Assembly (NCBI GenBank): GCA_028287785.1
Contig: JAQBOZ010000025.1
Coordinates: forward strand, 1-39,753
Length of the DNA stretch: 39,753 bases
Direction: 5' to 3'
Source: Chlorobiota bacterium
Lineage (GTDB): Bacteria > Bacteroidota > Ignavibacteria > OLB7
The notes beneath the pieces were generated by a model. The model did not search any database and was not told the origin of the DNA. It saw nothing but the letters and a program-made list of their open reading frames with translations. A program made the position numbers and the translations under genes. Shown here in pieces: positions 1 to 39,753 of this stretch; positions within the stretch are counted from its first letter, which is position 1, and each line of letters opens with the position of its first letter.

Positions 1-12
1 CCGTGCCGAATG

Positions 13-165
13 GTACGCTCCGATGGAGCTTCAGATCATCGAAGACGTGGCATCGCTACAACCGGTACGCCCCGATGGGGCTGGAAGGAGAGATGCCGAA
101 TGCTCTCGATGAGTCCGAACAGCATGAGCCGTATCCCAACCTGAGTCACTACCCTCAATGGAGGG
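13..165. repeat. Dispersed hairpin-array repeat, copy 1
   Basis: Non-coding sequence with small inverted repeats of the form five-base stem, three-base loop: GCTCC-gat-GGAGC at 17-29 and GCCCC-gat-GGGGC at 69-81, then a weaker CCCTC/GAGGG pair near 152-165. Bases 13 to about 100 align by eye with 33437-33520, with shared blocks around the two hairpins. No open reading frame here resembles a protein. This is probably a REP/BIME-like or other non-autonomous palindromic repeat; the class is not identified. Confidence 0.6.
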
Positions 166-355
166 GGCACGACGAAATAATTCTGGCCTGAATGCCGGAG
201 CATCAACGCACGATGCATCGAAGCCGGAAGCCTGATCTGATGTGAGGGGAATGAACTGTGGGGGAGATGCCCGATGCCGCCGTTGACGTGGTATCACCGA
301 CCCGTCCGCGGCATCAATCGAGTACAAAGATACCATCACGGGCCGGGCTCCGGGA

Positions 356-371
356 GTACATCTTGATGTAC
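356..371. promoter_or_regulatory. 16-bp dyad, site 1
   Basis: GTACATCTTGATGTAC is an inverted repeat with perfect seven-base arms and a TT centre, followed by a C run. The identical 16-mer recurs at 2724-2739 and a related one at 5069-5084. Unlike those, this copy is not clearly upstream of a gene in the window; it lies just past the terminator of the 566-2423 gene. It could be an operator or part of a dispersed repeat. Confidence 0.45.
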
Positions 372-416
372 CCCCATTGGTGCGGCAGTGCGCCGGCGTG
401 GCGGATCGCCATGCAG

Positions 417-452
417 AAAAAAAGCGAGGCGCCCCTTTCGGAAGCGCCTCGC
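417..452 (-). terminator. Rho-independent terminator, minus strand
   Basis: On the minus strand a perfect nine-base stem (GCGAGGCGC / GCGCCTCGC, loop of eleven) is followed directly by seven T residues (A run at 417-423). It lies about 24 bases past the stop codon at 476-478 of the sorting-domain tail remnant and about 115 bases past the stop of the T9SS gene ending at 566. Confidence 0.85.
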
Positions 453-475
453 ATCGGCATCGCGTCGGTTGCGGG

Positions 476-565
476 TTATTTGCCCGGCACAACGATCTTC
501 TTCGTCATGATGAGAACATCCCCGCGAAGCATCCACCGGCACCGGCCGGCGTGTATCGACCGATA
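476..565 (-). pseudogene. Remnant of a T9SS sorting-domain tail, in frame after the upstream stop
   Basis: Directly past the TAA at 566-568 and in the same frame, the minus strand stays open for 29 codons and ends in MTKKIVVPGK followed by TAA at 476-478. That ending matches the final strand of type A sorting domains; the upstream gene ends in TKRMVVIDK. The segment has no start of its own and is too short to fold as a full domain. I read it as the tail of an ancestral or neighbouring sorting domain left behind when the current C-terminus arose. The close spacing to the terminator at 417-452 suggests this was once the real gene end. Readthrough of the TAA is possible but unsupported. Confidence 0.5.
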
Positions 566-2423
566 TTATTTATCGATCACAACCATCCGTTTGGTCTGGG
601 TTTCGGTTCCAAGGTCAACCTTTACCAGATAGCTCCCCGCAGTCCAGCCTTTCGTGCTGACCGTGAGGCTGCCGCTGCGGCTGTCCGACTCACCCTTCTG
701 CGTGTAGACGATGTTGCCGGAAACGTCGCTGATCACCACGGAGAAAGCCTTGCCGCCGCCGAGCGTGTACTGCAACTGGAAGGAGCTGCCGACGGAAACG
801 GGGTTCGGATACGTGGTCGCCAGATCGGCCGTGGCCGCGTTGGCCGGGGCACCGGCAACATTCTCGTGCGATATGCCGGTAAGGGTTCCCGGAGCCGCTC
901 CGCCGTGAATCGATGCCGCATCCTTACGATCGTTCCAGAGCCCCATGTCGCCATTGTCCGACAATGGTTTGTTGACTGCCGCCGGCGGCGGACATGCCAG
1001 GGAGCAGATCAGGAAGCCGGCGCACGCCGGGTTGCAGTTGATGGGCCAGTTGACGCCCCAGGGCTGCACCTTGAAGACGGTCCGAGCCTGAAGCGACGGG
1101 AAATTCGGCGTGGTGCACCGGTCGAACGGACGGACTTCCGGGCAGACGCTGCTGGTGGAACCGAGGTTGTTGGTCTTGAGGAGATACATCTGCTGCGGGT
1201 CCGGCGCGATCAGATTGGGGCTGGCGGTCAGGCCGCAGAGGATATACCCCGGCACGCAGTTGTTCGGGTCCTCGGAGCCGGAATAGAGGCGATCGTTTCC
1301 TGTTCCGCCGTATGCCATCGACCAGACCTTGCCAACGGGGCAGCCCCAGGCGTTCGACATCTCCACCGCGTAGCCATCCTGGGCGCCGAGCGGTCCGGGA
1401 TTCATATTCCCCGTCAGCAGGAGATTGGTATTCCCCAGCTCGCGTACCTGATACATCTCATCGGCCGTCGCGACGCCACCCCCCGTAACATCCGCGATAA
1501 AGAGGCCGCCGCCGGTAAACTTGGCGACGTAGAAATCGGATGGGGCCACGGCCGGATCGGTTGTCGAGCCCACGGCCACGATATTACCGACCTGCGCGGC
1601 GGCCGTCAGCTCGATCACGGAATTGAACTCCTCGTTCCCCTGCGGGCCGCCAACATGCTGCGACCAGAGAATCGGGGAGTTGCATGCGGTATTTGCCGGA
1701 GCAACCTCAAGAATCCACGCCTGGTTGGCACTGCCGAAGCTGGTGGTGCCGCCGCAGAGGATATAATTTCCATTGGTCGGCGACTGCCAGATACCGTGGA
1801 AATAATCATCGCGATCCGGTGTCGGCAATGCCGGAGCGTAGGTGGTCACGCATACGCGATTGCAGTTCTGATCCACCACGGCCAGCAGACCATCGCGAAG
1901 CCCGTTGATATTGGTGACCCAGCCCGCCGCAACGTACAAGCCGCTGTTGGCATCCTGCATGATATCCCATCCAAGGCTGTTGGTTCCCGCCAGTCCCGGA
2001 CCAAACGTGGTAGCGCAGAGGCACTGTCCCTGATTGTTGACCTTGAGAATGAACATCTCCTGGGTTCCGGGAACGTCCGTCCATCCGGTGACGATAAAAT
2101 CACCCGTGGCGGTTTCCTGAATATCATATCCACGCTCGTTGCTGTTACCGAAATCATACCTCATCGCCCAGATGCATCCGCCCGTCAGATTGGATTCCAC
2201 GATATAAACATCATCATTCGGCCCGAAGCTGTTGGTATAACCGACGCTGATATATCCCCCCCCCCGCGTTGAGCAGCTTTACGCCGCCACGCCCGTCCTC
2301 AACATTCGCGGCACCGAACGTTGTCTGAAACTGCTGCGCGCCGGCGGTGGCCGCCATCAGCAGAAAACCGAACGTGAGCAAGGAAATAAACCTTGCCGCG
2401 ATACATCGTTTCGTGTGGTTCAT
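566..2423 (-). CDS. T9SS type A sorting domain protein, frameshifted at a poly-G tract
   Basis: Secreted protein and paralog of the gene at 3031-4782. The start at 2423 (MNHTKRC) has AGGAGAG upstream and opens a signal peptide ending near ATAGAQQ. The mature part carries repeated units of the type D-x-Y-hydrophobic-V-x-x-N-hydrophobic-x-G, suggesting a beta-propeller or similar repeat fold. The C-terminus (about 80 residues, from YPNPVSVG to the end) is a type A sorting domain, which in this phylum directs type IX export and surface attachment. The frame breaks at ten G residues (2256-2265 on the plus strand): the signal peptide is in one frame and the rest in another. Nine or twelve G residues would join them; nine gives 618 residues. 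The paralog reads through the same spot with eight G residues. This may be a phase-variable gene, a recent pseudogene or an assembly error. The uninterrupted downstream frame runs 566-2200. Confidence 0.75.
2256..2265 (-). repeat. Ten-base homopolymer (poly-G on coding strand) at frameshift
   Basis: Ten consecutive C residues on the plus strand fall in the codons for a Gly-rich turn (LNAGGG) about 30 residues after the signal peptide. The paralog has GGA followed by eight G residues at the same place (4616-4623). Long G tracts inside 5' coding regions are classic slipped-strand phase-variation sites, and are also common sequencing errors. Confidence 0.8.
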
Positions 2424-2723
2424 GATACTCTCCTCATGATTGATGATATGTTGGAATGGGCCGGTCCTCTGGAAGATCCGGCAAACAATATTCGCATTAC
2501 ACGCGACCAATTGAATTTCCCGCACAATGAATTCGGCGGTCAGCGGAATTCAAGCGGATCAACAGACGCATTGGAATTACCATCGATAACGGGAAGCGTC
2601 GCAACGCCGCCGTATCGAAATCATCTCACGCGAGCCCGCGAGGAATTATCGGAAGAATGCAAGGGAGTGGGAGAGCATTAAATAATTCTCGTGCAATATA
2701 CATTCATCGCGTTCAGCGAAAGA

Positions 2724-2739
2724 GTACATCTTGATGTAC
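2724..2739. promoter_or_regulatory. 16-bp dyad, site 2
   Basis: GTACATCTTGATGTAC is identical to 356-371, with GTTCAG just before it and a C run after it. Its centre is about 308 bp upstream of the start at 2423. The similar site at 5069-5084 sits about 294 bp upstream of the paralog start at 4782, so position as well as sequence is conserved. It may be an operator or a 5' leader element. Confidence 0.5.
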
Positions 2740-2968
2740 CCCCCCGAAGATTGTTCAAGCGAATTTCGTGGTCACACGAAACAATCATCCGCAGGGCATT
2801 TCAACAGGAAATTCATGGCGCATTTTTCGAGTCTCCGGGATGCGGCGATTTAAAAATCAATCAACACAACCATTTCATCCACACAGATAAATCACCTTCA
2901 ATATCGTTGCGATGATAAACGGATCGAATTGCCGGCGAAGCTGTTCTCCTTCGCCGTAAAAGCAGATA

Positions 2969-2999
2969 TGGGGATACGCCACCGATCGGCACATCCCCA
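2969..2999 (-). terminator. Terminator-like hairpin after the second T9SS gene
   Basis: On the minus strand TGGGGAT pairs with ATCCCCA, with a small inner GCC/GGC pairing. A TTTT run follows a few bases later, and the hairpin at 2933-2956 comes next. It lies about 30 bases past the stop at 3031. The T run is short and offset, so the call is weak. Confidence 0.4.
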
Positions 3000-3030
3000 C
3001 ATGCTGTTCATCTGCTCGAAATCGCAATGG

Positions 3031-4782
3031 CTACCGGTCCATCACCACAATTCGCCTGGTCTGCGTTTCGCTTCCCAGATCCACCTTCACCAGATAGCTC
3101 CCGGAGGCCCATCCACCGGTCTCGATCATCATGCTGCCGTTTCCCAAGCTTGTCTCCTCCCGGCGCTGGCATACGACGTGCCCGGAGACATCGCTCACAA
3201 CCACCGTAACCTCGCGGCCACGGCCGAGCGTGTAGTCCACGCGGAACGCTTCCCCCGCGGCCACGGGATTTGGATAGGTCATCGCGTGGTCGATCGTCCG
3301 TGCGTCATCCGGCGTGGAGCTTGCCGATGAATGATCCGATGGAATCCCGTCGGAGCCATCGGCGAGATTTGCTCCCACCGGGGGCGGGCATGGAGTAAAG
3401 CAGAGGACCCGAACCACATTGCCGGCGATCCGGTTCACATTCCAGAATACCCCCCACGCATGGTTCAGGTTCGCCATGGCCGCCGGCGCGCTCGGGTAGT
3501 TCGGCTGCGTGCAGCGGTCAACCGGCGCGGCCTCGTTACAGCCGCTCTGACCAACGTTGTTGGTCTTTATCTCATACACCTGCTGCGGATCGCCGGCGGG
3601 CATGAACGCGGGGGTTGTGGTAAGCCCGCAGAGGATATAGCCGGGGATGCAGTTCGCCGCATCCTCATCGCCTGAGTAGAGCTGATCAAGCCCGACGCCA
3701 CCGTAGGCCATCGACCAGACTTTCCAGACCGGGCAGCCCCAGGCCGGCACCATCTGCACCACATATCCATCGTCCCCCCCAAGCGGGCCGGGATTGATCC
3801 GCCCGGTCAGCAGGAGATTGCCGGGATTGATGACCTTGCTCTCCCGAACCTGAAACATTTCCTCGGCACCGGCAGCCGTTCCCCCCGAGATATCCGGGGC
3901 AAGAAACCCGCCCGCGCCATTGTATTTCACCGCGTAGAAATCGAGGGGCGCAATGCCGTTTGTGAAGCCCACGGCAACAATGTTGCCGGCCTGTCCGCCT
4001 ACCCCCAGCTCGATCACCGAATGGAAGACCTCATTGGCCGGCCCTCCAATCACGTTGTTCCAGATCGGCACACCGGTGAAAAAGTTGATACGCATCACCA
4101 GCCCCTGGATGCCGCCGCCGAAGCTGGTGGTGCCACCACTTGCAAGAAGATCGCCGTTGGCCGCCTGGAAAAGCCCGTGGAAGAACTCGTTGGCGCCTCC
4201 GCCGGCCGGTGAATACGTCTGCGCGTAAATCAACCCGCCGGCCGGGTTTGTCCTGACGATCAGGGCATCTTGGTTGCCCGCCACGTTGAAGCTCCATCCG
4301 GCGGCGACATAATCGCCATTGGCCGCCTGGAGGATATCCCAGCCCCAATCCTCGTTGACGCCTCCGAATGTCTCCGCCCATATCACCACCCCGGCGGCGT
4401 TGAGCTTGAGAATGAACATGTCATTGTTGCCGCCCGCGTTCGTAACGCCGGTGATGATGAAGTCGCCGGCAACGGTTTCCTGAACATCGTACCCGAAATC
4501 ATCACCACCGAAATTGTAGGCACTTGCCCATATGACGCCGCCGGCAAGATTCGACTTCACCACGTAGACATCCACGTTGTTGCCGAAACTGCTGCTGAAG
4601 CCGGCGCAGATATATCCCCCCCCTCCATTCAGCGGCCTGACCCCGCCCCGCCCGGCCTCGGCGGCCATCCCACCAAACGTCGTCTGAAACCGTTGCGCGC
4701 TCGCGGCGCTGATCATGAAGAGAAAGGTGATGCCCAGAGCGACGAATAATCTCGTCATGCATCGCGTTATGGTGTGATTCAT
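3031..4782 (-). CDS. T9SS type A sorting domain protein (intact paralog)
   Basis: Secreted protein of 583 residues and full-length paralog of the broken gene at 566-2423. I place the start at 4782 (MNHTITRCM), preceded by GGGGAAG at good spacing; a longer in-frame start at 4839 has no signal-peptide character. A signal peptide ends near SAASAQR. Repeats such as DVYVVKSNLAGGVIWA and DMFILKLNAAGVVIWA resemble beta-propeller-type repeat units. The last 85 or so residues (YPNPVAAGEAF to TRRIVVMDR) form a type A sorting domain. The Gly-rich turn after the signal peptide is coded by GGA plus eight G residues, the site where the paralog is frameshifted. Cargo identity is clear from family knowledge; the biological role is unknown. 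No T9SS machinery lies in the window. Confidence 0.85.
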   Translation of the reverse strand: MNHTITRCMTRLFVALGITFLFMISAASAQRFQTTFGGMAAEAGRGGVRPLNGGGGYICAGFSSSFGNNVDVYVVKSNLAGGVIWASAYNFGGDDFGYDVQETVAGDFIITGVTNAGGNNDMFILKLNAAGVVIWAETFGGVNEDWGWDILQAANGDYVAAGWSFNVAGNQDALIVRTNPAGGLIYAQTYSPAGGGANEFFHGLFQAANGDLLASGGTTSFGGGIQGLVMRINFFTGVPIWNNVIGGPANEVFHSVIELGVGGQAGNIVAVGFTNGIAPLDFYAVKYNGAGGFLAPDISGGTAAGAEEMFQVRESKVINPGNLLLTGRINPGPLGGDDGYVVQMVPAWGCPVWKVWSMAYGGVGLDQLYSGDEDAANCIPGYILCGLTTTPAFMPAGDPQQVYEIKTNNVGQSGCNEAAPVDRCTQPNYPSAPAAMANLNHAWGVFWNVNRIAGNVVRVLCFTPCPPPVGANLADGSDGIPSDHSSASSTPDDARTIDHAMTYPNPVAAGEAFRVDYTLGRGREVTVVVSDVSGHVVCQRREETSLGNGSMMIETGGWASGSYLVKVDLGSETQTRRIVVMDR

Positions 4783-5068
4783 TTGCTTCCCCATTGTTAT
4801 GATAGTGGATATTCCGACCCCCGGTGTTTGCTGGGACATACGCGGCCATCAGAGTCTCCGCCATGTCCCGGCGGCGGAAGCCTGATCGGCCGGCGCATAT
4901 GCGAACCCGGACCTGTGTATGCTCGACAGCGGATAACCGGCCCCTGGGCATCGTCCGAATGGCGTTCGTGGTGCCGACGAACGCAACGCGGCGGCAGGGG
5001 TATTTCGGGAGGAAATCAGGGGGGAGTGGAAGCGGAGGAAAGATACCGATCGAGATCGTCCGTTCAGA

Positions 5069-5084
5069 GTACATCATCGTGTAC
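5069..5084. promoter_or_regulatory. 16-bp dyad, site 3
   Basis: GTACATCATCGTGTAC keeps the outer arms GTACA/TGTAC of sites 1 and 2 but differs in the centre. It shares the preceding GTTCAG with site 2 and is also followed by a C run. Its centre is about 294 bp upstream of the start at 4782. Confidence 0.45.
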
Positions 5085-5489
5085 CCCGTCCCTCCGGGGG
5101 GATATCATGTTTCGAGGATTGAAATGAGGATACGGGGGAACGCGGGCGGAGTCGCGGCGGCGGGAGTGGTTTCGGAGGGATATTGTGTGGTCGGCGGGGA
5201 ATTGCCAGCGGAATCGGGCAAATCGTGAAAATGTTCACGAAATTTTACAGTGACTGGGGTCGCTTTTCCATCGGCATGAGCGAAGGCTTTCGCCGGTTGC
5301 AGGGACGGGAGGGAGTTGCCGGGGGGCTTCATGATGGCCGCTGCTAACCGATCCCGATATAATTCCGTTATATTAATCCCCCCTTCCCCCGAATTTCCGT
5401 GCTCATCCATACTATTGGCGGCCAACGGCGGCAAGCTGTTTAAATTTTGATAAATTCGGGCCCTCGCGATCCAAATCTCCTCTGGAAAC

Positions 5490-5505
5490 GTACATCATCC
5501 ATTAC
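5490..5505. promoter_or_regulatory. Degenerate copy of the dyad element, site 4
   Basis: GTACATCATCCATTAC matches site 3 over its first ten bases and its last three. Both are followed by related sequence (GTCCCTCCGGGG versus GTCCCTTCGGGA), so the shared block extends beyond the dyad. It lies about 340 bp upstream of the start at 5841. The inverted symmetry is largely lost. Confidence 0.3.
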
Positions 5506-5790
5506 CTTGTCCCTTCGGGAGCCCTGAATGGCGACGGCCTGGCGGAGGCAATCCTCACCGGCTTCGGACAATCACGGCGGACCGAAGATTGATGGCCGGA
5601 TATGGCGACATTTTCCACCGGAAACACACATCGTCTCCATGGATATGGAGCGCCGTTCCCTTACGAATGAAGCGCGTATGAATTGCACGTATGAGCTTGT
5701 AAGCACGGCGATAAACAACTAAGTTTGGCGCGAATTTATTCGATACGGTCGACTCACTGAGGTTACCCCCCACGGCTGATGTGATGAACG

Positions 5791-5797
5791 TACCTTG
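5791..5797 (+). promoter_or_regulatory. Possible -7 element for the giant repeat protein
   Basis: TACCTTG resembles the Bacteroidota -7 consensus TAnnTTTG and lies 44 bp before the start at 5841. I did not find a matching TTTG -33 element, so this rests on position and partial consensus only. Confidence 0.25.
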
Positions 5798-5840
5798 CAT
5801 ACTATCCTGTCTTTACATAATAACCTAGGAGTGATTGGAC

Positions 5841-8800
5841 ATGAATCGATCGCGTACTATGCTGGCCTTGCTGGCGTTCATGGCGGCAGCCCCCGTCATG
5901 GCACAGATTCCGCAGACGATAAGCTATCAAGGCTTCGTCCGGGATCAGTCAGGCCAGGAGGTCACGGGTAACGTCAACATCACCGTCAAGATCTACGAGA
6001 CCGCCACGGGCGGCACGGCTATCTGGTCGGAGACGCACAACGCCGTCCGTTTTGACAAAGGCCTCTTCAATATCATCCTCGGCGAAGCGCAGCCCACGCC
6101 ATCCCCGCTGAACCTTGCATTCGACAAGACCTATTATATAGGATTGACGATTGGAGCAGGCGGCAACGAGCTGAGCCCGCGCACGGAGCTTGCCTCCTCG
6201 CCATACGCTCTGAACGCCCGCAAGGTTGTTGACTCCGCAATCGTGACCAACTCCATCGCCAACGGCGCGGTCACCAATCCGAAGATTGCCGATGGAACGA
6301 TCACGGCCGGCAAGATCAAGAGCGGCGAGGTTGTCACCAGCATCAACGGCCTGCACGACAAGGTTGTGCTGAAGGCCGGCGCGAACATCGCGATCACATC
6401 GAGCAATGACTCGATCATGATTGCCGGAACTGGTTCGGGCGCGGGGAACATCAGCCGTATCAGCGTTGGACCGGGCCTTACCGGCGGCGGCGACAGCGGC
6501 AATGTCATCGTCCGGATCGGCACCGAGTCGATCCTCAACACCATGCTCGGCTATCACTCGGTGACCGAAGCGAAGATCGACGACAACTCGATCATCACCC
6601 GCACCATCGCCGACGCGGCGGTAACGCTGAGCAAGCTCAATATCGGCGGAGCGCTTGTCGGCCAGGCTATCTCCTACTTCGGCGGCGGCGTCCCGGTCTG
6701 GGGCTATCCGTACGCAAGCCAGCTTATTGTTCCCTTCTCGCAGACCGCGAACACCACCCCGACGATGTTCGCGCTGACGAACACCGGAACCGGCTCGGTG
6801 GCAACCTTCACGATCAACAACGCGGCCAGCAGCTCCAACGCGATGATCGGAACCACGAATGGCACCGGCTCGGGCGTTCAGGGTGTGCATAGCGCCTCCA
6901 CCGGCACGGCGGCCGGCGTTCGTGGCGAGACCAACTCGCAGGATGCCAACTCGGCCGGCGTGATCGGCATAATCAACTCGACAACTCCGGGCGGCTTCTC
7001 CGCGGGTGTGCGCGGCACCAACAACGGCACCGGCGGCCTGGGCATCGGTGTCTATGGCTCGCAGGCCGGTAGCGGCTGGGGCGTTTACGGCACCACGCCA
7101 AGCGGCATCGGTGTTCATGGAAACAGCACCACCGGCTTCGGTCTGTATGGTCTCTCCACCAGCGGCACGGCCGTCTACGGTCTGAGCACCAACGGTGAGT
7201 CGGGCCGGTTCGAAAACACGAACAACGCCAACTCCAGCAACACGCTGACCGCCAGCACCAACGGCACGGGGAATGCCTTTATCGCCGCGAACAGCGGCAC
7301 CAGCGGCAACGCGGGCAACTTTACGATCAACAACGCCGCAAACGCCAGTAACGCGGTCAACGTCACGACCAACGGCACCGGCGCGGCTGTCAATGCCGTC
7401 AACACCGGCACCGGCATCGGCGGCAGCTTTGCGATCAACAACGCGACCAACGCGGCGAACGCGCTTAACGTTACCACGAACGGCACCGGCAATGGCGCCA
7501 GCGTCGTGATCGGCAACGCGACCAACGCCAACAACGCAGTCACGGCAAACACAAACGGAACCGGACGCGCCGGGCTCTTCACGGTCACCAACGCGGCAAA
7601 TACCACCAACGCTCTTGAGGTAACGACCACCGGCACCGGACGCGCCGTCCTTGGCCGTCGCGGAGCGGGAAGCGGCGTCTCCCTTGGTCAGACCGAGGCG
7701 ATTCGCGGCGATAACACCGACGGACCCGGCCTGGCCGGCACGGCGAACACCGCGGTCGGTGTCTACGGTACCAGCGTAACCACCCACGGCATCTGGGGTG
7801 TTGGCACGGTTGCCAACGCGGCGGGCGTCGAGGGGCGTAACGACGTGGTGAACGGCTTCGGCGTCGAGGGCGTCAGCCTTGGCGGCGGCATCGGCGTTCA
7901 TGGCACCAGCCAGACCGGCAATGCCAGCCAGTTCGACATCACCAACGCGGCCAGCACGGCGGACGCGGTTCGCGCCACCCAGAACGGCCTGGGACGCGGC
8001 GTCTACTCCACCATCAACAACGCATCCAACATCGTGGCGGCGGTTCGTGGTGAGACCAACGGCGGCGGCTACGGCATCTTCGGTCAGGCGACCGGCAACG
8101 GCAACGCAGGCTTCTTCCAGGTCAGCAACCCGGCCAGCACCAGCTCCACGGTCAACGTGACGACCAACGGCATCGGCAGCGGCATCACGGTGCAGCTTAC
8201 CAACGCCTCCAACGGAGCGCGTGGCATCGATGTCCTCCAGGCTGGCGTTGGACCGGGCGTCTTCGCGACCTCGGCCGGCGGCAATGCAGTGTGGGGTATC
8301 ACCAGCTCGATCAGCGCAGCGGGCGTGATCGGCGACAACACCTTCGGCGAAGCGGTTGTGGGCCGTAACCGCGGCGGCAACGGCGTGGGTGCCGTTGTGG
8401 GACGTAACGACAGCTCGGGCTACGGTGTCCGCGGCTTCAACACGAAGGATGGTATCGGCGTCCTCGGTCAGGCCGGCATCAGCGGCGGCACGGGCGTCGG
8501 CGGCCGGTTCGAGAACGTCAACGCCGCCAACGGCAACGACGCTATCCAGGGGGCCACGAACGGCACCGGCTGGGCAGCCAACCTCACCAACGCGAACAAC
8601 AGCAGCGCTTCCCGCGCTCTGCGTGTCTCCACGACCGCCGGTCAGGGTGGCAACGCGGTCACGGTGGCAAACGGTACGGTGGCAATGTCCTACCAGCACC
8701 CATATGCCTCGAACACGGTTGTCGATGATGCCTACCTGGTGGTGACCACCGCCGGTAACGTCACCATCCCGACCGGTCCTCCGCTCGTCGATGGCGCAAC

Positions 8801-8945
8801 CGTCTGGCTTGTCAACAACAGCGGCGCAGTGGTCACGCTGACCAACACGACCGTGGGCGCGTTCAACGTCAACCCGGGCCGCGCGATTCAGCTTCTGTTC
8901 ATCAGCACCGTCAGCGGTGCCAACTGGATTCCGGTCCAGCCGTAA
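5841..8945 (+). CDS. Giant secreted Asn/Thr/Gly-rich repeat surface protein
   Basis: A 1,034-residue exported protein. The start at 5841 (MNRSRTM) follows AGGAG at nine bases and opens a signal peptide ending near APVMAQ. Residues about 25-130 match a head region common in secreted proteins of this phylum (ISYQGFVRDQSG, then IWSETHNAV and SPYALNARKV). A linker with several I-x-D-x-(S/T)-I motifs follows. From about residue 330 to 920 the protein is built of degenerate repeats around TNGTG, INNAAN and GVYG/GVHG; some units are 25 residues (75 bp) and others about 36-38. This resembles the beta-rich shafts of fibres or adhesins. The C-terminus (GNVTIPTGPPLVDG to WIPVQP) is a compact domain, not a type IX sorting domain, so export or anchoring must differ from its neighbours. 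The small T9SS gene at 9049 follows on the same strand. Function (adhesin, sheath or appendage) is inferred. Confidence 0.8.
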   Translation: MNRSRTMLALLAFMAAAPVMAQIPQTISYQGFVRDQSGQEVTGNVNITVKIYETATGGTAIWSETHNAVRFDKGLFNIILGEAQPTPSPLNLAFDKTYYIGLTIGAGGNELSPRTELASSPYALNARKVVDSAIVTNSIANGAVTNPKIADGTITAGKIKSGEVVTSINGLHDKVVLKAGANIAITSSNDSIMIAGTGSGAGNISRISVGPGLTGGGDSGNVIVRIGTESILNTMLGYHSVTEAKIDDNSIITRTIADAAVTLSKLNIGGALVGQAISYFGGGVPVWGYPYASQLIVPFSQTANTTPTMFALTNTGTGSVATFTINNAASSSNAMIGTTNGTGSGVQGVHSASTGTAAGVRGETNSQDANSAGVIGIINSTTPGGFSAGVRGTNNGTGGLGIGVYGSQAGSGWGVYGTTPSGIGVHGNSTTGFGLYGLSTSGTAVYGLSTNGESGRFENTNNANSSNTLTASTNGTGNAFIAANSGTSGNAGNFTINNAANASNAVNVTTNGTGAAVNAVNTGTGIGGSFAINNATNAANALNVTTNGTGNGASVVIGNATNANNAVTANTNGTGRAGLFTVTNAANTTNALEVTTTGTGRAVLGRRGAGSGVSLGQTEAIRGDNTDGPGLAGTANTAVGVYGTSVTTHGIWGVGTVANAAGVEGRNDVVNGFGVEGVSLGGGIGVHGTSQTGNASQFDITNAASTADAVRATQNGLGRGVYSTINNASNIVAAVRGETNGGGYGIFGQATGNGNAGFFQVSNPASTSSTVNVTTNGIGSGITVQLTNASNGARGIDVLQAGVGPGVFATSAGGNAVWGITSSISAAGVIGDNTFGEAVVGRNRGGNGVGAVVGRNDSSGYGVRGFNTKDGIGVLGQAGISGGTGVGGRFENVNAANGNDAIQGATNGTGWAANLTNANNSSASRALRVSTTAGQGGNAVTVANGTVAMSYQHPYASNTVVDDAYLVVTTAGNVTIPTGPPLVDGATVWLVNNSGAVVTLTNTTVGAFNVNPGRAIQLLFISTVSGANWIPVQP

Positions 8946-8962
8946 TACGCATCCACAGCCAA

Positions 8963-8995
8963 CGTCCGGGGATGGCGGCAGGCTCTCCCCGGACG
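8963..8995. other. Intergenic hairpin between repeat protein and small T9SS gene
   Basis: CGTCCGGGGA pairs perfectly with TCCCCGGACG around a 13-base loop, 18 bases past the stop of the 5841-8945 gene. No T run follows. It could be a weak terminator, an attenuator or an mRNA-stabilising hairpin. Confidence 0.5.
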
Positions 8996-9048
8996 GACAT
9001 GGCGAATCGAACAATTAATTCTATATTGGATCTCCAAAGGAGAGCTAT

Positions 9049-9573
9049 ATGAAACGAATGATCTTAGGACTTGCGCTTGTGGCTGCGGCATTCATCTCCG
9101 GTTCCCGGGCTGATGCTCAGTTCACGCTGGTTAGAAGCGTGGTGGGGAACGGCGGCCAGCCGATGTCCAACGCCAGCTTTGTCATGGACGGCACGGTGGG
9201 CCAGGCCACGATCGGCTTCGTGAGCAACGCCAGCTTCTCCGGAAGCATCGGCTTCTGGTTCACGCCAACCAATGTCGGCGGTGTCGAGGATGCCGTTGCT
9301 CTTACGGGCGGCAATCGTCTGGAGCAGAATTTCCCGAACCCGTTCCGGGGAACCACCCGGATCAAGTTCACCCTGGTACAGCCCGCCGATGTGACCCTCA
9401 AGGTGTATAACACCGCCGGTGAGGAGATCGCGACGATCGTATCGGGAGAGGAGATGGAAGCCGGTGATCACGAGGTGCTCTTCTCGAAGCATGATCTCGC
9501 CAGCGGCAACTACCTCTGCCAGCTTCAGATCGGCAAGTACACGCTTCAGCGTCAGATGCTCGCCATCAAGTAA
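9049..9573 (+). CDS. Small T9SS type A sorting domain protein
   Basis: A 174-residue secreted protein. The start at 9049 follows AAGGAGAG; a signal peptide ends near SRADAQ (residues 1-24). A short domain (about 25-75) has the pattern VVGNGG, a GTVGQATIG motif and GSIGFWF, seen before sorting domains in other proteins of this phylum. Residues about 92-174 (LEQNFPNPFRG to QRQMLAIK) are a clear type A sorting domain with the NFPNPF motif. The protein is little more than signal peptide, small domain and sorting tail, so it may be a small surface anchor or partner. It follows the giant repeat protein, which has no sorting domain; a link between them is speculation. A TATATTG element at 9022-9028 could be its own -7 box. 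Confidence 0.85.
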   Translation: MKRMILGLALVAAAFISGSRADAQFTLVRSVVGNGGQPMSNASFVMDGTVGQATIGFVSNASFSGSIGFWFTPTNVGGVEDAVALTGGNRLEQNFPNPFRGTTRIKFTLVQPADVTLKVYNTAGEEIATIVSGEEMEAGDHEVLFSKHDLASGNYLCQLQIGKYTLQRQMLAIK

Positions 9574-9619
9574 AACCGTTCGACGAAATGATGGGCACAC
9601 GCTCCATCGGCATGAAATT

Positions 9620-9655
9620 GCAAGGCCGCGATTCCTTCGGGAACCGCGGCCTTGC
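9620..9655. terminator. Hairpin terminator between convergent genes
   Basis: GCAAGGCCGCG pairs perfectly with CGCGGCCTTGC over eleven bases around a 14-base loop. It lies between the plus-strand gene ending at 9573 and thiE ending at 9658 on the minus strand, so it can serve both. The flanking T runs are weak (AATTTC on the minus side, none on the plus side). Confidence 0.65.
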
Positions 9656-9657
9656 TG

Positions 9658-10293
9658 TCAGGCCCTCTCCCTGATCCTCTCCCGCAGCTCGCGGGCGGCC
9701 GCGGTCACGTCATCGGCACGGCACACGGCGCCGATCACCGCAACGCCATACGCTCCTGCGGCAATCACATCGCCGGCATTCCCGGCATCGATCCCCGCGA
9801 TCCCGATCACCGGAATCGGCGACCCGGTGGCAACCTCCCGCACCACCGCAAGCCCGAGCGGAGAAATCGGAACGATCTTCGAGCTGGTCCCGAAGATCGG
9901 GCCAAGCCCCACGTAGTCCGCGGTTTCACGGAATGCCCCCATCAGATGTTCCCGGTTCCGTACCGTCCCGCCGATAATCCGCCCATCCCCCAGCATCCGC
10001 CGCGCGGTCGCGATCGGCATATCATCCCGCCCCAGATGCACCCCATCCGCGTCCACCGCCAGCGCCACATCCACCCGGTCGTTGACGAGAAATGTGACGC
10101 CGTGCCGGGCACAGACCTCACGCACGGCCAGGGCTTCGGCGATCATCTCCCGGATATCGGGCGATTTGCTCCGGTACTGGATGGTGTCGGCGCCGCCGAG
10201 AATGGCAAGCTCCGCCAGCTCGGCGTGCGAGCGCCCCATCCGCGTGTCGGCGCAGGTGATGACGTGCAGCCTTCCAATGGTTCGGCGAGGCAT
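9658..10293 (-). CDS. thiE: Thiamine-phosphate synthase
   Basis: A cytoplasmic enzyme of 211 residues that joins the pyrimidine (HMP-PP) and thiazole phosphate moieties to give thiamine phosphate. The TIM-barrel family motifs appear in order: IQYRSK near residue 38, VNDRVDVALAVDADGVHLG near 70-90 with DD after it, YVGLGPIFGT near 127, a following SSK, and GIAGI with GAYGVAVIGA near 165-190. Length is normal for the family. No other thiamine gene is adjacent, and no TPP-riboswitch-like sequence is visible in the 100 bp upstream. It is downstream of the M16 protease gene on the same strand. Confidence 0.92.
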   Translation of the reverse strand: MPRRTIGRLHVITCADTRMGRSHAELAELAILGGADTIQYRSKSPDIREMIAEALAVREVCARHGVTFLVNDRVDVALAVDADGVHLGRDDMPIATARRMLGDGRIIGGTVRNREHLMGAFRETADYVGLGPIFGTSSKIVPISPLGLAVVREVATGSPIPVIGIAGIDAGNAGDVIAAGAYGVAVIGAVCRADDVTAAARELRERIRERA

Positions 10294-10329
10294 GGAGATA
10301 ACGATGATGTCGTTGAATGTTGAGAGAGC

Positions 10330-10348
10330 CCGGCGTTATGCACGCCGG
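10330..10348 (-). terminator. Hairpin between the M16 protease gene and thiE
   Basis: CCGGCGT pairs with ACGCCGG around a five-base loop in the 100-bp gap between the protease stop (10394) and the thiE start (10293). No T run follows on the minus strand, so termination would be inefficient; it may be only a processing or stability hairpin. Confidence 0.35.
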
Positions 10349-10393
10349 CCTCCCGTGGATGACGATGCCTGGAAGATGACGGCCGGAACGCCG

Positions 10394-13219
10394 CTACTTT
10401 TCAGGGAAGAGGAGCACCTGGATGTAGTTCTTCATATCGAGATATCTGGCCGCCGCCGCCTTGATATCCGCCGCCGTCAACCGCTCGGCAAGACGATCGT
10501 CGTGGAGGAACTCCGTCGGGTTATCGTTGTTGACCAGGCTGGACTGAATCGCGCCAAGCCAGTACTGGTTGTCCTTCATCTTCACCTCCCGCTCGCGCCG
10601 GTCGGCCTCCTTCACCTTCTCCAGCTCCGCCTTCGTCGGCCCGGTCTTCTTGAATGTCTCGATCAGATCGAATGCAGCCTTCGTCAGCTCCGCCACCCTG
10701 TCGGGGGCGCAGCCGAAGCCGATGGAGGCGGTATAGCGCGCTTCCGGGTAGTGAACCGGCGAGGCCCCCACGCCCACACCATAGGTTCCCCCCTTGTCCT
10801 CGCGCAATGCCTCGCGCATCCTGATCTCCAGCACCGAGAGCGTCGCATCCATCACATACTGGTTCCACCGGTTCCACTCGAACGGCCCGCTGAAGATGAT
10901 GGCGACCTGGCTCTTCGGCTCCACTCCCCGGTGAACCTCCTTCCGGATCACCCCCGTCGGGGGCTTCAGGCCAAGATCCCGCCAGTTCTCGCTCCCCCCG
11001 GTTGAAAGTCCCGCCAGATACTTTTCCACCAGCGGCCGCATCGTCTCCGGTCGGATGGTTCCCACAAAGATGAACGTAAGCCCCGCCGGGTTTGCAAAAC
11101 GCGCCTGATAAAATCGGAACGCCTTGTCCAGATCGACCGTGGAAAGCCCCTGCTCGCTCAGCGACTGCTTCCGAACGCTGTACTGCCAGAGCGTGCTGTT
11201 CAGCGTATCGTTGAAGGCCACGTCGGGACGCGCGCTCCGGTTCTGCACCGCGGCGCGGAGCCGCGATATCATCGTGTTGAAGGCGTTGCTGTCCTTTCTG
11301 GGGCTGGTGAGATAGAGATCGATCAACTGGAACATCGTCTCCATATCCTTCGGCGAGCCGTTGCCGTTCAACCCCTGGCGAAGCTCCGCGATGTACGGGG
11401 TTACCGTGGCATCCTTGCCGGCGAGCTTCTTGTTCAGATCAGTCTCGTTGAACGCCCCCAGGCCGCCGGTCACGACGATCGGCACGGCGAAGGTCGCGGT
11501 CAGATAATCGGCGTCCGACGCGAGCGATGTCCCGCCTGGAGAGAAGGCATTGAAGAGAACCTGATCGTTCTTGAAATCGGTCGGCTTCAGGATCACCCGC
11601 ATCCCGTTGGAAAGCGTCCACTCGGTGGTCCCAAGCTCGCTGTTCGTCGTCTCCTTCACGATCTTCCCCCCCTTCGGCATCATCGCCATCAGCGGCGCCT
11701 GCGATACCGTGTCGATGTACGCGGTCATGGTGCTCGATGTCACGTCGCGGAACACGGCGGCCAGGTCGCTCTCGCTCGGAAGGCTTACCCCCTCCTTTCG
11801 CGGCCCGGTGACCGTCACGACGCGATTGTCATCGGTAAACAGCTTCCCGACGGCGTTCACCTCCTGAAGCGTGATGCCCGGCATGTACCGGCTGTACAGA
11901 GCCGATTCGTACTCGATCCCGGGGGATGATGTGCCGTTGAGGAAGTAGGAGGAATATTCATCGGCATAGCGCGCCGACTCAACCTTGTCCCGCTCGGCAT
12001 AGGCCTGCTCCATCCCTCTCATCACATCCAGCTTTGCCCGGTCCAGCTCCGTCTGCGAGAAGCCATATCGCCGCACCCGTTCAGCCTCGGTCAGCACGGC
12101 CGTCAACCCCTTCACCGCGCCGTTGTTGACAACTCCCGCGTCCAGCCCCACGAAGAACTTCGCAGTGTTGAAGTTGTAGGCGGAGCCGTAACCAAAGAGA
12201 AGCGGAGGGTCGGGACGCTTGGAGATCTCCTCGATGCGCGCATTGAGCATCGAGAAGAAGAGGTTCTGAACGATGTCCTGCCGGTAATCGGCAACGGTCG
12301 TGGTCGGCTGGAGGGGATGAAGATAGCGGACGCCGACGGCGGTGCGGGTGGCCTCGGCATCGGAGGCGATGGCGTAAAGGGTCTGCGGATGATCAGGTAT
12401 GATCACCTGCTGGCGCACCTTCGGGTTCTGGCTGACGGGAATTCTGTTGAAGTGATCCTGGATCATCTGCTCGATCGCGGCCGGATCGAAATCGCCGACG
12501 GCGACCACCGCCATCAGCTCCGGCCGATACCACTCGCTGTAGAACCGCCGGAGCGTCTCGTGCCTGAACGTATCAAGCACCGCCTTCTGGCCGATCGGAA
12601 GCCGGTCCGCGTAGATGGAGTTGTAGTAGAGCACCGGAAACGTCTTATCGCGCAGCCTGGAATCCGCGCCGCGCCCAAGCCGCCACTCCTCGATCACCAC
12701 GCCGCGCTCCTTGTCGATCTCATCATCCTCGAACGAGACGTTGTGCGCCCAGTCCTCGAGCACCTGAATCCCCTTGTCCAGCGTCCTGGCGTTGTCGGTG
12801 GGAAGCTGGAGCATGTAGACCGTCTGGTCGAAGCCGGTGTACGCGTTCAGATCGGCCCCGAAGCGCATGCCTGTCGATTCCAGGAAGTCCACGATCTCGT
12901 GCTTCCTGAAGTTCTTCGTCCCGTTGAACGCCATATGCTCCACGAAATGGGCCAGCCCCTGCTGTTCCGGGGTCTCCAGCACGGAGCCCGCCTTCACGAT
13001 CAACTGCAGCTCCGCGCGGTCCTCCGGCTTCGCGTTCTTCCTGATGAAATAGGTCAGCCCGTTCTTCAGCCTGCCGGTGCGGACGGCGGGATCGAACGGC
13101 AACCGATCCTGCGGCGATATATCCTTCCCCGGCGGCTGCGCGATTGCAACCACCGACGCGGCCAGGAGAATGAACGTGAGAATAATGGGACGCGCGAGCG
13201 TCCCTGCGGTATGATTCAT
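10394..13219 (-). CDS. M16 family zinc metallopeptidase (double-domain, exported)
   Basis: A 941-residue protease of the pitrilysin/insulinase family. An N-terminal signal peptide (residues 1-28, ending VVAIAQ) suggests periplasmic location. The first M16 domain has the inverted zinc motif H91-F-V-E94-H95 with the MAFNGT sequence typical of the family; the third ligand should lie in the ERGVVIEEW segment (171-179). A middle domain and a second, inactive-type M16 repeat follow (about 530-930), including the conserved GxYGVGVG-like stretch. Length is typical of PqqL-like double-domain members. Such enzymes degrade peptides in the envelope; the substrate here is unknown. Gaps of about 100 bp separate it from the metallophosphoesterase gene upstream and thiE downstream. 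Confidence 0.9.
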   Translation of the reverse strand: MNHTAGTLARPIILTFILLAASVVAIAQPPGKDISPQDRLPFDPAVRTGRLKNGLTYFIRKNAKPEDRAELQLIVKAGSVLETPEQQGLAHFVEHMAFNGTKNFRKHEIVDFLESTGMRFGADLNAYTGFDQTVYMLQLPTDNARTLDKGIQVLEDWAHNVSFEDDEIDKERGVVIEEWRLGRGADSRLRDKTFPVLYYNSIYADRLPIGQKAVLDTFRHETLRRFYSEWYRPELMAVVAVGDFDPAAIEQMIQDHFNRIPVSQNPKVRQQVIIPDHPQTLYAIASDAEATRTAVGVRYLHPLQPTTTVADYRQDIVQNLFFSMLNARIEEISKRPDPPLLFGYGSAYNFNTAKFFVGLDAGVVNNGAVKGLTAVLTEAERVRRYGFSQTELDRAKLDVMRGMEQAYAERDKVESARYADEYSSYFLNGTSSPGIEYESALYSRYMPGITLQEVNAVGKLFTDDNRVVTVTGPRKEGVSLPSESDLAAVFRDVTSSTMTAYIDTVSQAPLMAMMPKGGKIVKETTNSELGTTEWTLSNGMRVILKPTDFKNDQVLFNAFSPGGTSLASDADYLTATFAVPIVVTGGLGAFNETDLNKKLAGKDATVTPYIAELRQGLNGNGSPKDMETMFQLIDLYLTSPRKDSNAFNTMISRLRAAVQNRSARPDVAFNDTLNSTLWQYSVRKQSLSEQGLSTVDLDKAFRFYQARFANPAGLTFIFVGTIRPETMRPLVEKYLAGLSTGGSENWRDLGLKPPTGVIRKEVHRGVEPKSQVAIIFSGPFEWNRWNQYVMDATLSVLEIRMREALREDKGGTYGVGVGASPVHYPEARYTASIGFGCAPDRVAELTKAAFDLIETFKKTGPTKAELEKVKEADRREREVKMKDNQYWLGAIQSSLVNNDNPTEFLHDDRLAERLTAADIKAAAARYLDMKNYIQVLLFPEK

Positions 13220-13318
13220 GGCGAGAATGTTTGAATGGGATGCAGTCCGGCGACGATCGATGCCCCGGCGGGCCGGGGGATCATCGCGACGCGGAGATGC
13301 CGCGTACGAAAGAAACGG

Positions 13319-14740
13319 TCAAAGATGCATATTCTTTTTCTGGCCGCTCCAGGTTTCGTAGCTCAGCGCGCCGGCCTCCTTCCCCTCCAGATCCTCATCG
13401 CCGCGATAGAACATCGAAAAGGTGATCTGCCTGAACTTCATGAAGTCGTGCTTTTTTTCGATGCCGAGCGCCTTGAAGATGCTCTCGCGAAACGATCCCG
13501 TGTTGATGTAGACCACCGACCTCCCCCGGTCCCCCTCCAGCGGCCGCTGCACGGGAAAATGGGTGTGGCCGTAGAGGATATATCGCACATGGCTGTTCTC
13601 CCGCCAGATCTTCTCCCGAAATGCCGCCTGGAGATGAATATCCTTGTCGGGGTCCTGCGGGTGCGAGCCGATGCCGAGAAAGAACGGGAGGAGGTTCTCC
13701 GCGTGAAGGCGACGGATGACGATGCGCGGAATCCAGCTTATCCAGCGCGTCCCGGCAAACCGGACCACGCCGTCGAGACGGGTGGAGGGGCTGGTCCAGG
13801 TCCGCACGTAGGGGATATCGAGCAGCTCCTGGAAGATCTCCCGGAAGGCCCGCTCCAGCGCGTTGCGGACGTTTCCCCGCTCCATGCTCTTGATGCTGTA
13901 GTAGAGCCACTCCAGCGCGTCGGTAAACGGGCGCACCAGCCCCATATCCTTCATCGAATCGATCAGCGATTCCGGTATCTCGCCGAAATCCTTCCGCAGC
14001 TCCGCCAGCCGGTACGGCAGCTTCGCGCCGAACTCCACCCCCAGCACCTCGCCGATCGACATCTCGATATGCCCGCGCCGGGAGAGATCGGCCCCGCCGC
14101 CGTAGTTCCAGAAATCGCACTGCTGGCCGTGACGGGCAAAGACGCCGTGGGGCTCGTCGAGATATTCGTTCAGATACCACCACTCGCCGTCGGGATCGCC
14201 ATCGACAGTGCCGGGAGCAACGGTGATGCCGAGGATATCACGGACCGCATCCCGAACCGATGGATAGAGATTGATGATCCTGTCGTGGTTTCCCGGCATC
14301 AGCATCACCTCCACCGGCAGATCGGGGAGGCCCAGCTCGGCGCGGAGACGGTGGGGAAACTCGCGGAAGAACCGGAGCGATTCCCAGTTGTTGTAGAGGA
14401 TGGTATCGTGCGGAACCGATTCCCTGTTCCCATCGGCCGGAAGGGTTCCGAGAATCGAGAGGGCGCGACGTTCGGTGGCGCTGCCGGGGCGGGGGATGGG
14501 GATATCGGCAAGCCCGTTGCGGCCCCACGGCCTCTCCTCCAGCGGATCGCGAAACCAGTGTTCGGTCCTGATGAAATCGAACGTATCGCCGAGCAGCAGC
14601 AGCTTCAGCTCCCGCGCCCCACGGCTCCGGGCCAGCGATACGATGTGAGGAAAGAAGATCCGCTCGAACGCCCCGGCGGCGGGATTATGCCGGCCGGCCG
14701 ATTCGTCGAGGAAATGAAGATCGCTGATAACGACAAGCAT
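13319..14740 (-). CDS. Calcineurin-like metallophosphoesterase with large insert
   Basis: A 473-residue cytoplasmic phosphoesterase. I place the start at 14740 (MLVVISDLHF), because the core begins there and the longer frame upstream is shifted GNAT coding sequence. Metal-binding motifs: D7-x-H9, G51-D-x-x-D55, G150-N-H-D153, an HG pair at 204-205 and G391-H-T-H394, followed by NTGSF. The distance from HG to GHTH is about 185 residues, far more than in LpxH- or YfcE-type enzymes, so there is an insert of roughly 150 residues, partly helical and hydrophobic (ISWIPRIVI). Substrate cannot be predicted. It follows the GNAT gene by 25 bp and is probably cotranscribed with it. Confidence 0.88.
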   Translation of the reverse strand: MLVVISDLHFLDESAGRHNPAAGAFERIFFPHIVSLARSRGARELKLLLLGDTFDFIRTEHWFRDPLEERPWGRNGLADIPIPRPGSATERRALSILGTLPADGNRESVPHDTILYNNWESLRFFREFPHRLRAELGLPDLPVEVMLMPGNHDRIINLYPSVRDAVRDILGITVAPGTVDGDPDGEWWYLNEYLDEPHGVFARHGQQCDFWNYGGGADLSRRGHIEMSIGEVLGVEFGAKLPYRLAELRKDFGEIPESLIDSMKDMGLVRPFTDALEWLYYSIKSMERGNVRNALERAFREIFQELLDIPYVRTWTSPSTRLDGVVRFAGTRWISWIPRIVIRRLHAENLLPFFLGIGSHPQDPDKDIHLQAAFREKIWRENSHVRYILYGHTHFPVQRPLEGDRGRSVVYINTGSFRESIFKALGIEKKHDFMKFRQITFSMFYRGDEDLEGKEAGALSYETWSGQKKNMHL

Positions 14741-14765
14741 GATTGTTCCGGGCTTCCCTGCGCTG

Positions 14766-15275
14766 TTAACCGAACCGCTGGAGCGCCTCGCCGGCCAGTC
14801 GATATACCGTCCATTCCTCCATCGGGACAGCGCCGAGACTCCTGTAGAAATTGATCGACGGCTCATTCCAATCGAGAACGCTCCACTCCAACCTCCCGCA
14901 ACGCCGTGCCACAGTAAGCCGCGCAAGGTGGACCAGCAGCGCTTTGCCCACCCCCTTCCCCCGCATCTCCTCGCGGACGAAGAGATCCTCAAGATAAATC
15001 CCCGGCCGTCCGACGAACGTGGAGAAGTTATGGAAGAACAGCGCGAAGCCGACCGGCGCGCCATCGTACTCGCCGATGATCACCTCGGCATGCGGCCGCT
15101 CGCCGAAGAGCGCCTCGCGGATATCATCCTCCGTTGCAATGGCCTGATCGGCCATCCGCTCGTACTCGGCAAGCTCGCGAATAAAGCCGAGCACCAGCCC
15201 CACGTCATCGGGCGCGGCCGGGCGGATGGCGACGCGCGGGGGGATATCGATCGATGCGGATTGAGGTTCCATCAT
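14766..15275 (-). CDS. GNAT family N-acetyltransferase
   Basis: A 169-residue acetyltransferase. The acetyl-CoA binding motif is R105-G-K-G-V-G110 within VREEMRGKGVGKALL; LEDLFV before it and NEPSINFYRSLGA after it are typical of diamine (spermidine/spermine N1-type) acetyltransferases. An aminoalkyl substrate is therefore possible but not shown. ATG codons at 15275 and 15272 are the best starts, although neither has a strong ribosome site. A TTG at 15314 would overlap the TGA of the upstream gene and allow coupling. The metallophosphoesterase follows 25 bp downstream. Confidence 0.85.
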   Translation of the reverse strand: MMEPQSASIDIPPRVAIRPAAPDDVGLVLGFIRELAEYERMADQAIATEDDIREALFGERPHAEVIIGEYDGAPVGFALFFHNFSTFVGRPGIYLEDLFVREEMRGKGVGKALLVHLARLTVARRCGRLEWSVLDWNEPSINFYRSLGAVPMEEWTVYRLAGEALQRFG

Positions 15276-15310
15276 GATATTGAGAAGATTGTGAGAACCG
15301 GCCGATGGGA

Positions 15311-17992
15311 TCAATCGACCGGAAGCCAGTACGAGAGTTTCAGCGAGAGGAGATGATCCCCCGGCGCGGTGATCGATGAGCCCACATCGCGAAGGCCGAC
15401 CCGCTCCCCCTGCTCATCCTGATGGGAACGATCCTGCTGCCAGACCAGATAGAATGTGCTTCCCGGACGCCATTCCCACCGGAGAACAAGGTTGCTGCGG
15501 AACAGGCCGATATTGAAATCGTGCGGCTGGATCGTGAAGGTGGATGCGCCATCGACCACCGTGAATGTCCCGTCGCCCTGACGGGTTATCGATGTGCCGT
15601 CGGTGCCGTAGATCCGCATGTAATCGGTCCGCGGGGCCGGGACTTCGCCGAAGTTGTCGTAGCGGCCGCTGGCGGCAAAGGGCTCGGCATAGAACTCCAG
15701 GCTGAGGTTCGGGGTGATGGCATAGTTGATACGGAGCTGCGCGGAGATCGTGGTCTCGTCGATCCGGGAGAAGATGTAGCGCGTGCCGTTGGTGGCGGGG
15801 CTTCCCCCATCGATGGCATCGATAAACTGGCGGACGTTGACGGCGCGGGTCAGCTTCGGATCCAGCGCGATCTCCAGCCTGTCGCCGATGGTGGTGGCAA
15901 TCCCCCCATCCACCTGATAAAAGAGGCCGTCGAAGCTGGTGCGACGATAGTACGCGTAGCCGTGCCAGCGCGTGGTGGCGGCGAAATTGCTGGAGATGCT
16001 CCCCTCCACCTCCCAGTTGGAACTGGTGGCGATCTGCGGCCCGCCACGGGTCATGTTGTCGCTTATCCCACGGTCGCCGGCATTGAAGCCGATCATGGCG
16101 TTGAGGAAGTTGCGGAAGGTCACGTTCCACGTCAGGTCCAGCGAGCGATATCGGTTCGTCCCGCCGAAATCCCAGTTGTCCCCCGCGGTAAACGCAAGGT
16201 CGTACGAGTGGAAGATCTCTCCGGGCCTGGTGTCGCGGTAATGAAGCGTGCCGTTGATATCGATATTATCGGCGGAGCCCAGACGGCCGATATCGTTCAA
16301 TTCGAGCCCCGGCGAATCCATCGACAGATGAAGATCCCAGAGCCAGTGCGTGCCGCCGTTGCGCGCCATCGCAAGGGCGGCGGTATAGCCGGCAAGCGAG
16401 CGCCGCGCGGTATCCACGGAGATGTAGCCGGCATCGGGTCGCTGGAAATAATGCGCGCTCGACTGCTGAACGCGCGTGATGGCGGCGCTGGTTCCGGCCA
16501 CATAGCTGCCGCCGAGATGCCCTGAAACGTTGTACTCGCCATCGCCCATCCGCAGATCCCAGTCCGCTCCACCGCTCACGGCGGTCGCCACAAGCTCATC
16601 GGCCAGCGGTTCCCCCTCCCGGAACGCGCGCGCGACGCCGGTCGCCATAAGCCCGACCGTGGAGGCATCCTCGCCAAACTCCTGCTGCACGCGCCCCACC
16701 GAGTAGAGCGTCATCGGCTCCACCCCGACCGTATCGAAACGGCGGCTGTCGGCGTCGTACCCGCGCCCCTCCTCCCGTCCGGTCACCGCGCCGAGCGCCC
16801 CCACGGACATTCCCGACGGGAGCCGCCCCGTGACTTTCACCGCGCCGAGGATGGTGCTGTTTTCCGGTCGATCGATATAATCCCCATCCGGATAGCCGTG
16901 CGGCGCCGCCCCGATCCTCCGGGAGTAGAAATATCCCGGCCCATCTCCCTCCAGCAGATCGCTCCCCTCGACAAAGAAGGGGCGACGTTCGCTGAAGAAG
17001 GTCTCGAACGCCGTAAGGTTCACATCGGCGGGATCGGCCTCCACCTGGCCGAAGTCCGGGTTGATGGTCCCATCGAGCGTAAGGTTGGGGCCAAGCCCCA
17101 TCTTGAAATCGAGCCCGGCGCGCCCGTTGATTTCATGGCCGTTGTTGAACGGGTCATCGGGGTCGCGCTCCCCGGAAAGCCGCGCGCCGCCCGCAACGTA
17201 CGGCAGCACCTCGATCCGGCGCGAAGGCTTGATCCCGGCGATGCCGTTCAGCTCACCGAAACGGGAGGCCCAGCCGGTGCCATCCTTCGGCACGGGAATC
17301 CAGTAGATATCCTCGTTCTTCGTGGGGATCCACCGGTCCATGTTGATCCCCCAGATCTGCTCCGGCAGCGCATTGAAGCGGAGCTGCGAGAAAGGGATAC
17401 GCATCTCGGCGGTCCACCCGGCGCTATCGATATTCGTGGCGGCCTCCCAGACCGGATCAAACGAGTATTCGCGGTCGAACTCCTCGTTGTCGGGATGGTA
17501 GTAATCGGTCCGCACGCCGGCCGCCGTAACGCTGAAGCTGTACGCGGTCCTGCGATCGTGGTAGGTGTCCAGCGCGACGATGATCCGCTCGGACGTGCCG
17601 GAGTTATCGCGACGGGTGACGGTGGCGCGGATCTGATCGGGATCGTGGCTGAACATCCGCGCGCCGACATAGAGGGCATCGTCATCGTAGTAGAAGGCCA
17701 CCTCCGTCCGTTCGGTCGGCTCGCTCCCCTCGTTCGGCTCCTTCTGGAGAAAGTCGGAGACAAAGGTTGCCCGGCGCCACGCCTCGTCATCCAGCCTCCC
17801 ATCCAGCGCGATGCCGCGTCCCGTGATCCTGACGGCGGTAATCCGTTTGGATGCGGGTGGGGGGATGTCATCCACGGTAGTGGAATCGGTTTCGGTGGAA
17901 TCATTCTGCGCGCGCGCCGTAACGGCCCACAGAGAGAGGAGCACGGCAAGGACCGCAAGGAGGACAGGCGCCGGACGGATGCGACGTGGCAT
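15311..17992 (-). CDS. DUF5916 outer-membrane protein with CBM9-like N-terminal domain
   Basis: An exported protein of 893 residues. A signal peptide (1-28, ending AVTARAQ) and a short acidic linker precede a family 9 carbohydrate-binding-like domain (about 50-240: ALDGRLDDEAW, FYYDDDALYVGARMF, AEMRIPFSQLRF). The rest is the DUF5916 region, with DFKMGLGPNLTLDGTINPDF and a FETFFSERRPFFVEG motif, then many alternating amphipathic strands and a final aromatic-containing strand (KLSYWLPVD), as expected of a beta-barrel. The family is widespread in Bacteroidota and relatives, and its transport or binding role is not established. It may be cotranscribed with the GNAT gene that follows. Confidence 0.9.
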   Translation of the reverse strand: MPRRIRPAPVLLAVLAVLLSLWAVTARAQNDSTETDSTTVDDIPPPASKRITAVRITGRGIALDGRLDDEAWRRATFVSDFLQKEPNEGSEPTERTEVAFYYDDDALYVGARMFSHDPDQIRATVTRRDNSGTSERIIVALDTYHDRRTAYSFSVTAAGVRTDYYHPDNEEFDREYSFDPVWEAATNIDSAGWTAEMRIPFSQLRFNALPEQIWGINMDRWIPTKNEDIYWIPVPKDGTGWASRFGELNGIAGIKPSRRIEVLPYVAGGARLSGERDPDDPFNNGHEINGRAGLDFKMGLGPNLTLDGTINPDFGQVEADPADVNLTAFETFFSERRPFFVEGSDLLEGDGPGYFYSRRIGAAPHGYPDGDYIDRPENSTILGAVKVTGRLPSGMSVGALGAVTGREEGRGYDADSRRFDTVGVEPMTLYSVGRVQQEFGEDASTVGLMATGVARAFREGEPLADELVATAVSGGADWDLRMGDGEYNVSGHLGGSYVAGTSAAITRVQQSSAHYFQRPDAGYISVDTARRSLAGYTAALAMARNGGTHWLWDLHLSMDSPGLELNDIGRLGSADNIDINGTLHYRDTRPGEIFHSYDLAFTAGDNWDFGGTNRYRSLDLTWNVTFRNFLNAMIGFNAGDRGISDNMTRGGPQIATSSNWEVEGSISSNFAATTRWHGYAYYRRTSFDGLFYQVDGGIATTIGDRLEIALDPKLTRAVNVRQFIDAIDGGSPATNGTRYIFSRIDETTISAQLRINYAITPNLSLEFYAEPFAASGRYDNFGEVPAPRTDYMRIYGTDGTSITRQGDGTFTVVDGASTFTIQPHDFNIGLFRSNLVLRWEWRPGSTFYLVWQQDRSHQDEQGERVGLRDVGSSITAPGDHLLSLKLSYWLPVD

Positions 17993-18239
17993 GGAGGAAC
18001 AATCGGTTTAGAGCGGTCGGGAAATGGAGAAATCTACACGACGGCGATGCAGCTGCGATGCGGCATCGATTCGCCGGAGGATAGCGTGTGCGGACGCACG
18101 TGAGTAAGGCCGTAATGGTTACGAGTTGCCGGCGAAATGCCCTGGGAGGGCCTTGGGAGGCCGTCCGCGGGACGCGTTACGAGAGTATGGCTGACAGATG
18201 CACGGCGGGGGGCCGGCATGGCCGCAAATATCCGAAATC

Positions 18240-19022
18240 CTACTCTGGCAACCGCCATGCAAAACCGAGCGTCATAAAATAATCAGGCCCGGCGGGGGTG
18301 AATGGGAGCGCGTAGTTCAGATCGAGCTGCACATTTGTGACGGGGCGATAGATAAACCCGGCATTCAGATAGTTCTGAAGCGAGTCCCCGAACGGAAGCT
18401 GGCCGAAGTTCTCGGCGTAGCCGCTGAGCTCATCGGAAAGGCGGAAGCCGAGCGATGCCGCGTACACCGGATGGGCGCCGCCGGTGCTTCCATCCCACTC
18501 CCCACCGAGATGCCCGGTCAGGTCGAATATGTCATCGATGCGATAGGCGCTGGAGATGTAGACGCTGGGCGCCGCGTAGTCGGGACGGAAATAGGCGCTT
18601 CCGTACGGGAGCCTCACCTGGCCGATAAACGCCGTGCGGAGCAGGCCGTTCTCCTGCGGCGTGATCAGGATCTTCGCGCCGATGGTCGGGCTGTTGAGCC
18701 CCTGCCGGACATGCGTTCCCTTGTTCTCCTTCAGGTCGTGGATATACTCTCCACCAAATCGAAGCTCCACATTCTCCATCACCCCGACCCGCACCTGCGC
18801 CAGCGGATAGCTGAAGGTCCACTTGTCGGGGTCCTTCTGATACAGCCCTCCCAGCTCGATCTGCACGCTGCCGATCGGCAGCAGCCAGGGCGTCTGCGTG
18901 TGATGCGTCCGCTCGGCGAAGATCTCCCCATCCCACTGCGCCGCCCCCGGCGATGCGGAGATGCCGAGGAGAATCAAGACGGAAAGGAGGAGTGCTCCCC
19001 TGGCTGGCTGCTTGTGATTCAT
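18240..19022 (-). CDS. MetA-type outer-membrane transporter-like protein
   Basis: A 260-residue exported protein. A signal peptide (1-28, ending SPGAAQ) is followed by alternating beta-strand pattern throughout: VQIELGGLYQ, VELRFGGEY, PTIGAKILITPQ and a final strand ending AWRLPE. This matches the phenol-degradation MetA-like (PF13557) outer-membrane barrel family, whose members are usually annotated as putative transporters; the substrate is unknown. The start at 19022 (MNHKQ) opens the signal peptide. It precedes the DUF5916 gene on the same strand, with about 250 bp between. A hairpin array lies upstream. Confidence 0.75.
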   Translation of the reverse strand: MNHKQPARGALLLSVLILLGISASPGAAQWDGEIFAERTHHTQTPWLLPIGSVQIELGGLYQKDPDKWTFSYPLAQVRVGVMENVELRFGGEYIHDLKENKGTHVRQGLNSPTIGAKILITPQENGLLRTAFIGQVRLPYGSAYFRPDYAAPSVYISSAYRIDDIFDLTGHLGGEWDGSTGGAHPVYAASLGFRLSDELSGYAENFGQLPFGDSLQNYLNAGFIYRPVTNVQLDLNYALPFTPAGPDYFMTLGFAWRLPE

Positions 19023-19045
19023 CGTGCGTGTGACTGGTGCGGATG

Positions 19046-19190
19046 TGCATGGGGCGCTGCCCCATGCACCAGCTATGGCGCCCCGTTGGGGCTAACTAGA
19101 TGTGCGCTGTAGAGGCTCATCCTCTCCAAGCCCCGGAGGGCGCAATTCCTTCTGCGTGGGGCGACGCCCCACGCGGGAGTTACAAACTCC
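19046..19190. repeat. Dispersed hairpin-array repeat, copy 2
   Basis: Four strong inverted repeats with three-base loops occur in 145 bp: 19046-19068 (ten-base arms, loop gct), 19080-19092 (GCCCC-gtt-GGGGC), 19154-19174 (nine-base arms, loop gac) and 19176-19190 (GGAGTT-aca-AACTCC). A weaker GAGG/CCTC pair lies between. The GCCCC-nnn-GGGGC core is shared with 69-81 and 33490-33502. The array fills the gap between two minus-strand genes. It looks like a REP/BIME-type element; no RAYT transposase is in the window. Confidence 0.65.
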
Positions 19191-19242
19191 GGGGGACTGG
19201 TGCAAGGAAAACCGTATGCTCCGCCTCCATCGCAACGCGATA

Positions 19243-21162
19243 TCACACCCCGCGTTGCGCGCGCTCCGCCCCCCTGAACGTTGTCCGGACTGTCAGCACG
19301 GGGACGCCCACCCTGTGGCGGACGGCGGTGATCGTCTGGCCGTAGATCACATCCTGCAAGCCACGATGCCCATGCGAGCCAAGCACCAGCATATCGACCT
19401 TCAATTCCTCGACCGCCGCGACGATCTGCTCCACCGTCCCGCCAACGCGCAACATCGTTTCCACTGCGAGCGACGGGCCTTCGATGGCGCGGGCAAGGTT
19501 CCGCAGATACTCCTCATCCTCGGACCGATGAATGCTCTGGCTCTCCTGGCCGTACACCATGGTGCCGGGCGTCTGCACGACATGCAGAAGCGTCATCCGG
19601 GCGCCGTTGCGGCGCGCCATCTCCAGCGCCACCGAAAGTATCTCGCCATCCCCCGCGGAGTGCTCCAGGGCCACGGCGATATGCCGGATCGGGACCGGAT
19701 GAATATCCATTCCATCGGCACCTGCGCTGACCGAAGGGGCAACCTCGGCCCACGCCTTTCCCCCGCGCCGGAAGGGGATGAACGTGATATAGGCAAGCGT
19801 CCCGAGAAGCGCCACCACGCAGAGCGCGACGAATATCCAGAGCGGCAGCGGCGCATCGCCAAGCCACTCGGAGAGCTGATCGAACACCAGCTTCATGTTC
19901 AACACGACGATGATCACCGCGATGGTCCACGCCAGGATCTTCACCCAGAGCGTGTTGGCGAACTTCCCCATCTTCTTCGGGTCGGATGTGAAGTGGATCA
20001 ACGGGATGGTCGCGAACGGAAGCTGAAGGCTGAGCACGACCTGCGAGAGAATAAGGAGCTTGTACGCCCCCTTGTCCCCCATCAGCACGATCGCGATCAC
20101 GGCGGGCGTCAGGGCGATCGATCGCGTCAGAAGGCGGCGCAGCCAGGGGCGGAGGCGGATGCTGAGGAAGCCCTCCATCACGATCTGCCCGGCGAGCGTT
20201 CCGGTGAGCGTGGAGCTCTGCCCGGCGGCTATCAGCGCCACCGCGAACGCAACCGGCGCGATGCTCGCCCCCAGAATCGGCGCCAGCAGCGAGTGCGCCT
20301 GCTGGATCTCCGTCACAACGATCCCGCGACTGTAGAAGCCGGCCGCCGCCAGCACCAGAATGGCCGCGTTGATCAGCAGAGCCCCGTTCAACGCGATGCT
20401 GGAATCGATCAGGTTGTATTTGCACGCCTCCTTCTTCGCGGTATACGTATCCTCGATGGCGCGTGACTGTACAAGCGATGAGTGGAGGTAAAGGTTGTGC
20501 GGCATCACGGTGGCGCCGATGATCCCGATCACGATATAGAGCGCCGACGGGTCCAGATGCGGAACCATGCCGCGAAGCACGCCCCCCCAGTCAGGACGGG
20601 CAAGGAAGATTTCGATCAGGAAGCAGACGCCGATGGTGCCAACCAGCATCAGGATGAACGCCTCCATCTTCCGCATCCCCAGACGCTGGATCGCAAGCAG
20701 CAGGAAGGTATCGAAGACGGTGACAAGGCATCCCCAGATAAGAGGAAGCCCGAACAGGAGATTGAGGCCGATGATGGTTCCGAGCACTTCCGCAAGATCG
20801 CACGCGGCGATGGCGATCTCCGCCAGCACCCAGAGGAAATAGCTCAGCGCCGGAGGATATTCCCGTTTGCATCCCTGCGCCAGATCGTGCCCGGTGACGA
20901 TGCCCAGCCTGGCGGAGAGCGTCTGAAGCACAAGCGCCATCAGGTTCGAAAGCAGCAGCACCCAGATCAGCGAGTAGCCGAACCGCGCCCCTCCCTCGAT
21001 ATCGGTGGCCCAGTTGCCCGGGTCCATATATCCCACGCTCACCAGATAGGCCGGGCCTGCAAAGGCCATAAGCCTGCGGAACCAGCCATTCTTCTGAACG
21101 CTGACCGATCTATGCATGTCGCCGAGCGAGACATCGGCGGTTCCGGGCTTCTGGGACATCAT
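19243..21162 (-). CDS. mntH: NRAMP divalent metal transporter fused to universal stress domain
   Basis: A 639-residue inner-membrane protein. Residues about 30-460 form an NRAMP (MntH-type) proton-coupled Mn2+/Fe2+ symporter with about eleven membrane segments. The metal-site motifs are D47-P-G-N50 in TM1 and MPHN near residue 230 in TM6. A cytoplasmic universal stress protein domain occupies about 490-630 (HIAVALEHSAGDGEI, then GSHGHRGLQDVIYGQT with the nucleotide-binding glycines). This fusion is known among NRAMP relatives and may let nucleotide status modulate transport. It is the last gene of the minus-strand set after the MntR-type regulator and the cREC protein, about 115 bp past the latter. 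Manganese is the likely substrate given the regulator. Confidence 0.9.
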   Translation of the reverse strand: MMSQKPGTADVSLGDMHRSVSVQKNGWFRRLMAFAGPAYLVSVGYMDPGNWATDIEGGARFGYSLIWVLLLSNLMALVLQTLSARLGIVTGHDLAQGCKREYPPALSYFLWVLAEIAIAACDLAEVLGTIIGLNLLFGLPLIWGCLVTVFDTFLLLAIQRLGMRKMEAFILMLVGTIGVCFLIEIFLARPDWGGVLRGMVPHLDPSALYIVIGIIGATVMPHNLYLHSSLVQSRAIEDTYTAKKEACKYNLIDSSIALNGALLINAAILVLAAAGFYSRGIVVTEIQQAHSLLAPILGASIAPVAFAVALIAAGQSSTLTGTLAGQIVMEGFLSIRLRPWLRRLLTRSIALTPAVIAIVLMGDKGAYKLLILSQVVLSLQLPFATIPLIHFTSDPKKMGKFANTLWVKILAWTIAVIIVVLNMKLVFDQLSEWLGDAPLPLWIFVALCVVALLGTLAYITFIPFRRGGKAWAEVAPSVSAGADGMDIHPVPIRHIAVALEHSAGDGEILSVALEMARRNGARMTLLHVVQTPGTMVYGQESQSIHRSEDEEYLRNLARAIEGPSLAVETMLRVGGTVEQIVAAVEELKVDMLVLGSHGHRGLQDVIYGQTITAVRHRVGVPVLTVRTTFRGAERAQRGV

Positions 21163-21277
21163 CGTATCCGCTGTTTCGTGCGTGTGAAGAACAGTTCCCT
21201 CAGCGCGGCTGTGGACCTGCCGGCGGCCGGTGAAGAACCGGCCAGCGGATGATCCCGGCCACAGGACGCGATCCCGT

Positions 21278-21760
21278 TCATTTTCCTCTTCGGAGTGAGC
21301 GGATATACTGCTGCGCCCGTTCCGAGAGGGATTTTTTCGATCCCTTCGGGACCTCCGCCTTTTCGCCGAGCAGCAGCCCGATGTTCCTGTAGAACTCCGG
21401 GCTTCCGAACGTCGACTGCGCCACCGGATAGCCCATCGAGGATATCTCCATGTACATCGCCGCCGCCGCCACGGGGTTCATCGTGTGGACGATAAAGGCG
21501 CCATACTCCTTCCGGTTTCGCCTGAGCCAGCGCACCACCTCCATGCCGCAATCCTCGCGATCGCTGTCGCAGTAGATCTCCCCGCCGAGATCATGATCCA
21601 GCAGCACCAGATCGAACGTCCCCTCATCAAGCCGCGCGATGCAGGCATCGGCGGTCTCCACCACCGTCAGATCCCACCCCGCCGATGACGGATGGGAGCG
21701 GATCGTCTCGATCCGGCGATGATCGTCATCGAGAAAAAGAACTCGCTTCCTGCCGCTCAT
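21278..21760 (-). CDS. Cyclic-phosphate-processing receiver domain (cREC) protein
   Basis: A 160-residue cytoplasmic protein. The N-terminal core has VLFLDDDHRR (D11-D12-D13), LVLLDHDLGG (D55-H56-D57), a GMEVVRWL helix and FIVHTMNP with H92, then M-x-x-M and SSMGY. These are the marks of the cREC family, a receiver-like fold proposed to act on cyclic nucleotides or cyclic phosphates rather than as a two-component receiver. The extra acidic stretch EIYCDSDRED (61-70) could bind metal. The tail after 130 is short and basic. Its ATG overlaps the stop of the regulator gene (ATGA at 21757-21760), so translation is probably coupled. Why a cREC protein sits between a Mn regulator and a Mn transporter is not known. 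Confidence 0.78.
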   Translation of the reverse strand: MSGRKRVLFLDDDHRRIETIRSHPSSAGWDLTVVETADACIARLDEGTFDLVLLDHDLGGEIYCDSDREDCGMEVVRWLRRNRKEYGAFIVHTMNPVAAAAMYMEISSMGYPVAQSTFGSPEFYRNIGLLLGEKAEVPKGSKKSLSERAQQYIRSLRRGK

Positions 21761-22491
21761 CCCTTCCTCCCGCTCTCGGCTTTTCGTTTTCCGCCCCGCG
21801 TCCCGGCCGCCGGAGGCCCGCTCTTCCCGGCGCGGAGGATAAAGACGCTGTTGGCAAGCTTCTCGGAGACCATGGACTCACGCCCGTTCGCCAGCATCCT
21901 GATCGAAGCATCGAAGGCGATCTTCTCGATCACCTTCACCTCCGCCTTGATCGCCAGCCCGAGCGATGAGGCATACCGGAGCAGCTCCGGGAACTCATCG
22001 CTCACCCGCTCCACCGTGCCGGTCTCCCCGGCCTCCAGTTGCGACAGCGGGATCAGCGGGCGGTCCAGAATGCGCCCGTCGCGATCCGGGATCGGGTCGC
22101 CATGCGGATCATGCGTGGGATGGCCCAGAAACGCCTCAAGCCGGTCGATCAGATCATCGGTGCCGATATGCTCGAACTGATCGGCAAGGTCGTGGACCTC
22201 ATCCCACGAAAACCCGAGATCGCGGATCAGGAAGACCTCCCACAGCCTGTGACGGCGGGTGATCCTGACGGCGACATCACGCCCCTCCTTTGTCAGCTTC
22301 AGCCCCTGATATTTCTGGTAGCTGAGAAATCCCCCCTCCGCCAGCCGCCGCGCCATCTCCGTCACCGCCGATGAGGTGATGTTCAACTCCTTGGCGAGCG
22401 CGGCGTTGGATGCCTCCCCGTCGCGTGCTTCAAGCCTGTAGAGCGACCGGAGATAGTCTTCCACAGTATGGTTAACTTCAATGTTAGGCAT
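21757..22491 (-). CDS. mntR: MntR/DtxR-family metal-dependent transcriptional regulator
   Basis: A 244-residue DNA-binding repressor. The N-terminal winged helix (about 1-75: ALAKELNITSSAVTEMARRL) is followed by a dimerisation and metal-binding domain with RRHRLWEVFL and ADQFEHI, and by a C-terminal SH3-like FeoA-type domain (about 145-215). D12 in VEDYLRSLY aligns with Asp8 of Bacillus subtilis MntR, where DtxR has methionine, which favours Mn over Fe. The last 25 residues are basic and low-complexity. It heads the minus-strand operon with the cREC and NRAMP genes. A near-perfect palindrome overlaps its start codon, suggesting autoregulation. Confidence 0.88.
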   Translation of the reverse strand: MPNIEVNHTVEDYLRSLYRLEARDGEASNAALAKELNITSSAVTEMARRLAEGGFLSYQKYQGLKLTKEGRDVAVRITRRHRLWEVFLIRDLGFSWDEVHDLADQFEHIGTDDLIDRLEAFLGHPTHDPHGDPIPDRDGRILDRPLIPLSQLEAGETGTVERVSDEFPELLRYASSLGLAIKAEVKVIEKIAFDASIRMLANGRESMVSEKLANSVFILRAGKSGPPAAGTRGGKRKAESGRKG

Positions 22492-22498
22492 GCTTAAC
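22483..22498. promoter_or_regulatory. Candidate MntR operator over the start codon
   Basis: GTTAGGCATGCTTAAC is symmetric at 14 of 16 positions, and the ATG of the regulator (22489-22491) lies in its centre. The half-site TTAGGC resembles DtxR/IdeR-type half-sites. Its location would allow the regulator to repress its own operon. Confidence 0.5.
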
Positions 22499-22514
22499 TC
22501 TTAAACATAAGCAG

Positions 22515-22534
22515 CCTTGCATTCGTATGCAAGG
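22515..22534. promoter_or_regulatory. Second inverted repeat upstream of the mntR operon
   Basis: CCTTGCAT and ATGCAAGG form perfect eight-base arms around a four-base centre, 24 bp upstream of the regulator start. It may be a second operator, a promoter-proximal regulatory site or an RNA hairpin. A further GGCCGG/CCGGCC hairpin with a seven-base loop follows at about 22556-22574, just past the stop of the next gene, without a T run on that strand. Confidence 0.4.
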
Positions 22535-22575
22535 TTCGCATGAAATGATTTTTTCGGCCGGTGAACATCCGGCCC

Positions 22576-23055
22576 CTACATGGTGCGGGCCACGCTGACA
22601 AGGGCCACGTAACGGTCGTGATGCTGGTCCAGATCCGGCGTCCGGGGCGGATCGATGCCGAGCAGCGAGACGTGATATCCGGCGACGGAGGTATCGCGCG
22701 ATCCACGAAGCGTGTTCAGCGTGATCGTGGACTCCGTGCCGCCGTTGATCGAGAGCCGGAGCGCGACGCGGGCGTTGCCGGCGGTGATGCACTGCACCCC
22801 CTGCGGGCAGCGGGAGTCCTCCTCCACGCGGGCGAAACGGATGATGATATCCCCCTCCACCACCGCGCTCCGGCCGTAGCCCAGCGATATGGTATCGCCG
22901 AAGCGGGCCTTCCGCATCGCCGGATCGTCGAGCGCGGCCGCGGGGGGACGCGTGGAATCGAGCCCGGAGGAATCATTGCGCGCCACCTCCTTCCGGCAGG
23001 CCGAACAGATGAGAAGAAGCGCGAGCGAAGCGATACGATAGTTCATTGCTGACAT
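22576..23055 (-). CDS. Uncharacterised lipoprotein
   Basis: A protein of 159 residues from the ATG at 23055; 23046 (MNYRIAS) is also possible. A short hydrophobic segment ends in the lipobox LICSAC, so the cysteine near residue 20 would be lipidated. The mature part contains EEDSRCPQGVQCITAGNARVAL, a pattern with two cysteines found in a family of small Bacteroidota lipoproteins with no assigned role. The rest looks beta-rich. It is transcribed toward the mntR operon but separated from it by the operator region, and is divergent from the acyl-CoA carboxylase gene. Confidence 0.75.
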   Translation of the reverse strand: MSAMNYRIASLALLLICSACRKEVARNDSSGLDSTRPPAAALDDPAMRKARFGDTISLGYGRSAVVEGDIIIRFARVEEDSRCPQGVQCITAGNARVALRLSINGGTESTITLNTLRGSRDTSVAGYHVSLLGIDPPRTPDLDQHHDRYVALVSVARTM

Positions 23056-23144
23056 CGGATTGTTGATCGGATCATGGAGCCGCCCGACCCGTGAACGGGG
23101 AGCGCGCGAGGATACGATTTCTCCTCCAGGCGGATGCCAATTCG

Positions 23145-23151
23145 TAACTTG
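23145..23151 (+). promoter_or_regulatory. Possible -7 element of the acyl-CoA carboxylase gene
   Basis: TAACTTG fits the TAnnTTTG-type -7 element with one base missing and lies 42 bp before the start at 23193. No clear -33 element was found. Confidence 0.25.
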
Positions 23152-23192
23152 GCCGCTCTGAAACGGAACATCGAAGCATCAAAGGTAGATAC

Positions 23193-24788
<1,596 letters not shown>

Positions 24789-24791
24789 TTA

Positions 24792-24833
24792 TCCGAACGT
24801 GATACCGGGGAGGAGCCTATCCTCCCCTTCGGA
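24792..24833. terminator. Bidirectional hairpin between convergent genes
   Basis: A two-part stem: outer TCCGAA (24792-24797) with TTCGGA (24828-24833), inner GGGGAGGA (24807-24814) with TCCTCCCC (24820-24827) and a five-base loop. It fills the 28-bp gap between the carboxylase and nucleotidyltransferase genes. The TAG stop of the latter (24817-24819) lies in the loop and its last four codons in the stem. There is no long T run. Confidence 0.6.
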
Positions 24834-26022
24834 TCACGCGCGCGGCAAGATCGGCGGCCATGCGGACCGGGCGGATCAGATAGTGCAGGGGTGAGAGAAT
24901 ATCGGGCAGGGGGATGAACGACTGATCCTTGTAGTTCGGCGTGAAGAGCCAGAGCCATCCGTAGGAAAGCCGGTCGCGAAGCCGCTCGCGGGCGGAGAGA
25001 TAGAACATATGCTCGGCGATCCCCCCCACGGCCTCCGACTCCGCAATGATCGAACGGCCGACGCGGGCGGCCAGGGCCATCGCCGGGGCATCATCGGCCA
25101 TCAGGCGCCGTCTGGATTCCGGTATCTCCGAGCCGAAGAGATCGGACGCGAGGATAAGGGCAAGATGGAGCATCCGTTCGCTGCCGGTTTCGCGCGCAAG
25201 CCGGGCCAGGTAGTCCCAGTCGATATCACCATGCACTTCCAGAAGCTGCGCCACATCCAGCACCCAGCCCAGCAACACCCAGAGATGTTTGGCTCCATGC
25301 ACCGAGAGCACCAGCAGATGTTCCTCCGGCGGCATCGCAAGCATCGGGGAGCCGGCCAGCCGGACGGTGCGAAGGCGGCTCCAGAAATCGCCGATCAGGG
25401 AGAAGGCCACATAGCGGCTGAAGAACCGCCAGTGCAGCTCCAGCATGATGCCGGTCCCCTCCTGGATATAGGTCAGATCGTTCTCATAGCGGACGAACGC
25501 CGAGCGTTGCGCCGGCGTCAGCGTCAGCTTCGGCCGGAAGCCCTGCGCCTCCAGAATCCGGCCGACGCGAATGACATCATCGCGCCGGACCAGCACATCG
25601 AGATCGCTGAACGGTCGCACGGCCAGATTGCCATAGAGCGTATAGGCCAGCATCGGCCCCTTGAACGGCAGCGCCGGAATTCCCTGCGCGGAGAGCGCCC
25701 GGTTCAGCGCGACCAGCTCGCCGGTAAGCAGAAGGTTATGCTGCGATATCCCCTGCGCGTTATGCTGGAACTCCTGCCGCACATGCTCCGGGGGGGCATC
25801 GGGATGGAGCTTCGAGAGCCTGTTGTGGAGCAGGGGGAGCAGCCGGTGGCGCCAGGCGAAATCGCGGACATAATCCCAGTTGACCGGCCCGCCGAGAAGC
25901 TCCGCGATCCGCGCCGAGGTCTCCGGGCCAATGCGCGGCCGGGTCAGGCTGAGAACCAGCTCAACCTCCGGACGATCGGATAGTCGTGCGATCGATGCTA
26001 TGGTATCCGGGGAATCAGGCAT
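24817..26022 (-). CDS. NTP_transf_5-type nucleotidyltransferase family protein
   Basis: A 401-residue cytoplasmic protein. The region 112-150 has LPFKGPMLAYTLYGNLAVRPFSDLDVLV, with K121 and the S139-D140-L-D142 metal-binding pair of the nucleotidyltransferase fold as seen in PF14907. ELHWRF and a HGAKHLW motif follow, also family-typical. Members occur near polysaccharide and peptide natural-product genes, but their substrates are mostly unknown. Here the neighbours do not settle the role. It is convergent with the carboxylase gene and divergent from the small membrane protein at 26463. Confidence 0.82.
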   Translation of the reverse strand: MPDSPDTIASIARLSDRPEVELVLSLTRPRIGPETSARIAELLGGPVNWDYVRDFAWRHRLLPLLHNRLSKLHPDAPPEHVRQEFQHNAQGISQHNLLLTGELVALNRALSAQGIPALPFKGPMLAYTLYGNLAVRPFSDLDVLVRRDDVIRVGRILEAQGFRPKLTLTPAQRSAFVRYENDLTYIQEGTGIMLELHWRFFSRYVAFSLIGDFWSRLRTVRLAGSPMLAMPPEEHLLVLSVHGAKHLWVLLGWVLDVAQLLEVHGDIDWDYLARLARETGSERMLHLALILASDLFGSEIPESRRRLMADDAPAMALAARVGRSIIAESEAVGGIAEHMFYLSARERLRDRLSYGWLWLFTPNYKDQSFIPLPDILSPLHYLIRPVRMAADLAARVIRRGG

Positions 26023-26462
26023 TCACGATCGATGAGCGGATAGCTCGCGGTAGACGTTCCACTGGAGGTGTTGTTCGTTCCGGATCAGACAGCGTCATCG
26101 GAAGAGAAGGGAAGGAGACTCATTCGGCAAAGATAGTCACGCAATCCAACCAGCGTGCCCTTTTTCACCATTTCCCCTAACATTTATCCGAGGGGACCGT
26201 TATCGGAGTAGTCTCTCCGTCGGGCAGGGCCATGGAACCATCGCCCACGATATTAAGAATGAAAGTATTTCCCAGGGAGGGTTGCCGTAGTACCCCGAAC
26301 CATGTAACTTGTCCGACAGTTCAAAGATATGTCCGAAGCCGTTGCCAGCGTGGCGACCCTTCGTGGTGGAACGAAGAGATCACAACCGGCATAACATCGT
26401 GGACGGCCGCACCGGGAATCCGCCCGTGTGGCCGATACATATCATTTACATGGGGGTTGAAC
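26023..26462. other. Divergent intergenic region
   Basis: About 440 bp between the nucleotidyltransferase (minus) and the DUF4870-like gene (plus). A TAACTTG element at 26305-26311 is a possible -7 box for the latter, 150 bp before its start. In-frame codons extending that gene upstream to 26232 read as unstructured, non-conserved sequence and are not taken as coding. No strong hairpin or RNA gene was recognised. Confidence 0.4.
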
Positions 26463-26816
26463 GTGGATAATAATGTCGTAGGGAGTGATCCCGTCAAGGG
26501 AAAGACTTCGGTCGGTCTCGATGAGAATATCGAAGCGCTTCTCTGCTATCTGGGGCTTATCGGGCTCATCTTCTATTTGATCGAGAAGGATAGCAAATTC
26601 GTCAAGTTTCATGGTCTTCAGTCCACCTTTTTCTGGGTTCCGTTTATCGTGATCCAGATCATCCTGGGCATCGTTTCGTTGGGTGCGTTCGTATGGATAC
26701 TCCAGCTCCTTGGTGTTGTCTTTACGATCCTCGGCATCTTGAAAGCCTACAAGGGAGAACGGTATAAGTTCCCGGTGATCGGCGATATGGCCGAGAAGCA
26801 GGTCTACGGCGCATAA
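26463..26816 (+). CDS. DUF4870/Tic20-like small membrane protein
   Basis: A protein of 117 residues from a GTG start at 26463, preceded by GGGGG at six bases; upstream in-frame sequence lacks conservation features. Three or four hydrophobic segments occur: CYLGLIGLIFYLI, STFFWVPFIVIQIILGIVSLGAFVWI and LLGVVFTILGILKAY. Between them lies FVKFHGLQS, close to the KF/Y-x-x-FHxxQ motif of DUF4870 proteins, and the protein ends with KFPVIGDMAEK as they do. Function is unknown; it is an inner-membrane protein by topology. A strong terminator follows. Confidence 0.8.
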   Translation: MDNNVVGSDPVKGKTSVGLDENIEALLCYLGLIGLIFYLIEKDSKFVKFHGLQSTFFWVPFIVIQIILGIVSLGAFVWILQLLGVVFTILGILKAYKGERYKFPVIGDMAEKQVYGA

Positions 26817-26852
26817 CCAATCGCGCCTCCGTACCGAGACCAGTACATGTGT

Positions 26853-26889
26853 AAAGCCCTTTGCGACGCCTCCAACGCAAAGGGCTTTT
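26853..26889 (+). terminator. Rho-independent terminator
   Basis: AAAGCCCTTTGCG pairs perfectly with CGCAAAGGGCTTT over 13 bases around a ten-base loop, ending in TTTT. It lies 37 bases past the stop at 26816. Confidence 0.88.
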
Positions 26890-27170
26890 GCCATCGGACC
26901 GCCGGATAACCTATCGGCGGCACCGGCCCCCACATTCGCTCACCGTTACCATGATACCCACCGTTACAGGCGGATGCCGTCGGAGCCCGTTTTCCCGCGA
27001 AAAACCGCTTTCCAGCCGCACAAACCGGCGATTTCCCGGCACGCGAGCCATCACAAGATCGTCTCCATCCCGCCCCTGGGCCCGTCCATGACAACCCATG
27101 AACATCACCGCTGCGGCATTCCCCCACGGCGGTGTATTTTGCGCGTCTCAACCCGGAATAACTCAACCCA
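26890..27170. other. Intergenic region upstream of recR
   Basis: About 280 bp (354 bp between genes, with the terminator). No gene was recognised. TATTTTG at 27135-27141 is a plausible -7 element about 30 bp before the recR start. The remainder shows nothing notable. Confidence 0.35.
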
Positions 27171-27767
27171 ATGCTGTATACATCGGAATCGCTGGAATCG
27201 GTTATCGAGCATCTCAGTCGCCTCCCGACCATCGGACGGAAGACGGCGCAGCGGATAGCGCTCTATCTCCTCAAGCAGCCACGCGAGGATGTGGCCGGTC
27301 TGGCTACCGCGCTGGTCAACATGAAGGACAAGACCCTCTATTGCTCGGTATGCCAGAACATCACCGAGAACGACCCATGCCCCATCTGCGAATCCCCGAG
27401 GCGCGATCGCGGCATCATCTGCGTCGTAGAGGACCCGAGCGATGTCCTGGCCGTTGAGAAGACCAACGATTATCATGGGCTCTATCACGTCCTCGGCGGC
27501 GTCATCAATCCCCTGGAAGGGGTCGGGCCGGAGGAGCTCAAGGTTCGGGAGCTTCTGCACAGGGTGCAGGAGAATGTGCAGGAGGTGATCCTGGCGCTCA
27601 ACCCGAACGTCGAGGGGGAGATGACGACCCTGTATCTCGCCAAGATGCTGAAGACGTTCAATGTGCGCGTCACCCGGATCGCGCGCGGCATACCGCTCGG
27701 CAGCGAGCTGCAGTTTATCGACGAAGCAACGATTTCGCGGGCGCTCGAAGGCCGTGTCACTGTCTGA
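27171..27767 (+). CDS. recR: Recombination mediator protein RecR
   Basis: A cytoplasmic DNA-repair protein of 198 residues that works with RecF/RecO to load RecA at gaps. The N-terminal helix-hairpin-helix has [20 protein letters not shown] (15-34). A four-cysteine zinc finger uses C58, C61, C70 and C73. The Toprim domain starts at about 81 ([18 protein letters not shown]), with [18 protein letters not shown] and [20 protein letters not shown], then [20 protein letters not shown]. Length and all motifs are standard. The 3' end overlaps or nearly touches the methyltransferase gene, so the two are probably cotranscribed. Confidence 0.96.
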
Positions 27768-27786
27768 TTTATTCTACGAGCGTGTA

Positions 27787-28626
27787 ATGGCATCCGAGGA
27801 ACAGCGGGATACTGACAATACGGCCGGCGGGCCCATTCCCCCGGCGGGACTTCCCACGGGCGATGGGGATACTGAAAGCGAGTGGTTCGATGAATGGTTC
27901 AGGAGCGATTTCTACCTGAAACTCTACAGCCATCGCGACCGCGAGGAGGCCGAGGCGTGCGTGGATCTGATCCTCCGATCGGTGACGCGCCCCGCGCCCA
28001 CTGATGGCCCTCCGCGCGCGCTCGATCTGGCCTGCGGCCCCGGCCGCCACGCGATCTCCCTGGCTGAACGCGGGTTCGCGGTCACGGCGGTCGATCTCTC
28101 CCCCCCACTCCTGGCGTTCGCGGCGTCGCAGGCACGGGAGGCGGGCGCCGATATCCGCTTCGTCCGCTCCGACATGCGGGAGATCGATTTCCTGAACGAG
28201 TTCGATCTGGTGCTCCAGCTCTTTACCAGCTTCGGCTATTTCGACGACCACGCCGATGACTACTCCGTCCTCCAGCGGGTTCGCGCCTCCCTCCGCCACG
28301 GCGGCTTCTACGCCCTCGATCTGATCAACGAACGGCGGCTCCGGCGAACCCTGATCCCACGAAGCGTAAAGTCGGTCGATGGCACGGACCTTACCGAGGA
28401 GCGCCGGATCGTGGATGGCCGCGTGGAGAAGATCATCTCCATCCGCCCCCCTGACGGGCGGACGCGAAAGTTTGTGGAGTCGGTGCAGCTCTACTCCCCG
28501 GAGACGATCGAGGGGATGCTCTACGACACCGGCATGGCGCCGCTCCACTGGTTCGGCGGATACGACGGCACGCCGTTCAACCCCGAGACATCGGAGCGGA
28601 TGCTGGTGGTGAGCCAGGCGCTCTAG
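27787..28626 (+). CDS. Class I SAM-dependent methyltransferase
   Basis: A cytoplasmic methyltransferase of 279 residues from the ATG at 27787. A GTG at 27754, overlapping the end of recR by 14 bases and preceded by GAAGG, is an alternative giving 290 residues. The Rossmann core has the SAM-binding motif ALDLACGPGRHAISLAERG, an acidic residue after beta-2 (AVDLSPPLL), VRSDMREIDF, and QLFTSFGYFDDHADDYSVLQRV, followed by a small beta C-terminal extension (VDGRVEKIISIRPPDGRTRKF). This is typical of the Methyltransf_25 group, where substrates range from small molecules to lipids; no substrate is indicated. It follows recR directly. Confidence 0.85.
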   Translation: MASEEQRDTDNTAGGPIPPAGLPTGDGDTESEWFDEWFRSDFYLKLYSHRDREEAEACVDLILRSVTRPAPTDGPPRALDLACGPGRHAISLAERGFAVTAVDLSPPLLAFAASQAREAGADIRFVRSDMREIDFLNEFDLVLQLFTSFGYFDDHADDYSVLQRVRASLRHGGFYALDLINERRLRRTLIPRSVKSVDGTDLTEERRIVDGRVEKIISIRPPDGRTRKFVESVQLYSPETIEGMLYDTGMAPLHWFGGYDGTPFNPETSERMLVVSQAL

Positions 28627-28661
28627 GGAAGGCTCGACACGCGGTGGAGGGCCGCCGCCGG

Positions 28662-29288
28662 ATGATTCACTCAAACAGCCGATATCCGATGATCGACCCG
28701 AGGCGATATCTCCCCCTGCTGGCGGCGGCCGCGATGCTGGCGGGATGCGGCCTGTTCGAGACCAGAACGCCGCAGAATCCGGTCAACGCCGGCTCCTCCT
28801 TCGAGCCCCCCACCACGCCGACCGTGGTGCTCCGCAACCTGGAGAGCGCCCTCAACTCCGCCAACGCCAATGATTACCGGAAGTGCTTCAGCGATACCGT
28901 CAGAGGGCTTCCACCGTTTGTCTTCATCCCATCGGCGCAGGGGGTGGCGGCGGCTCCAACCACGTTCAGCAACTGGGGAATCGCGCAGGAGGAGCAGTAC
29001 ATCCTCAATATCTTCTCCGAGCTTCAGAAAGGGGGCGTCTGCTCGGTCACGTTCAACCCCTCCGATGTCACCGAAGTCCCCATCTCCGATTCCGTCCAGT
29101 ACAGCGCCCACTACGCCGTCAGCTTCCCTCACTCGCGCGAGAACGCCGAGCGGAGCGCCGAGGGACTTCTCCAGTTCACCATGCGGCAGACAAAGCAGAA
29201 CGAGTGGTATATCTCCACATGGCGCGATATCGCCCAGGACAGCAGCACAAGCTGGTCGCTCATCAAGGCGCGGTTTATTAGCAGATGA
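28662..29288 (+). CDS. Lipoprotein of unknown function (first of two)
   Basis: A protein of 208 residues from the ATG at 28662, with GGAGGG ten bases upstream; 28689 (MIDPRRY) is an alternative start. A hydrophobic stretch ends in the lipobox LAGC, so it is an envelope lipoprotein. The mature part has TPTVVLRNLESALNSANANDYRKCFSD, then a beta-rich region and a C-terminal WYISTWRDI. This layout (helix with N-L and D-Y, strands, final W-x-x-x-x-W) resembles NTF2-like or SnoaL-like small domains. The next gene has the same layout (VFQNIQYAY and WLIRSW), so they may be distant paralogs. Function is unknown. Confidence 0.75.
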   Translation: MIHSNSRYPMIDPRRYLPLLAAAAMLAGCGLFETRTPQNPVNAGSSFEPPTTPTVVLRNLESALNSANANDYRKCFSDTVRGLPPFVFIPSAQGVAAAPTTFSNWGIAQEEQYILNIFSELQKGGVCSVTFNPSDVTEVPISDSVQYSAHYAVSFPHSRENAERSAEGLLQFTMRQTKQNEWYISTWRDIAQDSSTSWSLIKARFISR

Positions 29289-29377
29289 GGGGACGGCGAA
29301 AGCATGCCGCGCGCGGTCCAGGGAACGAAGATTCCCGTTGAAGATTCTCCTCCCATGTGTACCTTGCCCCGCTACGG

Positions 29378-29899
29378 ATGCGACCCCTGAAGACCATATC
29401 GGCCATGACGCTTGCGGCTGCCCTCCTCGGAGTGGCATCCTGCACCAACCCGTTCGCGCCGAAGCTCCAGCCGGATCTCCATCCAAGCATCACGGCGCTT
29501 GGCGATCAGCGGACGGTGGCGGGGGTGTTTCAGAATATCCAGTACGCCTATACCTATCGCGATACGCTGATCTACGGCAACCTGCTCCATCCCGATTATC
29601 AGTTCCGGTACTACAATGCCGACCGCGCAACGGAGGTCACCTTCAACCGCGATGAGGAGATCCGCACCACCTACAACCTCTTCAAGGGGGCGGACCAGCT
29701 CGACATCCAGTGGAATGAGATCGTGGCGCAGGATGGCGACTCCCTCCAGATCGACGTGACGCGCGGCTACAATCTCAAAATCGCCCTCCAGGTGAATGAC
29801 CTCTTCCGGATCGACGGGCGCGCGACGCTCCGCCTTGTCCGCAACTCTCCCAATGATGTATGGCTTATCAGAAGTTGGCGCGACGACTCAAGTTTCTGA
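29378..29899 (+). CDS. Lipoprotein of unknown function (second of two)
   Basis: A protein of 173 residues from the ATG at 29378 (MRPLKTISAM). A signal peptide ends in a lipobox GVASC, giving a lipidated mature protein beginning CTNPFAPK. The body has VFQNIQYAYTYRDTLIYGNLLHPDYQFRY and ends WLIRSWRDDSSF, parallel to the preceding lipoprotein. Its last 40 bases overlap the start of the heparinase-like gene. A TACCTTG element at 29360-29366 lies too close to the start to be a convincing promoter. Function is unknown. Confidence 0.75.
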   Translation: MRPLKTISAMTLAAALLGVASCTNPFAPKLQPDLHPSITALGDQRTVAGVFQNIQYAYTYRDTLIYGNLLHPDYQFRYYNADRATEVTFNRDEEIRTTYNLFKGADQLDIQWNEIVAQDGDSLQIDVTRGYNLKIALQVNDLFRIDGRATLRLVRNSPNDVWLIRSWRDDSSF

Positions 29900-31860
29900 T
29901 CGCGTCGTACCGGCATCACGGGCCTGGTCACGTGGCCGAGGTCTTCCGCCGCGAACGGATACGCCGTGCCTACGCGCGCGCGCCGATTCCCCTTCCGGAG
30001 AAGGATGCCTTCATGCGCGGCTTCGACTGGTATCGGGGGGATGAGACGTTTGCCGATGATTTCTTCCGCGCCGCGGCCGGCCGTCTCCCGCTGACGCGCG
30101 CCAACAGGAAGGAGTTCACCATCAGCCTCTTCCTCTCGCTTCAGACATACGATGATATCCTGACCGATGCCGAGCGGATATCCGAGGGGAAGTTCGAGGG
30201 GCTGGGCGTCTGCATCAACGAGCCATCCGGCACGTTCGACTGGAGCCGCGATTACGCCTCCGGCGGATCGTGGCCGTCCATCCCGTTCAGCGCGATCCGC
30301 TTCATGGAGGGCGATGGCTCCGATGTGAAATATCCGTGGGAGCTGAGCCGGATGTACTGGATCGGCTGGCTGGGAAAGGCCTACTGGATATCCAACAACG
30401 GGGCCTGGTCGCGCGATCTGATGCGCCTTCTGGATGACTGGCGGGAGAAGAACCCGATCAACACCGGCGTGAACTGGGCGATGCCGATGGAGGTCGCCAT
30501 CCGCGCGTTCTGGCTGGTGACCGGCTTCGGGATGTTCTGGGGAGCGCCGAACATCCCGAAGGAATGGTGGATCGATTACCTCCGCCTTGCGTGGGGGCAT
30601 GGCGCCTATCTGATGGAGAACCTGGAGTATTTCAGCAACCTCACCAACCACTATATCTCCAATTGCTTCGGGCTGCTGGCGCTTGGCTCCCTCTTCGCCG
30701 GAAGCGCCGATGGGGACACATGGCTGAGCGAGGGACGCCGCCGGATGATCGAGGAGCTGAACCACCAGGTGCTGGCCGATGGCGTTCACCACGAGCGGTC
30801 GATCGGCTATCACCGGCTGGTGCTGGAGATGTACCTGATCGCGCTGGTGCTCGCCGAACGGGCCGGCAATCCGTTTCCGGCGGAGGCGCGGAAGACCATC
30901 GAGCGGATGGCGGAATTCATGTGCGATTATATCCCGCCGTCGGGAACGGTCCCGCAGCTCGGCGATTCGGACGACGGCGTCATCTTCCGTCTCCGGTTCG
31001 ATCAGGAGATCTACGATCATCGCGATACGATGGCGCTGGCGGCGGCGATCTTCCTGCGTCAGGATTTCAACAGCGCGGCCGGCGGCTTCAGCGGCGCGGC
31101 GCTGATGATGCTGGGAAGCGAGGGATTCGAGCGCCTGCGCGGCCTGCGACCCATCGCGCGACCCGCCTCCCGCCTCTACCGCGACGGAGGCTTCGCGATT
31201 CTCAGGAACGGCGATCTCCACCTCCTTGCCGATGTCGGGGAGATCGGCCTGCATGGCAACAACGATACGCTCTCCTTCACGCTCCACTCCGGGAGCGGCG
31301 CGTGGATCATCGATCCCGGCACCTACTGCTACACGCGGAACCCGCGGGCGCGGAACGAGCTGCGCTCCACGCGCGCCCACAACGCGCCGATGATCGACGA
31401 TGTGGAGATCGCGGAGTTCGACGGCCTCTGGCGGATCAAGCGGGACACGACCGGCGTGCGGATCACGGCATGGGAGGATCAGGAGTGCATCCTCCAGGCG
31501 GAACATCACGCATACGACAATCTCCCCGCCGGTGGCGTCACCATCCGGCGACGGTGGCATCTGACGGGACGCGAGCTGAGCGTCAGGGATACCATCGCCG
31601 GAAGCGGATCGCACCGCTACACGGTCCGCTTCACGATTCCCGGCGAGCGGACGGTGACGCGGATCTCCGAACGTGAGGTGATGATCGCCGGGGAAACCGA
31701 GGAGCTTCGCTTCGAATGCTCGGAGCCGATATCGATTCTGGAGGGATGGTATTCACCCTCCTACGGCATTGCAGCCGTGGGAACGTTGATCCAGGCCGCC
31801 GGAACCGTGAACGCGCATGGTGAAATCGCGTATATTTGCCGACTATTTCCGAAATCGTAA
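29860..31860 (+). CDS. Heparinase II/III-like (alginate-lyase family) protein
   Basis: A 666-residue protein with no obvious signal peptide. The N-terminal half is an alpha/alpha-toroid (W-x-x-E-x-x-R, NTGVNWAMPMEVAIRAFWL, NHYISNCFGLLALGSLF, HHERSIGYHRLVLEMY). The C-terminal half is the heparinase II/III beta-sandwich domain: FAILRNGDLHLLADVGEIG, HGNNDTLSFTLHSG, IIDPGTYCYTRN and LRSTRAHNAPMIDD. These enzymes cleave uronate-containing polysaccharides by elimination, and such proteins also occur in exopolysaccharide assembly loci. The start at 29860 overlaps the lipoprotein gene by 40 bp; no later start keeps the N-terminal motif. The flippase gene begins two bases after its stop. Confidence 0.85.
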   Translation: MAYQKLARRLKFLIASYRHHGPGHVAEVFRRERIRRAYARAPIPLPEKDAFMRGFDWYRGDETFADDFFRAAAGRLPLTRANRKEFTISLFLSLQTYDDILTDAERISEGKFEGLGVCINEPSGTFDWSRDYASGGSWPSIPFSAIRFMEGDGSDVKYPWELSRMYWIGWLGKAYWISNNGAWSRDLMRLLDDWREKNPINTGVNWAMPMEVAIRAFWLVTGFGMFWGAPNIPKEWWIDYLRLAWGHGAYLMENLEYFSNLTNHYISNCFGLLALGSLFAGSADGDTWLSEGRRRMIEELNHQVLADGVHHERSIGYHRLVLEMYLIALVLAERAGNPFPAEARKTIERMAEFMCDYIPPSGTVPQLGDSDDGVIFRLRFDQEIYDHRDTMALAAAIFLRQDFNSAAGGFSGAALMMLGSEGFERLRGLRPIARPASRLYRDGGFAILRNGDLHLLADVGEIGLHGNNDTLSFTLHSGSGAWIIDPGTYCYTRNPRARNELRSTRAHNAPMIDDVEIAEFDGLWRIKRDTTGVRITAWEDQECILQAEHHAYDNLPAGGVTIRRRWHLTGRELSVRDTIAGSGSHRYTVRFTIPGERTVTRISEREVMIAGETEELRFECSEPISILEGWYSPSYGIAAVGTLIQAAGTVNAHGEIAYICRLFPKS

Positions 31861-31862
31861 CG

Positions 31863-33233
31863 ATGCCCGAATCGCAACCCGAGCAGCAGCTCTCTTCTTC
31901 CAGGCCGGCGATGTCCCCATTGTGGCTCGCCGTCTGGGCCGCCGCCGATAAGGCGCTGCCGATGCTCTATGGTGTCGCGGTCGTGGTCGTAGCCATGCAA
32001 GCGCTCCACACTGACGAGTGGGGGGCATGGACGATCTTCAACGCGGTCTTCCTGGTCATCTCCATGCTCGGGGATTTCTTCGTCCTCCAGCCGATGGTGA
32101 AGATCGCCACGGAGGGGAACGCCGATCCGCGTCCGGTGATCACATCGTCGTTCCTCGTCTACGCGATCTTCAGCATGATCCTGGCGATGGCGGTGGTCCT
32201 GTTCGCCGCTCCGCTCGCCCACCTGATGAAGACGCCGAACGTGGAGGGGCCGTTTCGGATGATGGGATGGATCGTCCTGACCAACATCGTCCGCAGCCAT
32301 GTCATCCGCGTCCTCCAGATCACCTACCGCATCGTGTCGATCTTCCTCGTCGATGTGATCTATTTCGCGGGGCTGATCGTGCTGATGTGGCTGGGCTGGC
32401 GTGCCGGCACGTTCCGCTCATCGATGGATCTGGTCCACTACAACCTGATCTCCTTTACCGCAAGCTCCGCGCTCGGCGTCATCCTGGCGTTCCGTGCGCT
32501 TCTGCCGACGATGAAGGATTTCCGCGTAACGATGCGGCGGCTTCTGAGCCTGGGGGCGCACCAGGGGGGAACCGGGCTGCTGACCGTGCTTCAGCAGCAG
32601 AGCGATGTGCTGATCGTCAGCGGGATGCGTGGCGGAAAGGCGGCCGGCGTCTACGGCGCGGCCAAGACGTTCTACCGGTTCTTCGACTCGGTCAGGGACG
32701 CGGCGCAACTGCTGCTGGTGCCGGCCACATCGCGCGCCTATTCGCAGGAACGGATCGAGGCGGTCGAGGAGGTGACGGAGCTGGCGACGGCGGCGCTGGT
32801 GGCGCTGATGTTCCCCCTCTCGCTCGGGCTGATCCTCCTGGCGCCGTGGATCGTGCCGATGGTGCTGAAGAATTTCCCCGAGGCGGTGGATGAGTTCCAG
32901 TGGCTGATGGGGACCGGCTTTGTGATGCCGTTCGTGATCGTCCCGTCGGCAGTGCTGCTCGGCATCGGTCACACGCGCGATCTCTTCCGGGGGACGCTGA
33001 TCGGGACCGCGGTGATCATCATCGGCGGATGTATCCTCACCTGGTTCCTCGGCTCGGCCGGCATGGCGATCGGCGTGCTGATGGGGACGATCGTCACGGC
33101 GGTCCTCCTCACGCGGCGGATGAATCGCTACGTCACCTTCACCTTCCGGACGGTCCTGCGTCGATCCAGGAGTTTCGGGCCGCTTGTAAAGAAGCGGCTG
33201 GCGATGCTTCAGATTCCCCTCAGGAAGAAGTAG
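31863..33233 (+). CDS. Polysaccharide biosynthesis flippase (Wzx/MATE-like)
   Basis: An inner-membrane protein of 456 residues. The start at 31863 (MPESQPE) lies two bases past the upstream stop; a start at 31836 would overlap it. About 12 to 14 hydrophobic segments are visible. The order of segments and the motif LLTVLQQQSDVLIVSGMRGGKAAGVYGAAKTFYRFFDSV match polysaccharide-synthesis flippases, which move lipid-linked oligosaccharides across the membrane. A basic tail ends the protein. A perfect TATATTTG at 31831-31838 lies 25 bp upstream, inside the heparinase-like gene, and might be an internal promoter. No glycosyltransferase lies nearby. Confidence 0.85.
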   Translation: MPESQPEQQLSSSRPAMSPLWLAVWAAADKALPMLYGVAVVVVAMQALHTDEWGAWTIFNAVFLVISMLGDFFVLQPMVKIATEGNADPRPVITSSFLVYAIFSMILAMAVVLFAAPLAHLMKTPNVEGPFRMMGWIVLTNIVRSHVIRVLQITYRIVSIFLVDVIYFAGLIVLMWLGWRAGTFRSSMDLVHYNLISFTASSALGVILAFRALLPTMKDFRVTMRRLLSLGAHQGGTGLLTVLQQQSDVLIVSGMRGGKAAGVYGAAKTFYRFFDSVRDAAQLLLVPATSRAYSQERIEAVEEVTELATAALVALMFPLSLGLILLAPWIVPMVLKNFPEAVDEFQWLMGTGFVMPFVIVPSAVLLGIGHTRDLFRGTLIGTAVIIIGGCILTWFLGSAGMAIGVLMGTIVTAVLLTRRMNRYVTFTFRTVLRRSRSFGPLVKKRLAMLQIPLRKK

Positions 33234-33344
33234 TAGCCGGGGAGACTCGTTCCGGCGGCCTCCCCGCCACCGGGCTCGGTTTAACCTCAGCTTCAGATCT
33301 GCTGAACGATCATCGATCGAGACGATCCCTTCATCACTCCTCAA

Positions 33345-33520
33345 GCTCCGTGGGAGCGCGCCGGTTGTAGCACCGATGCTCCCATTTCCTACGCAAGCTC
33401 CAGAGGAGCGAACCATCCCAGCCTTTATGAAGCACTGTACGCTCCGCTGGAGCTTGAGATCATCCAAGTGGCGATGCTGCAACCGGTTCGCCCCGATGGG
33501 GCTGAAACGGTAGATGCCGG
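33345..33520. repeat. Dispersed hairpin-array repeat, copy 3
   Basis: Four five-base-stem, three-base-loop hairpins occur at 33345-33357 (GCTCC-gtg-GGAGC), 33397-33409 (loop aga), 33441-33453 (loop gct) and 33490-33502 (GCCCC-gat-GGGGC), roughly 44 to 52 bp apart. The last two match copy 1 (17-29 and 69-81) together with the sequence between them. The array fills most of the 354-bp gap between convergent genes (33234-33587), where it could also act as a transcription end. No gene is recognised in this gap. Confidence 0.65.
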
Positions 33521-33587
33521 ATGAAGTCCATGATGTCTCGAGCATCCTGAACTTCATCCCACGCTGAGTCACTCCCCGCCCCATGCC

Positions 33588-36335
33588 TCAATGCTCCACC
33601 ACCAGCTTCCCCGTTGCGACGTTCTCTCCGGCCTCCAGCCTGTAGAAGTAGATGCCCGCGGCAAGCCGCGCGGCGTCGAGCCGGCAGGTGTTGAGCCCCT
33701 CCGCTCCCTCGGTATCGGCAAGCGTCGAAACGATCCTTCCCGCCGGATCGAGCAGCGTTATCCGGACATGCCGCCGCTCGGAAAGATGATACGATATCAT
33801 CGCCACGCCGCGCGCCGGGTTGGGACTGACGGCATCGAGCGAAAACAGGCGATCGAACTCCGCGGGGGCGCCAACGGCCGGAGCGCCGCCGATATGCGCC
33901 GCAAATGCCCCCGACCCGTGCGTCCCGATCACCACCAGCCCATCCGACGTTCGCGCGTCGATCATATCCACAACCGCGCCGCCGATCGTCGAGGCCCCCT
34001 CCCGCTCCCACGTCACCCCGGCCGCGTCGATATTGCTCGTGGCGTAGAGCCCCGTGCTGGTCCCCACAAGAAAAACCCGCCCCGTCGCGGTCGGCACGAT
34101 CCTCCCCCACCGGCACGAAGGCCCGGCGCCCGTGCCGTCCGGCTTCTCCTCCAGATTACCGCTCACATCCCGCCAGGAAACACCGCCGTCGCTGCTGTGA
34201 AACAGGCTCCGCACCTCGTAGTTGGAAAAGACCAGCAGGATATCGTCGGCGTTCTCCGGGTTGACCGCGATGGAGGAGATATAGGCGTTCTTCGGAAAGA
34301 GATCGGAGGCCAGCGTTCGCGGGAGCGCGGCGGCAGGATCGGCCTTCGCTGCGTGATCGACCCGGAACAGCTCCCCCGCCGATGTCCCCAGATAGAGCGG
34401 GCCGTCGGGAACGCCCGCCATGCCCAGCGCCGTGACCGATCCTGCCGGCTCGGGCACGCCGAACCGCTGCCAGTTGATGGCTGTGGCCGCGTTGTTGGAG
34501 GCAGGGATCGCGGTAAGATCGCTGTTCCTCCAGAGCCGGTTGCCGGCCGCCAGATACATGATCCGCGGGTCGTTCGGATCGAGAATGAAGGGGGTGATAA
34601 AACCGAATCCCACAGCATCGCGCGGGGTGACGAGCGTTCCATACTGGCCGTGGCCCGCGGGGTTCAGCCGGTAAATCCGCCCTCCCTGAAACGAATAATA
34701 GGCAGTCGAATCATCAGCGATGGCGCAGTAGCCGCCATCCCCCGCGTAGCTGCCGTAATCGCCGAAGGAGGAGCGCCAGCGCCTGGCGGTATCGCTGGTG
34801 ATCCAGGTTCCCACATCCTGAGCCCCGCCGATGATCGTGGCCGGGCCACCAGGTCTGCGCGATACGGCGATGGTGTAGAACTGCGCCGTCGCATAGCCGT
34901 TGTTGAGCGATCTCCAGCTCACCACCGGGGCCGTACAGTTCTCCGCAACGCTCACGCCGCCATCGTTCGCGCTGAAGATCCTGTTCGGATCGGAGGGCGA
35001 AAAGGCGATCGCATGCTGATCGCAGTGATGCCCGTCGATCTGCCAGTTCGCCGGCGTATAGCCGCCGATCAACGATTGCCCGGCGGCGCTGGCAAACCCG
35101 TTGTTCGATCGAAAAAGGTTTGTGCCGCCGATGAAGACCAGAGCGGGATTGGCCGGATGGACGGCGATCGTCAGATCGTACGAGCCCTGCGCGAAGAATG
35201 TCCCGTTGGAGACGCCGGTGGAGGCATCGGTGGGAAGATTTGCCGATCTGTTCTCCCACGTGCCGCTGCTTCCATTCCCCGGAGCATCGTGATAGCTCCA
35301 GAGCGAGTAGCCCCTGCCGCCGTCGCCCGGCGTGACGCCGAGGAAGTAGACAGTGGCGGGATCGGCCGGAGCGATTCCGATAACGATCCGCTGCCATGAC
35401 GCGGGCCAGCCGGCGGGGGTGATCTCCGTCCATGCCAGCCCATCGCGCGAGCGCCATATCCCCTTTGTTTTTCCGTCGCTGCTGAGCGTTGCGTAGACCG
35501 TGCCATCGGCGGCCACGGCCACATCGGTATAGCGCGCGTTGTCCCAGAGGACGCCCAGCACGGGATTCCAGGAATCGCCGCCATCGCTCGACCGGTAGAT
35601 GCCCCCCACCGAGGCCGCATAGAGACGCGACTCCGTGGCCGGGGAGGGATCGGTGGCGATATTCCAGACGTAATCGAACGGGCCGTCCCACTGCTGCGGC
35701 GTGCGCGTCAGCGTGGAGGCCAGCGCGTTCCAGCTTGCCCCGCCGTCGGTCGATTTGAAGATGCCGTCGCCATGATAATACGCCCCTCCTCCCCCCTGCG
35801 GCGTCGCGCCATCCAGCTCGCCACCGGCGGTGTAATACCACACATTCCGTTTTCCCGGCCTCCGATCCTGAGCAACGCAGGAGACGGCCTGGAGCTGATC
35901 CGGCGGGGTGGTCCGGGTCCACGACGCCCCTCCATCGAGCGAGCGCCACATCCCGCCCGAGACGCCCCCGGCCAGGATGATCCTCTCGTTATCGAGATCG
36001 ACCGCGAGCGCCCGCGTCCGCCCGCCGACGTTGTCAGGGCCGATCGACCGCCATTCCACCGACGACAGCGGACCTCTCCGATCGCCCACATCCGGCAGCT
36101 TCGCCGCAAACGACCGCTCGCGCGCGGCGATGCCATCGGGAATCCGGCCGGTTGCGGGATTGCGGCGGCGCATCAGTTCCCATCCGGCGCGGGCATCGGG
36201 ATCATCATCGGTGCCGATCGCCCCATCCCGTCCGCGTAACGGCGCGGCGGAGCCGGAGGGGACCGGGATCTGGAATGATACCAGAGCCGTCATCGAAAGG
36301 ATGAGCAGGACAAGGAAAGGAGTTGTGCGTATCAA
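33588..36335 (-). CDS. BNR/sortilin-like repeat protein with T9SS sorting domain
   Basis: A secreted protein of 915 residues. It starts with TTG at 36335, chosen because AGGAG lies nine bases upstream and a signal peptide (VLLILSMTALVSF) begins there; no ATG in frame is near. Several Asp-box repeats are present: RSLDGGASWTR, KSTDGGASWNAL, RSSDGGDSWNPV and HSSDGGVSWRDV, spaced as in sortilin/VPS10 or sialidase-like propellers. The last 85 or so residues (DAVSPNPARGVAMISY to ATGKLVVEH) are a type A sorting domain. It is a T9SS cargo, probably a large propeller glycan- or protein-binding protein or an exo-enzyme; catalytic residues cannot be identified. It is divergent from recA. Confidence 0.88.
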   Translation of the reverse strand: MIRTTPFLVLLILSMTALVSFQIPVPSGSAAPLRGRDGAIGTDDDPDARAGWELMRRRNPATGRIPDGIAARERSFAAKLPDVGDRRGPLSSVEWRSIGPDNVGGRTRALAVDLDNERIILAGGVSGGMWRSLDGGASWTRTTPPDQLQAVSCVAQDRRPGKRNVWYYTAGGELDGATPQGGGGAYYHGDGIFKSTDGGASWNALASTLTRTPQQWDGPFDYVWNIATDPSPATESRLYAASVGGIYRSSDGGDSWNPVLGVLWDNARYTDVAVAADGTVYATLSSDGKTKGIWRSRDGLAWTEITPAGWPASWQRIVIGIAPADPATVYFLGVTPGDGGRGYSLWSYHDAPGNGSSGTWENRSANLPTDASTGVSNGTFFAQGSYDLTIAVHPANPALVFIGGTNLFRSNNGFASAAGQSLIGGYTPANWQIDGHHCDQHAIAFSPSDPNRIFSANDGGVSVAENCTAPVVSWRSLNNGYATAQFYTIAVSRRPGGPATIIGGAQDVGTWITSDTARRWRSSFGDYGSYAGDGGYCAIADDSTAYYSFQGGRIYRLNPAGHGQYGTLVTPRDAVGFGFITPFILDPNDPRIMYLAAGNRLWRNSDLTAIPASNNAATAINWQRFGVPEPAGSVTALGMAGVPDGPLYLGTSAGELFRVDHAAKADPAAALPRTLASDLFPKNAYISSIAVNPENADDILLVFSNYEVRSLFHSSDGGVSWRDVSGNLEEKPDGTGAGPSCRWGRIVPTATGRVFLVGTSTGLYATSNIDAAGVTWEREGASTIGGAVVDMIDARTSDGLVVIGTHGSGAFAAHIGGAPAVGAPAEFDRLFSLDAVSPNPARGVAMISYHLSERRHVRITLLDPAGRIVSTLADTEGAEGLNTCRLDAARLAAGIYFYRLEAGENVATGKLVVEH

Positions 36336-36719
36336 CGGAATGCTCCTGAGATTTTATGATTCGACCGGTAAGGCGGGGGCGGGATCACAAGTTAATCGAT
36401 ATGGCCGGCACCGTACCAGCGGACTTCTCCGGCGGGGCAAATCAGGCCGATTGTGCGGGTCCGGGGATGATCCGCCCGGAGTGACTCGGGGAGGGTGAAA
36501 TCATCGAAAAAAACGCTATCACAAGGGCCAAAAAATCTCTAACTTTGACCCGCCTAAACGACACTATCAGCATTCATTGAAACGTCTTCCAAGGGCTTCG
36601 AAATCGTTGTTTTCCTGATGGAATCAACGAAATGCGTGACTCATCACGTTATCGGGGAACTCCCGGCGAGCGACAACCGAAAGCATCAGTTTTTTCACTT
36701 TCATAAAGAGATTTTTTCT
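36336..36719. promoter_or_regulatory. Divergent intergenic region upstream of recA
   Basis: 384 bp between a minus-strand T9SS gene and recA. A perfect TAnnTTTG element, TAACTTTG, lies at 36540-36547, giving recA a possible leader of roughly 170 bases; no matching -33 box was seen. Sequence from 36500 onward is more AT-rich than the surroundings. I saw no convincing LexA-type palindrome. Codons in frame upstream of the recA ATG (back to 36618) are not conserved RecA sequence. Confidence 0.4.
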
Positions 36720-37823
36720 ATGGCAGAAGTATCGAAAGATGCGCGGCAGCGGGCGATTACGAGCGCCGTCGATCAGATCGAAAAGCAGTTCGGAAAGGGC
36801 GCCATCATGCGCCTGAACGACTCCGCGGTGGTCCCGTGCGAGGCCATCTCCACCGGCTCTCTTTCGCTCGATTACGCAATCGGCATCGGCGGCATTCCCC
36901 GCGGGAGGATCACCGAGATCTACGGCCCGGAATCCTCCGGCAAGACGACCGTCTGTCTTCATGTGATCGCGGAGGCTCAGAAGCGTGGCGGCGTGGCGGC
37001 ATTTGTCGACGCGGAGCATGCGCTTGACATCTCCTACGCATCGCGGCTCGGCGTCGATGTCAGCAATCTTCTGCTGGCGCAGCCGGAGTTCGGCGAGCAG
37101 GCACTGGAGATCGTGGAGACGCTGGTCCGTTCCGGCGCCATCGACATCGTCGTAATCGACTCGGTTGCGGCACTGACGCCGCGGGTGGAGATCGAGGGGG
37201 AGATGGGCGATGCCCAGATGGGCTCGCAGGCGCGTCTGATGTCGCAGGCGATGAGGAAGCTGAACGCGGCAATCGGCCGTTCCAACGCGATCGTCATCTT
37301 CACCAACCAGCTCCGCTCGAAGATCGGCGTGATCTACGGCAACCCGGAGACAACCACCGGCGGCAACGCGCTGAAATTCTACGCCTCGGTCCGCATCGAC
37401 ATCCGTCGGAAAGAGGTTCTGAAGGATGGCAACGAGATCGTCGGCAACCGCGTCCGCGCCAAGATCGTGAAGAACAAGGTGGCTCCGCCGTTCAAGGAAG
37501 TGGAGTTCGACGTGATGTACAACGAGGGAATCTCCAGGATCGGCGACGTGCTGGACGTGGCGATCGACCGGGGGATCATCCAGAAGAGCGGCTCCTGGTT
37601 CACGATCGGCGAGGAGCGTGTGCAGGGTCGCGATCAGCTCAAGAAGATGCTGACCGAGAACCCCGAGCAGTTCGCCACGCTGGAGGCGGAGGTTCGCGAG
37701 AAGCTCGGCATCGCCCAGACCTCCCCTCTCTACAAGGAGGATGGCAGCCCGACCGGGAGGGTCGGCAACGGCAGCGTGACGTCGGAACTGAAACCGAAGG
37801 GGGAGAAAGCCTCGGCGAAATAG
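36720..37823 (+). CDS. recA: Recombinase RecA
   Basis: A cytoplasmic ATPase of 367 residues that forms the recombination filament and acts as co-protease in the SOS response. The start is at 36720 ([10 protein letters not shown]), with AAAGAG upstream. Motifs: AIMRLND near 28-34, Walker A GPESSGKT at 69-76, Walker B region [21 protein letters not shown] with the L1 sequence [20 protein letters not shown]2 region [38 protein letters not shown], and a C-terminal domain with [17 protein letters not shown]. The tail after residue 340 is variable and lysine-rich. A strong terminator follows, so it is probably monocistronic. Confidence 0.97.
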
Positions 37824-37850
37824 CCGGTGCGCGAGGGAGTTTTCGATAAG

Positions 37851-37888
37851 AACCGCCCGACCGGGAATTTCCGGATCGGGCGGTTTTT
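37851..37888 (+). terminator. Rho-independent terminator of recA
   Basis: AACCGCCCGA pairs with TCGGGCGGTT over ten bases, with a possible inner CCGG/CCGG pairing, and is followed by TTT then ATT. It lies about 27 bases past the recA stop. Confidence 0.88.
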
Positions 37889-37937
37889 ATTCATACCATA
37901 ATGCCGTCAAAGCAATGATGGTATTCGGGTTTTCATG

Positions 37938-37945
37938 TATATTTG
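37938..37945 (+). promoter_or_regulatory. Possible -7 element of the substrate-binding protein gene
   Basis: TATATTTG is a full match to the TAnnTTTG consensus, just past the recA terminator and 109 bp before the start at 38054. No TTTG -33 element is evident. Confidence 0.35.
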
Positions 37946-38053
37946 TGCGCTTCCAACCAAGAGCCCCGCGGATATACCCCGTCCCGACCATCTTGCTTGC
38001 ATCAATATCACGGCGTCCAACGCCTCTCCCGGATCATTGATCATCTAATTCGC

Positions 38054-39355
38054 ATGAGCTCAGAAATTCTTTCGAATGCAATCAGCCGCCGAAGCCTTCT
38101 CAAGACGCTCGGCATGCTGTCGGGAGCGGTTGCCACCGCTTCAGCAATTCCGATGGTATCGAGCAAGGCGTTTGCCTCCGATGCCGTACGGATGCTCTCC
38201 GCGCGCGGAACATTGAAGCTCGGCGTCCTTCTTCCCGACTCATGCTTCTCCCCCTCGCCCGGCGCGAGCATGATGAACGGCATAGACCTTTACCTGAACG
38301 GCCTCGATGGAAGAATCGCGGGACGGAAGGTGAAGGTGGTGGCGGAGAGCATCGGCAGCGGCATTAACGGCGCCGTCCGCGGCTCGCGAAAGCTTGTGGA
38401 GGAGCAGGGAGTTGATATCGTGATCGGCATGATCAACTCGCGAACCACGCCGATGGTTCGGGATATCTACGAGAAGAATGGCGCGGTCCTGATCGAGACG
38501 AACATCGGGGAAAGGATTGCCGATGACAGAAGCAAGAGCGATCACATCTTCAGGAACACGCTGGACAACACCGCCGCGAACTACGCGCTTGGCTGCTGGG
38601 CCGCGCGGAATCTCGGCCGCAGGGGAATGATCGCCGGATCGTTCTACGAGAGCGGTTTCGACACCATCGCCGCCTTCCGCGCCGGGTTCACCGCCTCGGG
38701 CGGAACGATCGTCGATGAGCAGATTTCCTGCTCCCCCGCCCATGCAAAGCATATCTCGTGCGTGGTGGCATCGATCGGCGAACGCAGGCCGGACTTCGTC
38801 TATGCCCTCTACTCGGGCCATCCGGCGGTGAGCTTTATCGAGGCATATGGCCGGAAGGGGGCACATGCCGGCGTGCCGCTGATCGGTTCGGGATTCCTTA
38901 CCGAGGAGCATCTGCTGGTGGATGCCGGTGCGGATGCCGACGGCATCAGGAGCGCGCTTCCGTGGTCGGCCGCCCTGCGGACCGCGGAGAACCAGGAATT
39001 CACGGAGCGTTATCGCGCCAGGACGGGTCAGCTTCCGAATGCGTTCGCGCTGCTTGGATATGATTCCGCACGCATTGTCTCCGAGGCGCTGACAGCACTG
39101 GATGGCGATACCGGACGGCCGTCGCAGGTAATCGATGCATTGCGTCGTGTCAAGTTCGACAGCCCGCGAGGTCCGTTGACCATCGCATCGGCAACGCAGA
39201 GCGTGATCACCCCCCTCTATCTCCGTGAAGTCCGCACGGTCAACGGCACGGCGATCAATCAGGTGATCGGCACCCTTTCTTTGCCGACGGATGTCTCAAG
39301 GATCGTTCCCGGAGGAAGCAACTCCGGCTGGTTGACCCCGTACCATACCGTCTGA
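38054..39355 (+). CDS. ABC-type substrate-binding protein, branched-chain amino acid type
   Basis: A protein of 433 residues from the ATG at 38054 (MSSEILSNAISRRSLLKTLGM). The SRRSLLK segment followed by a hydrophobic run and ASAIPM/AFAS sites suggests Tat export; the motif differs slightly from the full S-R-R-x-F-L-K. The mature protein is a type I periplasmic binding fold (Peripla_BP_6/LivJ-like): LKLGVLLPDS, MNGIDLYLNG, GSRKLVEEQGVDIVIGMINSRTTPMVRDIY, FRNTLDNTAANYALGCWAARNLG, FVYALYSGHPAVSFIEAYG and NAFALLGYDSARIVSEAL. No permease or ATPase is adjacent. The next gene is a tail-collar protein on the same strand. It may serve as a ligand sensor rather than in uptake, but this is inference. 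Confidence 0.85.
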   Translation: MSSEILSNAISRRSLLKTLGMLSGAVATASAIPMVSSKAFASDAVRMLSARGTLKLGVLLPDSCFSPSPGASMMNGIDLYLNGLDGRIAGRKVKVVAESIGSGINGAVRGSRKLVEEQGVDIVIGMINSRTTPMVRDIYEKNGAVLIETNIGERIADDRSKSDHIFRNTLDNTAANYALGCWAARNLGRRGMIAGSFYESGFDTIAAFRAGFTASGGTIVDEQISCSPAHAKHISCVVASIGERRPDFVYALYSGHPAVSFIEAYGRKGAHAGVPLIGSGFLTEEHLLVDAGADADGIRSALPWSAALRTAENQEFTERYRARTGQLPNAFALLGYDSARIVSEALTALDGDTGRPSQVIDALRRVKFDSPRGPLTIASATQSVITPLYLREVRTVNGTAINQVIGTLSLPTDVSRIVPGGSNSGWLTPYHTV

Positions 39356-39380
39356 TCCAGCAGGCATACGTAGATTCCGA

Positions 39381-39407
39381 CGGTGCGGGAGATTTGATCC
39401 CGCACCG
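39381..39407. other. Intergenic hairpin after the substrate-binding protein gene
   Basis: CGGTGCGGGA pairs perfectly with TCCCGCACCG around a seven-base loop, 25 bases past the stop at 39355. No T run follows, so it may be a weak terminator or attenuator before the 39600 gene. Confidence 0.45.
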
Positions 39408-39599
39408 TAAGCCCCCATGCTGCACAACTACAAAAGAATGGGAACGAGCCTCCCTCCCAATGGCTCCGATTCCAGTTGGCTGTTCGAACGACCATTGCCG
39501 TGAGAATGTTTGACCGCATGCCATCTCGGCTTTCTGAAGACGCATGGCGATAAAGCGTCGCCTGCTCACTATCAACAACGGACCCTTGGAGGTTACTGT

Positions 39600-39753
39600 A
39601 TGGCAGAACCATTTGTTGGCCAGATTATCATGGCCGGTTTCAACTTCGCTCCTCGCGGATACGCCACCTGCGACGGACAGCTCTTGTCGATCGCGCAGAA
39701 CACCGCGCTTTTCTCGCTGCTCGGAACCACCTTCGGTGGCGACGGCCGCGTGA
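39600..39753 (+). CDS. Phage tail-collar domain protein (MdpB-like), cut by window edge
   Basis: The ATG at 39600 is preceded by TTGGAGG at eight bases. The 51 visible codons begin MAEPFVGQIIMAGFNFAPRG and continue with CDGQLLSIAQNTALFSLLG, TTFGGDGRV. This is the conserved start of tail-collar (PF07484) or microcystin-dependent-protein homologs of roughly 170-180 residues, which often occur in tandem copies in bacterial genomes outside prophages. No other phage gene is in the window. The frame runs off the right edge without a stop. Confidence 0.85.
   Translation, partial: MAEPFVGQIIMAGFNFAPRGYATCDGQLLSIAQNTALFSLLGTTFGGDGRV

Follow-up and report, generated by a model that had tools for sequence, protein, structure and literature searches.

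Genes A and B and their surroundings

The window, by which we mean the whole 39,753-nucleotide stretch of DNA that was analyzed, is contig C7 in its entirety and comes from a genome (G000) of 4.75 Mb in 37 contigs, 95% complete, with a G+C content of 61%, at which long runs of G arise from glycine codons by chance. Genes A (566-2423) and B (3031-4782) lie in tandem, both on the minus strand, each with a terminator-like hairpin downstream (Table 1), and a search of window positions 1-6000 gave no Rfam matches. Gene B comprises a signal peptide, propeller-like repeats and a T9SS type A sorting domain. At the end of the gene A body, TIGR04183 scores 41.2 bits (cut-off 23) and the sorting-domain family PF18962 33.4 bits (cut-off 27), so that gene A also ends in a T9SS type A sorting domain, as a sequence-only reading of this DNA had claimed for its mature part. 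Given this tail, the gene A product would act at the cell surface or in the extracellular space. A search that scored 150 of 244 candidates counted no fewer than 150 T9SS type A sorting domains over the curated cut-off across the analyzed genome, a very large cargo set, with several full-length members of the A/B family among them.

Sequence search and fold comparison both indicate a β-propeller like that of CylK for this family, which also gives weak matches to delta-60 and DUF5122. The AlphaFold model of paralog B, which among solved structures best matches the CylK propeller, has a low overall confidence (pLDDT 55.5) and is better over approximately residues 90-250, and the fold is therefore supported only for that part of the protein. 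Gene A resembles T9SS type A β-propeller (delta-60/SBBP-like) cargo in its signal peptide, propeller-like repeats and TIGR04183/PF18962 tail, and differs from it in that the signal peptide is out of frame with the body.

The palindrome GTACATCNNGATGTAC lies at window positions 356-371 and upstream of gene A, with a degenerate copy upstream of gene B (Table 1). Exact copies occur elsewhere in the analyzed genome (C2:128027 and C16:37832) and in the genome of a sister species (at C44:71738 and at C37:22861, the latter 192 bp upstream of a gene carrying a T9SS-like tail), and a search of genomes G003 and G005 gave no exact copies. The palindrome is a candidate operator.

Table 1. Features at the gene A and gene B locus (window coordinates)
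Feature	Position	Strand	Remarks
Terminator-like hairpin, T7 tail	424..452	-	Downstream of gene A
Gene A body	569..2263	-	β-propeller-like domain and T9SS type A sorting domain; open; signal peptide out of frame
G10 tract (C10 on + strand)	2256..2265	-	Gly-Gly-Gly-Tyr-Ile codons; one base above frame in four-homolog alignment
Gene A 5' part	2266..2423	-	Start codon, signal peptide and ~20 first mature residues; in the other frame
Palindrome GTACATCTTGATGTAC	2724..2739	.	~300 bp upstream of gene A start; candidate regulatory site
Terminator-like hairpin	2966..3002	-	Downstream of gene B
Gene B	3034..4782	-	Intact paralog, 583 aa; in-frame G8 run at the same codons
Degenerate palindrome copy	5069..5084	.	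~290 bp upstream of gene B start; two mismatches

One extra base in the G tract of gene A

The frame that opens at ATG 2423 encodes MNHTKRC...AGAQQFQTTFG...KLLN, with a signal-like peptide judged by eye, and reaches a stop 16 codons past the tract to give a 69-residue product. Positions 2253-2423 are homologous to residues 1-57 of P0002. The body (569-2263) runs for 565 codons with zero stops, in a frame to which the signal peptide of gene A does not connect, whereas that of paralog B is in frame with the rest of its protein. In a DNA alignment of four homologs, gene A carries exactly one extra base relative to the other three, and this base lies within the tract. A tract of nine G would restore a 618-residue protein that aligns gap-free with the homologs, and one of twelve would give 619 residues. 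The sequence and the alignment thus agree with the earlier claims that signal peptide and body are in different frames, parted at ten G residues, and that nine or twelve would rejoin them.

The tract encodes part of a Gly-Gly-Gly-Tyr-Ile motif that is invariant in all four homologs and that, in the paralog B model, falls just before and at the start of the second predicted strand, a region of moderate confidence. Gene B writes this region as AAT GGA GGG GGG GGA TAT, which is the GGA followed by eight G that had been reported for the intact paralog. The two orthologs in the sister species (G001) use GGC GGC GGA or GGC GGC GGT GGA, where the longest G run is 3; retention of the tract in related species, a feature that supports but does not strictly define phase variation, is therefore absent from G001. 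In the genes sampled, GGG makes up 28% of glycine codons. One other genome of the genus was available for comparison, a MAG listed under the name Bacteroidetes bacterium SZAS-92. Searching genome contigs with the gene A body gave no match from the same species or a close relative, and the four-homolog alignment used as a query against the same contigs recovered only the two G001 genes. Viral contigs held no relatives of gene A, and a DNA search of genomes of the family found none that was conspecific.

The differences private to gene A are distributed over the three codon positions (0.18/0.14/0.40) much as they are in gene B (0.13/0.13/0.33) and in the sister-species gene on C37 (0.15/0.13/0.31). 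This homolog-like pattern, together with a body that is open over its whole length, bears out the earlier argument that the gene has no other lesions and has not undergone long decay; apart from the tract, gene A is intact and constrained, as would be expected of a phase-variable gene. An even chance of a stop arising in the body would need ∼23 neutral substitutions (1.4% divergence). Normal constraint without a second lesion implies that the break is recent, that it is unreal, or that gene A is sometimes expressed.

Homopolymers across the genome

The behavior of homopolymers elsewhere in the assembly was assessed with a hexamer coding model trained on the analyzed genome, requiring coding signal on both sides of the run and on one strand. 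Among G/C runs of at least 9 bases the frame is kept in 19 of 20, the exception being the tract in the window, and it is kept at all 45 G/C runs of 7-8 bases and all 12 A/T runs of at least 6; at random sites the test returned 2318 cases of a kept frame and 5 of a broken one. Runs near gene ends, read by eye, are also frame-consistent. Since the frame is kept at these other runs, homopolymers are not a general weakness of the assembly. Runs of at least 9 bases occur in genes of all kinds, and the family match spans the in-frame tract in mrp/apbC, in prfC, in an acyltransferase and in a relative of futalosine hydrolase, the last with a family match below the curated cut-off. Ribosomal protein S17 (L070 2894-3292) has an N-terminal extension of ∼54 residues that holds an in-frame G11 tract; this tract lies outside the family match and is thus a weaker case of frame keeping. 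One end of contig C3 (C3:50769-50798; L073 2970-2999) reads G13, TGTAAA and C11 and resembles a poly-G read artifact.

In the survey for frame breaks every run of at least 9 bases was checked, and other types of break were examined in some cargo genes. Two candidates for further broken or switching cargo were rejected: the short tail gene at 9049-9573, which has its own signal peptide, and a tail-only fragment at C11:148410, upstream of which no coding signal was found in any frame. The latter (L159 1501-1728; C11:148410-148637) is a 102-codon frame with a T9SS sorting domain and is probably a decayed cargo remnant.

To place the number of runs in context, expectations were derived by shuffling synonymous codons within 289 genes predicted on 400 kb and scaling the result to the genome. 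The whole genome holds 40 G/C runs of at least 9 bases against ∼66 expected in coding DNA, and 13 of at least 10 against ∼21. The 400-kb gene sample that was shuffled itself contains zero runs of at least 9, and with the 40 observed against ∼66 this means that long runs are, if anything, under-represented. The over-representation of repeats that would support, without strictly defining, phase variation is thus seen neither genome-wide nor in surface genes, and long G runs are no special device of this genome. Within the window, a nine-base C/G run is likewise unremarkable, with two overlapping occurrences against a mean of 1.23 under dinucleotide shuffling.

Tracts of at least 9 bases show no 5' enrichment: the first 60 codons hold 6 of 30, with 5.1 expected. 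For coding tracts of at least 10 bases the figures are 5 of 8 against 2.5 expected (P = 0.04, uncorrected), which weakly suggests that the placement of the longest tracts is not random and favors gene 5' ends. Of these five, four are not that of gene A, and two of the four closely follow probable signal peptides and are in frame. In other genes for secreted proteins, G/C tracts of 9-10 bases that keep frame were noted inside or directly after probable signal peptides, at L097 2039-2047, L080 3026-3035 and L075 3070-3079.

Origin and meaning of the tenth G

Four readings of the tenth G were weighed, and the probabilities that we give them are judgments rather than computed values. The one toward which we lean, tentatively and at a little short of an even chance, is that gene A is a dispensable cargo gene in which a tract arisen by chance slipped once, recently, by +1, and that it holds no evolved switch. 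Codon choice would have written the motif as GCG GGG GGG GGA, creating a nine-G run, to which one G would have been added in the sequenced population, most likely by replication slippage. Translation would then leave the frame at ∼53 codons and end in a secreted peptide of 69 residues, and the mature A protein with its sorting domain would not be made. The slip would be single as well as recent and could revert through the same slippage, and nothing indicates that the tract was made or is maintained by selection as a switch. On this reading the tenth G would be real, and the presence of related cargo genes (B and further paralogs) would make the loss of gene A tolerable. Gene A is like the singleton frameshift genes of the GeneTack classification (PMC3711429) in that a single frame break, located at a homopolymer, is seen in one genome while the homologs elsewhere are intact, and we find no important difference from them.

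One counterpoint to a recent slip is that a consensus error would look identical. That the tenth G is an error of consensus or assembly, the population having nine G and an intact gene A, we regard as the next most plausible reading, albeit a rather unlikely one. A singleton frameshift that homology confirms should in most cases be a sequencing error or a recent indel (PMC3711429), and homopolymers of 10 or more bases are still difficult for some long-read platforms (PMC9262707). The lack of relaxation in the gene A body and the artifact-like end of contig C3 point in the same direction. Against an error stand the frames kept at the other coding tracts of at least 9 bases, at the shorter G/C runs and at the A/T runs.

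A genuine switch, in which slippage between nine G (on) and ten G (off) in the gene of a surface T9SS protein is kept by selection, seems to us improbable, even with a tract length, location and product that suit a contingency gene. The tract is a repeat of sufficient length within a reading frame: the cut-off used for phase-variable tracts in Campylobacter is 7 or more G/C, and a phase-variable species shows variation in poly-G tracts of at least 8 bases (PMC6321876), so that the gene A tract is long enough to switch. Its location 53 codons from the start, the secreted product, the open and constrained body, the G8 run at the same codons of paralog B and the lean of tracts of at least 10 bases toward 5' ends are also in keeping with switching. 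Gene A further shares with the poly-G contingency genes of Campylobacter, Neisseria and Helicobacter a G run within the reading frame near the 5' end, a surface or secreted product and a frame change of one base. In those bacteria, however, the tracts are many and concentrated in surface genes and their variation has been shown, whereas here a single frame-broken tract was found genome-wide, in the sequence of one genome, with tract numbers at chance level and no tract in either sister-species ortholog. In addition, mutS and mutL are intact in the analyzed genome. Mismatch repair reduces slippage without ruling it out. The proposal of an evolved phase-variation device is thus unsupported, given the position of the tract in codons of an invariant Gly-rich motif, the tractless sister species, G runs no more frequent than in codon shuffles, the occurrence of tracts of at least 9 bases in housekeeping genes, and mismatch repair.

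It is very improbable that ten G are fixed and that slippage of RNA polymerase or the ribosome corrects the frame in some molecules, as the known bacterial cases of such rescue are mostly at A/T runs; rescue would account for the constraint on the gene A body, but a recent event accounts for it equally well. Slippage by which bacteria tolerate homopolymers that are out of frame has been described (PMC3017870 and PMC5009743).

Were switching true, gene A would be a T9SS cargo gene subject to slipped-strand phase variation, and our literature search on the T9SS and slipped-strand phase variation found no paper that links the two, which itself weighs against a switch. A recent slip in a dispensable cargo gene remains the reading that we prefer, and the case of gene A carries a caution, namely that one broken frame at a chance G run needs reads before being called a switch.
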